Assembly: GCF_003226535.1 (NCBI RefSeq) | Contig: NZ_QKOB01000011.1 | Location: 1-64,000 of the forward strand | Source of the DNA: Meiothermus sp. Pnk-1 | GTDB lineage: Bacteria > Deinococcota > Deinococci > Deinococcales > Thermaceae | DNA: 64,000 nt | Direction: 5' to 3' | Part shown: positions 1 through 64,000 of the stretch, piece by piece | Position numbering within the stretch: the stretch's first letter is position 1 | Layout of the letters: every line of letters starts with the position of its first letter | The notes under the pieces: generated by a model | The model's database searches: none | Seen by the model: the letters and a program-made list of their open reading frames with translations, nothing else | What the model was told of the DNA's origin: nothing | Position numbers and translations under genes: made by a program

Positions 1-129
1 CATCATCAGCCGCTGGATCTGTTTGCCAAACTCAATCACCAGCAACTCCTGCTCGGCTATATTCTTCCCCTCTCCCAGCCGCTCGTACTCATCCACCAAC
101 TGATGCATCCGTTCCCGTATTTCGCTCAT
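1..129 (-). CDS. N-terminal fragment of an unidentified protein, cut by the window edge
   Basis: An open frame starts at an ATG (127-129) and runs off the left edge, giving 43 residues. The visible part is charged and helical (SEIRERMHQLVDEYERL, then an FGKQIQRLMM stretch). Helical starts of this kind occur in some transposases, but this is only a resemblance. No inverted repeat or second element end can be checked because the rest lies outside the window. I do not recognise the gene. Confidence 0.45.
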   Translation of the reverse strand, partial: MSEIRERMHQLVDEYERLGEGKNIAEQELLVIEFGKQIQRLMM

Positions 130-683
130 TCCAACAGTTTAGGCTGTTTGCCTATTTTCAGGACACACCCGGGGGGCGTTAAATGGCCGTTACGGCTTTA
201 GGGGGTTGTGGGGGAGGGAATCGCCGTCTCCGGCGGCATGCTCGTTTTGGGGACAGGGGACGGCGTGTTGGGTAGCCAACCCTCGTTCTCCGAACGACGC
301 TTCTTTCGCCGCGAAGCGGGGCGAGACCTCGTGCCGCGCCGTTCGAGGGGTCGTCACGGTACAACAAGCTATCGGTCGAGGTGAAAGCGATTCGAGGGGG
401 CCTCAGCTTCCAAGAAAGCCCCCGGCCGGTTCTGGCCGCCAAGCCCCCGGACCGCCCCCGCCTCTGGGGTTGGGGTTCGTTCCTTGCGGGAGCGGCGGCT
501 TTGGGAGGGTCGGGACCGCGTCGGAGTCAGGGGGTTACGCGTACAATAGGTGAGGGCCAACAACACCATCACCAGCAGCACCGAAACCCAGGAAGTCTCC
601 ATACCCCACTCCACCCTTAAGGCCAGTGTAGAGAGGAGGGGGTTAAAAAGGCGTTACAAATAACCGGGGCCAGAAGAGGATGT
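130..683. other. 554-bp gap without a convincing gene; small consecutive hairpins at 267-315
   Basis: No frame here has coding character that I trust. The best small candidate is a minus-strand frame at 369-614 whose start is hydrophobic, but the rest is Arg/Pro-rich and looks like shadow coding. Positions 267-315 contain three successive short stems: GTTGG/CCAAC at 267-280, TCGTTC/GAACGA at 283-297, and TTCG/CGAA around 305-315. A CCGTTACGG 9-mer lies at 187-195; its reverse complement recurs at 35620-35628. Confidence 0.5.
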
Positions 684-1388
684 CTAGCCGGCTCTGCCGG
701 GGATTTCCGGGTTGGGCCGGGTCTCCTCCACCTGGATGAGCCGCCCGTCCCGCAGATAGAGCACACGTTCGGCTTTCCGGGCCAGCTCGAGGTCGTGCGT
801 CACCAGGATCACCGTGCGGCCCTGGCGGGCCTGCGCGCTGAGCAGTTCCACCACCTTGGTTCCTGAGCCAGAGTCCAGGTTCCCGGTGGGCTCGTCGGCA
901 AAGAGGATCGGCGGGTTAAGGGCCAGCGCGCGGGCGATGGCCACGCGTTGCTGCTCACCGCCAGAGAGCTTATTGGGCAGGTGATGGGCCCGTCTTTCCA
1001 GTCCCACGCTGGCCAGAAGAGCCGCGGCGCGGGATTTGCGCTCGCGCTGAGGGATTCCCGCCAGCATCATCGGGAAGGCCACGTTCTCCCAGGCGGTGAG
1101 GGTCGGCACCAGGTTCCACTGCTGGAACACGAAGCCCATGTGCTTGAGCCGTACTTCCGAGCGGGCATCCTCGGAGAGCCTCGAGAGCACCGTGCCGTCT
1201 AAGCGCACCCCGCCCTCGGTGGGCACGTCGAAGCCCGCCAGCAGGTTCAAAAGCGTGGTCTTGCCCGAGCCCGAAGGCCCCACGATGGCGGTGAGGCCGG
1301 TGGGAAAGCGAAAGCTGAAATGATCCACCGCCACCACGTCGATCTCTCCTTGGTGGTAGCGTTTGTGTAGCTGGACGGCTTCTAGCAT
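684..1388 (-). CDS. ABC transporter ATP-binding protein, MacB/LolD type
   Basis: This 234-residue ATPase powers the permease encoded just upstream (1455-2594). All nucleotide-binding motifs are present: Walker [10 protein letters not shown], signature [15 protein letters not shown], Walker B with [12 protein letters not shown], and a switch His in VTHD. The DEPTGNLD form is typical of the LolD/MacB/FtsE branch, which works with FtsX-like permeases. I chose the ATG at 1386-1388 ([11 protein letters not shown]) because the family begins there; the frame stays open about 15 codons further upstream without family similarity. The substrate is unknown; lipoprotein release, peptide or antibiotic export are the usual options. 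Confidence 0.9.
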
Positions 1389-1454
1389 AGGTTCTCGTCC
1401 GCGAAGGCCGCTTGATGGGCTGAGGGGTAGCATACTACCGATGGGCCTCCGGGA

Positions 1455-2594
1455 CTAAATGCGCCCCAGTGCCTCCACCACCGGGATGCGGCTGGCGGTA
1501 CGGGCCGGGAGAAACCCGGCCAGCAAGCCCAACACTACCGCGACCAGCATAGCGAATAGCGCAAGCCGGAAGGTCACTGCGGAGAGGGCCAGGCCCACCT
1601 CGCGCACCGTGTACCAGTTGACCGCCGCAGAGGCCAGCCCACCCAGCCCTAGCCCCACCAGCCCACCCGCCAGCCCTAGCCACAGGGCTTCTAAAAGCAC
1701 CAGGCCGAAGATAAATCCCCGCTTAGCTCCCAGAGCCCGCATCAGGCCGAACTCGCGGATGCGCTCGTAGACCGACATCATCACCGTGTTGGCCACCAAC
1801 AGCCCGCCCACCACCAACGCCACCAGGCTGATGCCGAAGCGCACCAGGTCGGAGATCCGCACCGCCCGCTCGGCAAAGCGCAGCACGTCGCCGGTGGTCT
1901 GGGCGCTCACGCCGGGGATGCGTTCCTGAATGGCCTTGGCCACCTCCTCGGCCTTGCTGCCTTCGTGCAGAGAGAGCGCGATCGCGGTGTAGTTTGGGGT
2001 GTCGAGGGCCGCGCGTACGGCGCTCGCCGGTACGTAGATCACGTTGTCAGAAAGACCGCCGACGGGCTGCAAGATGCCCTCTACCCGGAGCGAGACACGG
2101 GGGGAGAGGCGCAGGGTCTTGCCGAGGGTGAGGCGGTTGCGCTCGGCGATCCGGCTGCCCACCACCGCGCCCCGGGGGCTGGGAGTGAGCGCCCCCTGGC
2201 GTACCGTCAAATGGGGATAGAGGGTTTTGGGGCTGACGCCGTCGGGGAGCCCCTGGAAGATAAAGGTACTCTGGGGGTCGAAGCCCCCTCGGGTGAGCAC
2301 CACGTAGGGGATCGCCCGAACAATGCCCAACTCGCCCGCCAAGCCCTCGAGCTTCCGCACCGTGTCGGGGCCTAGCTCGGGGTAGCCGGGGCTGAAGGCC
2401 TCGACCCCCTCAGGGAGCACCAGGATGGCCGGGCCGACGCTGGAGAGTTCGGAGCTCAGCGCCCGGCGCAGACCTTCACCAAAGGATAGAAAGAGCACCA
2501 TCGAGGCCGTCGAGACCACGATCCCCAGCAGGGTCAGGATGCTGCGGACGGGCCGGGCCCGCAGGTTTCGGTAGACCAGGGCGAGGACTTCCAT
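1455..2594 (-). CDS. ABC transporter permease, FtsX/MacB family
   Basis: This 379-residue inner-membrane permease starts with one membrane segment (about residues 15-40), followed by a large extracytoplasmic MacB-PCD-like domain and three C-terminal membrane segments (about 265-375). That is the usual FtsX/LolCE/MacB layout. It lies 66 nt upstream of its partner ATPase on the same strand, so the two probably form an export unit. The start codon is preceded, at exactly 6 nt, by TATCCT (2606-2601 on the minus strand) and by no strong Shine-Dalgarno site, so the mRNA may be leaderless. The substrate cannot be read from the sequence. Confidence 0.88.
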
Positions 2595-2600
2595 CCCCTA

Positions 2601-2606
2601 AGGATA
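2601..2606 (-). promoter_or_regulatory. Candidate -10 box (TATCCT) for the ABC export pair
   Basis: TATCCT fits TAnnnT and ends 6 nt before the ATG of the permease. This is the spacing expected when transcription starts at or next to the start codon. No clear -35 box is seen. Confidence 0.5.
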
Positions 2607-2647
2607 CCCGCTGAATCCCGGCAGACGTTGGGCTAGGCTAAGGAGCC

Positions 2648-2965
2648 GTGAGCGCTGAGGTTTTCCCGTCCAGCTTTTGGCGCCTCGAATGCACCCTTTG
2701 CGGGGCCTGCTGTGCTGCGCCGGACATCTCTGCCTTGCGCAAGCCCCTGGGGGTTCCTTGTCAGCACCTGGACTCGAGCTGCCGGTGCACCATCTACGTC
2801 GATCGCCCCCAGGTCTGCCGCAGCTATACCCCGGACTGGGTCTGCGGCGAGGTGGCCCCGCTACCGACCCTCGCCGAGCGAGTCCGGCGCTACTTGGAGA
2901 TCTACGGGCTCGAGTGCGCGGCCAGAAAGCTTGCCACTTCGGCCTCTGTGGGGAGCGAGGGCTGA
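2648..2965 (+). CDS. YkgJ-family cysteine cluster protein
   Basis: This 105-residue protein begins at a GTG. It carries the Cys pattern of the YkgJ/UPF0153 family: C-x2-C-x3-CC near residues 16-23 (CTLCGACC), then SCRCTIY and RPQVCR. These Cys residues are thought to bind Zn or Fe; the biochemical role is unknown. A GGAG element lies just upstream of the GTG, and a TAGGCT box lies 8 nt before it. The 3' end overlaps the convergent ribokinase gene by 64 bp. Confidence 0.85.
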   Translation: MSAEVFPSSFWRLECTLCGACCAAPDISALRKPLGVPCQHLDSSCRCTIYVDRPQVCRSYTPDWVCGEVAPLPTLAERVRRYLEIYGLECAARKLATSASVGSEG

Positions 2966-3819
2966 GCCCCTTCCTGGGTCGTCGCCAGGGCTCCGGCGGC
3001 GCTGGCCCAGCGCAGGGCGGGGGCTAGGGCTTCTCCCTTGGCCAACCGGCTGGCTAGCATCCCCACGAAGGCATCCCCGGCCGCCGTCGTATCCACCGGC
3101 TGGACCGGGAAGGCCGGGACGTAGCCTTGCCCGCTGGAATCCGCCCAGACACAGCCCTCTGCCCCCAGGGTGATGACCGCGCTGGAGACCCGCTGGCACA
3201 AACCCTGCGCTGCCGCCAAAGCCCCCTCGAGGCCCTCCGGCGCTTTTCGCCCCAGCACCACCCCCGCCTCGAACTCGTTGACCACCAGCAGGTTCACGTC
3301 GCGGAGTTCGTCGGCGGTGAGGTTTCGCGCCGGGGCCGCGTTCAGGATTACCTGCGCCCCGGCTTCCCGGCCCCGGCGGGCCGCCTCGAGCGCGGTGGGA
3401 AGGGGGACCTCGAGCTGCAAAAGCACCACTTTCGCGCCTTGGAACGCCTCGGCGTTCAGGTCTTCCGGCAAGAGCCGATAGTTGCTCCCCGGCGCCACGA
3501 TGATGCTGTTTTGCCCTTGGGCGTTCACCGCGATGAAGGCGACCCCGCTAGGGCCTTCCATGCGCTTGATCCAACGGGTGTCTATCCCGTCTTGGGCGAG
3601 CCCCTCCAAAAGCTGTGCGCCGAAGCCGTCGCTGCCCAAGCATCCGACCATCCGCACCGAACCGCCTGCTCGGGCCGCCGCCACTGCCTGGTTGGCTCCT
3701 TTCCCGCCGGGGAAGGTCTGGTAATCCGAGCCCAGCAGGGTCTCGCCGGGGAGGGGGTGGCGCTCGAGGTGCACCACCAAGTCCATGTTGATGCTGCCCA
3801 CCACGATGATGTCTGGCAC
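2902..3819 (-). CDS. rbsK: Ribokinase (PfkB family)
   Basis: The 305-residue protein phosphorylates D-ribose to ribose 5-phosphate with ATP. It has the PfkB signature 1 (PGGKGANQAVAAARAGG, about residues 37-53) and the C-terminal signature DTTAAGD (243-249), with Asp249 as catalytic base. The family more often has GAGD at that place. The length matches bacterial ribokinases. The start is a GTG (3819-3817) preceded at exactly 6 nt by TAGTTT, suggesting a leaderless transcript. No ribose transporter or LacI-type regulator is next to it, so another PfkB sugar kinase cannot be excluded. Confidence 0.85.
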   Translation of the reverse strand: MPDIIVVGSINMDLVVHLERHPLPGETLLGSDYQTFPGGKGANQAVAAARAGGSVRMVGCLGSDGFGAQLLEGLAQDGIDTRWIKRMEGPSGVAFIAVNAQGQNSIIVAPGSNYRLLPEDLNAEAFQGAKVVLLQLEVPLPTALEAARRGREAGAQVILNAAPARNLTADELRDVNLLVVNEFEAGVVLGRKAPEGLEGALAAAQGLCQRVSSAVITLGAEGCVWADSSGQGYVPAFPVQPVDTTAAGDAFVGMLASRLAKGEALAPALRWASAAGALATTQEGAQPSLPTEAEVASFLAAHSSP

Positions 3820-3825
3820 GTCTAC

Positions 3826-3831
3826 AAACTA
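3826..3831 (-). promoter_or_regulatory. Candidate -10 box (TAGTTT) for ribokinase
   Basis: The hexamer ends 6 nt before the GTG start of the ribokinase gene. There is no Shine-Dalgarno sequence in the gap, in line with leaderless expression. Confidence 0.45.
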
Positions 3832-3989
3832 CCACGCGGCTAAGAAGGAAGCCTGATACTCATGAGGTTGGTGCAACTGAGTTCCCTCCCACTGATTTGG
3901 GGCCCCCATGGAAGACGCTTTATCGATCCAGGAGAGAAAAAAATCGCCTTCCGCCTTCCACAACAAGCCTAAGTTGAGAAGTGGGGTAC

Positions 3990-5102
3990 TTAGTGCACCC
4001 CGGCCTCGGTGATGGCTGCCGCCGAGTTGAGGGCGAAGCGCACGTTGCCACGGAACTCGTTGAGGTTGGTAGCGTTGACGTAGGTCATGGCGCTTTGTAG
4101 ACCCTCGCGCAGCCTCGAGACCGCCTCTCGCGCGTCTTTGTGAAAAGCCCGCAGGGTCTGCGAGGAGCCCTCGATGTAGTTGCGCTTCTCGGTCACCAGC
4201 GAGGAGGCCATGCCGAAGAGCAACACCCCCTCGAGGTGACCGTCCTTTTTGATCAGCACCTCGTCTTCGAAAGACCCCGAGGCGAAGAACTTGCCCATCA
4301 TCACCCCTTCGCTATAGGCCAGGGCCTTCACGAAGTCGCCCGAGGCATTCACCCCGCCGTCGGCGATGATCTGGGCGTCGGTGTAACCGGCGTGGTTGCG
4401 GAAGCGGTAGATCTCCTCGAGCAACGAGAGTTGCCCCACTCCCACCCCGGTGTTGATCCGCGTCGTGCAGACCGAGCCTGGCCCCACCCCCACCTTGATG
4501 GCGAAGTGCTTGAACCCCGAGAGCTTCATCAACCAGTAGGCATAGGCAAAGCCCTCGATGCTGCCCACATTCCCTAAGATGATCCCGCTTTCTACGCCTT
4601 GCGAGCGGATTTTAGCCAGCACCGGCAACACTGCCGCGTTGGCCCCGTGGGCGATATCAATAGAGGCGAAAGCCAAGTTGGGCTGCTGGAACAGCTCGTG
4701 TAGAAAGGCTTCGTCTTCGTGGATGCCGAGGGCCGCTCCGACCAAGGCCGGGGCGCTGGCTTTGACGTCCTGAATGCGCTCTATATCGGAAAGGCCCACC
4801 CTGGGCAGGATGTGGATTCCGCCGTTTCCTCCGTCCCACACGTCTCGGGCGAACCTCGAGCGCATCATGCTCATGGAGGCGCCGAAGGCCGGGAAGATCT
4901 CCTGGGGGCCGCGCAGGGTGTAAAAAAGCTGCCGGGTGTTTACCTGACTGCGCGAGATGGGGCGAGTGAGAAAGGTGGGGATGATGGACTTGTCGGCGAA
5001 GGTGTAATAGGTCTCGAGGCGGGGGAAGGGATAGCTGGCGATGGCGGTCTGGGCCTGCTCGAGGGCCTGGTGCGACAGCTGATCCAGCGCGGTTGTATCC
5101 AC
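3990..5102 (-). CDS. guaC: GMP reductase (IMPDH/GMPR family)
   Basis: This 370-residue TIM-barrel enzyme lacks CBS domains, so it is too short for a normal IMP dehydrogenase. The loop GVGPGSVCTTR places the catalytic Cys at 212. The following INTGVG matches the GMP-reductase form (TGVG) rather than the IMPDH form (AGVG). A GMP reductase converts GMP to IMP with NADPH in purine salvage. The start is a GTG at 5102-5100, preceded at 8 nt by TACAAT on the minus strand. It is divergent from the Uma2 gene across about 50 bp. The general family is certain; the exact reaction is inferred from the motif. Confidence 0.82.
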   Translation of the reverse strand: MDTTALDQLSHQALEQAQTAIASYPFPRLETYYTFADKSIIPTFLTRPISRSQVNTRQLFYTLRGPQEIFPAFGASMSMMRSRFARDVWDGGNGGIHILPRVGLSDIERIQDVKASAPALVGAALGIHEDEAFLHELFQQPNLAFASIDIAHGANAAVLPVLAKIRSQGVESGIILGNVGSIEGFAYAYWLMKLSGFKHFAIKVGVGPGSVCTTRINTGVGVGQLSLLEEIYRFRNHAGYTDAQIIADGGVNASGDFVKALAYSEGVMMGKFFASGSFEDEVLIKKDGHLEGVLLFGMASSLVTEKRNYIEGSSQTLRAFHKDAREAVSRLREGLQSAMTYVNATNLNEFRGNVRFALNSAAAITEAGVH

Positions 5103-5110
5103 GAACCGTC

Positions 5111-5148
5111 ATTGTAGCTCAGATAACCGACGAGCGTCTATGTATCAT
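5111..5148. promoter_or_regulatory. Back-to-back promoters between guaC and the Uma2 gene
   Basis: TACAAT (5116-5111, minus) ends 8 nt before the guaC GTG. TATCAT (5143-5148, plus) ends 6 nt before the ATG at 5155. Both fit TAnnnT -10 boxes of leaderless genes. Good -35 boxes are not seen. Confidence 0.45.
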
Positions 5149-5154
5149 GGGTTT

Positions 5155-5721
5155 ATGGTCACGCTCGAGCATCAGATCGTCGCCCCGCAGAAAAAGCGGT
5201 GGACAGTGGATGAGCTGTTGGCGATGGAAAAGGCGGGCCTGCTCGACCCTGAAAAGCGCATCGAACTCCTGGATGGCGAGGTGTACGAGATGCCCCCCAC
5301 TAGTGAAGGCCATGCCAGTAGCGTAGACTGGCTGGTTCGTTTATTCCTCAAGCAATTCGATGAGCGGGCGGTGGTGCGAAGCCAGAATCCTATACGCCTC
5401 GATGATGAAGACCTTCCCCTACCGGACTTGGCTCTTCTGGAATGGAAAGAAGATTTTTATCGTCAGGGGCACCCCAGACCGGAAAACGTTTATTTGGTGG
5501 TCGAGGTCTCGGATGCCACCCTTTGGTTTGACCGAAGCAGCAAGCTCAAACGTTATGCCAAAGCTGGGCTTCGTGAGGTCTGGATCGTCAACCTCAAAGA
5601 CCGGCAGACCGAGGTTTTCCGCGACCCCTCGGGCGAAGAGTACCTGACCCGTTTTGTGGTCAAGCCAGGAGAATCGGTAGCACCGCTGGCCTTCCCCGAT
5701 GATCCGATCCCCCCGCTGTAA
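5155..5721 (+). CDS. Uma2-family (DUF820) restriction-endonuclease-fold protein
   Basis: The 188-residue protein belongs to the Uma2/DUF820 family with a PD-(D/E)xK nuclease fold. Visible family elements are RIELLDGEVYEM near residues 35-46, LPDLALLEW in the middle and YLVVEVSDATLWFDR followed by KLKRYAKAGLREVWIV. These supply the Glu, Asp, E-V-S and Lys positions of the fold. The biological role is unknown; such genes are scattered as single copies in thermophiles and cyanobacteria. I chose the ATG at 5155 over the ATG at 5140 because TATCAT lies exactly 6 nt before it. Confidence 0.85.
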   Translation: MVTLEHQIVAPQKKRWTVDELLAMEKAGLLDPEKRIELLDGEVYEMPPTSEGHASSVDWLVRLFLKQFDERAVVRSQNPIRLDDEDLPLPDLALLEWKEDFYRQGHPRPENVYLVVEVSDATLWFDRSSKLKRYAKAGLREVWIVNLKDRQTEVFRDPSGEEYLTRFVVKPGESVAPLAFPDDPIPPL

Positions 5722-5801
5722 GGTTTTTTTCGCCTTTACATCTGCATAAAGCCCTTGTATATTCAAATCCAGATGCGACGCCCTGCTCGAGCTACCCGCT
5801 G

Positions 5802-5830
5802 AGGGCACCCTTTCTAAGGAAAGGGGCCCT
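5802..5830 (+). promoter_or_regulatory. Hairpin in the leader region of alaS
   Basis: CCCTTTC (5808-5814) pairs with GAAAGGG (5819-5825) around a TAAG loop. An outer AGGG/CCCT (5802-5805 with 5827-5830) extends it across a small internal loop. No T-run follows directly, so it is more likely a leader structure or a weak terminator of the Uma2 gene than a strong terminator. Confidence 0.45.
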
Positions 5831-5889
5831 TAGGGTTTGCGAGGGTGGGGTTCGTTTTTTATGCTGTTGGGGCTTGAAAGGAACCTGTC

Positions 5890-8559
5890 ATGTACATGAC
5901 GACCGCCGAAATCCGTGAGAAATACCTACAGTTCTTCCAGTCGAAGGGCCATCTTCGGCTTCCCTCCTTCAGCGTCATCCCCCAGGACGACCCCTCGCTG
6001 TTGTTCATCAACGCGGGCATGACCCCACTTAAACCCTACTTTCTGGGTAAAACCCCGATCTTTCACACCCCCGAGGGCGAGAAGGTCTCTTACCGGGTGA
6101 CCACTTGCCAGAAGTGCGTGCGCACCGGCGACATAGAAAACGTAGGCCGTACCAACCGGCACCAGACGGTCTTCGAGATGCTAGGAAACTTCAGCTTCGG
6201 GGACTACTTCAAGAAAGAGGCGATCCTCTGGGCCTGGGAGTTCCTGACCGATAAGCGGTGGTTGGGCCTCGAGCCGGAGCGCATCTATGTGACTATCTAC
6301 GAGGAGGACGACGAGGCGTTTGAGTACTGGACCCAAGACGTCGGGTTGCCGCCGGAGCGCCTGCACCGCTTTGGTGCCGATGAGAATTTCTGGCCCGCCG
6401 ACGCTCCCAGCAAAGGCCCCAACGGGCCCTGCGGGCCGTGCTCGGAGATCTACTACGACCGGGGGCCGGAGTTTGGCGCGGATACCTGGGCCGATTACTA
6501 CCAGACCCGCGAGAGCAACCGCTTCGTGGAGATTTGGAACCTGGTTTTCCCTCAGTACGACCGCAAGGACGGCGGGGTGCTTGAGCCTTTGCCCAAGCCC
6601 AACATCGACACCGGGATGGGCCTGGCGCGGGTGGCGATGGTCTTGCAGGGCGTGACCGACTTCTACGAGACCGACGAGTTCCAGCCGCTCATCGGGCGGG
6701 TCGTCGAGCTAAGCGGGGTGAGCTACGAGGGGCCTGCCTCGGTGGCCCACCGGGTTATCGCCGAGCACGCCCGCGCGGTGAGCTTTATCCTCTCGGACGG
6801 CGTCACCTTCTCCAACACCGGGCGCGGCTACGTGGTGCGCCGCCTGCTGCGCCGGGCGGTGCGGTATGGCTACTTGCTGGGCCTGCGCGAGGCGTTCATG
6901 TACAAGCTGGCCGAGACCGTGGCCGAAGTGATGGGGGGGGTGTACCCTGAGCTAAGGGAAAACCTCGAGAGCGTGCAGCGGCAGATCCGGTTGGAGGAGG
7001 AGCGCTTCTTCGAGACCCTCGAGCAGGGCGTGGAGCGCTTGGATGCTTTGCTGTCGGGGCTCGAGCCCGGCGATACCCTCTCCGGCGAGGAGGCTTTCCG
7101 GCTGTACGACACCTACGGTTTTCCCTTGGACCTCACCCTCGAGATCGCCGACGAGCGCGGGGTCAAGGTGGACACCGAGGGCTTCGAGCGGGCCCTCGAG
7201 CAGGCTCAGGAACTCGCTCGACAGCGCGCGGCCTTCGACAAGGACGTGTTCAAACGGCCCAACGAAGCCCTGCTGGCGTTGGCCAAGGACTATGGCGGTA
7301 CCGTTTTCGTGGGCTACGAGCGCACCGAGGAGACCGCCCAGGTCAAGCTCTTGTTGGCAGGGAATCAGTCCCTCGACGAGGCCCCCGCCGGGACCGAAGT
7401 GCAGGTGGTGCTCGACCGGACCCCCTTTTACGCCGAGGGCGGCGGTCAGGTGGGCGACTCGGGGGTGTTGGAGTGGGCTGGGGGCTGGGCCAAGGTTTCC
7501 ACCACCCAGAAAAACCCCGACGGCATCTACCTCCACTTGGCTAAGGTAGAGGAAGGGACTCTCAAAGCGGGTACCACCGTGCGGGCTTTGGTAGACCCCC
7601 ACCGCCGCGATACCGAGAAGAACCACACCGCCACCCACCTCCTGCACGCCGCCTTGCGCGCGGTCTTGGGGGGCCATGTCCGCCAGGCGGGGAGCTACGT
7701 GGGGCCGGACCGGCTGCGCTTTGACTTCACCCACCCCGAGCCGGTGAGCCCACGGGAGCTGGCCCGGATCGAGCTGTTGGTGAACCGCTGGATCCAGGCC
7801 GATTTCCCGGTTAGCTACACTTACAAACCGCTCGAGGAGGCCAAAAGGGAAGGGGCCATGGCCCTATTCGGGGAGAAATACGCCGACGTGGTGCGGGTGG
7901 TGGCGGTGGAGGGCACGGTGGACAACATCTCCTCCAAGGAACTTTGCGGCGGTTGCCACGTGCGCCGCACGGGAGAGATCGGGGTGTTCGTGATCCGCTT
8001 CGAGGAGGCGGTCTCGGCGGGGGTGCGCCGGATCGAGGCGCTCACCGGCACCGGGGCCGTTCAGTACGTGCGGGAGAACCTGGGGTTGCTCCAGGGCCTG
8101 GCCCGCGAGTTCGGGGTGAACCCAGAGGGCTTGCCGGAGCGTTTGGGTAAGCTCCAAAGCGAGATAAAAGCCCGCGAAAAGGAGATCGAGCGGCTCCGGC
8201 GGGAACTGGCCCGGGCCCAGCTGGGCGGCGGGGCGGCCTCCGCGCTCAAAGAAGCGGGCGGCTACAAGTACTTGGCGGTACGGCTCGAGGGCCTCGAGGC
8301 CGGGGCTTTGCGCTCGGCTGCCGACGATCTGTTGGACAAGCACCGCGCCGACGTGGTGGCGGTGGGTTCGGGGCAGCACCTGGTCATCAAGCTTTCCAAG
8401 GAGGCCCAGGCCAAGGGGCTCGAGGCCGGGGCGGTGATGCAGCGGCTTACCGAGGCGGCGGGCGGGCGCGGGGGCGGCAAAGGGGCCTTGGCCCAGGGGG
8501 GCGGCTTCGACCTCGAGCGGGCTTTTGCCGCGCTGGAAGGGGCCCTGCGCTCACGCTGA
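5890..8559 (+). CDS. alaS: Alanyl-tRNA synthetase
   Basis: The 889-residue enzyme charges tRNA-Ala. It begins with the class II catalytic domain (MTTAEIREKYLQFF, then FINAGM and GNFSFGDYF). The tRNA-recognition region follows, then the editing domain with its zinc site: HTATHLLHAAL near residue 578 and CGGCHVRRTGEIG near 682. A C-terminal coiled-coil/DHHA1-like C-Ala domain ends the protein. Length and order are normal. AAAGGAA lies 7 nt before the ATG at 5890; a second ATG two codons later is also possible. It leads the common alaS-ruvX-mltG arrangement. Confidence 0.98.
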   Translation: MYMTTAEIREKYLQFFQSKGHLRLPSFSVIPQDDPSLLFINAGMTPLKPYFLGKTPIFHTPEGEKVSYRVTTCQKCVRTGDIENVGRTNRHQTVFEMLGNFSFGDYFKKEAILWAWEFLTDKRWLGLEPERIYVTIYEEDDEAFEYWTQDVGLPPERLHRFGADENFWPADAPSKGPNGPCGPCSEIYYDRGPEFGADTWADYYQTRESNRFVEIWNLVFPQYDRKDGGVLEPLPKPNIDTGMGLARVAMVLQGVTDFYETDEFQPLIGRVVELSGVSYEGPASVAHRVIAEHARAVSFILSDGVTFSNTGRGYVVRRLLRRAVRYGYLLGLREAFMYKLAETVAEVMGGVYPELRENLESVQRQIRLEEERFFETLEQGVERLDALLSGLEPGDTLSGEEAFRLYDTYGFPLDLTLEIADERGVKVDTEGFERALEQAQELARQRAAFDKDVFKRPNEALLALAKDYGGTVFVGYERTEETAQVKLLLAGNQSLDEAPAGTEVQVVLDRTPFYAEGGGQVGDSGVLEWAGGWAKVSTTQKNPDGIYLHLAKVEEGTLKAGTTVRALVDPHRRDTEKNHTATHLLHAALRAVLGGHVRQAGSYVGPDRLRFDFTHPEPVSPRELARIELLVNRWIQADFPVSYTYKPLEEAKREGAMALFGEKYADVVRVVAVEGTVDNISSKELCGGCHVRRTGEIGVFVIRFEEAVSAGVRRIEALTGTGAVQYVRENLGLLQGLAREFGVNPEGLPERLGKLQSEIKAREKEIERLRRELARAQLGGGAASALKEAGGYKYLAVRLEGLEAGALRSAADDLLDKHRADVVAVGSGQHLVIKLSKEAQAKGLEAGAVMQRLTEAAGGRGGGKGALAQGGGFDLERAFAALEGALRSR

Positions 8560-8611
8560 AGGGATGGGCCTTCAGCCTTGGCTCAGGTGAGTAGCCTAGG
8601 ATGGGTAAGTA

Positions 8612-9040
8612 ATGAAAGTAGCCGCTTTGGACGTAGGCGAGGCCCGCATCGGCCTGGCGGTGGGGGAGGTGGGCTCGCCCTGGGCTTTTGGGCGGGGTTA
8701 CTTGGTGCGCCGGACTCCGCAGGCCGACCTGCAAGCGTTACGGGAGTTCGCTTCGGGAGAGGGGGTGGACAAGTTCATCGTGGGCCTTCCTCTTCGCACC
8801 GATGGGAGTCCCAGCGCCCAGGCCGCTCGGGTGCTCGAGCTGGTGAGGGCCTTGCGGGAAGCTGGGCTCGAGGTCGAGACCCTCGACGAGCGCTTCACCA
8901 CCCAGCTGGGGGCCCGGCGGCTGGAGGCGGCGCCCCGGCGGGTGCGGCAGGAGAAGGGTAAGCTGGACGAAGCCGCTGCGGTGGCCTTGCTGGAGGGCTA
9001 CCTCTGCTTGCGGCGGGACGCCGTGAAGGGAGCGGGGTAG
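8612..9040 (+). CDS. ruvX: Putative pre-16S rRNA nuclease RuvX/YqgF
   Basis: This 142-residue RNase H-fold protein has the YqgF motifs: [14 protein letters not shown] at the start, [15 protein letters not shown] in the middle, and [13 protein letters not shown] followed by [15 protein letters not shown] at the end. These supply the conserved acidic residues. The E. coli homologue processes the 5' end of pre-16S rRNA; Holliday junction resolution was the older proposal. It lies 52 bp after alaS and 3 bp before mltG, so the three are probably co-transcribed. Confidence 0.93.
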
Positions 9041-9043
9041 GGG

Positions 9044-10096
9044 TTGAATCCGGAAAAGCCTATGCCCGAGGGCCTCTCCTCACCCGAGCGCGAGGGCCGC
9101 CGCAGCCCCTGGCTGAGGTGGGGGGTATCGCTTCTGTTTAGCCTGCTGGCCGGGGTCTTGGGGTATCTGCTGTGGCTGTCGGGGCCAACCGGGGTGCAGG
9201 CCCAGGTGCGGCTCGAGCGGGGCCAGGGGGCGCTGGCGGTGGGCCGCACTCTGGAGCGGGCCGGGCTGGTGCGCTCGGGGCAGCTCTTTGCGATATACCT
9301 GCGGGCCTCGGGGCGGGATAGGCTGCTCAAGCCGGGGGTATACCGGCTCGAGGGGGAGGGGATGCGGCGGCTGGCGATCGCCCTCACCGAGGAGGCCCAG
9401 CCCCTCACCGTGCGCCTGACCTTTCCCGAGGGCTGGCGCATGCACCAGATGGCCCAGCGGCTCAGCCAACACGGCCTGCCAGGAGAAAAATTCCTCGAAC
9501 TGGCCGAACACCCGCCCGCCGATCTGCGGCCCAGCTATGTGCAAAGCCCCACCCTCGAGGGCTTTTTGTTCCCCGCCACCTATACCTTCCCCCTCGACGC
9601 CACCGCCCGGGAGATCATCCAGGCCATGCTGGCGCGTTTCGAGCAGGAGCTAACCCCCGAGGTACGAAGCCGCTTGGCCCAGGAGAAGCTCAGCGTGCAG
9701 CAGTGGGTCACGCTGGCTTCCATCGTTCAGGCCGAGGCCGCCCACCCCCAGGAGAAGCCGCTGATCGCGGGGATCTTCCTCAACCGCTTGGAGGCCGGAA
9801 TGCCCCTACAGGCCGATCCCACCGTGGCGTACGGCTTGGGTAAGGCCCTCCCCGAGCTCTCCCGGCCAGCCGGGGACTTTGAGAGCGACACCCCCTACAA
9901 CACCTACCGGGTGGCCGGTTTGCCGCCCGGGGCCATCGGCAACCCTGGCTCCGAGGCCTTGCGGGCGGTGCTCGAGCCCCAGCGCACCGACGGTCAGGGG
10001 AGGGCGCTATTCTATTTCTTTCATAGCCGCCAGGGCAAGCTCTTTGTCAACCCCGATTTCGCCAGCCACAGCCGGGATCTGGCGCGCTACCGCTAA
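9044..10096 (+). CDS. mltG: Endolytic murein transglycosylase MltG (YceG-like)
   Basis: The 350-residue protein has one N-terminal membrane anchor (about residues 25-46) and then a periplasmic LysM-like and YceG catalytic region. ASIVQAEAAHPQEKPLIAG holds the catalytic Glu (about 231), and IFLNRLEAGMPLQADPTVAYG and PYNTYRVAGLPPGAI are the family signatures. MltG cuts nascent glycan strands and sets their length. The start is a TTG with GGAGCGGGG upstream; an ATG 6 codons later (9062) would also fit. Confidence 0.93.
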   Translation: MNPEKPMPEGLSSPEREGRRSPWLRWGVSLLFSLLAGVLGYLLWLSGPTGVQAQVRLERGQGALAVGRTLERAGLVRSGQLFAIYLRASGRDRLLKPGVYRLEGEGMRRLAIALTEEAQPLTVRLTFPEGWRMHQMAQRLSQHGLPGEKFLELAEHPPADLRPSYVQSPTLEGFLFPATYTFPLDATAREIIQAMLARFEQELTPEVRSRLAQEKLSVQQWVTLASIVQAEAAHPQEKPLIAGIFLNRLEAGMPLQADPTVAYGLGKALPELSRPAGDFESDTPYNTYRVAGLPPGAIGNPGSEALRAVLEPQRTDGQGRALFYFFHSRQGKLFVNPDFASHSRDLARYR

Positions 10097-10191
10097 TGGC
10101 CTGATCCACGGCGTTTGGCGCCTTGCGTACGACGTATGCCGTGTAATTTGCACACAATTATTGGGGCGAGCACGGGTAGTATAGGGCGGGT

Positions 10192-10395
10192 ATGGAGTTG
10201 ATCTTCGAAGTCCGCGATGCCGAGGGGGGGTTCGCCGCCCGCGCGATCGGTGAGGAAAGCATCGCCACCCACGGCCAGACCTGGGAGGAGCTTAAAGCTA
10301 ATGTGCTCGAGGCCGTGCGCAACTACTTTGGCCCGGGCATGACTCCCCGCCGTGTGCAGCTGCACTACGTCCGCGACGAACTGGTGCTCGTCTAA
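10192..10395 (+). CDS. HicB-like small protein without a HicA partner
   Basis: The 67-residue protein has the HicB-type pattern: a beta-rich start (MELIFEVRDAEGGFAA), then THGQTWEELKANVLEAVRNYF, the helix typical of HicB/UPF0150 proteins. It ends before any DNA-binding domain. HicB antitoxins normally pair with a HicA toxin of about 60-80 residues. No intact hicA lies on either side; the 116 bp downstream have only short open frames. It may be an orphan or act alone, as many such proteins do in thermophiles. A TAGTAT box lies 9 nt before the ATG. Confidence 0.72.
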   Translation: MELIFEVRDAEGGFAARAIGEESIATHGQTWEELKANVLEAVRNYFGPGMTPRRVQLHYVRDELVLV

Positions 10396-10511
10396 GCGCC
10401 TTTTCTCGCCGCTGGCCGTGCGGGACTTTGCCGGAAGCGCCCGGGGCTGGGCGAGGGCGATCTACCGCGCTTGGCGTTTTGGGCGTGAGGGCCGCAAAGG
10501 CCCCGCATGCC

Positions 10512-12113
10512 TTACCTGAGGGCCTCGAGCCCCTTTCCGGGTCGATACCGCAGCCTCCGGGCCAGGCGCTTGGGGGCGCCCGGATGGTTCTGCGTCTTAT
10601 CCACCCAGTACAGCTCGTAAGTGATGGCTTCCGGCGTGGCCTCGAGGATGGCATACCCGTTGATATCGCCGTCAAAGAAGTGCAGGTGCGGGTTGGCCTG
10701 TTCCAAGAGGGCGTTGCCAGGCCAGAAGGCCAGGCGCCGCAGGGTCTCGGCGGGGCCGGGGCTGGTCAGGGAGGGGGCCATGAACTCGGCCCCTAGCCAG
10801 GGTTCGCCGGGTTGGAACGTGAGGGAGACCTGCGCGGCCAGGGCGGAGTGAAGATCGCCGCTCAGCACCACCAGGTTGTCCACCCCGGCTCGAGCCCAGG
10901 CCTGCAGCAGGGCCTGGCGCTCGGCAGCGTACCCATCCCAGCCATCGGTGTTGAGGGTGAGGTCGCCCGAGCGCAGCGGGGAGAACATCACCGCGCTGGC
11001 CAGGCCCCGCCACTTTGCTGAGCTACGGGTGAGGTTTTCCCTGAGCCAGCGGTACTGCTCGGCCCCCAGCATGGTCTGGGTGGGGCGGGTCTGGGCCGAG
11101 CAGGTGGCGAACTGCCGCTGGCCGAAGCCCCCCTCGCCGCAGGGATGGGGCGAGCGGTAGCTGCGGGTATCGGTCACGAACAGCTCGAGCAGATCGCCAA
11201 AGGCTAGCTTGCGGTACTGGCTGATCTGGCGGTGAGGCTCGCTGGCCGTAGGGTCGTAGACCACCCGCGCCGGGACGTACTCGCTCCAGGCTTGGTTGGC
11301 CTCGAGCCGGAGCTTCCTGAGGCGTTCGGGCTGGTTCTTGAAGGGGTGATCGGGGGCTCCGGGCGCGTCGGTGGCGGGGTCCCAGTAGGTGTCGTTGGCG
11401 AACTCGTGGTCGTCCCACAAGAAGACCCAAGGGTGGGCGGCCAGGGCTTGTTGCAAAAAGGGGTCGCTGCGGTAGGTGCGGTACAGGGCGCGGTAATCGG
11501 CCAGGTTTACGGCCAGATAGCTCCCGCTCGGCAGGCTAAAGGCCCGCCCCGCAAACCGCTCGCGGCGGTAGCGGGGGTCACCGGAGTACTCGTAGATGAA
11601 GTCTCCCAGGTGGAGGATCGCGTCGAGATCCTCTCGGGCCAGGTGGGCGAGGGCTCCGTAGTAGCCGCTCCCGAACTCCTGGCAGGTGACGAGGCCCAGG
11701 CGCAGACGCTCGGGCATGGTGCCGGGTGGGGGCAGGGTGCGGGTACGCCCGATGGGGCTGGCCACGCCGCGGTAGATGAAGCGGTAAAAGTAGCCCCTTC
11801 CCGGCTCGAGCTGGCCATCCAGGTCGGCCCGCACGGTGTAGTCGCTCTCGGGACCGAAGCCGGTTTCGATCAGGCCCCCTTGGGGTTCGAGAAAATCCGC
11901 CGATTCACAAGCTTCGACCGCGATGGGCTCACCGGGCTGGAAGGCTTCCGGGGCGACCCGCGTCCACAGCACCACCCCGTCCGGGCTTGGATCGCCGGAG
12001 GCTACGCCGAGGGGGAAAACCGCCTGGGGCTCGAGCGGGGCCTGCCCCCGCGGCAGCCCCGCCAACCCCAGGCCCAAGCCGAGCAGCTTGCGACGGCTGA
12101 GCCGGACCTGCAT
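10512..12113 (-). CDS. PhoD-like alkaline phosphatase/phosphodiesterase, Tat-exported
   Basis: The 533-residue protein starts with a twin-arginine signal (LSRRKLLGLGLGLAGL; Arg7-Arg8), so a folded metalloenzyme is probably exported by Tat. The N-terminal PhoD domain (FPLGVASGDPSPDGVVLWTR) is followed by the metallophosphatase core. Metal-binding motifs are HLGDFIYEYSG, LWDDHEFANDTYW and VVLSGDLHSALAA. PhoD enzymes hydrolyse phosphomonoesters and phosphodiesters with Fe/Ca, often under phosphate limitation. No Pho box can be identified with confidence. The universal stress gene lies 11 bp upstream on the same strand, so co-transcription is likely. Confidence 0.92.
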   Translation of the reverse strand: MQVRLSRRKLLGLGLGLAGLPRGQAPLEPQAVFPLGVASGDPSPDGVVLWTRVAPEAFQPGEPIAVEACESADFLEPQGGLIETGFGPESDYTVRADLDGQLEPGRGYFYRFIYRGVASPIGRTRTLPPPGTMPERLRLGLVTCQEFGSGYYGALAHLAREDLDAILHLGDFIYEYSGDPRYRRERFAGRAFSLPSGSYLAVNLADYRALYRTYRSDPFLQQALAAHPWVFLWDDHEFANDTYWDPATDAPGAPDHPFKNQPERLRKLRLEANQAWSEYVPARVVYDPTASEPHRQISQYRKLAFGDLLELFVTDTRSYRSPHPCGEGGFGQRQFATCSAQTRPTQTMLGAEQYRWLRENLTRSSAKWRGLASAVMFSPLRSGDLTLNTDGWDGYAAERQALLQAWARAGVDNLVVLSGDLHSALAAQVSLTFQPGEPWLGAEFMAPSLTSPGPAETLRRLAFWPGNALLEQANPHLHFFDGDINGYAILEATPEAITYELYWVDKTQNHPGAPKRLARRLRYRPGKGLEALR

Positions 12114-12124
12114 CGATCGCTGGG

Positions 12125-12559
12125 TCAGTGGCTACGGATCACCAGCACGGGCTTTTCCGAGCGGTGCAACACCCCTTCGGTCACCGAGCCTAAGAGGAGC
12201 CGGTCGATGCCGCTGCGCCCGTGGGTGCCCATTACAATCAGGTCGTGGCTTTTGGCTTCGCTCAGGATGGCGTCTATGGGTTTGCCCTCGCGCAGCTTGC
12301 TCTGGGCGCTCACCCCAGCCCGGGCCGCCATTTGCAGGGCTGCTTCCAGGGCTTCGTTCCCGGCTTTTTTGAGGTCTTCGATCAGCTCGAGGCCATACGG
12401 CACCGCCTCGGGGCTGATCCAGAGGGTGCGGGTGGGGTCTTCCACCACGTACACGAAGGTCACCTGGGCGCCTAGGGTTTTGGCCAGCTCGAGCCCCTGC
12501 TCGATGGCCTTGGTGCTACAGCTGCTGCCATCGGTGGGCATCAGGATTTTGCCGTACAT
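12125..12559 (-). CDS. Universal stress protein (UspA family)
   Basis: The 144-residue cytoplasmic protein has the ATP-binding USP signature GTHGRSGIDRLLLGSV near the C-terminus, after the N-terminal KILMPTDGSSCSTKA strand-loop. This ATP-binding type is usually a dimer linked to stress survival; the precise action is unknown. The start at 12559 is supported by GAGGTGG just upstream. The frame stays open to 12829, but that part has no family similarity and overlaps the divergent methyltransferase gene. It probably forms a unit with the PhoD gene behind it. Confidence 0.92.
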   Translation of the reverse strand: MYGKILMPTDGSSCSTKAIEQGLELAKTLGAQVTFVYVVEDPTRTLWISPEAVPYGLELIEDLKKAGNEALEAALQMAARAGVSAQSKLREGKPIDAILSEAKSHDLIVMGTHGRSGIDRLLLGSVTEGVLHRSEKPVLVIRSH

Positions 12560-12612
12560 ACACCACCTCAATCCTAGTGTAGTCCTGAAACGCAAGGACA
12601 ATCTACCCTGAA

Positions 12613-12691
12613 GGTGCCCGTCGTACGGACCCACCGGCCGAAGACCGGGTACACTGAGCTGCAGGCCCACCGTACCGTCAGGACGGGCACC
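12613..12691. repeat. Long inverted repeat between usp and rlmB
   Basis: GGTGCCCGTC (12613-12622) is exactly complementary to GACGGGCACC (12682-12691). GTACGG (12623-12628) can continue the stem with CCGTAC (12670-12675) or the overlapping CCGT at 12675-12678. A short CCGG/CCGG hairpin fits inside. The structure lies in the leader of the RNA methyltransferase gene and upstream of the divergent stress gene. It may be an RNA leader or a double operator. Confidence 0.55.
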
Positions 12692-12742
12692 GGTTGAGGG
12701 CAACCCCATGGGCGCGGACTGGCTTTGGAATACGGAGAGGAT

Positions 12743-13456
12743 ATGTTGATTTACGGACGCAATCCAGTGCTCGAGGCGATCAAGGAGGGTCAGGCGGTGC
12801 GGGTCTGGGTCGCCAAAGGCGTGGAGCACTGGCTGATCCGTGAGCTCGAGCGGCTAGGGGCAGATTACGAGCTGCTCCCCCGCATCGAGCTCGATCAGAG
12901 GGTGCGCACCACCCAGCACCAGGGCTTGGTGGCCGAGGTGGCCGAACTCAAATTCTCGCACCCCGAGGCCCCTTTCCGCCTGGCCGAGGAGCGTGGAGAA
13001 GAGATCTTGCTGGTGTTGCTGGACGGGGTGACCGACCCCCGCAACTACGGGGCCATCATCCGGACGGCCTTGGCCCTGGGAGCTCACGGGGTCGTCACGG
13101 AGGAACGCCGCAGCGCCCCGCTCTCGCCGTTGGTGCTCAAGGCCTCGGCGGGGATGGCCCACAAGCTACCCTTGGTACAGATCAAGAATCTGCCGCGTTA
13201 CATGGAGGAGCTCAAGGAACGCGGGGTGTGGATCTACGGGGCCAGCGGCAGAGGACAAAAAGACCTGGCCGGGCTCGACTATAAACGCCCCTTAGCCATC
13301 GTGATCGGTTCGGAGGGAGAAGGGATGCGCCGGTTGGTCCAGCAGCGCTGTGACGAGACCGCACGCATCCCTCTTTCCCCTGGGGCCGAGTCGCTGAACG
13401 CGAGCGTTGCCCTGGCGATTTTCCTTTACCAGGCGAGGCTGGGGCGGGTACACTGA
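12743..13456 (+). CDS. rlmB: TrmH/RlmB-type 23S rRNA (guanosine-2'-O-)-methyltransferase
   Basis: The 237-residue SPOUT-class enzyme has an N-terminal substrate-binding domain (LIYGRNPVLEAIKEG) and a C-terminal knotted SAM domain. SPOUT motifs are VLLDGVTDPRNYGAIIRTA, IVIGSEGEGMRRLVQQRCD and IPLSPGAESLNASVALAIF. RlmB methylates G2251 of 23S rRNA; other TrmH proteins act on tRNA, so the exact target is inferred from the RlmB-like start. The ATG at 12743 follows a GGAGAGG site. A large inverted repeat precedes it. Confidence 0.88.
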   Translation: MLIYGRNPVLEAIKEGQAVRVWVAKGVEHWLIRELERLGADYELLPRIELDQRVRTTQHQGLVAEVAELKFSHPEAPFRLAEERGEEILLVLLDGVTDPRNYGAIIRTALALGAHGVVTEERRSAPLSPLVLKASAGMAHKLPLVQIKNLPRYMEELKERGVWIYGASGRGQKDLAGLDYKRPLAIVIGSEGEGMRRLVQQRCDETARIPLSPGAESLNASVALAIFLYQARLGRVH

Positions 13457-13492
13457 CCGCTTAGAGGCTGGACTGCGCTGCACTGAGGCCAG

Positions 13493-13759
13493 ATGGCAAA
13501 ACCGTCCTTACCTCCCGCCGATTCGACCCGCCTGATCGGGGCGGAGCGTTACGCTTTGCTGGGCACCTTCCCCCGCCCCTTCGCGGAGGGGATCCGGGTG
13601 CGCCTCGAGGGCCGCAAGATCCCGGTTTTCCTGGAGACCCCCTTCACCTACTTTGGCCTGCCTGAGGCCTATATCGGTACCTATACCGGAGATGTGGCGC
13701 TGTGGATCCCCCAGCGCCTCTACGACGAGGCGTTGATGATTCTCGAGCGCGACCAGTAA
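13493..13759 (+). CDS. Small DUF2007-like protein
   Basis: The 88-residue protein has a beta-alpha-beta pattern: YALLGTFPRPFAEGIRVRLEG, then IPVFLETPFTYFG, ending in VALWIPQRLYDEALMILERD. This resembles DUF2007 proteins, which pair a 'change of level' strand with an acidic final helix and are annotated as putative signal transducers. The match is by eye and only moderate. It lies 36 bp after rlmB on the same strand and may share its transcript. Function unknown. Confidence 0.7.
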   Translation: MAKPSLPPADSTRLIGAERYALLGTFPRPFAEGIRVRLEGRKIPVFLETPFTYFGLPEAYIGTYTGDVALWIPQRLYDEALMILERDQ

Positions 13760-13847
13760 GCGGCCGATTTTCCCCGGGAGAGAGCCTTTAGCGCCCAATG
13801 CCCCAACAATCGAGCCACCGGTGCACTAGCCCCTGGGCGTTTTGCGG

Positions 13848-13853
13848 TATAAC
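13848..13853 (+). promoter_or_regulatory. Candidate -10 box (TATAAC) for glucokinase
   Basis: TATAAC ends 6 nt before the ATG at 13860, the spacing of a leaderless transcript. There is no Shine-Dalgarno site in the gap and no clear -35 box. Confidence 0.55.
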
Positions 13854-13859
13854 CCTCTT

Positions 13860-14762
13860 ATGAGCGTCGTAGGGATTGACCTGGGCGGGACCAAGATTGC
13901 GGCGGGGGTGTTTAGCGAAGGGGCGTTACGCTCTAAGGTAACGGTACCTACCCCCGAGGACGGGGGAGACGCGGTGGTCGAAGCGATGGCCCAGGCGGCC
14001 CGCGCGGTCATGCGCGAAGCCGGGATAGAGGCACGGTCGGTGGGGCTGGGGGTACCGGGGCCGCTGGACTTCAAGAAGGGAGTTATCAAGTTTGCTCCCA
14101 ACATCGCAGGGATGCTCGACTTTCCCGTAGTCGCCAAGCTGACCGCGGCCCTGGGGTTGCCGGTATATCTCGAGAACGACGCCAACGCTGCGGCTTTGGC
14201 CGAGCACTACCTGGGGGCTGCCCGAGGGGCCGAGAGTTCCCTGTTCGTGACGGTTTCTACCGGGATCGGTGGGGGGTTTGTGGTAGGCGGGCGGGTCTGG
14301 CGCGGGGCGCGCGGCCAGGGGGCCGAGGTGGGGCACGTCACCGTGATCCCCCAGGGGCCGGTATGCGGTTGCGGCCTTGATGGCTGCTTGGAATCGGTCG
14401 CGGCGGGCCGGGCCCTCGAGCGCGATGCCGGATATGTTTATAACACCCCCATGACCACCCCCGAACTCTTCGCTCGCTACCGGGCGGGAGAGGTCAAGGC
14501 GGTGAGGATCGTCCACCAGGCCGCCCGCTTTGTGGGCATCGGCTTGGCCAACTTCGTCAAGACCTTTGACCCTGAAGTTATCGTCATCGGTGGGGGGGTG
14601 GCGCTTCACGGCGGAGAGGGTTACATGCAAGCCCTTATGGAGGCTTACCAGAGCTACCTCGAGGGATGGCAGCCAGTCCCGGTGCGGCTGGCCCAACTGG
14701 GTACCGAGGCTGGGCTTTTAGGGGCTGCCCTCACGGCTGCGGTTGAGACCGGGGAAGTATAA
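13860..14762 (+). CDS. glk: ROK-family glucokinase
   Basis: The 300-residue sugar kinase phosphorylates glucose with ATP. It has the phosphate-binding DLGGTKIAAG at the start, the sugar-binding END (105-107), and the ROK zinc site: His159 in AEVGHV and the Cys triad CGCGLDGC (Cys169, 171, 176) followed by LES. No N-terminal DNA-binding domain is present, so it is an enzyme and not a ROK repressor. The ATG at 13860 fits both the family start and the TATAAC box 6 nt before it. The length is normal. Confidence 0.93.
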   Translation: MSVVGIDLGGTKIAAGVFSEGALRSKVTVPTPEDGGDAVVEAMAQAARAVMREAGIEARSVGLGVPGPLDFKKGVIKFAPNIAGMLDFPVVAKLTAALGLPVYLENDANAAALAEHYLGAARGAESSLFVTVSTGIGGGFVVGGRVWRGARGQGAEVGHVTVIPQGPVCGCGLDGCLESVAAGRALERDAGYVYNTPMTTPELFARYRAGEVKAVRIVHQAARFVGIGLANFVKTFDPEVIVIGGGVALHGGEGYMQALMEAYQSYLEGWQPVPVRLAQLGTEAGLLGAALTAAVETGEV

Positions 14763-14826
14763 GGCGTTAGCGAAACGCTGTCGCTTATCACACTGATTTT
14801 TGGGAGCGGGTTTTATCATTCGCAGC

Positions 14827-15090
14827 GTGTTGACGGTGTACTCTACTTCTTGGTGCGGCGACTGCCGGGCGGTCAAGCAGGCTTTACAGGTGCTGGGCGT
14901 CCCTTTCACCGAGGTAGACATCGATCAAAACCCGGAAGGGGAGCGGCTGGTGCTGCGGGTCAACCAGGGCCGCCGTAGCGTGCCGACGCTGGTGTACGGC
15001 AATCACGCCGCGTCGATGAGCCGTTTTTCCATCGTCAAGCTACGGGCTTGGCTTCGTGAGACCGGGTTGCTCGCCGAAGCAGCCGACTAG
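14827..15090 (+). CDS. Glutaredoxin-like (mycoredoxin-type) thiol protein
   Basis: The 87-residue thioredoxin-fold protein has a CGDC redox pair (Cys10 and Cys13 from this start) in LTVYSTSWCGDCRAV, then PFTEVDIDQNPEGE and VPTLVYG with the cis-Pro. This fits glutaredoxin/mycoredoxin-like proteins that reduce disulfides or mixed thiols. The start is uncertain: GTG 14827 or TTG 14830 fit the family length, with GGGAGCGGG upstream, and an in-frame TTG exists at 14800. It follows glk by about 60 bp. Confidence 0.85.
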   Translation: MLTVYSTSWCGDCRAVKQALQVLGVPFTEVDIDQNPEGERLVLRVNQGRRSVPTLVYGNHAASMSRFSIVKLRAWLRETGLLAEAAD

Positions 15091-15190
15091 GGGTCCCGTG
15101 GGGTTTGGCGCAAAGCTAGGTGCGTGTAAGCCCTAAGCGCGCGAGCGAGCCAAGGCCCACCCGGTTATGGCCGCAAGCGTGTGGTGGCGG

Positions 15191-17029
15191 TTATTTGAGC
15201 ACCTTGGCTGGACCCAGCACCAACGACTCTACCGCTGGGCGGGTCTCGCCGGGGGTTCCGTGTAGCGCCCGATAGGCGGAAACCTCTAGGTCCAGGATGG
15301 CGCTCTCGGCTCGGCTCGAGATCTGCATACGGGCCTCGGCGGGCATCCAGAACCAGTAGCTGAGTTGCTCGGCTAGAGGCAGCAAGAGGGTGCCCTCGTC
15401 TAACCAACCCGGGCTTACACCGCTGAGCAGGAAAACCTGAATCCGGCGGTGGTTGTAGATTTCGATTACGAGCGGGGCGGCCTCGCCGCTTATACCGATT
15501 CCCAGAGGGTTTTCCAGGTAGGCCTGGCCGTGTAGGTGCACCAGGCAGGGCTCTTCGGGCAGGATCCACTCGGCCCCAGAGGGGCTGGCCTGGGTGGGTT
15601 GGCGTATCCAGACCAACCGCCGGCCTTCAACCTGGAAGCCGGTGCCGAAGCGGTTCTCCTCGAGCATCGCCAGCTCGCCCCCCGGCACCATCGGGGTGCG
15701 CGAGGGGACGTGCACGGCCTGGCTGGGCATGCCCAGCCAGGCTTCCAAAGCGGCCCGCGACCAGCCCTCGAGGTGCCGGAGGGAGATATCCCAGTCAGCG
15801 GCGTCTCCGCTTAGCAGGCGGTGGTAGGCCTCGGCTACCCACTGGCCCTCCAGGGCGAACTGCGACGCGGCCTGGCGGTGGTACTGCTGTCGCCGACCGG
15901 GCTGGAGGCTTTGGTAGAAGACCCGTCGGCTGGAGTCGTCGCTAAAGCGCCAATGCCCGTCATAGACGAGCCAACCCCGCCGCTCGAGCTCGTCGAGGTA
16001 GGGGGAAGCTTCCAAGGCCCTCAGCAGCCCTTCGGAGAGCGGGCCGGGATGGATCGAGAGGCGCTCGATGGCCAAGCGGGCCTCTAGCGAAAGCATCCTG
16101 GCCTCCAGCTGCAGCATGGCCCGCACCCGCTGGGGCAGAGGGAGGATTCCGCTCGTCTCGCCCTCCCCGGGGGAGAGCGCCAGCAGTTCGCGCAGGTGGC
16201 CGGGGTTCCCGCCCGAGGCCAGATAGACCCGAGCGGCCTCGCTAAAAGGTAGCGAGGCGAGCGGTTTGGCCCGGGCCTCGCTCCAGGAGAGCGGAGGCAG
16301 GTGGATAAAGCGCATCCGCTCAGGGGCGTAGCCGCTGCGCAGCTCCAGGATCAACCGGGGATCCTCTCCGTAAGCCGAGCACTCCACTACCCATAGCCCT
16401 TCGCGGTCGGCGAGGATACGCTCGAGTGCCCCTTCAGGATAGGGCTGGCGTAGATAGTGGACGGCTTTGCCGTGACCGCGCAACCCCTCTAGAAAAGGCA
16501 GGCTCAGGGACTTGGCCAAAGACTGGGCGAAGTTGGTGCGACCCGAACCGGGGCGGCCCATAAGGATCAGGACGTAGGGCAGCCGGATCTGATTGGCGAT
16601 CTCGTGCACCAGGCGCTCCCGGCCCCAGCTTCCCGAGGTGTTGGCGACGAGCTGGGAGCGCTGGCCCTCGAGCCAGGCCCTAAACTCGGTGGAGACTTCT
16701 TCCAGACCCTCTAGAGGGAGGCCGGGGCCGGGGGTGCGGTCCAGGAAGACCAAGGAGGGAAGGCGTAACGGGTCTTCGCCGGGGGCGAAAGCGGTGAGCC
16801 CCAGCGGCGAGAGGGCCTGGGAAAGCCGGTAAAGCTCGACCCGCAGGTTCTGCGAAGCCGCGGTATGGCCCCATAGGAGGTCGGCCAGCACCTCCCGGCG
16901 GGTAGGGCCCTCCAGGGCCAGGTAGTACAAGATGGCCAGCCCTTTGCGTTGGAGTTTGACCTCGCGGCCTTGGTGCTCGAGTCGGGCGGGCCCCCAAAGC
17001 ATGAGCTGAAAGGGTGCGTTGGTAGTCAT
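15191..17029 (-). CDS. Large transcriptional regulator with OmpR/BTAD-type N-terminus and P-loop domain
   Basis: The 612-residue protein begins with a winged-helix segment of the SARP/OmpR kind (FQLMLWGPARLEHQGREV, then LAILYYLALEGPTRREVLADLLW and NLRVELYRLSQAL). A P-loop GRPGSGRT follows at 158-165 and starts an AAA/STAND-like ATPase region with a possible Walker B-like LWVVEC. The rest (about 330-612) is helical, then beta-rich, and unrecognised. Unlike many STAND regulators, no tandem TPRs are obvious. A GGAGAT site supports the ATG at 17029. It is divergent from the membrane cluster at 17382-19942 and may regulate it; that is inference from position. Confidence 0.75.
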   Translation of the reverse strand: MTTNAPFQLMLWGPARLEHQGREVKLQRKGLAILYYLALEGPTRREVLADLLWGHTAASQNLRVELYRLSQALSPLGLTAFAPGEDPLRLPSLVFLDRTPGPGLPLEGLEEVSTEFRAWLEGQRSQLVANTSGSWGRERLVHEIANQIRLPYVLILMGRPGSGRTNFAQSLAKSLSLPFLEGLRGHGKAVHYLRQPYPEGALERILADREGLWVVECSAYGEDPRLILELRSGYAPERMRFIHLPPLSWSEARAKPLASLPFSEAARVYLASGGNPGHLRELLALSPGEGETSGILPLPQRVRAMLQLEARMLSLEARLAIERLSIHPGPLSEGLLRALEASPYLDELERRGWLVYDGHWRFSDDSSRRVFYQSLQPGRRQQYHRQAASQFALEGQWVAEAYHRLLSGDAADWDISLRHLEGWSRAALEAWLGMPSQAVHVPSRTPMVPGGELAMLEENRFGTGFQVEGRRLVWIRQPTQASPSGAEWILPEEPCLVHLHGQAYLENPLGIGISGEAAPLVIEIYNHRRIQVFLLSGVSPGWLDEGTLLLPLAEQLSYWFWMPAEARMQISSRAESAILDLEVSAYRALHGTPGETRPAVESLVLGPAKVLK

Positions 17030-17381
17030 GGACCATCTCCGCTGGGTCAGGGTCTAGGGCTTAGGTAAACGGTGGGCTGGGTGAATAGGTTTTTGGTTTG
17101 TAGCTTCACGGCTGAACACCCTCCTACGTACTTCCTGCACTCTGCCCTGAGGTGAAGCTACTCCTTGCGGGAGTCTTGGTAGAACCCAACCCTAGGTTAA
17201 CACGTCCATGTAACACCCTTATTTATATTTTGAATGGACTTTTTTCGGAGAACGGGCTTGGACCTTCCCTGGAGCTGAGCTTTAGAGGCGTGACTTATAC
17301 CGTTGCTTACGAGAATAAATGTAACGCCACCGCGGCTTGACAGCGAAGTCGCAATCGCCTACCGTGGAACCAGAGGAGTCT
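17030..17381. other. Divergent regulatory gap with a 10-bp inverted repeat
   Basis: This gap separates the large regulator from the membrane cluster. It is locally AT-richer around 17200-17250 than its surroundings. GTAGCTTCAC (17100-17109) is exactly complementary to GTGAAGCTAC (17152-17161). The right arm can alternatively join an ACTCC/GGAGT hairpin (17160-17174). A 62-codon open frame at 17152-17340 lacks coding character and is not called. Confidence 0.5.
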
Positions 17382-17609
17382 ATGGTTGCCACCACCGTCA
17401 TTGCCGCCACCACCGTCAGTGGTGCCGTAACCCTGGCTTGGTCGGCGGCGGTAATTATTGCGCTGCTGGCCCTGCTGATCTCCAAGGAATTGGCCAGCGG
17501 GTCAGAGCATCCACGGGCCCGCTGGTATGCCAAAGTGAGCAGCGTTGGGGTGGTGCCCCTGATTTTTGCCCTGACCGGAATTGTGTGGGCCAAACTTCTC
17601 CTTCTATAG
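17382..17609 (+). CDS. Small two-span membrane protein
   Basis: The 75-residue protein has two hydrophobic stretches (about residues 14-33 and 50-74) joined by a short charged loop, SKELASGSEHPRARWYAK. GAGGAGTC directly before the ATG at 17382 decides this start; the open frame extends upstream to 17337 without support. I do not recognise a family. It leads a four-gene membrane cluster and ends 57 bp before the YdcF gene. Confidence 0.7.
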   Translation: MVATTVIAATTVSGAVTLAWSAAVIIALLALLISKELASGSEHPRARWYAKVSSVGVVPLIFALTGIVWAKLLLL

Positions 17610-17666
17610 AACTCCGGGTGTCCAAGTTGGCACGACGTGTGTCGTGCTTGTCCGTGGCAACGTCTT

Positions 17667-18305
17667 ATGATCGGTCGTGTCCCGCCCTCCTTGCGTATCC
17701 TGCTGATAGGATTGCTTCTCCTGGCAGCGCTGGGGCTGACCCGTCGCCTGTGGTTGCCTGAGGTTGCGGCCTGGCTAGAGATCCCCGAACCGTTGGCTTC
17801 AGCGGAGGGGTTACGTAACGATCCGCGAGCGGCCATCGTGCCCTTGGCGGGAGGGCGCGAGCGGGTGTTGTATGCGGCCGAGTTGTTTCGCCAGGGCTAC
17901 GGCCGCTGGTTTCTCGCCACCGACATGCCCCTCGATGTGCCGGGGATCCACGAGCGCTACGCCGATCTCGTAGCAAGAGAAGCAATCTGGCAGGGGGTAC
18001 CTCGCTCGGCTATTGTGTTGAGCGATCAGACCGCGCGCACCACCTACGAAGAGGCGCAGCAGGTCTTGGAGGTCGCCCGCTTTCGGGGGTGGCGCTCTGT
18101 GTTGGTCGTGACCTCGCCCTACCACACCCGCCGGGCTCGCTGGGTGTTCTCCGAGGTGTTTGGCTCGAGCGGTATCGCCTCACACGTGGTGGCGGCCCCT
18201 GAGAGGGGGTATACCCCTCAGAACTGGTGGCAGAGCACCGATGGCCTGCGCAATACCTGGAGCGAGTACCTCAAGTTGGGATTGCGGCTGTTGGGTTATG
18301 AATGA
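17667..18305 (+). CDS. YdcF/ElyC/SanA-family (DUF218) envelope protein
   Basis: The 212-residue protein has an N-terminal membrane anchor (LRILLIGLLLLAALGL) and then the DUF218 fold. Family elements are AAIVPLAGGRERVLYAAELFRQG, SAIVLSDQTARTTYEEAQ and VLVVTSPYHTRRARWVF. SanA/ElyC members affect envelope barrier function and lipid-carrier-linked precursors, but the chemistry is not settled. I chose the ATG at 17667 so that the anchor begins promptly; a GTG lies 10 codons earlier. It sits in the cluster with DUF1616 and a CPBP protease. Confidence 0.85.
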   Translation: MIGRVPPSLRILLIGLLLLAALGLTRRLWLPEVAAWLEIPEPLASAEGLRNDPRAAIVPLAGGRERVLYAAELFRQGYGRWFLATDMPLDVPGIHERYADLVAREAIWQGVPRSAIVLSDQTARTTYEEAQQVLEVARFRGWRSVLVVTSPYHTRRARWVFSEVFGSSGIASHVVAAPERGYTPQNWWQSTDGLRNTWSEYLKLGLRLLGYE

Positions 18306-18362
18306 GGGGTACGTTCGGCGGGAAACCGGTCAGATGAAAGGCGGAAGAACATGCAAGGCGGC

Positions 18363-18368
18363 TACACT
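18363..18368 (+). promoter_or_regulatory. Candidate -10 box (TACACT) for the DUF1616 gene
   Basis: TACACT ends exactly 6 nt before the ATG at 18375. This suggests an internal promoter and a leaderless start for the DUF1616-CPBP pair. Confidence 0.45.
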
Positions 18369-18374
18369 GGGTAC

Positions 18375-19172
18375 ATGAGGGGTAGAGGGGCGCACTGGGA
18401 TTTGCTGGGGGCTTTGATCCTGGCCCTGGCCATGAGCCTATGGCTGGTGTTTTGGCCGGGAGCGCAGAACCCGCTACGAATCCTGCTGGGCTTTCTGGTG
18501 GCGTTGGCGGTCCCCGGCTATACCCTGATGGTGGCGCTTTTCCCCAGGCGTTCGGATCTTGATACCGTCGAGCGCGTGGTGGTGAGTTTGGGGCTTGCGG
18601 TAGTGCCGGTGAGCCTGTTGGGGGTGATCCTCAGCAACACCTGGGGCATTCGCCCGGTACCTCTGGCGCTGGGGTTGAGCGTTTTTACCCTGTTGGTAGG
18701 GGGAATAGCCGTATACCGTCGCCGTCGGCTGCGCCGGGAGGACTGGTTCTACCCCCGCCTCTTTTGGTCGCCCCGCTGGTTGGGATGGGGGGTCGCGGCG
18801 GTCGCTTTGGTGTTCGCGTTGTCGCTCTTGCTCAGGCCTAGCGCGCCCCTTACCGAGTTTTACCTGGTGGGTCCGGCGGGTGGTTTCGAAGGTTATCCGC
18901 GGCAGGTGACTTCCGATGCGCCTGTGGGGGTGAGGGTGGGGGTGCGAAACCTGGAGGGCCGTTCGATGGCCTATGTGCTCCAGGTTCCTGGGATGGCTCC
19001 GCTCGAGCTGCCGCTCTTGGCGAATGGCCAGGTCTGGGAACAGACCCTTCAACTGCCCCCCCCGGCAAGGGGCGATGGGCGATTGCGCCTGGAGCTATAC
19101 CGGAAAGGGGAGAGCGAGCCTTACCGCGAGGTCTACTTGGTGTTAAAGCCCGGCGGGGAGGGAGCCCCTTGA
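18375..19172 (+). CDS. DUF1616 membrane protein
   Basis: The 265-residue protein has four predicted membrane segments in the first 150 residues, then an outside beta-rich domain. The tail contains EFYLVGPAGGFEGYPRQV and later VGVRVGVRNLEGRSMAYVLQV, the DUF1616 pattern of an Ig-like outer domain. DUF1616 proteins are best known from archaea and some bacteria near surface-glycan genes; the function is unknown. I chose the ATG at 18375 because of the TACACT box; an ATG 8 codons earlier (18351) is possible. The stop overlaps the start of the CPBP gene (TTGA). Confidence 0.8.
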   Translation: MRGRGAHWDLLGALILALAMSLWLVFWPGAQNPLRILLGFLVALAVPGYTLMVALFPRRSDLDTVERVVVSLGLAVVPVSLLGVILSNTWGIRPVPLALGLSVFTLLVGGIAVYRRRRLRREDWFYPRLFWSPRWLGWGVAAVALVFALSLLLRPSAPLTEFYLVGPAGGFEGYPRQVTSDAPVGVRVGVRNLEGRSMAYVLQVPGMAPLELPLLANGQVWEQTLQLPPPARGDGRLRLELYRKGESEPYREVYLVLKPGGEGAP

Positions 19173-19942
19173 ACCGCTCTCGAGCTCGGGAATTTTTTGG
19201 TGGCACCGGGATGATCTGGCTGTACTTGGGGATTTTGCTAGCCGCTGAGGGGTTGGTGGCAGGGGCTTATCCGGCGGGGTTGGCTTTGCACCTGGCGCTC
19301 GCGCTGGCCTTACTCGTCCACGCGGCGTTTGCCAGGGAGGCCCTGGGGCGTTTGTACGCGGCCTTGGCATTGGCTCCGCTGGTACGGGTGGTCTCGCTTT
19401 CGATCCCGGCGGGGCTGGTAGGTCCGACGACCCAGTACGCCGTGGTGGGTCTCCCGCTCATCCTGGCGAGTTTGATAGCAGCCCGGCAGCTGGGGTACAC
19501 CTGGGGGGAGGTGGGGCTGAGCCTGCGGGGGATCTGGGGGCAAATCCCGCTAGCGGCTCTGGGGCCGCTCCTGGGTTGGCTCGAGCGCCAGATCATCCAA
19601 CCGGCCCCGCTGGCGGCCAGCCTCGAGCTGAGCACCCTGATCTGGCCGGTCCTGAGCCTGATCCTATTTACTGGCTTGAGCGAAGAGCTGCTCTTTCGCG
19701 GCCTGATGCAACGGGCCGCCGTCGGGGCCCTTGGTCCGGCGCAGGGGATCTTGTACGTGGCCTTGGTGTTCGGGACTTTGCACCTTGGCTGGCACTCTTT
19801 CCCCGAGGTCTTGTTCGCTATGGCGGTGGGATTGGCGCTTGGCTGGATCGTCTACCGCACGGGCTCGATTTTGGGGGCGGTCTTGGCGCACGGCGTGGCC
19901 AACGTCTTTTTGTTTATCGTGCTGCCGGTGCTGGCGCAGTGA
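19169..19942 (+). CDS. CPBP-family intramembrane metalloprotease
   Basis: The 257-residue protein has about seven to eight membrane segments and the three CPBP/ABI motifs: EELLFRG (Glu172-173, Arg177), VFGTLHLGWH, and AHGVANVF. These form the Glu/His site of Rce1-like proteases. Bacterial members act in protein processing or bacteriocin immunity. Translation probably starts at a TTG that overlaps the upstream stop (TTGA), so the two are coupled; an ATG at 19211 is the alternative. It converges with the peptide transporter operon. Confidence 0.87.
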   Translation: MNRSRAREFFGGTGMIWLYLGILLAAEGLVAGAYPAGLALHLALALALLVHAAFAREALGRLYAALALAPLVRVVSLSIPAGLVGPTTQYAVVGLPLILASLIAARQLGYTWGEVGLSLRGIWGQIPLAALGPLLGWLERQIIQPAPLAASLELSTLIWPVLSLILFTGLSEELLFRGLMQRAAVGALGPAQGILYVALVFGTLHLGWHSFPEVLFAMAVGLALGWIVYRTGSILGAVLAHGVANVFLFIVLPVLAQ

Positions 19943-19959
19943 GCCTGCGCCAAACCTGC

Positions 19960-21006
19960 TCACTGCGCCTCCCGGGGGTCGAGGGCGTCGCGTAAGGCAT
20001 CTCCCAGCAGGTTCCAACCTAACCCGAAGAGAATAATGGTCATGGCCGGGAAAAAGGAGACGTACCAGTAAGCAAACGGTTGCCCCGGCGGTCCCTGAAT
20101 CCAGGCCCGGGCTGCGCTCACGATCTGCCCCCAGTCGGCGTACCCCGGCGGAAGCCCGATGCCCAAAAACGACAACGCCGCCGCCGACAGCGGTACCGAG
20201 CCCAGGTCCAGCACCACCACCGCGGTCAGAGCGGTGAGGGCGTTGGGCAGCACGTGGCGGAAAATGATGCGCCAGTCGGTGGCTCCGATGGCTTTTGCCC
20301 CGTCTACAAACTCGAGCGCGCGCACCTTGAGCACCTCGGCCCGCAAGAGCCGGGCGTACCCGGCCCAACCCACCACCACGAAGGCCAGGATCACGTTGCC
20401 GAGGCTTTTCCCCAAGAGCGAGGTGATGACGATGATCAGCACCAGGCTGGGAAAGGCGAAGATGATATCGATGATGCGCTGGATGAGGTTGTCCACCCAG
20501 CCCCCGAAGTAGCCCGATATGGCCCCCAGCGCCAAGCCGATCAACAGCTGCAAGAACACCACCGAGAGGGAGAGGGTGAAGGCGGTGCGGGTACCCCACA
20601 CGAGGCCGTACCAGATGTCGTAGCCGTTGGAGGTTCCCATCAAGGGGCGTACCTCCCCCACGTCGCTTTGCACGGGTTTTAGCGGGGGCGAGGGCTGGGC
20701 CTGGAAGTTGATGCGGGCGGTCATGTAGCAGCTTTGTGGGGGGGTTAGCAGGGCTTTCCAGAAAACCCCCCCGAAGATGTCGTAGACCTGCCGGCTTTCC
20801 CTGGCTCCCAGGTCGCGCAGGCAGTTGTTGCCCACCTTGGGCGGTGGGGCTAAAAGCGGGGCGAACGCCGCAATAAAAATAAACATCACCACCAGCAATA
20901 GCCCGAATACCGCCAGGCGGTTGCGACGGAAACGGCGCATGGCCCGCGAGTTCCACCACCGGCTGCGCGCAGGAAGAGCCGGAGAAGTGCCCTGGAGAGC
21001 GGCCAT
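19960..21006 (-). CDS. Peptide/nickel-type ABC transporter permease, DppC/OppC family
   Basis: The 348-residue inner-membrane protein has an N-terminal segment (about 30-56), an unusually long first outside loop with two Cys (NNCLRDLG, PQSCYMTAR), then five membrane segments. The EAA loop reads DGAKAIGATDWRIIFRHVLPN and would contact the ATPase. The ATG at 21006 is 1 nt past the stop of the upstream permease, so I prefer it to the TTG at 21015. It is the third gene of the transporter operon. Confidence 0.92.
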   Translation of the reverse strand: MAALQGTSPALPARSRWWNSRAMRRFRRNRLAVFGLLLVVMFIFIAAFAPLLAPPPKVGNNCLRDLGARESRQVYDIFGGVFWKALLTPPQSCYMTARINFQAQPSPPLKPVQSDVGEVRPLMGTSNGYDIWYGLVWGTRTAFTLSLSVVFLQLLIGLALGAISGYFGGWVDNLIQRIIDIIFAFPSLVLIIVITSLLGKSLGNVILAFVVVGWAGYARLLRAEVLKVRALEFVDGAKAIGATDWRIIFRHVLPNALTALTAVVVLDLGSVPLSAAALSFLGIGLPPGYADWGQIVSAARAWIQGPPGQPFAYWYVSFFPAMTIILFGLGWNLLGDALRDALDPREAQ

Positions 21007-21007
21007 G

Positions 21008-22036
21008 TCAGTCAAACCTCACACGGGGGTCGATGAAAGCGTATAGCACGTCCACCAGCAGGCTGGCCACCACTACGATGACCCCGGCCAGCAGGGCAAA
21101 GCCTAAAAGCCCCGGCACGTCGAACTTGCTCGCTGCGTCCACCCCCCAAGAGCCGATGCCAGGGAGGCCAAAGATGCTCTCGGTGATGATGGCCCCTTGC
21201 AAGAGGCCGATTACGGTGTAGCCGCCCAGGGTGACGACCGGGATTAGCCCGTTGCGCCGGGCGTGTTTTAGGTTCACCACCCGTTCGGGCAGGCCCTTGG
21301 CCCGCGCGGTGCGCACGTAGTCTTGCGAGAGCACCTCGAGCATCGCCCCCCGCGTCACCTTGATGAGGGTGGCGGTGGAGATGGTGGCCAGGGTGATGAC
21401 CGGCAGCAAAAGGTGGTGCAGCACGTCCCAAAACACCCCCCAGTTCCCGGCCAGTAGCGCGTCGATGCTGAGCAGCCCGGTGACCCGGGGAACCGGGTGG
21501 ATGAGCAGGGCCACCTGGGTCTCGGAGGAGATGAGGCCGGGCCCTGGGGCAATGCCGAGGGCCCCGTAAAACACCACCAGCAACAGGATCCCTAGCACAA
21601 AGGTGGGGATGTTATAGGTGATCACCGCAAAGACCCGGGCAAACTGGTCGATCCACTGGTTTTTGTGTAGACCGGCCAAAGTGCCCAGCCACACCCCGAA
21701 GCCCAGGATGGGCAGCAAAGCGTAAAGGGTCAGCTCGAGGGTGGCCGGGAAGCGCTCGGCGATGGTCTCGGCGACCGGCTTGTTGGAGGCCTTGGAGAAG
21801 CCCAAATTTCCCCGCACCGCCTCTTTCAGCCAGCTCCAGTACTGTACCAAGAAGGGCTGGTCGAGCCCCTTGTCGCGGATGATCTTGTCGAGGTTTCGTA
21901 ACTGCTGCTCGCTGGTTACGTAGGCTGCTGCCCGCTCGGCGGGGGTCAGGAATTGCAACAATCCCACGATCACCAAGGTGAGGGCCAAAAGCACCAGCGG
22001 GAGGACGGCCAGGCGCCGAAGGATAAACGCGAACAT
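21008..22036 (-). CDS. Peptide/nickel-type ABC transporter permease, DppB/OppB family
   Basis: The 342-residue protein has six membrane segments and the BPD_transp_1 fold. The start FILRRLAVLPLVLLALTLVI is typical of OppB. The EAA loop reads ARAKGLPERVVNLKHARRNG. AAGGGAG precedes the ATG. It pairs with the OppC-type subunit downstream and the binding protein 61 bp upstream. No OppD/OppF ATPase follows; the operon ends convergently at 19960. Confidence 0.93.
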   Translation of the reverse strand: MFAFILRRLAVLPLVLLALTLVIVGLLQFLTPAERAAAYVTSEQQLRNLDKIIRDKGLDQPFLVQYWSWLKEAVRGNLGFSKASNKPVAETIAERFPATLELTLYALLPILGFGVWLGTLAGLHKNQWIDQFARVFAVITYNIPTFVLGILLLVVFYGALGIAPGPGLISSETQVALLIHPVPRVTGLLSIDALLAGNWGVFWDVLHHLLLPVITLATISTATLIKVTRGAMLEVLSQDYVRTARAKGLPERVVNLKHARRNGLIPVVTLGGYTVIGLLQGAIITESIFGLPGIGSWGVDAASKFDVPGLLGFALLAGVIVVVASLLVDVLYAFIDPRVRFD

Positions 22037-22097
22037 TCTCCCTTTTCCGAATTGGCCCCGCGCTCACCCCAGACGGCGGCGCGGGGCCAGGGGGCGT

Positions 22098-23822
22098 CTA
22101 CAGACCCGAGCCTTTGCTGAGGTTCTTCCAGGGGGAGAGGGTGATACCAGAGAACATGGTGTTGGCGTTCTCCTCCAGCCCCTTGATCTTGTCGCTGTAG
22201 ACCACGAAGCCCAGCCCGGCGGGCACGTTGATGTAGGGGGCCAGCTCGTAGGCCCGGTTGCCGACCTGGCTGTACAGGGCCTTGCGCTTGGCGGGGTCGG
22301 TGGTCTGGCGGGCCTGCTCGAGCAGGCTATCCATCAAGTTGTCCTTGAAGTTGCTGCGGGGGAAGTAGTAGCCGTTGGAGCTGTAGAAGGTGTAGAGGAA
22401 GTTGTCCGGGTCAGCGTAGTCGGGGACCCAGCCGATGATGATCATGGCCTCTTTGCCTTGCTGCGAGCTCTTGAGAAATTCCGACCAGGGCTTGGCGGTG
22501 AGGTTGACCTTGAACTTGGGGTTGAGCTTTTCGATGTTGGTCTTGAGGATTTCCATCGCGGTCTGCGCCGCAACCGAGTTAGCCCGGTAGCTGGCGTTCA
22601 GCACGAAGCCGTTTTGCCACAGTTGGCCGCCGAAAGCCTTCTTGAAGTAAGCGGCGGCCAGCTTGGGATCGTAGCTGTAGGTCTTGACGTTGGGGTCGTA
22701 GCCGAAGAAGCTCTCCGGCAGCAGCATGGTGCGTTTGATGCCCTTGCCGAGCTGGACTTCCTTGATGTAGCGGTCGTAGTCAAAGGAGTAGGCGAAGCCC
22801 TTGCGCACGTTCACGTCGGCGAAGAAGTTGGCGGGGATCCCGTTGCCATCCAGCTTGCCCGAACCCAAAATGGCCGGGTCTTTGATGTTCTCGTTCATGA
22901 AGATGGCGGTGGCGGAGTTGTTGGTGATCCCGTCGTAAACCTTCAGGCCAGGGGTACCCTGCACCTGCGACAGCGAGGAGCGCGGACCGATGCTGGCGAT
23001 GTCGGCATCGCCCTTCTTGAGGGCCTCGATGCGGGTGGCCTGCTCCTTGACCAGCTGCCAGACCACGTTCTCGATCTTGGGCTTGCCCCCCCAGTAGCCG
23101 TCGAAGGCCTTGAGCACCACGCTGTTGGCCTCGCGGCGGACCAGCTGGTAAGCCCCGGTGCCGGAGGGCTTCTTGGAGAGTTCGGAGTCGGTGAGGTCCT
23201 TGCCGATCCATTCCTTCCAGGTGGCCTCGGTACCGTCCCACTCGCCCAAGCTGATCGCCCACTTCTTGTCCACGATGGACATGTTGCTAGCGGCCAGCTT
23301 GTAAAGCAGGGCCGGATCCCGCTTGGGCAGGGTCAGCACCAGCTGGCCCTGGGCGTTGCACTTCACCCCGTTGGCGATTTTGGCAAAGGTGATGCTCTTG
23401 TCATCCGCGGCGTTTGCCGAGGTGCCCAGGATCGCCTCCGCTAGGTACCAGTTGCCCGAGTCGGAGTTGTTGGTGACCAGGTTGCGCCGCAGGGTGTACT
23501 CGGCGTCGGCGCAGGTAAAGGGGTTGCCGCTATGGAACTTGACGTTTTGCCGCAGGGTGAAGGTGTAGGTTCTGCCGTCGCCGGAGACGGTCCAGGAGGT
23601 AGCCAGCAAGGGGGCCAGATCGGAAGCGCTCTTGCCCTTGTAGGTGACCAGGGTTTCGTAGATATTTTCGATGAACTCGTACGAGGCGGTGTCGTAAGCC
23701 TGGGCTGGATCCAGGGTGGGAATGTCGGCGTCCTCCATGATCACCAGGGTGTTGGCTGGGGTGGCCGCTAGGGCCAGGCCCAACCCCAACGCCATAGCCG
23801 CAGCAAGCAAGGGTTTTTTCAT
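22098..23822 (-). CDS. ABC transporter substrate-binding protein, family 5 (peptide type)
   Basis: The 574-residue secreted protein captures peptides or other oligomers for the two permeases. It has a Sec signal ([18 protein letters not shown]) without a lipobox Cys. The family 5 pattern follows: [35 protein letters not shown], and a C-terminal [25 protein letters not shown] lies 7 nt before the ATG. Transcription probably starts near 23970, with an attenuator-like hairpin in the leader at 23854-23873. Confidence 0.93.
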
Positions 23823-23853
23823 CGTGACCTCCCTCGAGTGGAAACAAGCAAAA

Positions 23854-23873
23854 CTCGAGCCCGGGGGCTCGAG
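23854..23873 (-). terminator. Terminator-like hairpin in the leader of the peptide transporter operon
   Basis: Read on the minus strand, CTCGAGCCC pairs with GGGCTCGAG around a 2-nt centre, followed by TTTTGCTTGTTT. This is the form of an intrinsic terminator. It lies about 30 nt before the ATG of the binding-protein gene, so it may attenuate transcription of the operon. Confidence 0.55.
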
Positions 23874-23976
23874 CGGTTGCCGGACCGACTCTCCGCGCCG
23901 TTAGGCAGTGCAGATACGGGTATGCGGAGCCGACGGGTTGAAGCAACCAGGGTGTATTGGCTTCCACTACACAGTG

Positions 23977-24005
23977 AATCTAGCGCATAGCCAAGGCTTA
24001 CGCAA
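23977..24005 (-). promoter_or_regulatory. Promoter of the peptide transporter operon
   Basis: On the minus strand, TTGCGT (24005-24000) and TAGATT (23982-23977) are separated by 17 nt, a good sigma-70-type match. The perfect hairpin GGCTTACGCAAGCC (23995-24008) covers the -35 box and could be an operator. The start site would be near 23970, giving a leader of about 150 nt. Confidence 0.55.
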
Positions 24006-24013
24006 GCCGTCGG

Positions 24014-24280
24014 AGGGGCATCCACCGATAGGTGGATACAAAACGCCCCTGCGCTACGGGCAGCCTGGGCCGATGGAGCAACGCCCGCAGCTGAAGCTGC
24101 GGACCATGAGAAATCCTCTTGCCCTCGGCGGAGCGCTACCCCGCCACCCCGGACGGGTTTGTATCGCGGCAGCGCCCACCGCTTGGGAGCATCGGGCTTG
24201 CCTTATGTGGTGCGCAAGACGCGATGCTCCACGCGGTGGATCATCCTCTCGCGCATCCTGCGTCTGGCGTACGGCGCGAG
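24014..24280. repeat. Array of stem-loops; possible structured RNA or mobile-element remnant
   Basis: Successive inverted repeats fill this gap. ATCCACC/GGTGGAT (24020-24037) sits inside AGGGGC/GCCCCT (24014-24050). CCGCAGCT/AGCTGCGG lies at 24085-24102. A long imperfect hairpin spans 24176-24239 (CCACCGC/GCGGTGG, then GGAGCATCG/CGATGCTCC, then CTTGC/GCAAG). CTCGCGC/GCGCGAG lies at 24248-24280. No known RNA class is recognised, and no open frame here looks real. Confidence 0.55.
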
Positions 24281-24290
24281 GCGTGGGATG

Positions 24291-24932
24291 TTAGTTTTTC
24301 AGCGCCCAGCGCACATCCTCGACCATCCGCTGGGTCTCGGCAGGTTTGCCGTTGCCGTAGATGAGCCGTAGGGTTCCCTTAGGATCGATCAGGTAGGTGC
24401 TGGCGGTGTGGTCGACGTTGTACTGTTTAGCCGACTTGATCTCGCTCTTCTGATAGAAAACCCCGTATGATTTGGCCACCTCGGCGATTTGTTGGGGGGC
24501 CCCGGTGAGCCCGATAAAGCTCGCATCGAAGAAGGTCACGTACTTGTCGAGCACCTCTGGGGTGTCGCGATCGGGATCCACGGAGATAAAGACCACCTGT
24601 ACCCGGCGGCGCTCCTCGGGGGTGAGGGCCTGGTAGACCTTTTTCAGCTCGAGCAGGGTTGTGGGGCAGACATCCGGGCAGTTGACGAAGCCAAAAAAGA
24701 TGAGCACCACCTTGCCCCGTTGCGAGGAGAGCCGAAAGGGCTTTCCCTTGTTGTCCGTGAGGGTAAAGTCATAGGCTGCCCGAGGGCTCAAGAGCGGGGT
24801 TCCGTAAGGCTGATAGGGGTTGGCAAAGCGGGTATACGCCAGATAGCCCAAGCCGCCCAGCAGCAGCACCAGCAGCCCCGGCAGCCATATATTGCGCCGA
24901 CGGGCCGGAGGCAAGGGGGTAGGTTCAGCCAT
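24291..24932 (-). CDS. SCO1/SenC-family copper chaperone
   Basis: The 213-residue protein has one N-terminal membrane anchor (about residues 15-33) and an outside thioredoxin fold. The copper-binding CPDVC pair is Cys85 and Cys89, and the distal His is in YNVDHTAS. SCO proteins deliver copper to the Cu-A site of cytochrome oxidase. The start at 24932 has TATGGT ending 6 nt before it and no Shine-Dalgarno site, so a leaderless mRNA is likely. It is divergent from a small membrane protein that may work with it. Confidence 0.92.
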   Translation of the reverse strand: MAEPTPLPPARRRNIWLPGLLVLLLGGLGYLAYTRFANPYQPYGTPLLSPRAAYDFTLTDNKGKPFRLSSQRGKVVLIFFGFVNCPDVCPTTLLELKKVYQALTPEERRRVQVVFISVDPDRDTPEVLDKYVTFFDASFIGLTGAPQQIAEVAKSYGVFYQKSEIKSAKQYNVDHTASTYLIDPKGTLRLIYGNGKPAETQRMVEDVRWALKN

Positions 24933-24938
24933 ACGAAC

Positions 24939-24944
24939 ACCATA
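24939..24944 (-). promoter_or_regulatory. Candidate -10 box (TATGGT) for the SCO1 gene
   Basis: The hexamer on the minus strand ends exactly 6 nt before the ATG at 24932. No -35 box is evident. Confidence 0.45.
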
Positions 24945-25015
24945 ACAGAGTCCAGGGGGAGGAATGTCACCCTCGGAGGCTTCTTCAGCGGGGTTTCGGC
25001 ATAGACTAAACCGGT

Positions 25016-25492
25016 ATGCGGCGGGGTATGGAGGTACGCTGGGCGGCATTCTTGCTAGCCCTCCCTTTTTTTCTGCAGCTGCTGGGGTTTGGCGACACAC
25101 CGCTAGGGGGTGGGCTTTGCGGAGAGCTGTTCCGTAGCCGGGAGACCCCCTTGGCCTTCCAGGGAGCGGGCTTCTGGTACGCCCTCGCTTTCATGATGCT
25201 CCTGCTGGGACAGCTCGGGTACGCGGGGCTGCTGGTGTTAGCGGGGTTCCTCGAGCTTCCCTCCCCTTGGCTGCGCGGCGTTTACCGGCTCGGCGCATAC
25301 TACGCGGCTGGGATGGCTCTGCTGTTCTTTGGGACCCGCACCACCGGCCTGCCGGTCCCGGCCCCGCAGGGTTGGGTTCTGGGCGACGCGGCCCGGATAG
25401 ACTTCTTGGGCTTGCTGGGGGTAGGGCTCACCCTAGCGGGCGGAGTCCTGCTGTGGGGCCTCTCACGGCACAACACCCCACAACCATCGTGA
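25016..25492 (+). CDS. Four-span membrane protein of unknown function
   Basis: The 158-residue protein has about four hydrophobic segments (residues 8-25, 50-75, 90-108, 128-146). Between the first two lies GDTPLGGGLCGELFRSRET with a single Cys. No family is recognised. It starts 83 bp from the divergent SCO1 gene and ends 20 bp before mazG. A link to respiratory-chain assembly is possible only by position. TAGACT lies 8 nt before the ATG. Confidence 0.75.
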   Translation: MRRGMEVRWAAFLLALPFFLQLLGFGDTPLGGGLCGELFRSRETPLAFQGAGFWYALAFMMLLLGQLGYAGLLVLAGFLELPSPWLRGVYRLGAYYAAGMALLFFGTRTTGLPVPAPQGWVLGDAARIDFLGLLGVGLTLAGGVLLWGLSRHNTPQPS

Positions 25493-25500
25493 AAAAGGGC

Positions 25501-25506
25501 TAATCT
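25501..25506 (+). promoter_or_regulatory. Candidate -10 box (TAATCT) for mazG
   Basis: TAATCT begins 8 nt after the upstream stop codon and ends exactly 6 nt before the mazG ATG, with no Shine-Dalgarno site. This points to a separate leaderless promoter. Confidence 0.5.
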
Positions 25507-25512
25507 GATCCT

Positions 25513-26100
25513 ATGGAGCGTCTACTGGAAGTTATGCGCCGCCTGCGGGGGCCGGGCGGCTGCCCCTGGGACAAAGCGCAGACCCACCTGAGCCTGCGCC
25601 CCTACATGCTCGAGGAGGCCGCCGAAGCCGTAGACGCCATGAGCGCAGGCGACATGCCCCACCTGGCGGAGGAGTTGGGCGACGTGCTCTTGCAGGTGGC
25701 CTTTCATAGCGTAATCGCCGAGGAGGCCGGCAGCTTCACCTATCCGCAGGTTGAAGGGCTTATTGTGGATAAGCTGATCCGCCGCCATCCGCATGTCTTT
25801 GGCGACGTGCAAGCCGATACCCCTGAGCAGGTCGCGGCGAACTGGCAGGCCATCAAGGCCAAGGAAGGAAAGGCCCGTCCATCCGTCTGTGACGAGGTGC
25901 CCCGCAGCTTGGGGGCTTTGGCCCGGGCCACGGAGTTGCAAAAAAAACTTGGAACCCCTCCGTCTTCAGAAGCTGAGGTAATCGAGGCGCTGCACCAGGG
26001 CGACCTGGCGGAAGCGCTGTGGCGGATGGTGGCCTTGTGTCGAAAAGAGCAGGCTCACCCCGAGATCTTGTTGCGTGAGCGCTGCGAGAAAGCGTGCTAG
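25513..26100 (+). CDS. mazG: MazG nucleoside triphosphate pyrophosphohydrolase
   Basis: The 195-residue enzyme hydrolyses NTPs/dNTPs to NMP and pyrophosphate, removing aberrant nucleotides. The MazG helical core is clear: GCPWDKAQTHLSLRPYMLEEAAEAVDA, then LAEELGDVLLQVAFHSVIAEE and DKLIRRHPHVFGDV. These give the EExxE and ExxD metal sites. It is shorter than E. coli MazG (263 residues), and the second MazG domain is reduced to the helical remainder. It overlaps nothing, but the NudL gene starts 13 bp later, so two nucleotide-cleaning enzymes are adjacent. Confidence 0.94.
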   Translation: MERLLEVMRRLRGPGGCPWDKAQTHLSLRPYMLEEAAEAVDAMSAGDMPHLAEELGDVLLQVAFHSVIAEEAGSFTYPQVEGLIVDKLIRRHPHVFGDVQADTPEQVAANWQAIKAKEGKARPSVCDEVPRSLGALARATELQKKLGTPPSSEAEVIEALHQGDLAEALWRMVALCRKEQAHPEILLRERCEKAC

Positions 26101-26113
26101 CCCTCGCGCGGGT

Positions 26114-26674
26114 ATGAGCCCTGAAGTCCTCAAAGCCATCGTTCGCCGCCCGCCCCGCGCGCTGGAGCTACCCCAAGGCTTCGTGGACGCTGCGGTGCTG
26201 GTGCCGGTATGGGAAGGACGGCTGCTCTTCACCGTGCGCAGCGCCGACTTGCCGCACCACGCCGCCCAGGTGAGCTTTCCCGGTGGGCGTCTAGACCCGG
26301 AGGAGACCATCGAGCAGGCCGCGCTGCGCGAGGCCTGGGAGGAGGTGGGGCTCGAGCCCGGCTTGGTCGAGATCCTGGGCCGCTTAGACCCCACCTTCTC
26401 CCCCTTTGGCTTTCGGGTTTTCCCCCTACTGGCGCAGCTTAGGGAAAACCCCCGGCTCAGGCCCAACCCGCTCGAGGTGAGCGAGATCCTCTGGGTGCCG
26501 GTCGAGGAGCTGCTGCGCGCTCCGGCCTATGCCGAGGAGCGGGCAACCGCCGCCCAGCCCGGTGTGACCAGGCGCCGGGTGTGGCACTACCCCTGGCGCG
26601 GCTACGACATCTGGGGGGTGACCGGGAACATCGTCCACGACTTTCTCGAGCGGATCAAACGGGTGCAGCCGTAG
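26114..26674 (+). CDS. NUDIX hydrolase, NudL/CoA pyrophosphatase type
   Basis: The 186-residue enzyme carries a complete Nudix box, GRLDPEETIEQAALREAWEEVGL, next to VSFPGG. The preceding LLFTVRSADLPHHAAQ matches the CoA-pyrophosphatase (NudL) pattern of L-x-x-x-R-S then H. Such enzymes split CoA or acyl-CoA into 3',5'-ADP and phosphopantetheine. I chose the ATG at 26114; an overlapping GTG at 26075 would lie inside mazG. It is probably co-transcribed with mazG. Confidence 0.88.
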   Translation: MSPEVLKAIVRRPPRALELPQGFVDAAVLVPVWEGRLLFTVRSADLPHHAAQVSFPGGRLDPEETIEQAALREAWEEVGLEPGLVEILGRLDPTFSPFGFRVFPLLAQLRENPRLRPNPLEVSEILWVPVEELLRAPAYAEERATAAQPGVTRRRVWHYPWRGYDIWGVTGNIVHDFLERIKRVQP

Positions 26675-26675
26675 G

Positions 26676-26707
26676 CAGACCGTGGCCATCCCAACGGCGC
26701 CGGTCTG
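26676..26707. terminator. Inverted repeat between convergent NudL and folE genes
   Basis: CAGACCG (26676-26682) is complementary to CGGTCTG (26701-26707) across 18 nt, directly after the NudL stop. No T-run is present on either strand, so an intrinsic bidirectional terminator is only a weak proposal. Confidence 0.3.
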
Positions 26708-26751
26708 TACGCCTGTAGGTTCCCGCGCCCTAGACCCTGGGAAGCCTGGGC

Positions 26752-27357
26752 TCAGCGGATCAGGCTCAAAAATTCCTCGCGGGTCTTGGCGTTGTCGCGG
26801 AAAACCCCCCGCACCGCGCTGGTGGTGGTGCTCGAGTGCTGCTTCTCCACCCCCCGCATCATCATGCACAAATGCACCCCCTCGATCACTACGCCCACTC
26901 CTTGGGGCTCGAGCACCTCCACGATGGCGTCGGCGATCTGGGCGGCCAGCCGTTCTTGCACCTGCAGGCGGCGGGCAAACATATCGGTGATGCGGCCAAA
27001 CTTGGAAAGCCCCAGGATCTTCCCGTTAGGAATGTAGCCGATATGCACCTTGCCGAAGAAAGGCAGCAAGTGGTGCTCGCACATCGAGTAGAACTCGATC
27101 CCCTTGACCACCACCATCTCGCTGCCCTCTCCTTGAAAAACCGCTCCGTTGACGACCTCTTCGAGGCTTTGGCAGTACCCCCGGGTCAGGAAGGCCCAGG
27201 CTTTGGCCACGCGTTCGGGGGTTTTGCGCAACCCTTCCCGCTCGGGGTCTTCCCCGATGACCTCGAGCCACTCCCGGCTCAGCGTAGCCAGGCGTTCCAC
27301 GTCGGTTTCGCAGGGGAAGACCAAGCCCGTGTCGTCAACTTCAATCATGCGCTTCAT
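26752..27357 (-). CDS. folE: GTP cyclohydrolase I
   Basis: The 201-residue enzyme makes dihydroneopterin triphosphate from GTP, the first step of folate biosynthesis. Zinc and catalytic motifs are intact: [12 protein letters not shown] with the Cys and His ligands, IGLSKFGRI-like [24 protein letters not shown], and [13 protein letters not shown] with the second Cys. The ATG at 27357 is backed by GGGAGGAGC. It is the last gene of the ddrO-led minus-strand series, 93 bp after the SDR gene. Confidence 0.96.
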
Positions 27358-27450
27358 GCTGCTCCTCCCGCTCAATCCTCACCGTAACTTAGACGATAGT
27401 TGGACATTTCCTTGGCCGGATAAAATGGCGTGCGAACAAGAGCCCTGTCC

Positions 27451-28158
27451 TTACAGGTTCCATCCCCCCGCAACCTCGATAACCTGACCGGTGACGTACC
27501 CTTCCCGCACGAAAAAGAGCACCGCGCGGGCCAGCTCTTCCAGGGTAGCTAGGCGGCCCATGGGAACCTCCCCCACCGGTTTGGAGACCGAGTTCTCCGC
27601 GATCCCGGGCGAGACCACATTCACCGTCACCCCGCGGCTCGCCAGGCGTTTGGCCAGGGCCTTGCTGTAGAGGATCACCCCGGTTTTGGCTATCGCATAG
27701 GCGGTGATATCGGGCCGGGCCAGCAGGTATTGCACCCCAGCGAAGCCGAGATTCACCACCCGTCCCCAGCCCGCCTCGAGCATGTGGGGAACAGCGGCCT
27801 GGGTGACATAAAAGGTGGCGTTGAGGTTGCTGTCGAGCATCCGCTGCCACTCCTGAGGGCGGCATTCCTCGATGGGTTTTTTGAGGTAGTCGCCCACGTT
27901 GTTCACCAGCACGTGTACCCCCCCCAACCTGGATGCGGCGGTGTTCACCAACCGGCTGGCCTCCTCGGGTTTGGTCACGTCGGCTTGGAGTTTAATGGAG
28001 CGCACCCCCAGAGCTTCCGCTTCTTGGCGGGTGGCCTCGGCCTCCGGTTCGCTGGTTTTGTAGTGTACCGCCACGTCAAAGCCTTCGCGGGCCAGAGCCA
28101 GCAAGATCGCCTTACCGATCCCCTTGGCGGAACCTGTGATGAGAGCAGCGCGGCGCAT
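27451..28158 (-). CDS. SDR-family oxidoreductase with altered catalytic triad
   Basis: The 235-residue protein has the NAD(P)-binding TGSAKGIG motif (9-16), NNVG (87-90) and the active-site Tyr154-x3-Lys158 (YAIAK). The Ser that usually precedes the Tyr, in ISS or GSVVG, is absent: the place reads VVNLGFAG (138-141). Activity by the normal triad is therefore doubtful. It resembles FabG-like reductases; next to folE, a pterin reductase role is conceivable but unproven. The gene begins 3 bp after the Nudix gene, so they are one transcript. Confidence 0.85.
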   Translation of the reverse strand: MRRAALITGSAKGIGKAILLALAREGFDVAVHYKTSEPEAEATRQEAEALGVRSIKLQADVTKPEEASRLVNTAASRLGGVHVLVNNVGDYLKKPIEECRPQEWQRMLDSNLNATFYVTQAAVPHMLEAGWGRVVNLGFAGVQYLLARPDITAYAIAKTGVILYSKALAKRLASRGVTVNVVSPGIAENSVSKPVGEVPMGRLATLEELARAVLFFVREGYVTGQVIEVAGGWNL

Positions 28159-28161
28159 TCC

Positions 28162-28599
28162 CTATACCCTAACCGAAAAAGCTCCATCGCCGCAGGCCAG
28201 ATAGTCTTGCAGCAAGACCCGAGTGAAAGTGTTGAGGGGGTAATGTAACCCTTCCTCTGGCCTTATCCAAGCCCACTCCGCGATCTCCTCGTTGGGCCTG
28301 ACCGCCTCAGACTGGCTTTGCGCGTAGTAGTTTAGGAGGACGAAGTGGGCGGGTTTATGAAACTGCGGGTCGAGGATGGCCTCTTGCACCCGCGCCAGCC
28401 GGACCCCTTGAAGCTCGAGCCCCACCTCCTCGCGTATCTCGCGTCGTAAGGCGGCCTCGAGCGGCTCTCCCCACTCAACTTTCCCGCCGGGGATGCCCCA
28501 TAGCCCCCTCCACTTGGTGGTGCGGACCAGGAGTACTCGCCCGGAGGGGCCGGTGATCAGGGCGGCTACGGTGGGGAGGGGGTGTTTAGAGGAGGCCAT
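28162..28599 (-). CDS. NUDIX hydrolase, MutT-like
   Basis: The 145-residue protein has the full Nudix box GKVEWGEPLEAALRREIREEVGL after WGIPGG, and starts with TVAALITGPSGRVLLVRTTKW. The small size and single domain suggest a nucleotide-pool or ADP-sugar pyrophosphatase; the substrate cannot be read from sequence. It lies 15 bp after irrE and 3 bp before the SDR gene. Damage-response clusters in Deinococcus also contain many Nudix genes, which suits its place here. Confidence 0.9.
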   Translation of the reverse strand: MASSKHPLPTVAALITGPSGRVLLVRTTKWRGLWGIPGGKVEWGEPLEAALRREIREEVGLELQGVRLARVQEAILDPQFHKPAHFVLLNYYAQSQSEAVRPNEEIAEWAWIRPEEGLHYPLNTFTRVLLQDYLACGDGAFSVRV

Positions 28600-28614
28600 G
28601 GCAGCGTATCGTGC

Positions 28615-29322
28615 TCAGTTTGGCGGGGTGCGATAAATCCCATAAACCCGCCCTCCTTTGGCATAGGTATCAAGAAGGAAACGGCGTCGCTGGCGGAGTA
28701 GGGGGGCTTCTCCCTGGAAAGGGAGCCCGGTGACGAGGCTCAGGGCCAGGGCGTGATCCTGGGGGATTTCCGCGTTTTTGGTCAGGCGGGTGGGAAATAG
28801 CTCTCCCTGGCTCGAGAACAGCACCCTCGCAGGGCGCCCGCCGGCGATCACCGCCAGCGCGTGCGGAACCTGATCGGTGAGGGCGATGGCCGCGACCTCT
28901 TCCGAGACCTGGTGGGTTTCGGCTAGCTCTGGGATGAGCTTGGCCCGGAGCCCCCTCTTGGTCAGGATGGCCGCGATGTTCTCGCTGGGCAGAAGCATCT
29001 CAGCAGCTCCTAGGTTACATAAGGCCTCTAGCGTTTGCTCGAACTCCTCTCCCGTGTATTCCTCGTGCATATCCGAGAGCAGATCCTCATCCTGGCGGAT
29101 CAGGTAATGCATTACCTCGTGGGCCAGGGTGAAGCGTTGGCGCTTGGGCGACTGCCCCTCGGCGATGAGGATGCGGCTTCGGTCGAAGTCGAACATCCCG
29201 TCGGTGGGAATAGGGGCGATCTCGAAGCTAGCCCCGATGCCTTTGGCGAGCCGTTCCGGGGTGAGGGGGGCGTTCGCCTTGCGGTACCTTCGAGCGAGCT
29301 CGCGCACTTTAGCCCGTAACAT
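28615..29322 (-). CDS. irrE: IrrE/PprI metalloprotease, activator of the DdrO regulon
   Basis: The 235-residue protein is an ImmA/IrrE-type zinc peptidase that reads as an orthologue of Deinococcus IrrE (PprI). RQRFTLAHEVMH places the HExxH zinc site at 68-72. DLLSDMHEEYTGEEFEQ and TLEALCNLGAAEMLLP follow; Glu99, 31 residues after the first His, fits the third ligand. A helical segment and a GAF-like C-terminal part follow. In Deinococcus, IrrE cleaves the repressor DdrO after radiation or desiccation. The ddrO gene lies 650 bp upstream in the same series. AGGAGAGGAA before the ATG supports the start. It is shorter than the 328-residue D. radiodurans protein, mainly at both ends. Confidence 0.92.
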   Translation of the reverse strand: MLRAKVRELARRYRKANAPLTPERLAKGIGASFEIAPIPTDGMFDFDRSRILIAEGQSPKRQRFTLAHEVMHYLIRQDEDLLSDMHEEYTGEEFEQTLEALCNLGAAEMLLPSENIAAILTKRGLRAKLIPELAETHQVSEEVAAIALTDQVPHALAVIAGGRPARVLFSSQGELFPTRLTKNAEIPQDHALALSLVTGLPFQGEAPLLRQRRRFLLDTYAKGGRVYGIYRTPPN

Positions 29323-29342
29323 TTCCTCTCCTGGGGCGCCTT

Positions 29343-29837
29343 TCAGGCCAGCGCGATATAGATCCGCACCTCGTCACAAGGGGCGCTTGGACAAAAATGC
29401 TCTTCGTACTCGTAGGTAAAAGCCCTCTGAGGAGCGCCCGGTTGGGCGAAATATCGCTGGATTGCCTCCCAGGTCTGGGCTAGCTGTTGTGACGCAGTGG
29501 GGAAGACCAAGTACCTTCCGCTCGGGATGTAAAGGCCCCGCAGGCCATGCGGTACGTCTTCCAGGCTGGGAACCTGGTAGCCCAGCACCACTGAATAAGC
29601 CGACTGCCCGTAGTCGAAGCGCACACAAAAGGGGTGACCTTTGGCTAGCCTACGGGGAATTTGCGCTGCCAGGTCTCCCTGTTCAAGCCGCTTCCACAGA
29701 TCCGGTATGCGGGCGGTCTGGGGGTCGGCCTCCAAGGTTGGGCTGGTATGGGCCTCGCTGCTTTCGCGCAGCGGAACACGAGCCTCGAGGCCCACCACGT
29801 AAAAACCAGAGGCGCTTATCGGGAAGGGCTCTTCCAT
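29343..29837 (-). CDS. GyrI-like/AraC-type effector-binding domain protein
   Basis: The 164-residue protein is a free-standing GyrI-like (bacterial transcription activator effector-binding) domain. Family elements are FYVVGLEARVPL, RIPDLWKRLEQ, YSVVLGYQV, GLYIPSGRYLVFP, TWEAIQRYFAQ and a final VRIYIAL. The conserved Glu in YEYEEHFCP would contact a ligand. Such domains bind cationic small molecules or inhibit DNA gyrase (GyrI). No DNA-binding domain is present. It lies between ddrO and irrE, 20 bp before irrE, so it may modulate the same response; that is inference. Confidence 0.82.
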   Translation of the reverse strand: MEEPFPISASGFYVVGLEARVPLRESSEAHTSPTLEADPQTARIPDLWKRLEQGDLAAQIPRRLAKGHPFCVRFDYGQSAYSVVLGYQVPSLEDVPHGLRGLYIPSGRYLVFPTASQQLAQTWEAIQRYFAQPGAPQRAFTYEYEEHFCPSAPCDEVRIYIALA

Positions 29838-29949
29838 TGCTCCCTATTGTGCCGCTCATTTACCGGCCAGTTGGTCATGTAGGCAACATAGCCAAAACCG
29901 CCCACAGCCCCTGCTCGGGGGGGCTGCGGCAACCGTCGTTCGGCGGGCC

Positions 29950-30342
29950 TTAGCCTTCTAGAACCCGCCGTAGGTGCAGGAAAATTTCGTACCAGTCGCG
30001 CTTAGACTGGGGTCGCTTGCCGCGCAGCTCGATGCGCGAGAGGGTCTTTTGCCAGTCGGGAGTGATCTCTTTGCCCAAGATGGGATCGGCCAGAAGTTCG
30101 GCCAAGCCCTTGGGGAGGGCCGCAGGGGTGCGCTCTCCGGCGAAGTCGGTGGGCTCGAGCAAGTCCTGGACGCTCATGGCATAGGTTCGGGCCAGGGTGT
30201 TGAGGGTCTCCAAGCTGGGGTTGGTACGGCCCCGCTCGAGGTCGGAAAGATAGGGCACGGAAAGCCCGCTCTGCTCGGATAGGTCCTTCAGCCGCCAACC
30301 GCGCTCGCTGCGAAGTTCTCTGAGACGTTCTGCTAGCGTCAT
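29950..30342 (-). CDS. ddrO: DdrO, XRE-family repressor of the radiation/desiccation response
   Basis: The 130-residue protein has an N-terminal Xre helix-turn-helix ([20 protein letters not shown], then [18 protein letters not shown]) and the DdrO-specific C-terminal dimer domain ([46 protein letters not shown]). The Leu106-Arg107 bond, at which Deinococcus IrrE is known to cut DdrO, is present at the same number. A 17-bp palindrome overlaps its own -35 box, as expected for autorepression. The -10 box lies 9 nt before the ATG, so the mRNA is leaderless or nearly so. Confidence 0.93.
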
Positions 30343-30351
30343 ATTGAGGTC

Positions 30352-30380
30352 AGCTTAGCGCAGAACGGGTTTATGGTCAA
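30352..30380 (-). promoter_or_regulatory. ddrO promoter
   Basis: On the minus strand, TTGACC (30380-30375) and TAAGCT (30357-30352) are 17 nt apart. The expected start site falls within about 3 nt of the ATG at 30342. The -35 box lies inside the DdrO operator. Confidence 0.7.
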
Positions 30381-30387
30381 GCCATAA
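30371..30387. promoter_or_regulatory. Radiation/desiccation response motif (RDRM), DdrO operator
   Basis: TTATGGTCAAGCCATAA is a 17-bp palindrome (TTATGG-n5-CCATAA) with the TTATG...CATAA ends of the Deinococcus RDRM. It is the only TTATG-n7-CATAA match I found in the 64 kb. It covers the ddrO -35 box, which predicts autorepression. Confidence 0.82.
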
Positions 30388-30672
30388 TGACCTGATGGGG
30401 TATTGCCATCTGCATATTAATAGAAATACGAGCCTACCAGAGCCCGCCGGGGCGCAGCTTGAGCGATCATCGCGGTGACGATCCAGGCCTAGCTCCGCCG
30501 TGGGGGTGGCCTTGCGCCGAGGCTTTTTGGCCCTGTTGTCCCGCGGATGACGCTTGTAGGGCTCTGGCAACTTGATTTTTGGGGCGGTGGGTTACGCCAA
30601 ACGCGGGGGATCGTCCTCCTCTGGAATCTTGTTCCCAGCCCACTGGGCGGAAGGATACAATCGTTAGCATCT
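30388..30672. other. Gap between ddrO operator and aminotransferase gene
   Basis: No gene is seen. TACAAT (30656-30661) lies 11 nt before the aminotransferase ATG and may be its -10 box. A CCCAG/CTGGG hairpin (about 30636-30649) lies just before it. An open frame continues upstream of the aminotransferase but has no family similarity. Confidence 0.5.
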
Positions 30673-32028
30673 ATGGCGCAGACCCTCGAGTACGATACCG
30701 AACAGCTCATCGAGCAAGACCTGACCCACCTTTTCCACCCGGTCACCAACCTTTACCGCCACCGCCAGACCGGCCCCCTGGTGATGGTGGAGGGGAAGGG
30801 CAGCCGGGTCAGGGATGTTGAGGGAAAGTGGTACTTGGATGGCTTTGCGGGGCTATGGAACGTGAACGTGGGACACGGACGCACCGAGCTGGCCGAGGTC
30901 GCGGCGGAGCAGCTGCGGCGGTTGGCGTTCCAGCCCACTTTCTTCGGGATGGCGACCCCTCCGGCCATCGAACTGGCGGCGAAGCTCTCCGAGCTGCTGC
31001 CGCACCACTCGCACTTCCAGTTCACCTCGGGCGGGGCTGAGTCCAACGAAACCGCTATCAAGATCGCCCGTTACTACTGGGCGCTTTCGGGTCAGCCGCG
31101 GAAGACCAAGATCATCTCGCGGCGCATGGCCTACCACGGGATCGCCATGGGAGCCCTGGCTGCGACCGGGGTCCCGGCCTACCATGCCGACTTTGGGCCG
31201 CTGCCGCCGGGCTTTATCCACGTCACGGCCCCGCTGACCTACCGGAACAATCCTGGGCTCTCGGAGTCCGACTTTGTGGCGATGCTGGCGCGAGAACTCG
31301 AGGAGACCATCGGGCGCGAAGGCCCCGAGACCATCGCGGCCTTCATCGCCGAGCCCGTGCAGGGGGCGGGCGGCTTGGTCCCTCCGCCGAAGGGGTATTG
31401 GCAGGTCATCCCGCAGATCCTGAAGAAGCACCAGATCCTGCTCATCGCCGACGAGGTGATCACCGGCTTCGGGCGCACCGGGAAGATGTTTGCTCAGGAG
31501 ACCTACGGCTTTCAGGCCGACATCACCAGCTTCGCCAAAGGCGTCACCTCGGGCTACGTGCCGTTGGGCGGGGTGGGCGTGACCCCGGAGGTGTACGCGG
31601 TGGTCTCGAGGCCAGACCGGATGTTCATGCACGGCTTCACCTACTCCGGCCACCCCGTGGCCTGTGCGGTGGGGCTGGCCAATATCGCCATCCTCGAGCG
31701 CGAGCGGCTCTGGGAGAACGCCGCCTTACGGGGGGAACAGCTTTTACGCGGCCTCGAGCGCTTGCTCGATCACCCCAACGTCGGCGACGTGCGCGGCAAG
31801 GGCTTGATGGCTTTGGTCGAGGTGGTCGAGGATAAATCGACCAAGAAAAGCTTTGACCCTTCCCAGGGCATCGGTGCAAGGCTCCAGGCCGCCACCCGCA
31901 GGCGGGGGCTCATCGTACGCTGTAACGACACCGGCATCGCCATAGCCCCCCCTCTGATCGTCACCGAGGCCGAGGTGGACGAGATGCTCAACATCCTCGC
32001 GGATTCGCTGGGTGAGGTGTTCGCTTAG
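30673..32028 (+). CDS. Class III PLP-dependent aminotransferase (omega-aminotransferase type)
   Basis: The 451-residue enzyme transfers amino groups from an omega-amine or omega-amino acid to a keto acid. The cofactor site is clear: FTSGGAESNETAIK for phosphate binding, LLIADEVITGFGRTGKMF with the ring-binding Asp, and Lys289 in TSFAKGVTSGYVPLGG for the Schiff base. The first residues (FHPVTNLYRHRQTGPLVM) match the putrescine/beta-alanine-pyruvate group. The ATG at 30673 is chosen by family length. No catabolic partner genes are adjacent, so the substrate is open. Confidence 0.9.
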   Translation: MAQTLEYDTEQLIEQDLTHLFHPVTNLYRHRQTGPLVMVEGKGSRVRDVEGKWYLDGFAGLWNVNVGHGRTELAEVAAEQLRRLAFQPTFFGMATPPAIELAAKLSELLPHHSHFQFTSGGAESNETAIKIARYYWALSGQPRKTKIISRRMAYHGIAMGALAATGVPAYHADFGPLPPGFIHVTAPLTYRNNPGLSESDFVAMLARELEETIGREGPETIAAFIAEPVQGAGGLVPPPKGYWQVIPQILKKHQILLIADEVITGFGRTGKMFAQETYGFQADITSFAKGVTSGYVPLGGVGVTPEVYAVVSRPDRMFMHGFTYSGHPVACAVGLANIAILERERLWENAALRGEQLLRGLERLLDHPNVGDVRGKGLMALVEVVEDKSTKKSFDPSQGIGARLQAATRRRGLIVRCNDTGIAIAPPLIVTEAEVDEMLNILADSLGEVFA

Positions 32029-32225
32029 GGCCAAGGTACAAAACGCGGCGGGTCAGGCCAATCGTGCTGCCAGCCCCCAAGCGGCGGGGAAGGGGGCGTT
32101 AAGGCCTGCGTTACCTCGCCTGGGGGGAGGCTCGAGGCTGCGTAACGTGCGATAAACTCCCCCTGTAGAACGAGCAAATCCGCCATTACGGGCCGTTCAC
32201 GGGCGGGTTTTAGGCTAAGCGGTAG

Positions 32226-32648
32226 ATGCGCCCTTGGACCATCATCGGATTGGTGCTGCTGGGCTACGGTTTGGCTCAGTACCGCAGCGATGCAGCCCCT
32301 CCGGCCCCTGAGAAGCCCTGCCCTCAGCCTGGGCAATACTGGCTCGAGCTCCCCCCGGTGCGCTGGCCGGTGAGGAGTTTGCGCTTAGGCGGCCAGCGCT
32401 ACGGGGCGGAGGCCCTCCTGCGGCTGCTGGCTTCAAGGGCTCGCCAGCCGCAAGATTACCTGCGCCAGCAGCTCGCCGCGGCCAAGCTCAGCCTGGCTAG
32501 CGGGGCCGAGCCCTCGGCCATCGCCGCCACGGTGGCCGAGGCCGATCAGATGCTCCAACGGTTCGCCACGCGCGAGCAGATGCTGGCTTTGGGGGATGCG
32601 CTCGAGGCCTACACCCGTTTCCGTCGCTACACCCCGGGGTGCCGATGA
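32226..32648 (+). CDS. Small exported or anchored protein opening a glycan operon
   Basis: The 140-residue protein begins with a short hydrophobic signal or anchor (WTIIGLVLLGYGLAQY), followed by a Pro-rich stretch and a helical second half (AIAATVAEADQMLQRFATREQML). Two Cys (PCPQPGQ and the final GCR) could form a disulfide. No family is recognised. It overlaps the next gene by an ATGA, so the three genes to 34398 are translationally coupled. A TAGGCT box lies 9 nt before the ATG. Confidence 0.75.
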   Translation: MRPWTIIGLVLLGYGLAQYRSDAAPPAPEKPCPQPGQYWLELPPVRWPVRSLRLGGQRYGAEALLRLLASRARQPQDYLRQQLAAAKLSLASGAEPSAIAATVAEADQMLQRFATREQMLALGDALEAYTRFRRYTPGCR

Positions 32649-33208
32649 CCCTGCACCTATCTTGGCCGCTCCGCCTGGGTTTGGCGACGCTGGCGGCGGT
32701 CGGGGGCTTTGTATGGCTCGAGGCCGCCTGGACGGCTTACCAGGCCGATACCGCGCTGAGCCAGGCTCGCGCCCTGCACCGCCAGGGACAAACCGATGGG
32801 GCCTTACAGGTGCTGGAGGCGGCGCAGCGGCGCGCTTGGGGGAACGCCGAGCTGGCCCTCGAGGCGGGGAACGTTTTCCTGGTGCGGTACTTGCTCGAGG
32901 GGGACGGCGTAGAAGAGGCTATCAACCGATATTCTCGGGCTTCCCGGCTCAATCCGCTCGAGCCCTTTTACCCGGCGAGCTTGGGGCAGGCCCTGTTGCT
33001 GGCGGGGCGGTTCGACCGGGCCGAGGAGGCCCTGGAGCGGGCCTTGTCGGGCGATCCGCACAACCTCGAGTACCTGTGGTGGATGGGTCGGGCCAAGGAG
33101 GGGCAAGGCGACCTAAAGGCGGCGCGGGCGTTCTTCCGGCGGGCGCTCGAGGTGCGCGAGGACCCCCGGGTGCGGGCCGACCTCCTGCGGATCGGGGCGA
33201 GGCGATGA
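32645..33208 (+). CDS. Membrane-anchored TPR protein
   Basis: The 187-residue protein has an N-terminal membrane anchor (LRLGLATLAAVGGFVWL), then about three to four tetratricopeptide repeats (DTALSQARALHRQGQTDGAL; EPFYPASLGQALLLAGRFDRAEEAL; EYLWWMGRAKEGQGDLKAARAF). TPR proteins next to O-antigen ligase or polymerase genes are common and may control chain assembly. It is coupled on both sides by ATGA overlaps (32645 and 33205). Confidence 0.85.
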   Translation: MTLHLSWPLRLGLATLAAVGGFVWLEAAWTAYQADTALSQARALHRQGQTDGALQVLEAAQRRAWGNAELALEAGNVFLVRYLLEGDGVEEAINRYSRASRLNPLEPFYPASLGQALLLAGRFDRAEEALERALSGDPHNLEYLWWMGRAKEGQGDLKAARAFFRRALEVREDPRVRADLLRIGARR

Positions 33209-34398
33209 GGTGGGCTGCCGGGTTGGAATCCGCCGCCTGGGATGTGCTGGTCGCCCTCGCGCTCTTCGCCGCTCTGAGCCAGGGTGGGTTCTCGGGGTGG
33301 GGTTTGTTCGGCTTGCGGGTGCTGGTTGGAATGGGGCTGATCTTGTGGTTGGGTTCGGCGGTGGTACGGGGCTACTTGCGCTGGCCACCGTTGCCGGTCG
33401 CCTCGGCTGCGCTGGCGTATCTGCTCATCACGGTGGTGGGGGCGCTCTCGAGCCCTTACCCCTATGGCAGCGCCCAAGCCCTGCTCAACACGGCGATGTT
33501 CGGGGCAGCTTTTTTTCTGGGCTATGCCTTTCGACCAAGCTGTAGACCGGTTTTGCTGGCAGGCTTCGGGCTGGAGGCGGGGGTACTCGGGGTCTATGGG
33601 CTATGGCAGGCCGTGGGGGGGCTTACCCGGGTGAGCGGGCCCTACTTCAATTCCAACCACTACAGCGGGTTTCTGGCCTTGGCCGTGCCGATCACCTTGG
33701 GGTTGGCCCGCTCGAGCCGGGGTTTTGGGCGCGGGCTGTGGGCGAGCTTGGCGGGGCTGCTGTTTGTCAACCTGGCCCTGACCTTCTCCTGGGGCTTGCT
33801 GGCGGTGGCGCTGGCCTTGGCGGGGTGGCTGCTGGCGGGGTTCGGGCGGAGGGGGTGGGCCGGGGTGCTGTTGGCGCTGGGCCCGTTGGGGCTGGCGTTG
33901 CTGATGCTGCTGAGCCTGAGCCCCCAATTGGCCGGCAGTCTGGGCCAGCGCACGGTAGCGCTTTGGCAGGACTGGGCCCGGGTGAGCCTCGAGAGCCGCG
34001 CCGGAATTGCTCGAGGGAGCCTCGAGCTGATCAAAGCCCATCCCTGGCTGGGGGTGGGGCCGGGTAACTTTGTCTACACCTGGCCGCGCTACCGCCCGCC
34101 CAAGATCGAGACCGTGCCCCAGGAGATCCTGCACAAACGCGTCAACTACGCCCACAACGACTACCTCCAGGTGGCCAGCGAGACCGGGCTGCTGGGCCTG
34201 GCTGCGTTTTTGGGGTTTTGGATCCTGGTGCTGGGTAAGGGCGCGCCTTCACCCGCTGGCGCCGGCATCAAAGTGGGGCTGATCGCGCTGTTGCTCCACG
34301 GCCTGACCGATGGAAACCTCACGGTTGTTCCGGCCAACGCGGTATTGGCGTACCTGTTCGCCGGGCTTTATGTGGGAGAAATGAATGATCCTGATTGA
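33205..34398 (+). CDS. O-antigen ligase/polymerase-family membrane protein (WaaL/Wzy type)
   Basis: The 397-residue integral membrane protein has about ten to eleven hydrophobic segments and the large outside loop typical of the Wzy_C family. Landmarks are PYFNSNHYSGFLAL in the middle and the loop RVNYAHNDYLQVASETGLLGL, with the His that is functionally important in this family. It either polymerises glycan repeats or transfers a finished glycan to its acceptor at the outer face of the inner membrane. The start overlaps the TPR stop (ATGA), and the end overlaps the next glycosyltransferase by 14 bp. Confidence 0.88.
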   Translation: MRWAAGLESAAWDVLVALALFAALSQGGFSGWGLFGLRVLVGMGLILWLGSAVVRGYLRWPPLPVASAALAYLLITVVGALSSPYPYGSAQALLNTAMFGAAFFLGYAFRPSCRPVLLAGFGLEAGVLGVYGLWQAVGGLTRVSGPYFNSNHYSGFLALAVPITLGLARSSRGFGRGLWASLAGLLFVNLALTFSWGLLAVALALAGWLLAGFGRRGWAGVLLALGPLGLALLMLLSLSPQLAGSLGQRTVALWQDWARVSLESRAGIARGSLELIKAHPWLGVGPGNFVYTWPRYRPPKIETVPQEILHKRVNYAHNDYLQVASETGLLGLAAFLGFWILVLGKGAPSPAGAGIKVGLIALLLHGLTDGNLTVVPANAVLAYLFAGLYVGEMNDPD

Positions 34399-35518
34399 CG
34401 CCACGCCGCTACAGTCCGAACATCGCTTGCGCGGGGTGGGGGCCTATGTCCGCCACCTGGTCCAGCGCCTGGAAGCTAAAGGTCACACCCCTTTTTACTT
34501 CGCCTCGACGGTGGGGCTCGAGCACGTTCAGGACCTCCTCCCCCCCGAGCGCACCTTTGCCGTCTACCGGCCGCACACCCCGGCCCAGGTCTACTGGGCC
34601 TACAACGAGCTGGCCATGCGCTGGGCCATCCTACGCCTGCGGCCCAAGGTGTTTTTCTGCCCGGACTTCAACGGGTTCCTCGGCAACCCCTTCGGCGAAT
34701 CGGTGCCGATGCTGCACGACCTGATCCCCCTCAAGGTGCGGGAGGAAGGAGGGGGAGTGGGGATCCGGCTCTCCCGGCTGCGCTGGGGGGTTTACTTCGC
34801 CAGGGTGCGGCGGGCGCGGCACATCATCGCCCGCAGCGAATGGGTCAAGAGGGACGCGATAGAGCTACTGGGCATCGCCCCCGAGCGGATCACGGTGGTG
34901 GCCCAGGGCTTGGACCGGGAACGCTTCGTACCGAGCACCGGACAGGGCCCCTACGCCGCGGAACCCCCCTACTTCTTGCACGTGGGGGGCTCGGGGTTCA
35001 ACAAGAACGTGCGCCGGGTGCTGGAGGCTTTCGCCAAGGTGGCCCCCACCCATCCCCAGACCCGGCTGTACTTTGTGGGGCCCTGGGCTCCTGCCGAGCG
35101 GGAGTGGTTGGAGGCCGAGAAAACCCGGCTGGGGCTTGCGGAGCGGGTGCATCACCTGGGGTTCATTCCCGACGCCGATCTGCCGAGCCTGTACGGCAAC
35201 GCGGCGGCGGTGGTGTTCCCCTCGCTCGAGGAGGGCTACGGCCTGCCGGTGCTCGAGGGGATGGCCTCGGGGGCTCCGGTCATCACCTCCAATGTCTCCT
35301 CGTTGCCGGAGGTGGCCGGGGATGCGGCCTTGCTGGTCAACCCGCTGGAGGTGGAGGCCATTGCGGCGGCCATGCGGCGGATGCTCGAGGAGCCAGGGCT
35401 GGCCCAGGCGTTACGGCAGAAGGGCCGGGTCCAGGCCAGCCGGTTCTCCTGGGAGGCGCTGGCGGATCGGGTCTGGGAGACCTTGAACCGCATCGCCCAA
35501 GCAGCACCCTCGGGATAG
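34385..35518 (+). CDS. Glycosyltransferase family 4
   Basis: The 377-residue GT-B enzyme has the retaining GT4 donor-site signature LEEGYGLPVLEGMASGAPVI near residue 285 (the E-x7-E motif) and PYFLHVGGSGFNKNV at the start of the C-terminal domain. IDATPLQ and the early GVGAYVRHL loop are typical of mannosyl- or rhamnosyltransferases of envelope glycans. It overlaps the O-antigen ligase gene by 14 bp. The sugar is not predictable. Confidence 0.9.
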   Translation: MILIDATPLQSEHRLRGVGAYVRHLVQRLEAKGHTPFYFASTVGLEHVQDLLPPERTFAVYRPHTPAQVYWAYNELAMRWAILRLRPKVFFCPDFNGFLGNPFGESVPMLHDLIPLKVREEGGGVGIRLSRLRWGVYFARVRRARHIIARSEWVKRDAIELLGIAPERITVVAQGLDRERFVPSTGQGPYAAEPPYFLHVGGSGFNKNVRRVLEAFAKVAPTHPQTRLYFVGPWAPAEREWLEAEKTRLGLAERVHHLGFIPDADLPSLYGNAAAVVFPSLEEGYGLPVLEGMASGAPVITSNVSSLPEVAGDAALLVNPLEVEAIAAAMRRMLEEPGLAQALRQKGRVQASRFSWEALADRVWETLNRIAQAAPSG

Positions 35519-35523
35519 GGGCT

Positions 35524-35585
35524 TGTTACGCCCCTTGTGATCTGGGCGTTTCCTCGGAGCTTCACGAACGGGGCGAAGCGTAACA
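35524..35585 (+). promoter_or_regulatory. Competing hairpins between two glycan operons
   Basis: TGTTACGC (35524-35531) is exactly complementary to GCGTAACA (35578-35585). The same left arm can instead form ACGCCC/GGGCGT (35528-35549), followed by TTTCC, which looks like a weak terminator of the preceding gene. CCGTAACGG (35620-35628) and GCGTTATGG (35631-35639) follow before the heptose operon. The region may contain a terminator plus operator sites. Confidence 0.4.
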
Positions 35586-35695
35586 GGGGGGGTTATTGCG
35601 ACAGGTACGGGACCGGTGGCCGTAACGGGAGCGTTATGGGGACCCCGCTAAGGTAGGGCCTGGAGCGATTGACACCAGGCCGAGCGAGGGGTGAT

Positions 35696-36754
35696 ATGCA
35701 GACGATTATTCGAGCCCGTGCGCCTTTACGGATCAGCTTCGGGGGTGGGGGAACCGATGTCCCCCCCTACTGCGACGAACGCGGTGGGGTGGTGCTCTCG
35801 GCCACCATCAACCGCTATGCCCTGGCTTCGCTGGTCCCCGGCGGCGACCGTTTTAGCGTGCGCAGCATCGATTACGACCAGAGCATCGAGTACGGGATCC
35901 ATGATCCTTTTGTCTTTGACGGCCAGCTCGATCTCGCCAAGGGGGTGCTCGAGCACTTTCGCCGCACCCAGGGGCTCAAAGACGGCTTTGAGGTCGCGCT
36001 GCACAACGACGCCCCCCCAGGATCGGGTTTGGGCTCTTCCTCGGCCATTACGGTAGCCCTGATCGGGGCCATCGCCGAGCATCTGCGCCTCTTTCTGGAT
36101 AAGTACCAGATCGCCGAGTTGGCCTACCGCATTGAACGCCAGGACGTGGGCATCAAAGGCGGCAAGCAGGATCAGTACGCGGCCACCTTCGGCGGCTTCA
36201 ACTTTATCGAGTTCCACCCCGGACTCACCCTGGTGAACCCCCTGCGGCTCCCGGCGCAAACCGTGTGGGAGCTCGAGTATAGCCTGGTCTTCGCCTTCGT
36301 GGGGGGGCAGCACTTCTCCGGGCACATCATCGAGAAGCAGCAGGAGAACTACCAAAAAGGCCGCTACGACGCGGTGCAGGCCATGGACGAGATCAAGGCC
36401 ATCGCCTACGAGATGAAGCGGGCCCTGCTGCGCGGGCATCTCCAGGAGTTCGGCGCCCTCTTGGACGTCGCCTGGCAGTGCAAAAAGCGCATGGCCGAGG
36501 GCATCAGCAACCCCCATATCGACGAGGTGTACCAGGAGGCCAAGAGGGCCGGAGCCATAGGCGGCAAGGTCACCGGGGCGGGCGGGGGCGGCTTCATGTT
36601 CTTCTACTGCGATCCCTACCGCCGCTTCGCCGTGCAGGAGGCCCTCAAGAAGACCGGGGCCCAGGTGGTGAACCTGAGCTTCGTGGAGGAGGGGCTCTCG
36701 GCCTGGACCCTCCACGAGGGCGCCCTCGAGCCCAGGGCCCTGGCCGTCCAGTAG
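35696..36754 (+). CDS. hddA: GHMP kinase, D-glycero-alpha-D-manno-heptose 7-phosphate kinase type
   Basis: The 352-residue kinase has the GHMP ATP site PPGSGLGSSSAITVALIGA (about residues 103-121), an N-terminal RAPLRISFGGGGTDVPPY that is characteristic of the HddA/FKP group, and a C-terminal GGKVTGAGGGGFMFF. HddA phosphorylates heptose 7-phosphate at C1 for GDP-heptose synthesis. The identity is supported by gmhA and the HddC-GmhB fusion directly behind it. GAGGGGTGAT supports the ATG at 35696. Confidence 0.88.
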   Translation: MQTIIRARAPLRISFGGGGTDVPPYCDERGGVVLSATINRYALASLVPGGDRFSVRSIDYDQSIEYGIHDPFVFDGQLDLAKGVLEHFRRTQGLKDGFEVALHNDAPPGSGLGSSSAITVALIGAIAEHLRLFLDKYQIAELAYRIERQDVGIKGGKQDQYAATFGGFNFIEFHPGLTLVNPLRLPAQTVWELEYSLVFAFVGGQHFSGHIIEKQQENYQKGRYDAVQAMDEIKAIAYEMKRALLRGHLQEFGALLDVAWQCKKRMAEGISNPHIDEVYQEAKRAGAIGGKVTGAGGGGFMFFYCDPYRRFAVQEALKKTGAQVVNLSFVEEGLSAWTLHEGALEPRALAVQ

Positions 36755-36761
36755 GAGGTCT

Positions 36762-37343
36762 ATGACGCAACCCGCCCTATCCGCGTTCGGTCAGGCGATG
36801 GACGATCACCTCGAGGTGGCGCGGGCCACCCGTGCCCTGGCTCCTCAAGTGGCCCAGGCCGCCCAGATGATGAGCGAGTGCTTACGCCAGGGGGGGCAGA
36901 TCCTCTTCTGCGGCAACGGCGGCTCCGCCGCCGACGCGCAGCACCTGGCCGCCGAGTTTGTGGGGCGCTTCCTCAAGGAGCGCCGGGCCTTACCCGCCCA
37001 GGCCCTCAGCGTGAACACCTCGATCCTCACCGCCATCGGTAACGACTACGGCTACGAGCGGGTCTTCGCCCGGCAGGTGGAGGCCGTGGGCAGGCCTGGC
37101 GACATTTTGGTAGGCATCACCACCAGCGGCAACAGCCCCAATATCCTCGCCGCCGCCCTGGCCGCCCGCGCCGCAGGCCTGAAGGTCATCGGCATGACCG
37201 GGGCGGGCGGGGGCAAGCTGGCGGCCCTTTGTGATTTGCTGCTGGCGGTGCCCTCCCAGAGCACCCCGCGCATTCAGGAGATGCACATCCTGATGGGCCA
37301 TAGCTTTTGCCAGATGGTCGAAGAAGCGCTGCTTGAAGCATGA
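36762..37343 (+). CDS. gmhA: Phosphoheptose isomerase (SIS domain)
   Basis: The 193-residue enzyme converts sedoheptulose 7-phosphate to D-glycero-D-manno-heptose 7-phosphate, the first step of ADP- or GDP-heptose synthesis. The SIS motifs CGNGGSAADAQHLAAEFVGRF and GITTSGNSPNIL are intact, as are the C-terminal His/Glu residues (IQEMHILMGHSFCQMVE) of the zinc site. It starts 7 bp after hddA and overlaps the next gene by an ATGA. Confidence 0.94.
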   Translation: MTQPALSAFGQAMDDHLEVARATRALAPQVAQAAQMMSECLRQGGQILFCGNGGSAADAQHLAAEFVGRFLKERRALPAQALSVNTSILTAIGNDYGYERVFARQVEAVGRPGDILVGITTSGNSPNILAAALAARAAGLKVIGMTGAGGGKLAALCDLLLAVPSQSTPRIQEMHILMGHSFCQMVEEALLEA

Positions 37344-38566
37344 AGAGGTCGCTCGAACAGGCCGTGATCCTGGCCGGGGGGTTGGGCTCCCGGCTGGGGG
37401 CTTTGACCCGGGAGACCCCCAAGCCGCTGTTGCCGGTAGCGGGTAAGCCCTTTCTGGACTATCTGCTGTGGAACCTCGAGCGCCACGGCTTCCGGCGCAT
37501 CCTGTTCTTGCTAGGGTACAAAGCCACGCAGTTCATCGAGCACTACGGCAGCGGAGCACGCCACGGCCTCGCTGATGACGCGCAGCGAAACGCACGTCTT
37601 GAGGTTGAGTACGCCGTCGAGCCCCGACCGATGGGTACGGGCGGGGCGCTGCGGCTAGCCCAGGACTACCTGGACGAGCGCTTTCTTTTGCTCAATGGGG
37701 ATACCCTATTCGACTTCAACTACCTCGATCTGGCCTTGCTCGAGGCCCCGGCTGCCGTAGCCCTGCGCCAGGTGCCCGACGCGGCCCGCTACGGGCGGGT
37801 GCGGCTGGAAGGCAACCGGATCGTCGGGTTTGGCGAGAAGGAGGGAGAAGGCCCTGGCCTGATCAATGGCGGGGTGTACGTGCTCTCGCGGCCAGTCGTG
37901 GAGCTCCTGCCGGAAGGGGTGAGTTCGCTCGAGCGCGACCTCTTCCCCTGCCTCGTCGAGCGGGGGGAACTGCTGGGCAAACCCTATGAGGGGTTCTTCC
38001 TGGACATCGGCCTGCCCGAGACCTACGCCGAGGCCCAGACGGCCCTCCCCAGCTGGCAGAAAAAACCGGCGGTGTTCCTAGACCGCGACGGGGTATTGAA
38101 CCACGACCAGGGCTACACCCATCGCCCTGAGCAGTGGCGCTGGACCGAAGGAGCCGTCGAGGCGGTGAAGTGGCTCAACGACCGGGGGTATCTGGTCTTG
38201 GTGGTCACCAACCAGGCGGGAATCGCACGGGGCTACTATACCGAGGAACACTTTTTGCAGTTCACCGCCTGGATTCACGAACAGCTGCGCCTGGCCGGGG
38301 CGCACCTCGAGGCCACCTACTACTGCCCCTACCACCCCGAGGGCTTGGGCCCTTACCGCCGCGACTCGGAAGACCGCAAACCTCACCCTGGCATGTTCCT
38401 GCGGGCCATCGCCGAGTGGCAGCCCGATCTTTCGCGCAGCCTGGCCATCGGCGACAGGGAAAGCGACCTCCGGGCGGCCTGGGCGGCAGGGGTGCAGGCG
38501 CGGCTTTTCGCTGGAGGCAACCTGCTCGAGTTCGTCCAGGATGCCCTCGGCGAATCCGGGCGTTAG
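37340..38566 (+). CDS. Fusion of heptose-1-phosphate nucleotidyltransferase (HddC-like) and GmhB-like phosphatase
   Basis: The 408-residue protein joins two enzymes. Residues 1-235 form a sugar-nucleotide transferase (AVILAGGLGSRLGALT, then PKPLLPVAGKPFLDY and LLNGDTLFD). Residues 243-408 form a HAD phosphatase of the histidinol-P/GmhB type (FLDRDGVLN at 247-255, VVTNQAGIARG, then GDRESDLRAAWAAG). GmhB removes the C7 phosphate of heptose bisphosphate; HddC then adds GMP. The zinc loop is altered: CPYHPEG is present but the usual C-x-C is replaced by DSEDRKP. The start overlaps gmhA (ATGA). Confidence 0.9.
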   Translation: MKRSLEQAVILAGGLGSRLGALTRETPKPLLPVAGKPFLDYLLWNLERHGFRRILFLLGYKATQFIEHYGSGARHGLADDAQRNARLEVEYAVEPRPMGTGGALRLAQDYLDERFLLLNGDTLFDFNYLDLALLEAPAAVALRQVPDAARYGRVRLEGNRIVGFGEKEGEGPGLINGGVYVLSRPVVELLPEGVSSLERDLFPCLVERGELLGKPYEGFFLDIGLPETYAEAQTALPSWQKKPAVFLDRDGVLNHDQGYTHRPEQWRWTEGAVEAVKWLNDRGYLVLVVTNQAGIARGYYTEEHFLQFTAWIHEQLRLAGAHLEATYYCPYHPEGLGPYRRDSEDRKPHPGMFLRAIAEWQPDLSRSLAIGDRESDLRAAWAAGVQARLFAGGNLLEFVQDALGESGR

Positions 38567-38575
38567 GAGGAGCGG

Positions 38576-39718
38576 ATGCGGGTCGGATTTTTCACCTACG
38601 GGATGGGGCAGCATCTCACGGGCATAGGCCGTTATACGGTAGAGCTGACCCGCGCGCTAAAGGCTGCTGACTCCGGCCTCGAGATCGTCCTGCTCAACCC
38701 CTACCCAGCTTCTCCGCTGGGGTGGTATCGGGAGTTTGAGACCTACCCGCTTCCCGCGCTGCAAAAGATTCCGGCGGCGGCCAGCCTGGGTAACTGGCTG
38801 CTGCACCGGGCGGCGCTCGAGCTCCAGCTCGACATCCTCCACGACCCCTGCGGCATCGCGCCCTTCCTGGTTCCGACCAAGGCTTACCGGCGGGTCACCA
38901 CCATCCACGACGCGATTCCCTTGGTAATGCCCAAAGTCCAGCCCCTGGCGACGCGGTTGATCTTTCGCACCCTGGTTCCGCTGGCCCGATACACCGCCGA
39001 CGCCATCTTTACCGTGAGCCACCATGCTGCCGTGGATCTGGCCCGCCACGCCCGGCTACCCCAGCGCAAGCTCTTCGTGGCCCCCAACGCGGTGAACCCG
39101 CCCCCGGCAATGGGCCAAGCCGAGGTTCGGGCGGCGCTCGAGCGCCTGGGCGTCAACCCCCCCTACTTTTTGGCGGTGGGCCAGCTGGCCTCCCGCAAAA
39201 ACCTGCCCCGGCTACTGGAGGCTTTCGCCATGCTCCGCCGGGAGAACCCCGAGCTAAACCTGGCCGTGGTGGGGCCGAGCGCTTGGAAGGGCCACGAGAT
39301 CTTCCAAAAAGCCCGAGACCTGGAGGGCGTGACCCTTACCGGTTTCGTTTCCGAGCAGGAGTTGGACGCGCTGTACTACGGGGCGCTGGCCCTGGTCTTT
39401 CCCTCGCTCTATGAGGGTTTTGGTATCCCGGCCATCGAGGCCATGGCCCATGGAACCCCGGTCTTGGCCGCCCGTGCGAGCGCCTTACCGGAGGTGGTGG
39501 GCGAGGCCGGGCTGCTCTTCGACCCGACATCGGTGGAGGCCATCGCCGCGGCCATGCGCCGGATCTGGCAGGATGAGGGTTTGCGTGAGGAGCTTAGGAG
39601 GCGGGGGCTCGAGCGGGCCAAGCGGTACACCTGGGCCGAGACCGCCCGCAAAACCCTGGAAGTCTACCGGCATCTATTGGGTGACCGGGCCGTGCGAGGT
39701 GCGTATTTGGAAGCTTAG
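38576..39718 (+). CDS. Glycosyltransferase family 4
   Basis: The 380-residue GT-B enzyme has the early loop GMGQHLTGIGRYTVEL, PPYFLAVGQLASRKNLPRLLE opening the C-domain, and the donor motif LYEGFGIPAIEAMAHGTPVL. It begins 9 bp after the heptose fusion gene with AGGAG before the ATG, so it is in the same operon and may transfer heptose. That assignment rests on position only. Confidence 0.9.
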   Translation: MRVGFFTYGMGQHLTGIGRYTVELTRALKAADSGLEIVLLNPYPASPLGWYREFETYPLPALQKIPAAASLGNWLLHRAALELQLDILHDPCGIAPFLVPTKAYRRVTTIHDAIPLVMPKVQPLATRLIFRTLVPLARYTADAIFTVSHHAAVDLARHARLPQRKLFVAPNAVNPPPAMGQAEVRAALERLGVNPPYFLAVGQLASRKNLPRLLEAFAMLRRENPELNLAVVGPSAWKGHEIFQKARDLEGVTLTGFVSEQELDALYYGALALVFPSLYEGFGIPAIEAMAHGTPVLAARASALPEVVGEAGLLFDPTSVEAIAAAMRRIWQDEGLREELRRRGLERAKRYTWAETARKTLEVYRHLLGDRAVRGAYLEA

Positions 39719-39728
39719 GCAAGCCGCA

Positions 39729-39755
39729 TTCACCGCGCCGCTTTCGCGCGGTGAA
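39729..39755 (+). promoter_or_regulatory. Perfect 10-bp hairpin between a glycosyltransferase gene and the secreted protein gene
   Basis: TTCACCGCGC (39729-39738) pairs with GCGCGGTGAA (39746-39755) around a 7-nt loop. No T-run follows, so it is more likely an mRNA end-stabiliser or a partial terminator than a full one. It lies 24 bp before the next start codon and 10 bp after a stop. Confidence 0.5.
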
Positions 39756-39778
39756 GCACGCTTCAAGGAGATTGTCCC

Positions 39779-41728
39779 ATGCGGAAGAATGTGTATATAT
39801 CGCTCTCAATTGTCCTGGCCATCGCGGTTTTGTGGATAGTTGCGGCCTTTGCCCAAGGTGGGGATCGCACCCGGCCCACCCTCACCTTGAGCAACCCGCC
39901 CAACGGCACCAATGTCACCGTGGGAAACGTTACCGTGAGCGGAGAGGCCAGCGACGACACCGGGGTGACCCGCCTCACCTATCGCTTGGGCGCAGGGCCT
40001 GAGCAAGAGGTGAAGATCACCCCGGGAACCACAGTGGAGTTCGGCTTCACCGTGGACCTCAAGCCCGGTCACAACGTCATCATCCTGAGTGTTTACGATG
40101 CCGCGGGAAACCGCACCTCCAGCACCGTCACGGTGAGCTACGCCGCGGCTGCAGCCTCCCCCTTGCCCGGGGCCTGGCCCTCGCCCACGGGTGCGCCTCC
40201 GACCCTGTTGCAGGCGTACTGGATCAACCATTACGTGACCGCTACCGATAGCCAGGTAGAGGTCAAGTACATGCAGTACCGGCCCCGCCAATTTGATGCG
40301 GGAATAAGCTTGATCCGCCGGGCCGCTGAGCAGCGCTTTGCCGAGTCTAAGCTCGAGGATCCCGGCCCCTATCGGGGCTGGGACGTGCTCATCCTGCCTG
40401 GGGGCGGCACCTACACCGGCTCGACCGGTAAAAATCTGCTCGAGCTCTACCTCAACCGTACGGCCAGGGTCGGCCTCATCTGGTATGGCAACCCCCAGGA
40501 CCTGCCCTCCTGGATGGAGAACCAGGGCTGGGTGCGCGGGGCGGATGTCAAGGTGGACGGCAAGAACTACCCGGTTTTCCTACGTACGATGGGGGCGGGT
40601 CAGCAGTTGTTGGGGGGGATCGAGCGCAAGTCGGGGCGGGTCTACACGGTATTGTTGGCGGAGAAGGACGGCAAGCCCTCCAGCCCCCCGCCGGTCCCCG
40701 CCGGGCTCGAGGTGCCCAAGCCCAACGCCGCCTGTCCCGATTGGGTGCACGACCAGTACATGGTCAAGGGCTTTGACGGGAAGATGTACCGCACCTGGCA
40801 CCCTCAGATTGACCCCGTGTACTGGTGCTACTTCGGCCACGAACACGGCTCCGACCCGCGCCTGTTCGCGGCCTTCGATAAGATCGCTCCGGCCTTCGGC
40901 TACGTGAGCCAAAAGGCCAACGCCGACGAGCCCCACACCGGCTTCAAGCTCTTCGCCTACGACGACAACCAGGGACACTCCTGGCTGATCCAGTTCCACA
41001 TCGGTACCGGCGGTAGGGGCCGGCTGTGCACCCGTTTCCACGAGTACAACGTGTGGGTGGCAGACCGTAAGAGCGGCGAGCTACTGGCCGATCTGCACTT
41101 TATGACCGACACCGGCCCGGCCTTGGACGCCAGCGCCACCGGGACCCCGGACGACCCCGGCAAAGCCAACACCACCCGCTACAAGCCCGCCGAGTGCCCA
41201 GAGAACCTGAATATCCCCATGAACAACGATCAGGGCCGCCGCCGGATTCCCCAGATCAACCGCAACGGCTACGAGACCTGGCAGCCCAGCCTACCCAAGA
41301 CCTTAGGGATGTTCGGCGCGCGCGGCTACAACACCGATAACCCCCAGACCCGCTGCTCTGCCGAGACCGACGCCGAGGGCAACCCCACCTGCAACGAGTT
41401 GATCAAGACCACATCCGACTACGACTGGGGCGAGAACCGCTGGTTTATCATTGCCGAGGCAGATGCTAATAAGGGGTTTGGCATCGACGCCAGCACCGCT
41501 TTGGCCACCGGGGTGTTCTACACCGATCCCAAGGGCCTCGAGCTGCGCAAACCCACCGACCCCGACGCCGTGCACCAGTACATCAAGCCCGGCCTGAAGA
41601 TCGCTCACATCACCGGGGAGCGCTGGATTCCCTATGACCCCTGGTGGGTGCAGTACCGGGCGGTACCCTCGGGCAAGGTGTTTTTCTCCGGGCATAACCT
41701 CGAAGACTCGCTGCGCCAGCCCAACTGA
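39779..41728 (+). CDS. Large secreted protein with Ig-like domain; function unknown
   Basis: The 649-residue protein has a signal or anchor (VYISLSIVLAIAVLWIVAAFAQ), a bacterial Ig-like domain (about residues 30-125; LSNPPNGTNVTVGNVTVSGEA, then VYDAAGNRTSSTVTV), a Pro-rich linker, and a large domain of about 500 residues. That domain is rich in Trp, Tyr, His and Asp (CYFGHEHGSDPRLF; FHIGTGGRGRLCTRFHEYN; YDWGENRWFI) and has several Cys. No family is recognised; the Ig plus catalytic-looking core suggests a wall- or glycan-active protein. AAGGAG lies 7 nt before the ATG. It closes the heptose operon. Confidence 0.75.
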   Translation: MRKNVYISLSIVLAIAVLWIVAAFAQGGDRTRPTLTLSNPPNGTNVTVGNVTVSGEASDDTGVTRLTYRLGAGPEQEVKITPGTTVEFGFTVDLKPGHNVIILSVYDAAGNRTSSTVTVSYAAAAASPLPGAWPSPTGAPPTLLQAYWINHYVTATDSQVEVKYMQYRPRQFDAGISLIRRAAEQRFAESKLEDPGPYRGWDVLILPGGGTYTGSTGKNLLELYLNRTARVGLIWYGNPQDLPSWMENQGWVRGADVKVDGKNYPVFLRTMGAGQQLLGGIERKSGRVYTVLLAEKDGKPSSPPPVPAGLEVPKPNAACPDWVHDQYMVKGFDGKMYRTWHPQIDPVYWCYFGHEHGSDPRLFAAFDKIAPAFGYVSQKANADEPHTGFKLFAYDDNQGHSWLIQFHIGTGGRGRLCTRFHEYNVWVADRKSGELLADLHFMTDTGPALDASATGTPDDPGKANTTRYKPAECPENLNIPMNNDQGRRRIPQINRNGYETWQPSLPKTLGMFGARGYNTDNPQTRCSAETDAEGNPTCNELIKTTSDYDWGENRWFIIAEADANKGFGIDASTALATGVFYTDPKGLELRKPTDPDAVHQYIKPGLKIAHITGERWIPYDPWWVQYRAVPSGKVFFSGHNLEDSLRQPN

Positions 41729-41761
41729 GCCTTCCCACGTCAAACGTCGTACGTCAAACGA

Positions 41762-41857
41762 AGGGGATCGGTCCCTAGGTGTACCGGCTCCGCCGGTCCC
41801 GATAGGGGATCGTCCCTCGGGTGTACGGGCGTAGCCCGTCCCAATAGGGGATCGTCC
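41762..41857. repeat. 42-bp tandem repeat, 2.3 copies, with covarying hairpin stems
   Basis: Two 42-bp units (41762-41803 and 41804-41845) and a 12-bp third start share AGGGGATCG(G)TCCCT. Each has a hairpin: ACCGGC-TCC-GCCGGT in the first and ACGGGC-GTA-GCCCGT in the second, so the stem is kept by compensatory changes. CGTCGTACG before the array and CGTACGACG after it give flanking inverted arms. The gap of 309 bp (41729-42037) contains no convincing gene. Confidence 0.65.
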
Positions 41858-42037
41858 AAAAAAGCGTTTTGCGTATTGCGTATGACGTACGACGTCAGTA
41901 AAACCCACTACCCCGAACCTCAAGTCCGTGGCCGGGTAGGCCCCAGGATCAAGTAGCTCGCTGGGCCGTGGGAAGGCCGCAGCCGATGAGCTCTGGAACG
42001 CTTCGGGTGGGGTTCCAGCGCCGGCCAAGGAGGGCGA

Positions 42038-43651
42038 TCAGCGCTGGAAGGGGGTCTGCGGCGAGCGGTGATAGATCTGCGCCTCTCCGTTGTCGTAGAC
42101 CCGGTCACCCAGGAGCCAGGTGGATTGGGGGAATCCCCAGGCGATCGAGTTGGCCTGTTTGAGGCTCGAGTTCAGCGTGTGGAAGGCAAAGGGATTGCGC
42201 TGGGCCACATCCAGGTCGTTGAGGTTGGAAGGGCCGAAGTTGTATTCCATGTAGTAAGCGTCGTATAGGCGGGTCTCCGGGCCCACCCACAACACGCTCT
42301 CCCGCTCCCGCTCGCTCCAGGCGTGGATCGCCTCGATCTCGGCGGCGCTGTAGTGCATCCAGCGGTTGCTCACCAGGGGGTCGAGGGTGGCCTTGAGCAG
42401 GCTGAGCACCGCCAGGATCACCGCTGCTGCGCCCGCCACTTGCCAGCGCCAGGGGCTCGAGCCCAAGAGCCGGGAGAGGCCCAGGGCGAACAGCGGGGCG
42501 GCGAAGACGGCAAAGTAGGTGTACATGCGTACCTGGAGGTTGCTGCCCGCCTCGAGCCCTACCAGGTCGATCGGAATTGCCGCCGCCAACTGCAGGCCGA
42601 ACCCTCCATACAAAGCCAGCAGGAGAACCCGTGGGACAGCCGCTCTCTCGGGGGCGCGCAGGGTAGGGACGAGGAGCGTGAGCCAGGCCGCAAAAGAGCC
42701 CAGGAAAAGAATCCAGCGGAAGGAGGAGAGCAGCCTGTACACCCAAGGGCTCGCCCAGTCCGTAGCGGTGGATTCGTAGGGGTTAGATTCCGGGGTGAAG
42801 CTCAGGGCCAAGGCCCCGAGCTTGGCCAGGGCCGTTTTGAGCACTTCCAGGTTGTGCCCGGCGATGGGGTAGATGTACCACATCACCAACATCACCAGTA
42901 GCCAGGAAGCCCCTACCCGTAAGGCCAGGCGCTGGGTGGAGGTGCGCAGCTGGGGTAGAGGCTGGCGGCGCATCCCCAAAAGGAGCAGGGCGAAGATCAA
43001 GGCCACGGTGGAAGCCACGATGAAGCTCGAGCCGAAAAAGACGTTGAGCGTCGCTAGGCTAAAGGCCACCAGATAATAGACCGCCACCCAAGCTGCGAAG
43101 AGCCCCCAGTTGCGGGCTTGCGCTTCCATGAAGCCCTTCAGCAGGCTGAGCGAGGCCAGCAGGGTGAGGGCGACCGTGATCTTCTCGTGGTTGCCGCGGG
43201 AGACGGTAAATACCAGCTCTGGCACCAGAAACAGCGTCGAAGCAGCGATCAGGCCCAGCCGATCCGAGCCCAGCCAGCGGCGGAAGGCGGCAAAGCCGAA
43301 AATCCCCAGGAACACATTACCCAGGACGGGCAAATAGATCTGCGTCAATTCGCCGATGGGCCGCCCGGTGAAATAGGAGAGCATGTTGACCCAGGTGGCG
43401 TAGGCGTACCCATGCGGGTATGCCCCGGCGTAATCGATCCTGCCCTCGAGCTGCATGCGGGCGATGATTCCGGCGAAGGCCACCCCGTCGATCTCGCCCC
43501 AGCGACCGCCGTAACGCAGCACAAAGTACAAACCGAAGCAAAGCCCAACCCCTGCGATCAACCAGAACGCCGAGAGCTGGCTCTCTTGTCGGGGGTGGGG
43601 CCGGGCCTTAGCGGAAGGGGCTGGCTGGATATCTCTGCGGCTAGGGGTCAT
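42038..43651 (-). CDS. Polytopic membrane protein, GT-C glycosyltransferase-like
   Basis: The 537-residue protein has about ten to eleven membrane segments and a final outside domain of about 110 residues. The first outside loop reads GGRWGEIDGVAFAGIIARM and then AYPHGYAYATWVNML. An acidic first loop of this kind is typical of lipid-phosphosugar-dependent GT-C enzymes. No named family is certain. GGAGG precedes the ATG at 43651; the frame extends 16 codons upstream without support. It is the last gene of the operon that begins at 51790. Confidence 0.75.
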   Translation of the reverse strand: MTPSRRDIQPAPSAKARPHPRQESQLSAFWLIAGVGLCFGLYFVLRYGGRWGEIDGVAFAGIIARMQLEGRIDYAGAYPHGYAYATWVNMLSYFTGRPIGELTQIYLPVLGNVFLGIFGFAAFRRWLGSDRLGLIAASTLFLVPELVFTVSRGNHEKITVALTLLASLSLLKGFMEAQARNWGLFAAWVAVYYLVAFSLATLNVFFGSSFIVASTVALIFALLLLGMRRQPLPQLRTSTQRLALRVGASWLLVMLVMWYIYPIAGHNLEVLKTALAKLGALALSFTPESNPYESTATDWASPWVYRLLSSFRWILFLGSFAAWLTLLVPTLRAPERAAVPRVLLLALYGGFGLQLAAAIPIDLVGLEAGSNLQVRMYTYFAVFAAPLFALGLSRLLGSSPWRWQVAGAAAVILAVLSLLKATLDPLVSNRWMHYSAAEIEAIHAWSERERESVLWVGPETRLYDAYYMEYNFGPSNLNDLDVAQRNPFAFHTLNSSLKQANSIAWGFPQSTWLLGDRVYDNGEAQIYHRSPQTPFQR

Positions 43652-43664
43652 TGCGGCCTCCGGT

Positions 43665-46028
43665 TCATACCCATCTCCACGCGCGCCATAGGCCCACAAG
43701 CCCTGCGGCGAGGAGCGCCGCTAGCAGGATCAGGGCCATCGGATTCGTGCCAAACTCTTGTCGTATACCCTCTCGCTGGCTAGGGATGATGAAGACCGGG
43801 GCGAGCTCGAGGGTAATTTTCCCCAGCACCAGCCTAACCGGCTGGTAACCCCTCCCGCTGGGGGAGAAGGCCAACTCTTCAGACCACCGGCCCGCCCCCG
43901 GGACGCTGAGTTCGCTCCAGGCTTTTACCAGCTCGTTGCCCACCCACAGCTCGGCGGGTCCTGCGTAGTCGAGGCTGCCCTGGTTCTCCAGGCTTAGCCG
44001 GAACCAGGCTGGCTCAAACTGCCGGACATCTTTGGCCTCGAGCCTGCCCTGGAGCTTAGGAGTCTCCGCTTGGCGGCGGCTCCAGGTGCGGCTGGCCGCG
44101 TCATAGCGCAGCAGGTGGGCTCCGGCGGGAAGGCTGGGTAAGCCCAGGGCCGCACCCACCGGACGGGGTGTACTGAGCACCATCTGAAAGCCACCGGGGA
44201 TTGCCTTGACCTGACTGAGCTGGGCCCCCGGCAAGTTCAGGCTAGGGCCAGGAAAAGCCTGCAACCAGGCCCGCAGGTTGCGCGGGTCGCGTCCCGCGTA
44301 GGGGGCGAGGCGCTGGCGGAAGGCCTGCCAGCTCTCCCGGTCGGCGGGGGGCTCGAGGGTGAAGGCTTGGAGCTGGTAGCTGGCCTGCCGTAGCTCTACC
44401 CCGTCAGGACCGGTATAGAGCAGGTAGCCGCCCATAGCGTATAGAGCTTGTTCGGGCTTGCCGGGGTAAGCCCGGGGCGGGCCATCTTCGGCGGGGGATT
44501 TCGCGCCTGGGGCCGAAGGCGGAGGGGGGGTAGGAGGCGCTGAAGCCGGGCGCTCCAGGATCCAGCTATCTACATTGGGCCCGGCCTGGAGGCTTTGGGT
44601 GCGGAGTACCCGGCCATCCCCTAGGTTCCACAAGCCCCCCTGGGCCCAGCGCAGGTGGACGCGCTGGTCAATCGGGCTCAGGTAAAGCTGGGGAACGCGG
44701 AAGTAGCTTGCGCTGTACTCGCCCCTAAATCCTGGAGGGAGGGCCCGGTCGGAGGTGCGCACCAGCGAATCGTCCTTGGGTAGGTAAGGGGATTCGAGTT
44801 CCGCGATGGGGGCATCGCTGGTGCCGGAGAGCCAGTTCCAGTGCTCGCTGGCCTGGGCGCTGTAGAAGTAGATGCCTTCCGAGCCGGGGTAGCCCTGGGT
44901 GGCTTCGACGAAAGTGACCATGGGCCAGCGCTGGCCCACCACGAAGCGGGTCAGGTGGGCCGGGGAGGGAGCGTTAAACTTCTGCCCACCGATTTGGTAG
45001 GTCTCCTGGTAGGGATAAAAGCCCGCCAGATGCAGCCCGTAGCGCCAAACGGTGGGGTTATCGGTTTTCCAGGAGTAACGGAAGGTGGTGCGCTCGAGGT
45101 TGTAGGGTTCAGGACCAAAAGGTACCCCCGCGGGAAAACGGCTTCCGCGCACGACTAACTGGGCATAGCGGGTGGCCGGGTCGAAGTTATAGAACACAAA
45201 GGGCGACTCAAAGGATACCTGGGGTGGGTAGGTGCTGGAGTTGATGGCGTACATGCCGCCGTTTTGAAAGCCGGGGAAGGGGTTCAAGCGAAAGGTATAG
45301 TCGCGCAGGTCCAAGTAGAGGGGGTTGGGGTTTCGCTCGAACCAGTCGGGGGATTCCCGTCCGATGCCTAGAAAAGGGAAGTTGGGCATGATCGAGGGGG
45401 CTACCTTGAAGGGCAGCTCGGGTTGAGCCCGCAGATTGGCGCCAAAGCGCTCGCAGCCGCGGGTGGTCTGGTAGGGGTCGGCCTCGGGGCGGCGGCGGTT
45501 GGTCTGCCACAGGGGGTCCCCCCGGGCATCGGTGCCTACGGTGATTTCGATGTCGATTTGGCCATCCGGGTCTACGCGTTGGTCGCAGTCTAGGCCGTCC
45601 TCGAGTACCGTGAGCCGGTAGTTGGGCTTGCCGTTCACCAGCCAGCCTCCGCTTTGGGGGCGCAGGACGAGGACGGGGTAGGTGGGGTCGGTCAGCTCGA
45701 GGCGGTTTCCTTCCAGGTTGAAGGCGATGGGCAGGGCCCCCCAGGACCGTAGGTAGAGCCGAGCCTCCGGAGTGTCGCCGCCATGGGAAAAAACCAGCGC
45801 CATGCGGAAGTTTTGGGGGTTCTCAAAGGCGAAGATATACGCGTCGGTCTCGGTGTTGCCCCAGCGCCACCAAGGTTGGCGGCGCACGTCCGCGGGGATG
45901 GGGTTGGGGCTTACCACCGTCACCCAAGCCGGAACCCCGGCGATGGTTCCTCGCCAAGTAGCGCTTTCGGTTAGGCCGATCGAGGCAAGGCTCAAGGCCA
46001 GCCACACGAGGAGGTGGGCGTGTTTCAT
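43665..46028 (-). CDS. Large secreted protein with C-terminal membrane anchor; function unknown
   Basis: The 787-residue protein has a Sec signal (AHLLVWLALSLASIGL), a long Trp/Tyr/Pro-rich region, a Pro-rich linker (PPTPPPPSAPG, about residue 490), a second beta-rich domain, and a C-terminal membrane segment followed by WRAWRWV. A WETW-like composition and PYFR/YFRV strands suggest beta-sheet surface domains. I recognise no family. The start overlaps the GT2 stop (ATGA), so it belongs firmly to the glycosyltransferase operon and may be glycan-modified or glycan-binding. Confidence 0.75.
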   Translation of the reverse strand: MKHAHLLVWLALSLASIGLTESATWRGTIAGVPAWVTVVSPNPIPADVRRQPWWRWGNTETDAYIFAFENPQNFRMALVFSHGGDTPEARLYLRSWGALPIAFNLEGNRLELTDPTYPVLVLRPQSGGWLVNGKPNYRLTVLEDGLDCDQRVDPDGQIDIEITVGTDARGDPLWQTNRRRPEADPYQTTRGCERFGANLRAQPELPFKVAPSIMPNFPFLGIGRESPDWFERNPNPLYLDLRDYTFRLNPFPGFQNGGMYAINSSTYPPQVSFESPFVFYNFDPATRYAQLVVRGSRFPAGVPFGPEPYNLERTTFRYSWKTDNPTVWRYGLHLAGFYPYQETYQIGGQKFNAPSPAHLTRFVVGQRWPMVTFVEATQGYPGSEGIYFYSAQASEHWNWLSGTSDAPIAELESPYLPKDDSLVRTSDRALPPGFRGEYSASYFRVPQLYLSPIDQRVHLRWAQGGLWNLGDGRVLRTQSLQAGPNVDSWILERPASAPPTPPPPSAPGAKSPAEDGPPRAYPGKPEQALYAMGGYLLYTGPDGVELRQASYQLQAFTLEPPADRESWQAFRQRLAPYAGRDPRNLRAWLQAFPGPSLNLPGAQLSQVKAIPGGFQMVLSTPRPVGAALGLPSLPAGAHLLRYDAASRTWSRRQAETPKLQGRLEAKDVRQFEPAWFRLSLENQGSLDYAGPAELWVGNELVKAWSELSVPGAGRWSEELAFSPSGRGYQPVRLVLGKITLELAPVFIIPSQREGIRQEFGTNPMALILLAALLAAGLVGLWRAWRWV

Positions 46029-47158
46029 CGGTATCCCCCAAAGAGGTAAAACAAAGGTGGGAGGGCTTCTTGTAGGGTCCGGGTGGTGAGGCTGGGGTCG
46101 TTGGCCAAAGCGGTGATGATGGCCAGGTTCTCCTGGTTCCAACGCCGCAGAAAAGTCGTGCTGATCCTCATGCCAGGCTCGACCCCGACGGCTTCCAAAA
46201 CCAAATACCAAAGCTGGGCCCGGACGCTCTTAGGCATGGGCAACCGGCTTATCGTTCGGGCGATCGCGACGTCCCAGCGTAGCTTGGGGCTCTCGCGGGC
46301 GGCGCGTTCCAGGTAGGGCTGGGCCTTGGCTGGCTCCTTGGCTTCCAGGTACAAAAAACCGATCGCCGCCAGGCGGCCCACCACGGCCTGGTGGCGGTAG
46401 GGCTCGAGGTCGGGCGGCGTACTCGGGGGGAGCTTGTCCTGGAACATGGCGACCTCCTCGATCATGCGCGGCAGGATGTGCTTGGGGATGGTGTGCGACT
46501 CGGGGTGCTCCCGAAAGTAAGCCAGCGGGCGGGGCAGGTAGTAGGCTTGAGCCCCTCGCCCTAGCAGCTCCAGCCACAGCTCGTAATCGGACACAAACAC
46601 GTAGTCCGGGTCAAACAGGAAGGGATGGGGGTAAAAGCGCTGGAAGAGGCCTCGCCGCACCAGGGTGGTTTGCACCATGATGTAGTTGTTCAGATACAGC
46701 TCGCGCAGGCCGCGGTGCAGCCCTGGGGGGGGCAGGTGCCGGAAGATGCTGAGGTAGGGTACTGGCCCGTCGTCCTTCACCTTGTAGCCATCGGCGTGCA
46801 CAAAGGTGGCCTGGGGGTTTTGCTCGGCGGTAGCAACCAAGACCTCCAGCGTTTCCGGCATCCACCAGTCATCGGATGGAAGGATGATGAAATAGCGGCT
46901 TTCGGGGTGAGCGTTTTGCAGGCAGCGGGTATAGTTGGCGGCCAGGCCCAGGTTTTGAGGGTTTCGGAACACCCGCACCCTTGGGTCTTTATGGACGTAA
47001 GCTTCGGCTATGGCGTGGGTCTGGTCGGGGGAGTGGTCATCGGTGATGACCAGCTCAAAATCCTCAAAGCGCTGCGCCAACACGCTCTCGATGGCCTGGG
47101 CGATGTAGCTTTGGTGTTTGTAGGTGGGCATCAAAACGCTGACCGATGGACCCGCCAT
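46025..47158 (-). CDS. Glycosyltransferase family 2 with helical C-terminal extension
   Basis: The 377-residue enzyme has the GT-A start VSVLMPTYKHQSYIAQAIESV, VITDDHSPDQT for nucleotide binding and PSDDWWMPETL as the DxD-type metal site. After about residue 260 there is a TPR-like helical tail (LYLEAKEPAKAQPYLERAA; LPMPKSVRAQLWYL) shared with the GT2 at 50804-51790. It probably acts at the inner face of the inner membrane on a lipid-linked glycan. The start is 8 bp after the stop of the previous GT2 gene. Confidence 0.9.
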   Translation of the reverse strand: MAGPSVSVLMPTYKHQSYIAQAIESVLAQRFEDFELVITDDHSPDQTHAIAEAYVHKDPRVRVFRNPQNLGLAANYTRCLQNAHPESRYFIILPSDDWWMPETLEVLVATAEQNPQATFVHADGYKVKDDGPVPYLSIFRHLPPPGLHRGLRELYLNNYIMVQTTLVRRGLFQRFYPHPFLFDPDYVFVSDYELWLELLGRGAQAYYLPRPLAYFREHPESHTIPKHILPRMIEEVAMFQDKLPPSTPPDLEPYRHQAVVGRLAAIGFLYLEAKEPAKAQPYLERAARESPKLRWDVAIARTISRLPMPKSVRAQLWYLVLEAVGVEPGMRISTTFLRRWNQENLAIITALANDPSLTTRTLQEALPPLFYLFGGYR

Positions 47159-47166
47159 ACCCCCTC

Positions 47167-48111
47167 CTACAACAGGCCGACGACGGAGCGCAGGGCACGC
47201 TGCCCGAACTTATAGGTGAGCATGGTCAGGCAGCGGGTAAACAGGTAGGGCCGCCCCAATTGGGCAATCTCCCGGCAGTGCCTCAGGGCCTGGCCAAACT
47301 GCCCTCCGCTACCGGCCTGGGCGGCGGCCAGGTGGTAGGCGTGGGCGAGGTTGTTGCGGCGGTTCTCGGAGAGCAGCCGCGCCTTGGGAAAGCCGCTGCG
47401 CTCGGCTACCTCGATGGCGTGCCGGTAAGCGCCGATGGCTAGCTCGAGGGCAGATCTAGCGGTGATCTGCTGCGCAGAGTGAATCCGCCGCAGCGCCAGG
47501 TTGAGCGGCAGAAACCCCATCGGCTTTCCCACCGCCAGCCACGTGGGGTAGTCATAGGCGGGCAGGTACGGGCGTTGCTGGAACCCTCCCGCGGCCTCCA
47601 GCCGGGAGCGGGAGATGAGGGTGGTGATGGTAGGAATCCAGTACTCGCCCCGAAGCAAAGCGATGTACAAGTCGGTGGCGGGATTGAGCACCGGGTAGGG
47701 CGATTGCCTAAGGGGCCGGGCGTGTTCGTCTACGGCTTGGCACTGGGCAAAGCTGAGGGCATAGCCCCCCGCCAGGTGAAAGGGGAGGTGCTTGGCCAGG
47801 CGTTCGGGAAGCCACAGGTCATCGTCGTCCATCAGGGCGATAATCGATCCCTTGGCCTGGGCCAGGGCGAAGTTATAGGTCTCGGCGAAGTGCTCGATGC
47901 CGCGGTGTTCTTGGCGCAGGGGGCGAATCCGCGCATCGCGGGCGGCGAACGCGCAGGCCACCGGCCAGGTGTCATCGCTCGACCCGTCGTCCACCAGGAT
48001 GACTTCCCAATGGGGGTAGGTCTGCTCCAGGATGCTCGAGAGACTTTGGGCCAGCAGATGAGCCCGGTTGTAGGTGGCGATGAGGATGCTGACCTGGACT
48101 GGCTCAAGCAT
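47167..48111 (-). CDS. Glycosyltransferase family 2
   Basis: The 314-residue GT-A enzyme starts with VSILIATYNRAHLLAQSL and has ILVDDGSSDDTW for nucleotide binding and ALMDDDDLWLPERL as its metal motif. The C-terminal 100 residues are helical (GAYRHAIEVAERSGF). It overlaps the end of the flippase fusion gene by 8 bp. The donor sugar is not predictable. Confidence 0.92.
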   Translation of the reverse strand: MLEPVQVSILIATYNRAHLLAQSLSSILEQTYPHWEVILVDDGSSDDTWPVACAFAARDARIRPLRQEHRGIEHFAETYNFALAQAKGSIIALMDDDDLWLPERLAKHLPFHLAGGYALSFAQCQAVDEHARPLRQSPYPVLNPATDLYIALLRGEYWIPTITTLISRSRLEAAGGFQQRPYLPAYDYPTWLAVGKPMGFLPLNLALRRIHSAQQITARSALELAIGAYRHAIEVAERSGFPKARLLSENRRNNLAHAYHLAAAQAGSGGQFGQALRHCREIAQLGRPYLFTRCLTMLTYKFGQRALRSVVGLL

Positions 48112-50803
48112 GGGTTCGGGCCTCCTCGGGATAGGGTGCCTCGGTCAGGCGGCTTGGAGGGTAGTGGCGTTGCAGCGCGGCTTGGTAGACCTGCTCGAGC
48201 CCCTCTGCGGCGTGGTCCCAGGTGAAGTTGAGGGCGAGTTCACGGGCGGCTAGGCCGCGCGATTGGCGGGCTGAGGGGTCTTCGGCCAGGGTGAGCATCG
48301 CCGCCTCGAGGGCGGCTTCGTCCCTGGGAGGCACCAGCAGACCTGCCTCTGGCTGCACCACCTCGGGCAGCCCCCCTACCCTCGAGGCGATGATCGGTTT
48401 GCCCGAGGCCATGGCCTCCAGGGTTACCAGGGCAAAGGCCTCCTCCATCACCGAGGGAATTACTACCACATCGGCGGCCGCGTAGACGGCGGGGATCTGA
48501 TCGCGGCTGAGGTTGCCCAGGAAGTGGGCGTTGCACCCTTCCAGGCTGCGGCGTACCTCCTCAGCATAGGCTTGGTGCGGGTCGTGGTCTGAAAGCTGGG
48601 AACCCCACAGCTTGCTGCTGCCAGCCAGCGCCAAATGGACCTTGGGGTGGCGCCGGGAGAGGCGGGAGAAAGCCCGCGCCAAGTGGATCACCCCCTTCTC
48701 GTGCACAATGGCCCCCACGAAGAGAAACACCGTCTCGTCCTCGGCCACCCCCCATTCCCGGCGCAGCGCGCGCCTCGGCTCGAGATGGCGCTGCGGGTGA
48801 AAGCGCTCGGTATCTACTCCGTTGTAGACGCAGTACACCTGGCCCTCCAGGCCGTACCGGCTGAAGCCTCGCTGGAGCTGGCGGGCGATGAAGCGGCTCA
48901 CCCCTACCTGGGCTTGGCTGTGCCGGGCTACCAGACGGAAATCTCCCGGTTTAAGCGCCGGGCTTGGCCCTTGGTATATCTGGGTGAGGGGGTCGCCGTG
49001 AAAGTGGACGACCCGGGCCCTGGCCCGCAAACCCCGCACGTAGTCGTAGAGGTGGGTGTGTACGATATCGAAGGCCTCGAGGAGGCAAAGCCGCACCAAG
49101 GGCAAGTGGACCCGCAGGTCCAGCTCGCGCCCGGCCAGGCGGAGCACCGGGATCCTGGCCGGGCGGAGGGAGATCAGGCGCACTCCCTGCCACTCCCGCT
49201 CCCAGGCTTCCTTGCCTACCGCCGCTACCCAGACCCTGTGCCCCTGGCGGGCTTGGGTGCGGGCGATCTCCAAGGCGGCCCGCACTACGCCGCTGACTCC
49301 TTCGGCATCAGGATTTTTGGGGAGGACCCGGTTTCCCAAGATGTGCAGTATCCGGTACCCTACGCGCTCCTGCAAGGCGCGCAGGTAACCGAGGCGCCAC
49401 ACCCCTCCCAGGTAGAGCACCCCGGCTATGGGAATGGCGAGCCAGTCCAGGCCACGCCCCACCAGCCAGTGGGGGATCAGATAGGTGGTGATAAGCCCCA
49501 AAAACACGATGGTACCCAGAGATGCCCAAGGCAGGTATAGCCTGCCGGTGACCCCGATGACCCGCAAGAGTATCCAGTACGCTCCCAGGGTGTAAAACAC
49601 CTGGGAGCCGGTGTTGGCCAGCGCCGCGCCGATGGCTCCGTACGGAGGGATGAGCAGGTAATCTAAGCCGATGTTGAGCGCCGAGGCAGCAAAGCCCAGG
49701 GGGATTGTGGCCCAGGGGCGGCGGATGGCCCCTAGGGTGAGGCCGGTAACCGTTACCGACAAGCTGGGGATGAGCCCGAGGAAGAGGATCTGGGCTACCG
49801 GAACGGTAGGGAACATCTTTTCCCCGTATAGCCAGTAGATGGCCGTGCCCAGCATGGTGAGGGCGCCGAAGGATAGAGGGGTGGCGAAGAGGGTCATCAG
49901 CACTACGCCCTGGGCGATCTTCTCCCGCACCCGCCCCCAGTCCCCGGCGCCGAAGTCACGGGCGATGGCGGGGAAGAACCCCCCCACCAGGGCGTACCCC
50001 ATGCCCACGCAGAGGCCGTAGATGGTGAAGGCCAGGCTATAGTAGCCGATCTGGTCCTGAGTGGACAACTGGGCCAAAAAGTAGACCTCCGAGCGCTGCC
50101 AGACGATCATCTCAAATATGGTGTGGAGGATCATGGGGAGGCTGAAGGCCAGGTACAGCCACACCGTGGCACGGGTGGGACCTGGTTGAAAGCGGAATAA
50201 GTGCCGCTGGGTTCCTTTGCGCAGGGCATAGAAAAACAGGCCGATCGAGCTGCTGACGCCTAACGATAGGAGCGCCAGCAAGAAGCCCGGCTTACCCCAG
50301 TGCAGTAAAGCCGCCGCCGCGGCGATTCCGAGCTGCACAAAAGAGGCTACTGCCAGGCTGATCGCGGCGGGGCGGTACTCCTCGTTGCCCCAGAAGCTCG
50401 AGGTGAGGAGCCGGCTCAGGGCGTTCAAAAATGGCAGCGGCGCGATGATGGTGAGGTATAGGGAGAGGGGATGAGGGCTGCGCCAGGCCCACACCAGCAG
50501 CGCCAGCCCGATCAGGGCATTCAACGCCAGCAGCCCCCGGCTCACCCAAGCCGCCAGCGCTTCCCCCTCTTGTGGCCGCCCCTGGCCGCGGAGTTCGGAG
50601 ATAAACCGGGTGAGTGCCGCCGGAAAGGCCAACACCCCCAAGGCGCTCAGCAACCCGGCCAGCCAGGCGTAGTAGCTGACTTCACCGTAGGCCTGGGTAT
50701 CCAGGGTGCGGATCACGATCACCGAGACCACCATGCCGGTGAGGGTCGAGACCAGGGTGCTGACCGCATTCCATAGCCCATTGCGCACTGCTTTGGTGAG
50801 CAT
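48104..50803 (-). CDS. Fusion of a Wzx-type flippase with a family 4 glycosyltransferase
   Basis: The 899-residue protein has two complete parts. Residues 1-475 form a polysaccharide flippase of the MATE/MOP kind with about fourteen membrane segments (LTKAVRNGLWNAVSTLVSTLTG at the start). From about 483 a GT4 enzyme begins exactly where a free GT4 would start (YRILHILGNRVLPKNPDAEG), with FLFVGAIVHEKGVIHLARAF and the donor motif EAFALVTLEAMASGKPII near 800. The linker is only about 5-10 residues. The frame is continuous, without a stop or slippery run. The ATG follows directly on the GT2 stop (TAAATG). Confidence 0.92.
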   Translation of the reverse strand: MLTKAVRNGLWNAVSTLVSTLTGMVVSVIVIRTLDTQAYGEVSYYAWLAGLLSALGVLAFPAALTRFISELRGQGRPQEGEALAAWVSRGLLALNALIGLALLVWAWRSPHPLSLYLTIIAPLPFLNALSRLLTSSFWGNEEYRPAAISLAVASFVQLGIAAAAALLHWGKPGFLLALLSLGVSSSIGLFFYALRKGTQRHLFRFQPGPTRATVWLYLAFSLPMILHTIFEMIVWQRSEVYFLAQLSTQDQIGYYSLAFTIYGLCVGMGYALVGGFFPAIARDFGAGDWGRVREKIAQGVVLMTLFATPLSFGALTMLGTAIYWLYGEKMFPTVPVAQILFLGLIPSLSVTVTGLTLGAIRRPWATIPLGFAASALNIGLDYLLIPPYGAIGAALANTGSQVFYTLGAYWILLRVIGVTGRLYLPWASLGTIVFLGLITTYLIPHWLVGRGLDWLAIPIAGVLYLGGVWRLGYLRALQERVGYRILHILGNRVLPKNPDAEGVSGVVRAALEIARTQARQGHRVWVAAVGKEAWEREWQGVRLISLRPARIPVLRLAGRELDLRVHLPLVRLCLLEAFDIVHTHLYDYVRGLRARARVVHFHGDPLTQIYQGPSPALKPGDFRLVARHSQAQVGVSRFIARQLQRGFSRYGLEGQVYCVYNGVDTERFHPQRHLEPRRALRREWGVAEDETVFLFVGAIVHEKGVIHLARAFSRLSRRHPKVHLALAGSSKLWGSQLSDHDPHQAYAEEVRRSLEGCNAHFLGNLSRDQIPAVYAAADVVVIPSVMEEAFALVTLEAMASGKPIIASRVGGLPEVVQPEAGLLVPPRDEAALEAAMLTLAEDPSARQSRGLAARELALNFTWDHAAEGLEQVYQAALQRHYPPSRLTEAPYPEEARTHA

Positions 50804-51790
50804 TTAGGCCCTCCGCATGGCCTGGGTGGTACTCCAGGCCAGGTTCCACAGTTGGGCGCGGGTGTTCTTGGGAAGAGGAAGCGCGGCGATCCAGCGGGCC
50901 ACGGCGAGGTCGAGGCGGGTTTGTGGGCTTACCTGGACGGTTTTCTGCAACAAGGCTCGAGCCTCTTCGATTTTCGAAACGCCCAGCAGATGAAAGCTCA
51001 AGGCGGCCAGACGGTTCGCCAAGGCTTCCTGACGCGCAGGCTCGAGCCTGGGGGGGGTGAGGGGGGCCAGCTTCTCGAACATCCGCACCTCTTCTCTTAG
51101 GCGAGCTTCTATGTTGGCTTCAGTGGTGAGTGCTGCCGCGTGCTTGCGGATGTAGGCCAACGGTTCGGCCAGGTAATAAGCGGTGTGACCCTGCAGAAGC
51201 AGCCGCAGCCAAAGGTGCATGTCGTGTACGTGGCGCAGCTCGGGATCGAAAGGAGGTTTTTCTTGGATATATTTTCTGTTGACCAAAGCGCATTGGGCAG
51301 GGATGTAATCGGCCTGCATCAACAAAGACACCGCCTGGTGCAGCCCTTCCGGCGGTTGCCGCATGAACTCGCTATACCGGTTGAGCAACCGGCAAGCCTC
51401 GTCGGTGCGGTAGGCGTCGGCGTGCACTATAGCCACCTCGGGGTGCGCTTGCGCGACTTCTAGCAAACGCCTGAGGGTTTGCGGCGTCCACCAGTCATCG
51501 GCGGGAAGCAGGATAAAGTAGCGGCTTTGCGGGCTCATGCTGAGGAAGCAGCGGTTGAAGTTCTCCACGACGCCGAGGTTGGTGGGGTTGCGGAAGGATT
51601 TGATGCGGGGGTCGCGAGCGGCGTACTCGGCGACGATCTCGGGGGTGTGATCCTCTGAGGCGTTATCCCCGATGATCAACTCAAACGCCTCCATCTCTTG
51701 GGCCAGCACGCTCTCGATCGCGGTGGGGAGAAAGCGGGCGTAGTTATAGGTGGCCATCAATACGCTGACCTCGGGTTGGACGGGCTTCAT
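50804..51790 (-). CDS. Glycosyltransferase family 2 with helical C-terminal extension
   Basis: The 328-residue enzyme has VSVLMATYNYARFLPTAIE, LIIGDNASEDHT and PADDWWTPQTL as GT-A landmarks. Its tail (LSFHLLGVSKIEEARALLQ; LPLPKNTRAQLWNLAW) matches that of the GT2 at 46025-47158, so the two are paralogues. The ATG at 51790 is chosen by the conserved start; the frame is open 27 codons further. It opens the long operon that ends at 42038. Confidence 0.9.
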   Translation of the reverse strand: MKPVQPEVSVLMATYNYARFLPTAIESVLAQEMEAFELIIGDNASEDHTPEIVAEYAARDPRIKSFRNPTNLGVVENFNRCFLSMSPQSRYFILLPADDWWTPQTLRRLLEVAQAHPEVAIVHADAYRTDEACRLLNRYSEFMRQPPEGLHQAVSLLMQADYIPAQCALVNRKYIQEKPPFDPELRHVHDMHLWLRLLLQGHTAYYLAEPLAYIRKHAAALTTEANIEARLREEVRMFEKLAPLTPPRLEPARQEALANRLAALSFHLLGVSKIEEARALLQKTVQVSPQTRLDLAVARWIAALPLPKNTRAQLWNLAWSTTQAMRRA

Positions 51791-52059
51791 GCGACGGGCC
51801 TCGCTCTGCGGGGGCTTGGTGGTATATTCGAACCCGCAGCATAAGCCTAGCGGCTGGGGCGTTATGCCCACGTTACCTCGAGGTTTTTTCCCTTCCGACG
51901 TGACAAATTTGCTTGCGTGACGCCCGATTTTGAGCCTTTCCCCGGGGGATACGCGAGGGTCACGGGGAGCTTAACGGGTGTGTCTTCGGGTGAGGAGGCC
52001 ATCCCGGCGCGGTAACAACCCTGGCCGAGTGCGAGTGGGGCGGAACGCTCCAGGGGGGG

Positions 52060-53235
52060 TTATCGCAAAAGCACCAGCTCGGGCTCGAGCCCCCTCCGGG
52101 CTAGATCTCGCCGGATTTCCTCGGCGTAGATGGGGTTCATTACCAACACCACGTCGGGGGGGGCGTGCTCGAGGTCCTCCGGCCCCACCACCGGATGTCC
52201 GCTGCCCGGCAGGTAGTGCCCGCGCTTGTGGGGGTTGATGTCCACGGCACAAGCCACTTCCTCGCCGACCTCCAGGGTGGTCAGGAAGGCCACCGATTTG
52301 GAACTGGCGGCCCATAGCACCACTCGTTTACCGGCCTCGCGCCAGGCCTCGAGCCGGGCGCGCCAGTGCTGGATTGCGGCTAAAGCCGCGGCTTTGAACG
52401 CTCGAACGAGGCGATGTAGCCCCTCGAGATCGTTCTCTTCGGGGAAGGCCGGGTTGGCTTGGTCAGCCCGAGCAAACGCCAGCACGTATTGATCCCCGTA
52501 GGCGCGGCGGTTTTCCAGCACCCGGAAGCCCTGGGCCCGTAGCAACCTGCCGAGCGAACCCTGGGTGAAGTAGGAACAATGCTCGTAGTAGATATCCCAA
52601 AAGGCTTTTTCTTCCAAGATGCGGCGGGTATCAGGTACCTCCAAAAAGAGCAGGGTCTGGGGGTGCATGGCGGCGCGGATGCGGCCTACAAACGCCCCCA
52701 CCGGGGCGATGTGCTCGAGGGTATGGCGGCATAGCACTGCCTGGGCTTCACGGGTACGCTCGGCGTGATCTTCGTAGACCCCACCGATCCACTCGATCCG
52801 CTCCGGGTGGGAAGGGTGCTCGAGCGCCAGCCCGGGGTCAATCCCGATTCCCCGGTTCTTCCCTGCCTGGCAAAGCTCGGCCAGAAACTCCCCCTGGCCA
52901 CACCCTATTTCGAGCACGGTCTGTCCCTGCACCCCATACTGTTCCACGAGCTGCCGGACGAGGTGCTTGGCCCAGCCGCTAAAGGTAGGGGAGAAGCCCT
53001 GGGTCTCTCCATACCCTGCCGAGTAGTCCAGGCGCTCAGGGGCAAAAAGCCGGTTCTGGATAAAGCCACACCTCAAACAAAAAGCCAGCTCGAGGTCGCC
53101 TTTGGGAAAAGCCAGGGCTTCCGCGCGGCTTTTGGGCAATATCCCTGAATGAACGGGAATCTGGCTGACTTGGTAAAAAGGCTCGAGCCTCGCACTTCCA
53201 CAGGCTAGACAGGTTGTAGAGTTTGGTGTTTTCAC
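52060..53235 (-). CDS. Class I SAM-dependent sugar C-methyltransferase
   Basis: The 391-residue protein shows the three-part NDP-hexose C-methyltransferase layout: an N-terminal zinc domain (CLACGSARLEPF and FCLRCGFIQN), a central SAM site (VLEIGCGQGEFLAEL), and a C-terminal Rossmann-like domain (VVLWAASSKSVAFL). The His/Glu pair RHTLEHI and YYEHCSYF fit the active site. Such enzymes methylate C3 of a 4-keto sugar. A GTG start is used. It is the last gene of the rfbF operon, 38 bp after its paralogue. Confidence 0.87.
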   Translation of the reverse strand: MKTPNSTTCLACGSARLEPFYQVSQIPVHSGILPKSRAEALAFPKGDLELAFCLRCGFIQNRLFAPERLDYSAGYGETQGFSPTFSGWAKHLVRQLVEQYGVQGQTVLEIGCGQGEFLAELCQAGKNRGIGIDPGLALEHPSHPERIEWIGGVYEDHAERTREAQAVLCRHTLEHIAPVGAFVGRIRAAMHPQTLLFLEVPDTRRILEEKAFWDIYYEHCSYFTQGSLGRLLRAQGFRVLENRRAYGDQYVLAFARADQANPAFPEENDLEGLHRLVRAFKAAALAAIQHWRARLEAWREAGKRVVLWAASSKSVAFLTTLEVGEEVACAVDINPHKRGHYLPGSGHPVVGPEDLEHAPPDVVLVMNPIYAEEIRRDLARRGLEPELVLLR

Positions 53236-53273
53236 AGTCTGCCGCCACTAGGCCCTACGCGCGAGGGAAAACC

Positions 53274-54521
53274 TCAGCTGCTGACAAACGCGCTCTCCCC
53301 TTGCAAGATTTCCGGGTAGGGAATCGCCACGATGAATTTGCCGCCCCGCCGGGCAAACTCGGCCTGCTGGCGCAGCACCTCGTCTTTTAGGTTCCAGATC
53401 AGGATCAATAAATAGTCTGGCTGCTCCTCCAGGATGCGTTCAGGGGGGCTGATGGGGATGCGCACCCCGGGCAGATACTTTCCCTGCTTGTGGGGGTTTC
53501 TATCGGCGATGAACTGGATCAGCTCGGGGCCAATCCCCGCGTAGTTGAGCATGATGGCTCCCTTGGCCGCGGCCCCATAGGCGGCGATCCGCTTGCCCTG
53601 GGCGCGGAGTTCCATCAAAAGGGCCAGCAAGGCCTCGCGCACCGCAGCCGTGCGGGAGCCGAACTCGAGGTAGTACTCGGGCCGGTCCATCCCGATGCGA
53701 TGCTCCTCCGCGAGGTAGGCTTCCACCGAGGCTTCCACCGTCACGTTTTTGCCCACGTGGTAGCGCAGGCTGCCCCCGTGGATGGGGTAGTGCTCGACCC
53801 GGAAGAGGGTGAGGCCGTGGCGCTTCATCAGGTGGTTGATGCCGCTCACCGAGTGGTAGCAGTAATGTTCGTGGTAGATGGTGTCGAACTGGCGCTGCTC
53901 TACCAGGTCCCGTACGTAGGGGTTCTCGATGGTGGCGATGCCGTTTTCCTTGAGCAGGATGGCGATGCCCTCGACGAACCCGTTGAGATCGGGGACGTGC
54001 GCCAGGACGTTGTTGGCCAGGATCACGTCGGCCTGGATTCCCTTGGCCACCAGCCGGTTGGCTACCTGGGCATCGAAGAACTCCACCAGCGTGGGGATAC
54101 CCTTCTCCTGGGCGACTTTAGCCGGGCCGGGAGCGGGGTCAATACCCAGCACCGGAACCCCGGCGGCCTTGAAGTATTGCAACAGGTAGCCGTCGTTGCT
54201 GGCCAGCTCGATAACCTGGCTGGTAGGCCCCAGGTTGCGCTCGGCGATGAGCTTTTCCACGTGGCGGCGGGAGTGCTCCAAAAGGGCATCGGCATACGAG
54301 GAATAGTAGGGGTAGTCGGCGTTGAAGATCGCTTCGGCGGGGAGCTCCTCGGTGAGCTGCACCAAGGTGCAGCGCTTGCAGAAGGCGACCTCGAGCGGAT
54401 AGCGCGGTTCTTCAGCGTCGAGGTCGGTGATCAGGTTGTTGATAATCGGCATGCGCCCCAGGTTCAAAAAAGGTACCAGCTCGCTCGAGCCGCAGGAACG
54501 ACAGTGGGTCACTTTAGCCAT
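53274..54521 (-). CDS. Class I SAM-dependent sugar C-methyltransferase
   Basis: The 415-residue protein has the full layout: zinc Cys pairs CRSCGSSELVPF and FCKRCTLVQL, SAM-binding VIELASNDGYLLQYFKAAG, the HVPDLNGFVEG loop, YHEHYCYHSV (the conserved Tyr-His-Glu-His of this family), and a C-terminal IAAYGAAAKGAIMLNY. It resembles TylC3/MtmC-type enzymes that build branched deoxysugars. AGGAGG precedes the ATG. With rfbF and the SDR it suggests a CDP- or other NDP-linked branched sugar. Confidence 0.9.
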   Translation of the reverse strand: MAKVTHCRSCGSSELVPFLNLGRMPIINNLITDLDAEEPRYPLEVAFCKRCTLVQLTEELPAEAIFNADYPYYSSYADALLEHSRRHVEKLIAERNLGPTSQVIELASNDGYLLQYFKAAGVPVLGIDPAPGPAKVAQEKGIPTLVEFFDAQVANRLVAKGIQADVILANNVLAHVPDLNGFVEGIAILLKENGIATIENPYVRDLVEQRQFDTIYHEHYCYHSVSGINHLMKRHGLTLFRVEHYPIHGGSLRYHVGKNVTVEASVEAYLAEEHRIGMDRPEYYLEFGSRTAAVREALLALLMELRAQGKRIAAYGAAAKGAIMLNYAGIGPELIQFIADRNPHKQGKYLPGVRIPISPPERILEEQPDYLLILIWNLKDEVLRQQAEFARRGGKFIVAIPYPEILQGESAFVSS

Positions 54522-54581
54522 GTTTGCCTCCTGCGACGTTTCTAAAGGGGCCTCGTCGCTTCGGCCTTTGGGGTAGCGAGA

Positions 54582-55619
54582 TCAGCGGCTCAGGGCTACC
54601 CGCCAGCGCAGGTCCTCATCCAAAAGTCCCTCGGCTTGCAGCTGTTTGATCCGGCGGATGCGGATAAAGCGCGGCCCGGTAAAGTCCTCGAGGGTAAGCC
54701 GGTTGGCCCTGTAGGCTTCGTAGAGCTCTTCGATTCCCATACCGACCGTCCAGCGGGGTCGGAAGGCGGGAATCATACGGTGGATCTTGTCAAAGTTGAC
54801 CCGGTAGTTGCGGCTGTCGGGGTTAGCCCCAGGCGCGTAGATGACCTTGCTGCCCGGCACCACCCCGGCGACCATATCGGCGATCTCCCGCACCCGATAG
54901 TTCTGGCTGTTCATCCCGACGTTGAACGCCTCGTTATGTACCAGATCGCGGGGGGCCTCGAGCACGGCTAGAAACGCCCGGCAGATATCCTCGACGTGCA
55001 CCAAGGGCCGCCAGGGGGTGCCGTCGGACTTGATCAGCACCTCACCGGTGGTGTAGGCGTAGCCCACCAAGTTGTTCACCACGATGTCTGCGCGCAGCCG
55101 GGGCGATACCCCGAAGGCCGTGGCGTTGCGCAAGTAGGTAGGGCTGAACTCGGCGTCGGCCAAGGGGGCTAGATCGCGCTCCGCATAGACCTTGGAAAAC
55201 CCGTAAGCGCTCACCGGGTTGAAAGGGGCGGTTTCGTCGAGCGGGGCGTCTTTAGCAGCCCCGTAGGTGCTGCACGAGGAGGCGAACAGGAAGCGGGTCA
55301 CCCCGGCCCGTTTGGCGGCGCGAGCCAGGCGCAGGGTGGCCTGATGGTTGATGGCGTAGGTGGCCTCAGGCTTAAGGTCGCCGATGGGGTCGTTGGAGAT
55401 CCCGGCCAGGTGAATCACCGCGTCAAAGCCCAGGAGGTGGTCGGGGGTGACCTCGCGCACATCCAGGCGCAGCTCGCGGATCGAGGCGGGTTCGGCGTGC
55501 AGGTAACAGCCCTGGTAGAGGTGGTTGTCGAGCCCCACCACCTCGTGCCCGGCGTTTTGCAAAAAGGGCACCAACACCGTACCGATGTAGCCGTTATGGC
55601 CCGTGACGAGTACTTTCAC
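54582..55619 (-). CDS. NAD-dependent epimerase/dehydratase (extended SDR)
   Basis: The 345-residue protein has the Rossmann motif TGHNGYIG at the start, and an active site with FASSCSTYG and YGFSK (Tyr-x3-Lys). It resembles UDP-glucose 4-epimerase and CDP-sugar epimerase/reductase members that are paired with RfbF and C-methyltransferases. Whether it is a 4,6-dehydratase, epimerase or 4-reductase cannot be decided by eye. The GTG start has GAGGAGAG before it and lies 15 bp after rfbF. Confidence 0.88.
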
Positions 55620-55634
55620 GTTACTCTCCTCATC

Positions 55635-56441
55635 TCACACCCGGCCGAAGACGTGACGCTCGAGCTCGCGCGCGGATTCATCCCAGACCTTCCAAGGCGC
55701 CTTTCCGCTTTCCCAAAGCGACTCTAGATAGCTCTTATCGCGCAGGGTGTCCATGGGTTGCCAGAAGCCTTCGTGCCTGTAGGCGGCGAGTTGCCGATCA
55801 GTGGCCAGGCGCTCGAGGGTTTCTTTGAGATCGGTGTGATCCCCTTCGACGTAGTCGAACACCCCGGGCTCCATTACGAAGAAGCCGCCGTTGATCCAGC
55901 TCTGGTCGAGGGGTTTTTCGGTGAACTCGAGCACCTGGTCGCCCTCGAGGATGAGCTGGCCAAAGCGGGCCGGGGGGTGGACGGCGGTGACGGTGGCGAG
56001 CCGGCCCTGACGGCGGTGAAACTCGAGCTGCTGCCAGAGGTTGATGGTCGAGACCCCATCCCCAAAGGTCATGAAGAAGGTTTCCTCGCCCAAGTAGGGG
56101 CGCAGCCGCTTGATCCGGCCTGCGGTCTGGGTTTTGAGCCCGGTATCAATCAGCTCGACTTTCCAGTCCAAAGCTTCCGGACTTTCCACCTCCATAATGC
56201 CCTTGCCCAGATGAAAGGTGAGGTTGCCGGAGAGGGCAGCATAGTCGCTGAACCACTTCTTGATGTATTCACCCTTGTATCCCAGGGCGATTACAAAATC
56301 AGTAAACCCGTAGTGGGCGTAGTGGCGCATGATATGCCACAGGATGGGCATGTTCCCGATCTCCACCATGGGTTTGGGCTTGAGCAGGGTCTCCTCGGAG
56401 AGCCTCGAGCCCGCCCCTCCTGCCAGGATGACCACCTTCAT
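55635..56441 (-). CDS. rfbF: Glucose-1-phosphate cytidylyltransferase
   Basis: The 268-residue enzyme makes CDP-glucose from glucose 1-phosphate and CTP. The start VVILAGGAGSRLSEETLLKPKP with MVEIGNMPILWHIM is specific for RfbF. TFGDGVSTINL, the family Asp site, and NGGFFVMEPGVFDY follow, and the tail has FWQPMDTLRDK. CDP-glucose usually goes next to a 4,6-dehydratase (RfbG), which is not seen in this window. The start lies about 230 bp from the terminator of the facing operon; two GCGTTAA motifs lie between. Confidence 0.95.
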   Translation of the reverse strand: MKVVILAGGAGSRLSEETLLKPKPMVEIGNMPILWHIMRHYAHYGFTDFVIALGYKGEYIKKWFSDYAALSGNLTFHLGKGIMEVESPEALDWKVELIDTGLKTQTAGRIKRLRPYLGEETFFMTFGDGVSTINLWQQLEFHRRQGRLATVTAVHPPARFGQLILEGDQVLEFTEKPLDQSWINGGFFVMEPGVFDYVEGDHTDLKETLERLATDRQLAAYRHEGFWQPMDTLRDKSYLESLWESGKAPWKVWDESARELERHVFGRV

Positions 56442-56634
56442 GGCGACCCCCGCTGCCGTGATTGGTCTGGGTATTCTGACATAGGCCCTCTAGTATCCAA
56501 GCTAACGGGGGTCGCGTTAATCCCCCGTGATGAAGGGAAAAGCGCCCTGGAAGCAAAAATGGTGCTGCGTTAACCTTTTTCATAAGCCGGTCATGAGGGG
56601 GCTACGCCGGCATCACACCTCTCGTAACAGGAAA

Positions 56635-56657
56635 AGCCCGGGATTTGCTCCCGGGCT
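56635..56657 (-). terminator. Intrinsic terminator of the OEP-ending glycan operon
   Basis: On the minus strand, AGCCCGGGA pairs exactly with TCCCGGGCT around a 5-nt loop and is followed by TTTTCC. It begins 12 bp after the stop codon at 56670. This is the clearest terminator in the window. Confidence 0.85.
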
Positions 56658-56669
56658 CGAGCATGGGCG

Positions 56670-57914
56670 CTAGCGGGTCTGCCAGGTTCCACCCACCAAG
56701 TCGAGGTAATCCCCCACGCTGCGGATGTAATCCTCCCACGCCCGGGCGTAGTCGGCCATGGCCCGGGCGTCCCCCAGCCGTTCGAGGTATTCCTGCTCGG
56801 AGATCTTGCCGGCTTTGAAATCGGCCTCGCTTTGCTGCAAGAAGCGGGCCTCGTTGGCCAGCGCGGTCTCGGCCGAGGCCAGCCCTTGTTCGGCCAGGGC
56901 GATGCTGGCCTGCAAGGCCCGGAGCTGACCGGCCAAACCCTGGCGAAGGCTCTCCAGATCGAGTTCGCGCAGCCGCACGTTGGCCTCGGCGCTCTGGGCG
57001 CTGCCCCCCAGGAAGGCCTCCAGGGGGATATTCGCCTCGAGCCCGATAAAGACTTTGGTGTCGGTGCTGGTTTTGAGCTCGGCGCTAGCCCCTACCGAAG
57101 GGACGCCGCGGGCGAAGCCCACATTAAACCCCGCCTCGACCTGGGCCCCCGTGTAGGTCACGCCCAGGGAGAGCCGGTTGAGGTAGGCTAGGCTTTCCCG
57201 CTGGGCCTCGGCCCGGGCCAGCTGTAACTCGGCCAGGGCCAGCCGGTAAGCGGGCGTATCCTCGACCCGAACCTGCGGGATGGCAAAGCGCAAGGTGCGG
57301 GGCTCGGCGTCGCCGCTCAGGCCGAAGCTGGCCGCTACGTCGCGGGCTTGCTGGAGCTCGAGCTGAAAACGCTGCAAGTCGAGCTGACGGAAGCTCAGCT
57401 CGCCCCGCGCCCGCTCGAGCTGATCCGCAGAGGTATCGGGCTTTTTCTGTAGCTCGGCCAGGTTGGCCTGGGAAGCTTTGAGCCGGGCTTCGCGCTGGGC
57501 GACTTCGTTTTGGAAGCGCAGCAGCCGGGCATGGGCGATGAGGGCCCCTTCGGTAGAACCCACCACGGTGCGGTAATAGTCCCGCCGGGAGCGCTCGAGG
57601 TCGCGCAGGGCCCGCCCGATCGTTACCGGGTCTGGTCCCCAGAAAAGTTCCACTTTGGTCCCACCCAGACCGAATCCGGTTTCGTCGGTGTCGCCGGGAT
57701 CGGGGAAATCAACAGTGTAACCGGGTTTCAGGGTAAGGGAGCCGCCCAGGCCGCTCTGGGCGCCTTGTAGACTGCGGGCTGCGGCGTCGAGCTGGGTTTT
57801 CAGGTGGGGGATGCGGGGGTCTTGGTACTTGTAGGCATCCTCCGGGCCAAACGCGAAAGCGGCCGAGCCGAGGGCGAGCAGGGTGATTACCGACCACAAA
57901 TGCCGTTTCTTCAT
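56670..57914 (-). CDS. TolC-like outer-membrane efflux protein (OEP family)
   Basis: The 414-residue exported protein has a signal peptide (LWSVITLLALGSAAFA), then long amphipathic helices in two halves with alternating beta stretches, as in TolC/OprM proteins. Coiled-coil runs include LRDLERSRRDYY, RFQNEVAQREARLKASQANL and EANVRLRELDLESLRQGL. The helices (residues 110-200 and 320-400) would form the periplasmic tunnel. Its place as last gene of a glycosyltransferase operon suggests a role in surface-glycan export or assembly, although OEPs also serve drug efflux. AGGAGGAATGC precedes the ATG, which overlaps the GT2 stop. Confidence 0.82.
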   Translation of the reverse strand: MKKRHLWSVITLLALGSAAFAFGPEDAYKYQDPRIPHLKTQLDAAARSLQGAQSGLGGSLTLKPGYTVDFPDPGDTDETGFGLGGTKVELFWGPDPVTIGRALRDLERSRRDYYRTVVGSTEGALIAHARLLRFQNEVAQREARLKASQANLAELQKKPDTSADQLERARGELSFRQLDLQRFQLELQQARDVAASFGLSGDAEPRTLRFAIPQVRVEDTPAYRLALAELQLARAEAQRESLAYLNRLSLGVTYTGAQVEAGFNVGFARGVPSVGASAELKTSTDTKVFIGLEANIPLEAFLGGSAQSAEANVRLRELDLESLRQGLAGQLRALQASIALAEQGLASAETALANEARFLQQSEADFKAGKISEQEYLERLGDARAMADYARAWEDYIRSVGDYLDLVGGTWQTR

Positions 57915-58909
57915 GCATTCCTCCTGATCATTCCACCTTGTGCCTGGTCAATGAGGCGCAGGATGGGTTCGTAGGTCAGGCCCAAGGGCGCCGCCCAGTG
58001 AGCGTAGAGCGCCTGGAGCTTGCGCTTGGGGCCTCCGTAGAACCAAAGCTGACGGGCTAGTTTACGGGCCAAATTCACGTCGCGGCGCAGCAAAGCTCCG
58101 CGGGTGGCGGCAAAGTAGGCATCGGCGATCATCGGATAGCGCGCCCGTAGGATGTCGGCAGCCTCGAGCCCCATCTCCCTGCGCTCGTTTGCCGGCAGGT
58201 CGAGCAGCGTCTTTAGGCACAACATCAGGTTGTATTCGCCGACGTGCGCCCCCACCGTGCGGGTGGCCTGTACGTCGTGTTGCCGCCACACCCCTAGCAC
58301 TTCGGGCAGGTAGACCACCTTGCCCGGCAGTCTGGCCAGGCGCAGATTGGTGGGCATATCGGCGAAGTAGGAGCCGTCCTGGTGGAAGCCGCCCACCGCC
58401 TCTAGCGCCCGGCGCGAGATCATCAGGGTGACGTTGATGCACTCGGCCTGGTGGATGAGCAGCCGCTTGAGGAACTCCCGGGTGGGGAGGCTGCCGCGAA
58501 AGGGCGGGGTGGCGCCGGGGCGGCGGCCCTCGGGGGTCAAAAAGACGAACTGGCCGTACGAGAGCACCACCTCGGGGTCCTCGTGCACCGGTACCTGGTG
58601 GGCCAGCCGGTCGGGGGGCCAGAGGTCGTCCCCATCCAGGATGGCGATGAGGGCACCGCCCGCGCGCTCGAGGGCAAAGTTGTGCGTCGCGGCCAGGCCG
58701 GCGTAGCCCCCGTTCTCCTTGCGGTAGGCTTTGATGCGGGGGTCCTTGGCCGCGTAGGCCTGGGCCACCTCCCAGGTGTTGTCGGTGGAGCCGTCGTCCA
58801 CCACGATGCATTCCCAGTCCGGGTAGGTCTGGGCCAGCACGCTCTCCAGGCATTCGGCCAGAAAGGGGCCTTTGTTGTAAGAGAGCGTGAGGATGCTGAC
58901 TTTAGGCAC
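57911..58909 (-). CDS. Glycosyltransferase family 2
   Basis: The 332-residue GT-A enzyme starts PKVSILTLSYNKGPFLAECL and has CIVVDDGSTDNTW and AILDGDDLWPPDRL (metal motif). The C-terminal 90 residues are helical (GALLRRDVNLARKLARQLW). AAGGAGGTACCC directly before the GTG at 58909 decides the start. It overlaps the GT4 gene upstream by 8 bp and the OEP gene downstream by an ATGA. Confidence 0.92.
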   Translation of the reverse strand: MPKVSILTLSYNKGPFLAECLESVLAQTYPDWECIVVDDGSTDNTWEVAQAYAAKDPRIKAYRKENGGYAGLAATHNFALERAGGALIAILDGDDLWPPDRLAHQVPVHEDPEVVLSYGQFVFLTPEGRRPGATPPFRGSLPTREFLKRLLIHQAECINVTLMISRRALEAVGGFHQDGSYFADMPTNLRLARLPGKVVYLPEVLGVWRQHDVQATRTVGAHVGEYNLMLCLKTLLDLPANERREMGLEAADILRARYPMIADAYFAATRGALLRRDVNLARKLARQLWFYGGPKRKLQALYAHWAAPLGLTYEPILRLIDQAQGGMIRRNA

Positions 58910-60023
58910 GGGTACCTCCTTGAAAAATCTCCAGGTATTTCTCGGCGCTGGCTCGCCAGGAAAAGCGGGCGGCGTGGGCTCGAGCGGCCTCTCGCCAAGC
59001 CTCGCTAGGGGGGGTGCGCAGCAGGGCCTCGAGCCTTTCGATGAAGGCATCCACCCGGGGTTCCGCCGTGGCTCCGAACTCTCCCACCACCTCGGGAAAG
59101 GAGGCCCGCTTGGTCACCACCACCGGGGTGCCCACCGCGAGCGCCTCGAGCGCCGGGAGGCCAAACCCCTCGTAGAGGCTGGTCGAGACCAGGGCGTCGG
59201 CGGCGCGGTAGGCATCCAGCAACAGCTCGTCCTCTAGCCCTTCTAGCAAGAGCACCTCCCGGCCTGGCTCGAGCCGCGCCTGCCGGAGGGAGGCGAGCGT
59301 CTCCCGGCGGAAGCGGGGATGGTCGGGAGCGCCGATCTTGAGCAGCTGGATCTTGGGGTGATGCTCTTTGAGTACCCGCAGCACCGCGAAGAGCAGCGAC
59401 AGATTTTTACGCGGGCTCTCCGAACCCACGTACAAAAGCAGGGGTTCCCCACTTACCTCGGGCACCTCCCGGCGCAGCCGCTCGAGGGCTTCCTGCCGGG
59501 AGCGGCGGTAGCCGAGGAAGGCCGGCCCCACCCCGTTGGGGACCACCGCCACCCGCTGGGCCAGCCGGGGGAAGTGGTGCAGCAGCCTCTGGCGGGTGAA
59601 CTCGGAGACCACCACGATGCGGCTGGCGTACCGTACCGCGCGGAAGTGGGCCAGCTGCACCCGGTGGCTCCACCCGTCCACCGGGCGATCCCCCGAGAAG
59701 GCCATGTCCAAGAGGCCCAGGTCGTGCACCACCACCAAGCTGGGGGTCCCCCCGGTGTCGCGCAAAGCGGTGGCCCCCATGGTGCGGGGTAGAAAGACCC
59801 AGTCGGCCCGCTCGCTCGGGTGTACTCGGCGGGGCAGGCTGCGTAGCAGCGGTAGGTTCGGAGCCTCTAAGCTGGCCCCCACCAGGCGCACCCGCTCGCC
59901 CCAGGTCTCCTGAAGGCTGGCGAAGACCCGACCCACCCCGCTCTGGGGGCGGTTGCCCTCGAGCCCCGGCACCGCCAGCACCAGCGGGCGGGGGATGGCC
60001 GGCTTGGTCGTGGCTATCTGCAT
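58902..60023 (-). CDS. Glycosyltransferase family 4
   Basis: The 373-residue GT-B enzyme has LLLYVGSESPRKNLSLLFAVL at the start of the C-domain and the donor motif LYEGFGLPALEALAVGTPVV. The early GVGRVFASLQETWG matches the acceptor loop of this group. GGAGGGGATTGG precedes the ATG. It belongs to the operon that ends with the OEP gene. Confidence 0.92.
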   Translation of the reverse strand: MQIATTKPAIPRPLVLAVPGLEGNRPQSGVGRVFASLQETWGERVRLVGASLEAPNLPLLRSLPRRVHPSERADWVFLPRTMGATALRDTGGTPSLVVVHDLGLLDMAFSGDRPVDGWSHRVQLAHFRAVRYASRIVVVSEFTRQRLLHHFPRLAQRVAVVPNGVGPAFLGYRRSRQEALERLRREVPEVSGEPLLLYVGSESPRKNLSLLFAVLRVLKEHHPKIQLLKIGAPDHPRFRRETLASLRQARLEPGREVLLLEGLEDELLLDAYRAADALVSTSLYEGFGLPALEALAVGTPVVVTKRASFPEVVGEFGATAEPRVDAFIERLEALLRTPPSEAWREAARAHAARFSWRASAEKYLEIFQGGTRA

Positions 60024-60036
60024 CCAATCCCCTCCA

Positions 60037-61161
60037 TCAGCGAAATCCCGCCTCGCGAGGGCTCAGGGCGAAGCTCCGCACCGCCTCCACCACCCGCTCG
60101 GCCTGCGCTTGGGTGAGGTGGGGTCCCATCGGCAGCGAAAGCTCCTGGCGGTGGATCCGCTCGCTGAGCGGGAAGGCCCCTTCCCCGTAGCCTAGTTCGC
60201 GGTAGGCCGCCTGGAGGTGCGGCGGGATGGGGTAGTGGATCAGGGTACCGATGCCCTGTTGCTGGAGGTGCTGCTGCAACCGGTCGCGTTCGGGGTGGAG
60301 CACCGCGAAGATGTGCCAGACGGGCTCGGCCCACTCGGGCGGGTGGAGCAGGGTGAGCCCGGTGCCCTCCAAGGCCGCGAGGTAATACCCGGCGATCTTC
60401 TGGCGGCGGGCGTTCCAGGGGTCGAGGTACTTGAGCTTGACCCGTAAAGCCGCCGCTTGGATGGGGTCCAGGCGGCTATTGACCCCTTGCACCTCGTTGA
60501 CGTACTTGACCCTCGAGCCGTAGTTCCTGAGCACCCGGATCCGCTCGGCCAGCTCGGGGTTGTCGGTGGTGACTGCCCCCGCGTCGCCCAACGCCCCCAG
60601 GTTTTTGCCGGGGTAGAAGCTCCAGGCCACCGCGTCGCCGTGATGGCCAATGCGTTTTCCCTTGTAGCGGGCCCCGTGCGCTTGCGCCCCGTCCTCGAGC
60701 ACCCACAGCCGATGCCTGCGGGCGATCTCGAGGATGGGGTCCATATCGGCGGGGAGGCCGTAGAGGTGGACCGGGAGAATCGCCCTGGTGCGCTCGCTGA
60801 GGGCGGCTTCGATGCGGGATGGGTCGAGGGTGTAGGTCTTCTCGTCGGGCTCGACCGGAACCGGCCTAGCCCCCACATAGGAGACCGCCAGCCAGGTGGC
60901 GATATAGGTGTTGGAGGGGACGATCACCTCCTGGCCGGGGCCGACCCCCATGGCCCGGAGGGCCAGGATCAGGGCGTCCAAGCCGTTGGCCACGCCCACG
61001 CAGTGGCCCGCCCCCACGTAGGCGGCGTACTCCTCCTCGAAGGCCTCGACCTCCTTGCCCAGGATGTACCAGCCGCTATCCAGCACCCGCAGCACGGCCT
61101 CGTCGAGTTCGGCTTTGAGCTCGAGGTAAGCCGCCCGCAAATCTAAAAAGGGTACGCTCAT
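60037..61161 (-). CDS. DegT/DnrJ/EryC1/StrS sugar aminotransferase
   Basis: The 374-residue PLP enzyme converts a keto-sugar nucleotide into an amino sugar. Lys186 in [14 protein letters not shown] is the Schiff-base residue, and [17 protein letters not shown] supplies Asp and the ring contacts. The N-terminal [17 protein letters not shown] and the pairing with an FdtA/QdtA-type ketoisomerase point to FdtB/QdtB-like formation of a 3-amino-3,6-dideoxyhexose on dTDP. The ATG at 61161 overlaps the ketoisomerase stop (ATGA). Confidence 0.93.
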
Positions 61162-61610
61162 GTTGCTCCTTTGCGGATGGCCTGCTTGAACTCGGCGTAC
61201 TCCCGGTAATAGTCGGCCTCGCTGTAGGGGGCCGAGGCCAGCACCAGGCACACTGCCCCCGAGGAGAAATCCTCGAGTTCGCGCCAGATCATGGGGGGTA
61301 CGTACAGGCCGTAGTAGCTGCGGTTCAGCACGAAGCGCTGGCGGGTGGTGCCGGAGTCCAGCACCACCGAGAAGCTCCCCGAGGCTGCGATGATGAACTG
61401 CTCGGTGGTCTTGAGGGCGTGCCCTCCGCGCGACTCGCCGCCCGGCACGTCGTAAAGGTAGAAGACCCGCTGAATGTCAAAGGGGATGTGGCGGCGCCCC
61501 TCGATAAAGGTGAGGTTGCCCCTGGGGTCGGGGATCTTGGGCAGTTCGATCAGCCGGATATCTTCCAGGCGGGCGGGTTTGGGAGCATCCATGGTTTCAC
61601 TCATAGCCAC
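61158..61610 (-). CDS. WxcM-like sugar 3,4-ketoisomerase (FdtA/QdtA type)
   Basis: The 150-residue cupin reads as a sugar-nucleotide 3,4-ketoisomerase: [56 protein letters not shown] and [16 protein letters not shown] are all family landmarks. These enzymes move the keto group of dTDP-4-keto-6-deoxyglucose from C4 to C3. The usual active-site H-A-H reads His64-Ala-Leu66 here, so one His is lost. The DegT aminotransferase follows directly. The start at 61610 lies inside the end of the GT4 gene (14-bp overlap). Confidence 0.9.
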
Positions 61611-62766
61611 CTCTTTGGCGGTTCCACCCGCTTCTTTCCAGGATCAGCTCCTCGACGCGGTGGATGTTCTGGGCGTCGTTGAAGCGTTGGCGGGCGTAAC
61701 CGAGGGCTCCTTCGCTCATCCGGCGGAGCAGACCGGGGTCGCGCAGCAACTTGGCCAAGGCTTCGGCCAGGGCCTCCGGATCGCGCTCGGGTACCAAGAA
61801 GCCCGCCTCCGGCGGGGTGAACTCGGCCATCCGCCCGATGTCGCTGACCACCACCGGCAGCCCGCAGGCCATGGCGTGCCAGGTAGCCGAGGAGAGCTGC
61901 TGGGTCCAGATCTTGCCGCTGATGCTGGGCATCACGAAGATATCGGCCCCCCGCAAGTAATCGGCCAGATCGGCGTGCTTGACGGTGCCGTGGAAGAAGA
62001 TGTCCTCGCCGTAGCCGGTCGCTTGGGCTTGGGCCTCTAGCTTGACCCGTTCGGGGCCGTCGCCCACCAGGGCTAGGATGGCCTCGAGCCCCTGGTCACG
62101 CAGCTTCTTGTAGGCTTCGATCAGGATGTGCGCCCCCTTCAGGGGGACCATCCGGCCCACGTTGAGGATCACCGGCCAGGGCTTGGGGTAGGTGACCCGG
62201 GGCCCCTCCGGTCTGAACTCCCGCTGGTCCACCCCCCACGAGCCATAGAGGTGATGCACCAGCTTCTCCTTGGGAGCGCCGTACTTCTCCAGGTTGGCCT
62301 TGGCTCCCCCTTCTAGGTAAAAGATGATCGCCGCCCGGCGGAACCAAAGAGGAAGCACCACGCGAAAAGGCCAGACCAGGAAAAAGGGGTACTTCTTCTC
62401 CAGCGGGATGGCCTCGAGGCTAGCCGTGACCAGTTTGGTCCGGGGGTTCAGGAGGAGGTACAAGAACACCGCGCAGAGGTAGGGGAACATCAGCGCGCTG
62501 AAGGGTTCGGGACCCTGGACGATATCGGGCTTGAGGCGGCATAGCTCTACAAACAGCGAGAGCGGGGAGCCGAAGCGGCGCGAGCGGGGGCCGAAATCCT
62601 CCGGGCGCAGGTCGTTCCAAGGGGCGCGGTTGTAGAGGTGGTGAACCTCGAGCCGCTGAAAGTGCTCGAGGGGTTGCTCGAGGTCGCGCCGCACCTCGCT
62701 CGAGACCATCACGTAGCGGGGTTTACGGGGCTGGGATAGGGGGTTGGCGGGGCTCATGGTCAACAT
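61597..62766 (-). CDS. Glycosyltransferase family 4
   Basis: The 389-residue GT-B enzyme has PVILNVGRMVPLKGAHILIEA at the start of the C-domain and PSISGKIWTQQLSSATWHAMACGLPVV as a donor loop. A central hydrophobic stretch (LFPYLCAVFLYLLLN, FFLVWPFRVVLPLWF) would lie at the membrane. GAGGAGG supports the ATG at 62766; a second ATG follows three codons later. The acceptor is unknown. Confidence 0.9.
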   Translation of the reverse strand: MLTMSPANPLSQPRKPRYVMVSSEVRRDLEQPLEHFQRLEVHHLYNRAPWNDLRPEDFGPRSRRFGSPLSLFVELCRLKPDIVQGPEPFSALMFPYLCAVFLYLLLNPRTKLVTASLEAIPLEKKYPFFLVWPFRVVLPLWFRRAAIIFYLEGGAKANLEKYGAPKEKLVHHLYGSWGVDQREFRPEGPRVTYPKPWPVILNVGRMVPLKGAHILIEAYKKLRDQGLEAILALVGDGPERVKLEAQAQATGYGEDIFFHGTVKHADLADYLRGADIFVMPSISGKIWTQQLSSATWHAMACGLPVVVSDIGRMAEFTPPEAGFLVPERDPEALAEALAKLLRDPGLLRRMSEGALGYARQRFNDAQNIHRVEELILERSGWNRQRGGYE

Positions 62767-62780
62767 GGGGGTCCTCCTCG

Positions 62781-63779
62781 CTACCAGCGCGTGCGCCGCT
62801 GGGGGGTTTGCAGATCCCACAAAGCCCCCAGCACCGCGATCTGATCCAGGAGGGCGAAGTAGGGCACGGCCAGATAGGTCTTCAGGTCGAACGCCCCTCC
62901 CGCCTTCGCCGCATAGATCAGGTCGCGGTAGCGCGAGGCCAGGGCTAGCAGGAAAGGGGCGCACAAAAGCGCGGTAAAGCCGTTCAGATTGAACATCAGG
63001 CCCAGCGGCCCCAGGAGGGAAAGCGCCGCCAGGGCTGCGCTTTTGAACAGGGCAGGACGGTTTTTCCGGGGGTCGTGCACCGCCAGGTTTTTGATCCAGC
63101 GCCGCTGGCGGCTCAGGTAGCTGGCGGGGGTGTCCGGGTATTCGCTTTCCACCCGGCTCTCCTTGACATAGGCGATCTTGATCCCGGCCTCGCGCAGCTT
63201 CTTGGCCAGGTGGTAATCGGTGCCGGTGGCCACGTCCTCGGATAAGTCCCCGGCCTGGCGCAAGGCCTCGCGGGTGAGGGCGGCGTTGCGGCCCAGCAAG
63301 CCATCGGCCTCGGGTCCCATCTGGTCGAAGTAGCGGAGGTCGCGGGCGCCTTGGTACTCCGCCAGCGCGCTTCCGGCCTGCCGGGGGAGGGGCCTCGAGC
63401 CCCCGGTAGCGGCCTGGTAACGGCCCTCGGCCAGGGGCTTTAGCAGGGCCTCGAGGCTAGGCCGGTCGTAGAGGCAGTCCGCGTCGGTGAGGAAGATCAG
63501 GTCGTGGCGGGCGTGCTTCAGGGCCTCGCGCAAGGCCCGTTGCTTGCCCATGCCCGGCTTTTGCTCGAGCACCGCCACGTCCTCGTCCGCCAGCGCCAAG
63601 GCCCGCTGGTAGGTTCCGTCCTCCCCCCCCGCGCACAGCACGAGCTGCGCCCCCGGCCAGCGCAAGGCCCGGAAAGAGCGTATATGGGCCTCGAGGTTTT
63701 CCCCTTCGTTCCAGGCCGCTACCAACGCCGTGAAGGGGGGGAGGGTGGGGGTTTGGGGGGCGATCGTTGCGGTTTGCAT
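62781..63779 (-). CDS. Membrane-associated glycosyltransferase family 2
   Basis: The 332-residue protein has the GT-A start TALVAAWNEGENLEAHI, the metal motif FLTDADCLYD, TGTDYHLAKKL for acceptor binding, and RQRRWIKN (Q/R-x-x-R-W) typical of processive or membrane GT2 enzymes. Two hydrophobic segments at the C-terminus anchor it (about 230-260 and 295-315). GAGAGG before the ATG at 63779 decides the start, although an ATG 4 codons upstream overlaps the preceding stop. It lies in the same operon as the following sugar genes. Confidence 0.88.
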   Translation of the reverse strand: MQTATIAPQTPTLPPFTALVAAWNEGENLEAHIRSFRALRWPGAQLVLCAGGEDGTYQRALALADEDVAVLEQKPGMGKQRALREALKHARHDLIFLTDADCLYDRPSLEALLKPLAEGRYQAATGGSRPLPRQAGSALAEYQGARDLRYFDQMGPEADGLLGRNAALTREALRQAGDLSEDVATGTDYHLAKKLREAGIKIAYVKESRVESEYPDTPASYLSRQRRWIKNLAVHDPRKNRPALFKSAALAALSLLGPLGLMFNLNGFTALLCAPFLLALASRYRDLIYAAKAGGAFDLKTYLAVPYFALLDQIAVLGALWDLQTPQRRTRW

Positions 63780-63787
63780 GGCGCCTC

Positions 63788-64000
63788 TCATCGCACGTCC
63801 AGCCGCGGGTCCACCACCCGCGCCCAGGGCTCGCCCTTGCGCCAGGCGTAGAGCACCTCGCTGCGGGTTTGGACGACGAGGGCTTGGTGGTTCTCGCACA
63901 GCCACGCCGGGGTGTTGCCCACCCAAACCTCGGCTTCGGTCAGGCCCACCTGGGGGGCGGGCAGGGCGGCGGGTTTGGGCAGCAATTCGCTGAGCAGGCG
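63788..64000 (-). CDS. C-terminal 70 residues of a gene cut by the window edge
   Basis: The frame enters from the right edge and stops at 63788, just before the GT2 start region. Visible residues include LTEAEVWVGNTPAWLCENHQ and VVDPRLDVR. A WVGNTPAWLCENHQ stretch with one Cys does not let me name the family. The 3' end overlaps an alternative start of the next gene (ATGA), so it belongs to the same operon. Confidence 0.65.
   Translation of the reverse strand, partial: RLLSELLPKPAALPAPQVGLTEAEVWVGNTPAWLCENHQALVVQTRSEVLYAWRKGEPWARVVDPRLDVR

Follow-up and report, generated by a model that had tools for sequence, protein, structure and literature searches.

In the Wzx/Wzy pathway, lipid-linked units are built in the cytoplasm, and it is not yet settled how glycan assembly at the inner face of the membrane is coordinated with flipping. 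Charged cavity residues are essential in WzxE or MurJ, for example R24-D25-R255 of MurJ, and physical complexes of the Wzx pathway have been suspected, of which, to our knowledge, none has been trapped. A supramolecular complex of this pathway is also suspected in a study of WzxE, whose C-terminal Arg tail at the cytoplasmic entrance was proposed to recruit the pyrophosphate (PMC11706664). Flippases of relaxed specificity, in turn, were proposed to export incomplete precursors and to sequester Und-P (PMC11759038). The mycobacterial MurJ (MviN) carries a C-terminal cytoplasmic pseudokinase (PMC6180346), and a direct interaction of the glycosyltransferase PelF with PelG, an exporter of the MOP superfamily, is reported in work cited in PMC13254593.

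The window, that is, the whole stretch of 64,000 nucleotides analysed here, holds a minus-strand ORF (48104-50803) that is confirmed to encode one protein made of a complete 14-helix MOP-superfamily flippase, a short linker and a complete GT4 glycosyltransferase. Genomes are labelled G000 (the source genome), G001 (same genus), G006 (same family, other genus) and G039 (other family, same order).

Domain architecture and predicted structure

The gene and its parts are as follows.

48104..50803, minus strand: fusion gene, flippase plus GT4, 899 aa (ORF and Pfam; kept in G001 and G039)
49394..50803, minus strand: flippase domain (residues 1-470); 14 TM helices predicted, both termini inside by the positive-inside rule (Pfam, hydropathy, profile, model, Foldseek)
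49355..49393, minus strand: linker, residues 471-483, with model confidence lowest at 477-479; site of the former gene boundary
48107..49354, minus strand: glycosyltransferase domain (GT4) of residues 484-899, the globular part reaching ~880 (Pfam, AlphaFold, Foldseek)
48416..48442, minus strand: EX7E motif of the GT4, residues 788-796 (EAFALVTLE), E788-E796; the same motif in G039 and G006

The ORF starts with ATG and runs as a single frame with no internal stop. Pfam places Polysacc_synt at residues 6-282 (1e-16; 61.5 bits, cut-off 28.2), Glyco_transf_4 at residues 503-667 (6e-17) and Glycos_transf_1 at residues 677-854 (6e-35), the last two also above their cut-offs. The flippase belongs to the MOP/PST (Wzx-like) group both by the Polysacc_synt cut-off and by a MOP fold with 12-14 TM helices, and the second half is a GT4 by its domain cut-offs, EX7E motif and GT-B fold. 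In a profile search with the flippase half, WzxE was the best match at 3.5e-21, followed by TacF and MurJ. The Pfam model of MurJ also matches residues 242-439 (1.6e-12). Identity as MurJ was considered and rejected, as the NCBIfam model TIGR01695 gives 44-48 bits where its cut-off is 235.55, and all four genomes (G000, G001, G006 and G039) encode a distinct MurJ above the family cut-off elsewhere. Since a proper MurJ is thus present, the fusion would be a glycan-cluster flippase serving another glycan.

The AlphaFold model of the whole fusion (mean pLDDT 83, pTM 0.60) is all-helical up to residue ~477, followed by a GT-B-like domain that begins with the strand at 484 and reaches ~880; the placement of one domain relative to the other is of low confidence, as expressed in the pTM, and pLDDT falls below 50 in the linker, with residues 477-479 poorest. 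Modelled separately, the flippase half reached a pLDDT of 86 and a pTM of 0.87. Foldseek matched residues 1-482 to MurJ, WzxE and MATE structures, MurJ being the top match, with TM-scores up to 0.71 on query length. The glycosyltransferase half matched MshA, GlgM, BshA and other GT4 enzymes (TM-score of 0.81 for MshA, on target length). Pfam, AlphaFold and Foldseek therefore all bear out the proposal of an earlier note, made from the letters of the window, that a whole Wzx-like transporter is joined in frame to a whole GT4; the linker, given there as about 5-10 residues, measures ~13. Hydropathy gives 14 TM helices with the positively charged loops on the side of the N- and C-termini, from which the GT4 domain is predicted to face the cytoplasm.

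Relatives and selection

A stop codon or frameshift in the junction, or separate genes in all relatives, had been named beforehand as findings that would speak against the fusion, and a search of related genomes had been suggested. In G001 the fusion is present as one ORF of 899 aa with 90% identity, and in G039 as one ORF of 913 aa with ~50% identity across both halves, while in G006 the flippase and GT4 homologues are adjacent yet separate, a TGA stop overlapping a GTG start in the 4-base GTGA. Two other genomes are thus fused and one is split, and between G000 and G001 there are ~225 synonymous and 108 non-synonymous changes without a single frame break, the substitutions in the junction being in frame. 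Because the one-ORF form is also intact in G001 and G039, chance, a lost stop codon and sequencing or assembly error are excluded, and sequence comparison confirms the fusion as genuine. An annotation or sequencing artefact at the junction, such as an overlooked stop or a frameshift, is left with a negligible probability by the uninterrupted frame in these two independent relatives and by the codon substitutions across the junction.

The dN/dS ratios between G000 and G001 are ~0.10 for the flippase and ~0.16 for the GT4, which on codon comparison indicates that both domains are under purifying selection. That the locus is degenerate, with one half non-working and the fusion a relic, is extremely improbable in view of the low ratios in both halves, the confident folds, the kept EX7E motif and the retention of all helices.

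A search with the flippase in 111 genomes of the phylum returned four loci (in G000, G001, G039 and G006) and otherwise weak matches only, and a survey of Polysacc_synt matches in the 111 genomes gave no flippase-glycosyltransferase fusion beyond G000, G001 and G039. In a further genome, G002, the GT4 end sits at a contig edge, so that fused and split forms are indistinguishable there. A whole-protein scan of genome contigs found a single distant GT4, tblastn against plasmids found no place covering both halves, and the fusion was not seen in viral contigs. Several long frames were rejected as fusions: the phylum's other flippase frames above 600 aa (L084, L085, L086, L088, L089) owe their length to 5' extensions that appear non-coding by eye, and a 1401-aa ORF of G006 contains a spurious 5' extension. 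L087 (G109:C370, 2325-4652, plus strand) encodes 775 aa with a flippase (weak Polysacc_synt match) and a C-terminal APH-type phosphotransferase; it is a true flippase fusion whose partner is not a glycosyltransferase.

The junction and its origin

The junction lies close to the position of the GTG start of the unfused homologue, where residue 483 of the fusion is Tyr, encoded by TAC; in the fusions, the position beside the old start reads TAC or TAT. The earlier suggestion that the GT4 part begins at its own former start is therefore right as to the former gene boundary, whereas the start codon itself is gone. This region also bears on whether two products are made, the full-length fusion and a GT4 of its own initiated within the gene. 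An AGGAG motif directly precedes the junction, and there is an in-frame TTG477, but TTG477 lies ahead of the motif, no in-frame ATG, GTG or TTG follows it at normal spacing, the old start position is now TAC, and the junction of G039 has neither AGGAG nor an in-frame ATG, GTG or TTG. We regard a second product as very unlikely.

The separate pair of G006 with its GTGA overlap likely represents, on sequence grounds, the pre-fusion state. In the flippase tree the fused forms are sisters (99/99 support) with the split form outside, and flippase identity is 50% between fused forms of the two families against 39-42% between fused and split forms. The 553-aa neighbour tracks kinship instead, with 58% identity between G000 and G006 against 45% between G000 and G039, and the GT4 tree does not resolve the branching among G039, G006 and G000/G001. 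A single fusion event followed by transfer would fit these data, as would an old fusion if G006 carries a different paralogue or underwent a fission.

It is possible, though on balance unlikely, that the fusion was neutral, having arisen from small indels at the overlapping stop and start, with independent domains and only stoichiometry and membrane attachment fixed. The GTGA-overlapping pair of G006 is probably already translationally coupled, so that few mutations would be needed to fuse it; the linker is short and poorly conserved in sequence and length among homologues; and the split form persists in G006. On the other hand, the fused state has been retained over ~50% protein divergence and in two families; this suggests use and is still compatible with neutrality.

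Gene cluster

The fusion gene lies within a tightly packed operon, with the following neighbors.

50804..51871, minus strand: upstream GT2 glycosyltransferase, whose stop codon directly abuts the fusion ATG
47167..48111, minus strand: downstream GT2 glycosyltransferase, whose start overlaps the fusion end by 8 nt
46025..47158, minus strand: GT2 glycosyltransferase, paralogue of 50804-51871 (46%)
43665..46211, minus strand: large protein with an N-terminal signal-like segment and a C-terminal TM, without Pfam match and conserved alongside the flippase/GT4 pair
42038..43699, minus strand: 553-aa hydrophobic protein without Pfam match, conserved partner

The two proteins in 42038-46211 (the 553-aa membrane protein and the exported-looking one of ~790 aa) gave no Pfam, NCBIfam or PADLOC matches. 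The larger probably starts near residue 62 of its ORF; the smaller is probably a multi-pass membrane protein and, as a guess, a polymerase or GT-C type enzyme. Both accompany the flippase/GT4 pair in G001, G039 and G006, and in G002 they accompany the GT4 end. In the latter genome (genus g2), a putative amidotransferase of the asparagine-synthase type, so judged from its sequence (L090, G002:C143, 5471-7669, minus strand), separates the GT4 from the large exported-looking protein. The two 46% identical GT2 paralogues flank the fusion; G006 showed one.

Glucose-1-phosphate cytidylyltransferase, C-methyltransferase-type sugar genes and a Wzy_C protein are encoded nearby, and by its gene content the locus is a surface-glycan cluster. 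Heptose genes at 35669-38566 encode an HddA-like kinase, a GmhA-like isomerase and an HddC-like nucleotidyltransferase joined to a GmhB-like phosphatase in one protein, and heptose genes occur near the fusion in G039 too.

Proposed role

The reading that we favor, and hold to be probable, is that in-frame joining of overlapping genes tethers a cytoplasmic GT4 reaction to the entrance of the flippase, within a surface-glycan pathway of the Wzx type; we infer such coupling of sugar addition to flipping as the most likely role. The gene of a Wzx-type flippase and the GT4 gene that followed it, formerly adjacent and overlapping, would have been joined in frame to give one membrane protein, a 14-helix flippase ending in the cytoplasm with the GT4 as its C-terminal cytoplasmic domain. 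The GT4 would add a sugar late in assembly, perhaps the final one, to the polyprenyl-diphosphate-linked unit at the flippase entrance and hand the finished lipid-linked unit on to the flippase. The coupling would keep down the flipping of unfinished units, a process that can trap the lipid carrier, and would set a 1:1 ratio of transfer and flipping activities. The C-terminus of the fusion after TM14 differs from that of the 12-TM WzxE, so the analogy of an entrance is only approximate, and since the pair is separate in G006, the function does not require fusion. A stricter version, in which the fusion is a licensing device with GT4 transfer mechanically coupled to flippase opening, so that only units bearing the sugar of the GT4 are flipped, is doubtful.

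A natural covalent fusion of this kind would offer a ready-made sample in which both steps could be assayed and solved together, with the natural unfused homologue as control. Judging from its relatives, it probably comes from heat-loving bacteria.

Relation to described systems

The fusion resembles Wzx/PST flippases (E. coli WzxE, TacF; PF01943) in profile, fold and surface-glycan cluster setting, but has 14 helices instead of 12 and ends in a whole GT4. It shares the 14 helices with the lipid II flippase MurJ, its top Foldseek match, and scores far below the MurJ cut-off. MshA, BshA and PimA are among the best sequence and structure matches of the glycosyltransferase half and share the EX7E motif; none of them is part of a transporter, and the match does not reveal donor or acceptor.

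The component families are already known, and so is the attachment of a cytoplasmic domain to the C-terminus of a MOP flippase. The open-access literature searched yielded no description of a flippase joined to a sugar-transferring enzyme, and the earlier remark that no described example was known in this group holds as far as that literature and this phylum go. Pel (PMC13254593) offers the parallel of a cytoplasmic glycosyltransferase (PelF) partnering an exporter of the MOP superfamily (PelG), as separate proteins and in a polymer pathway, whereas here flippase and glycosyltransferase are one chain; the glycosyltransferase half matches PelF weakly, below the cut-off. The mycobacterial MurJ (MviN) is likewise a MOP flippase whose TM14 is followed by a fused cytoplasmic domain (PMC6180346), its addition being a regulatory pseudokinase and that of the present fusion a sugar-transferring enzyme.
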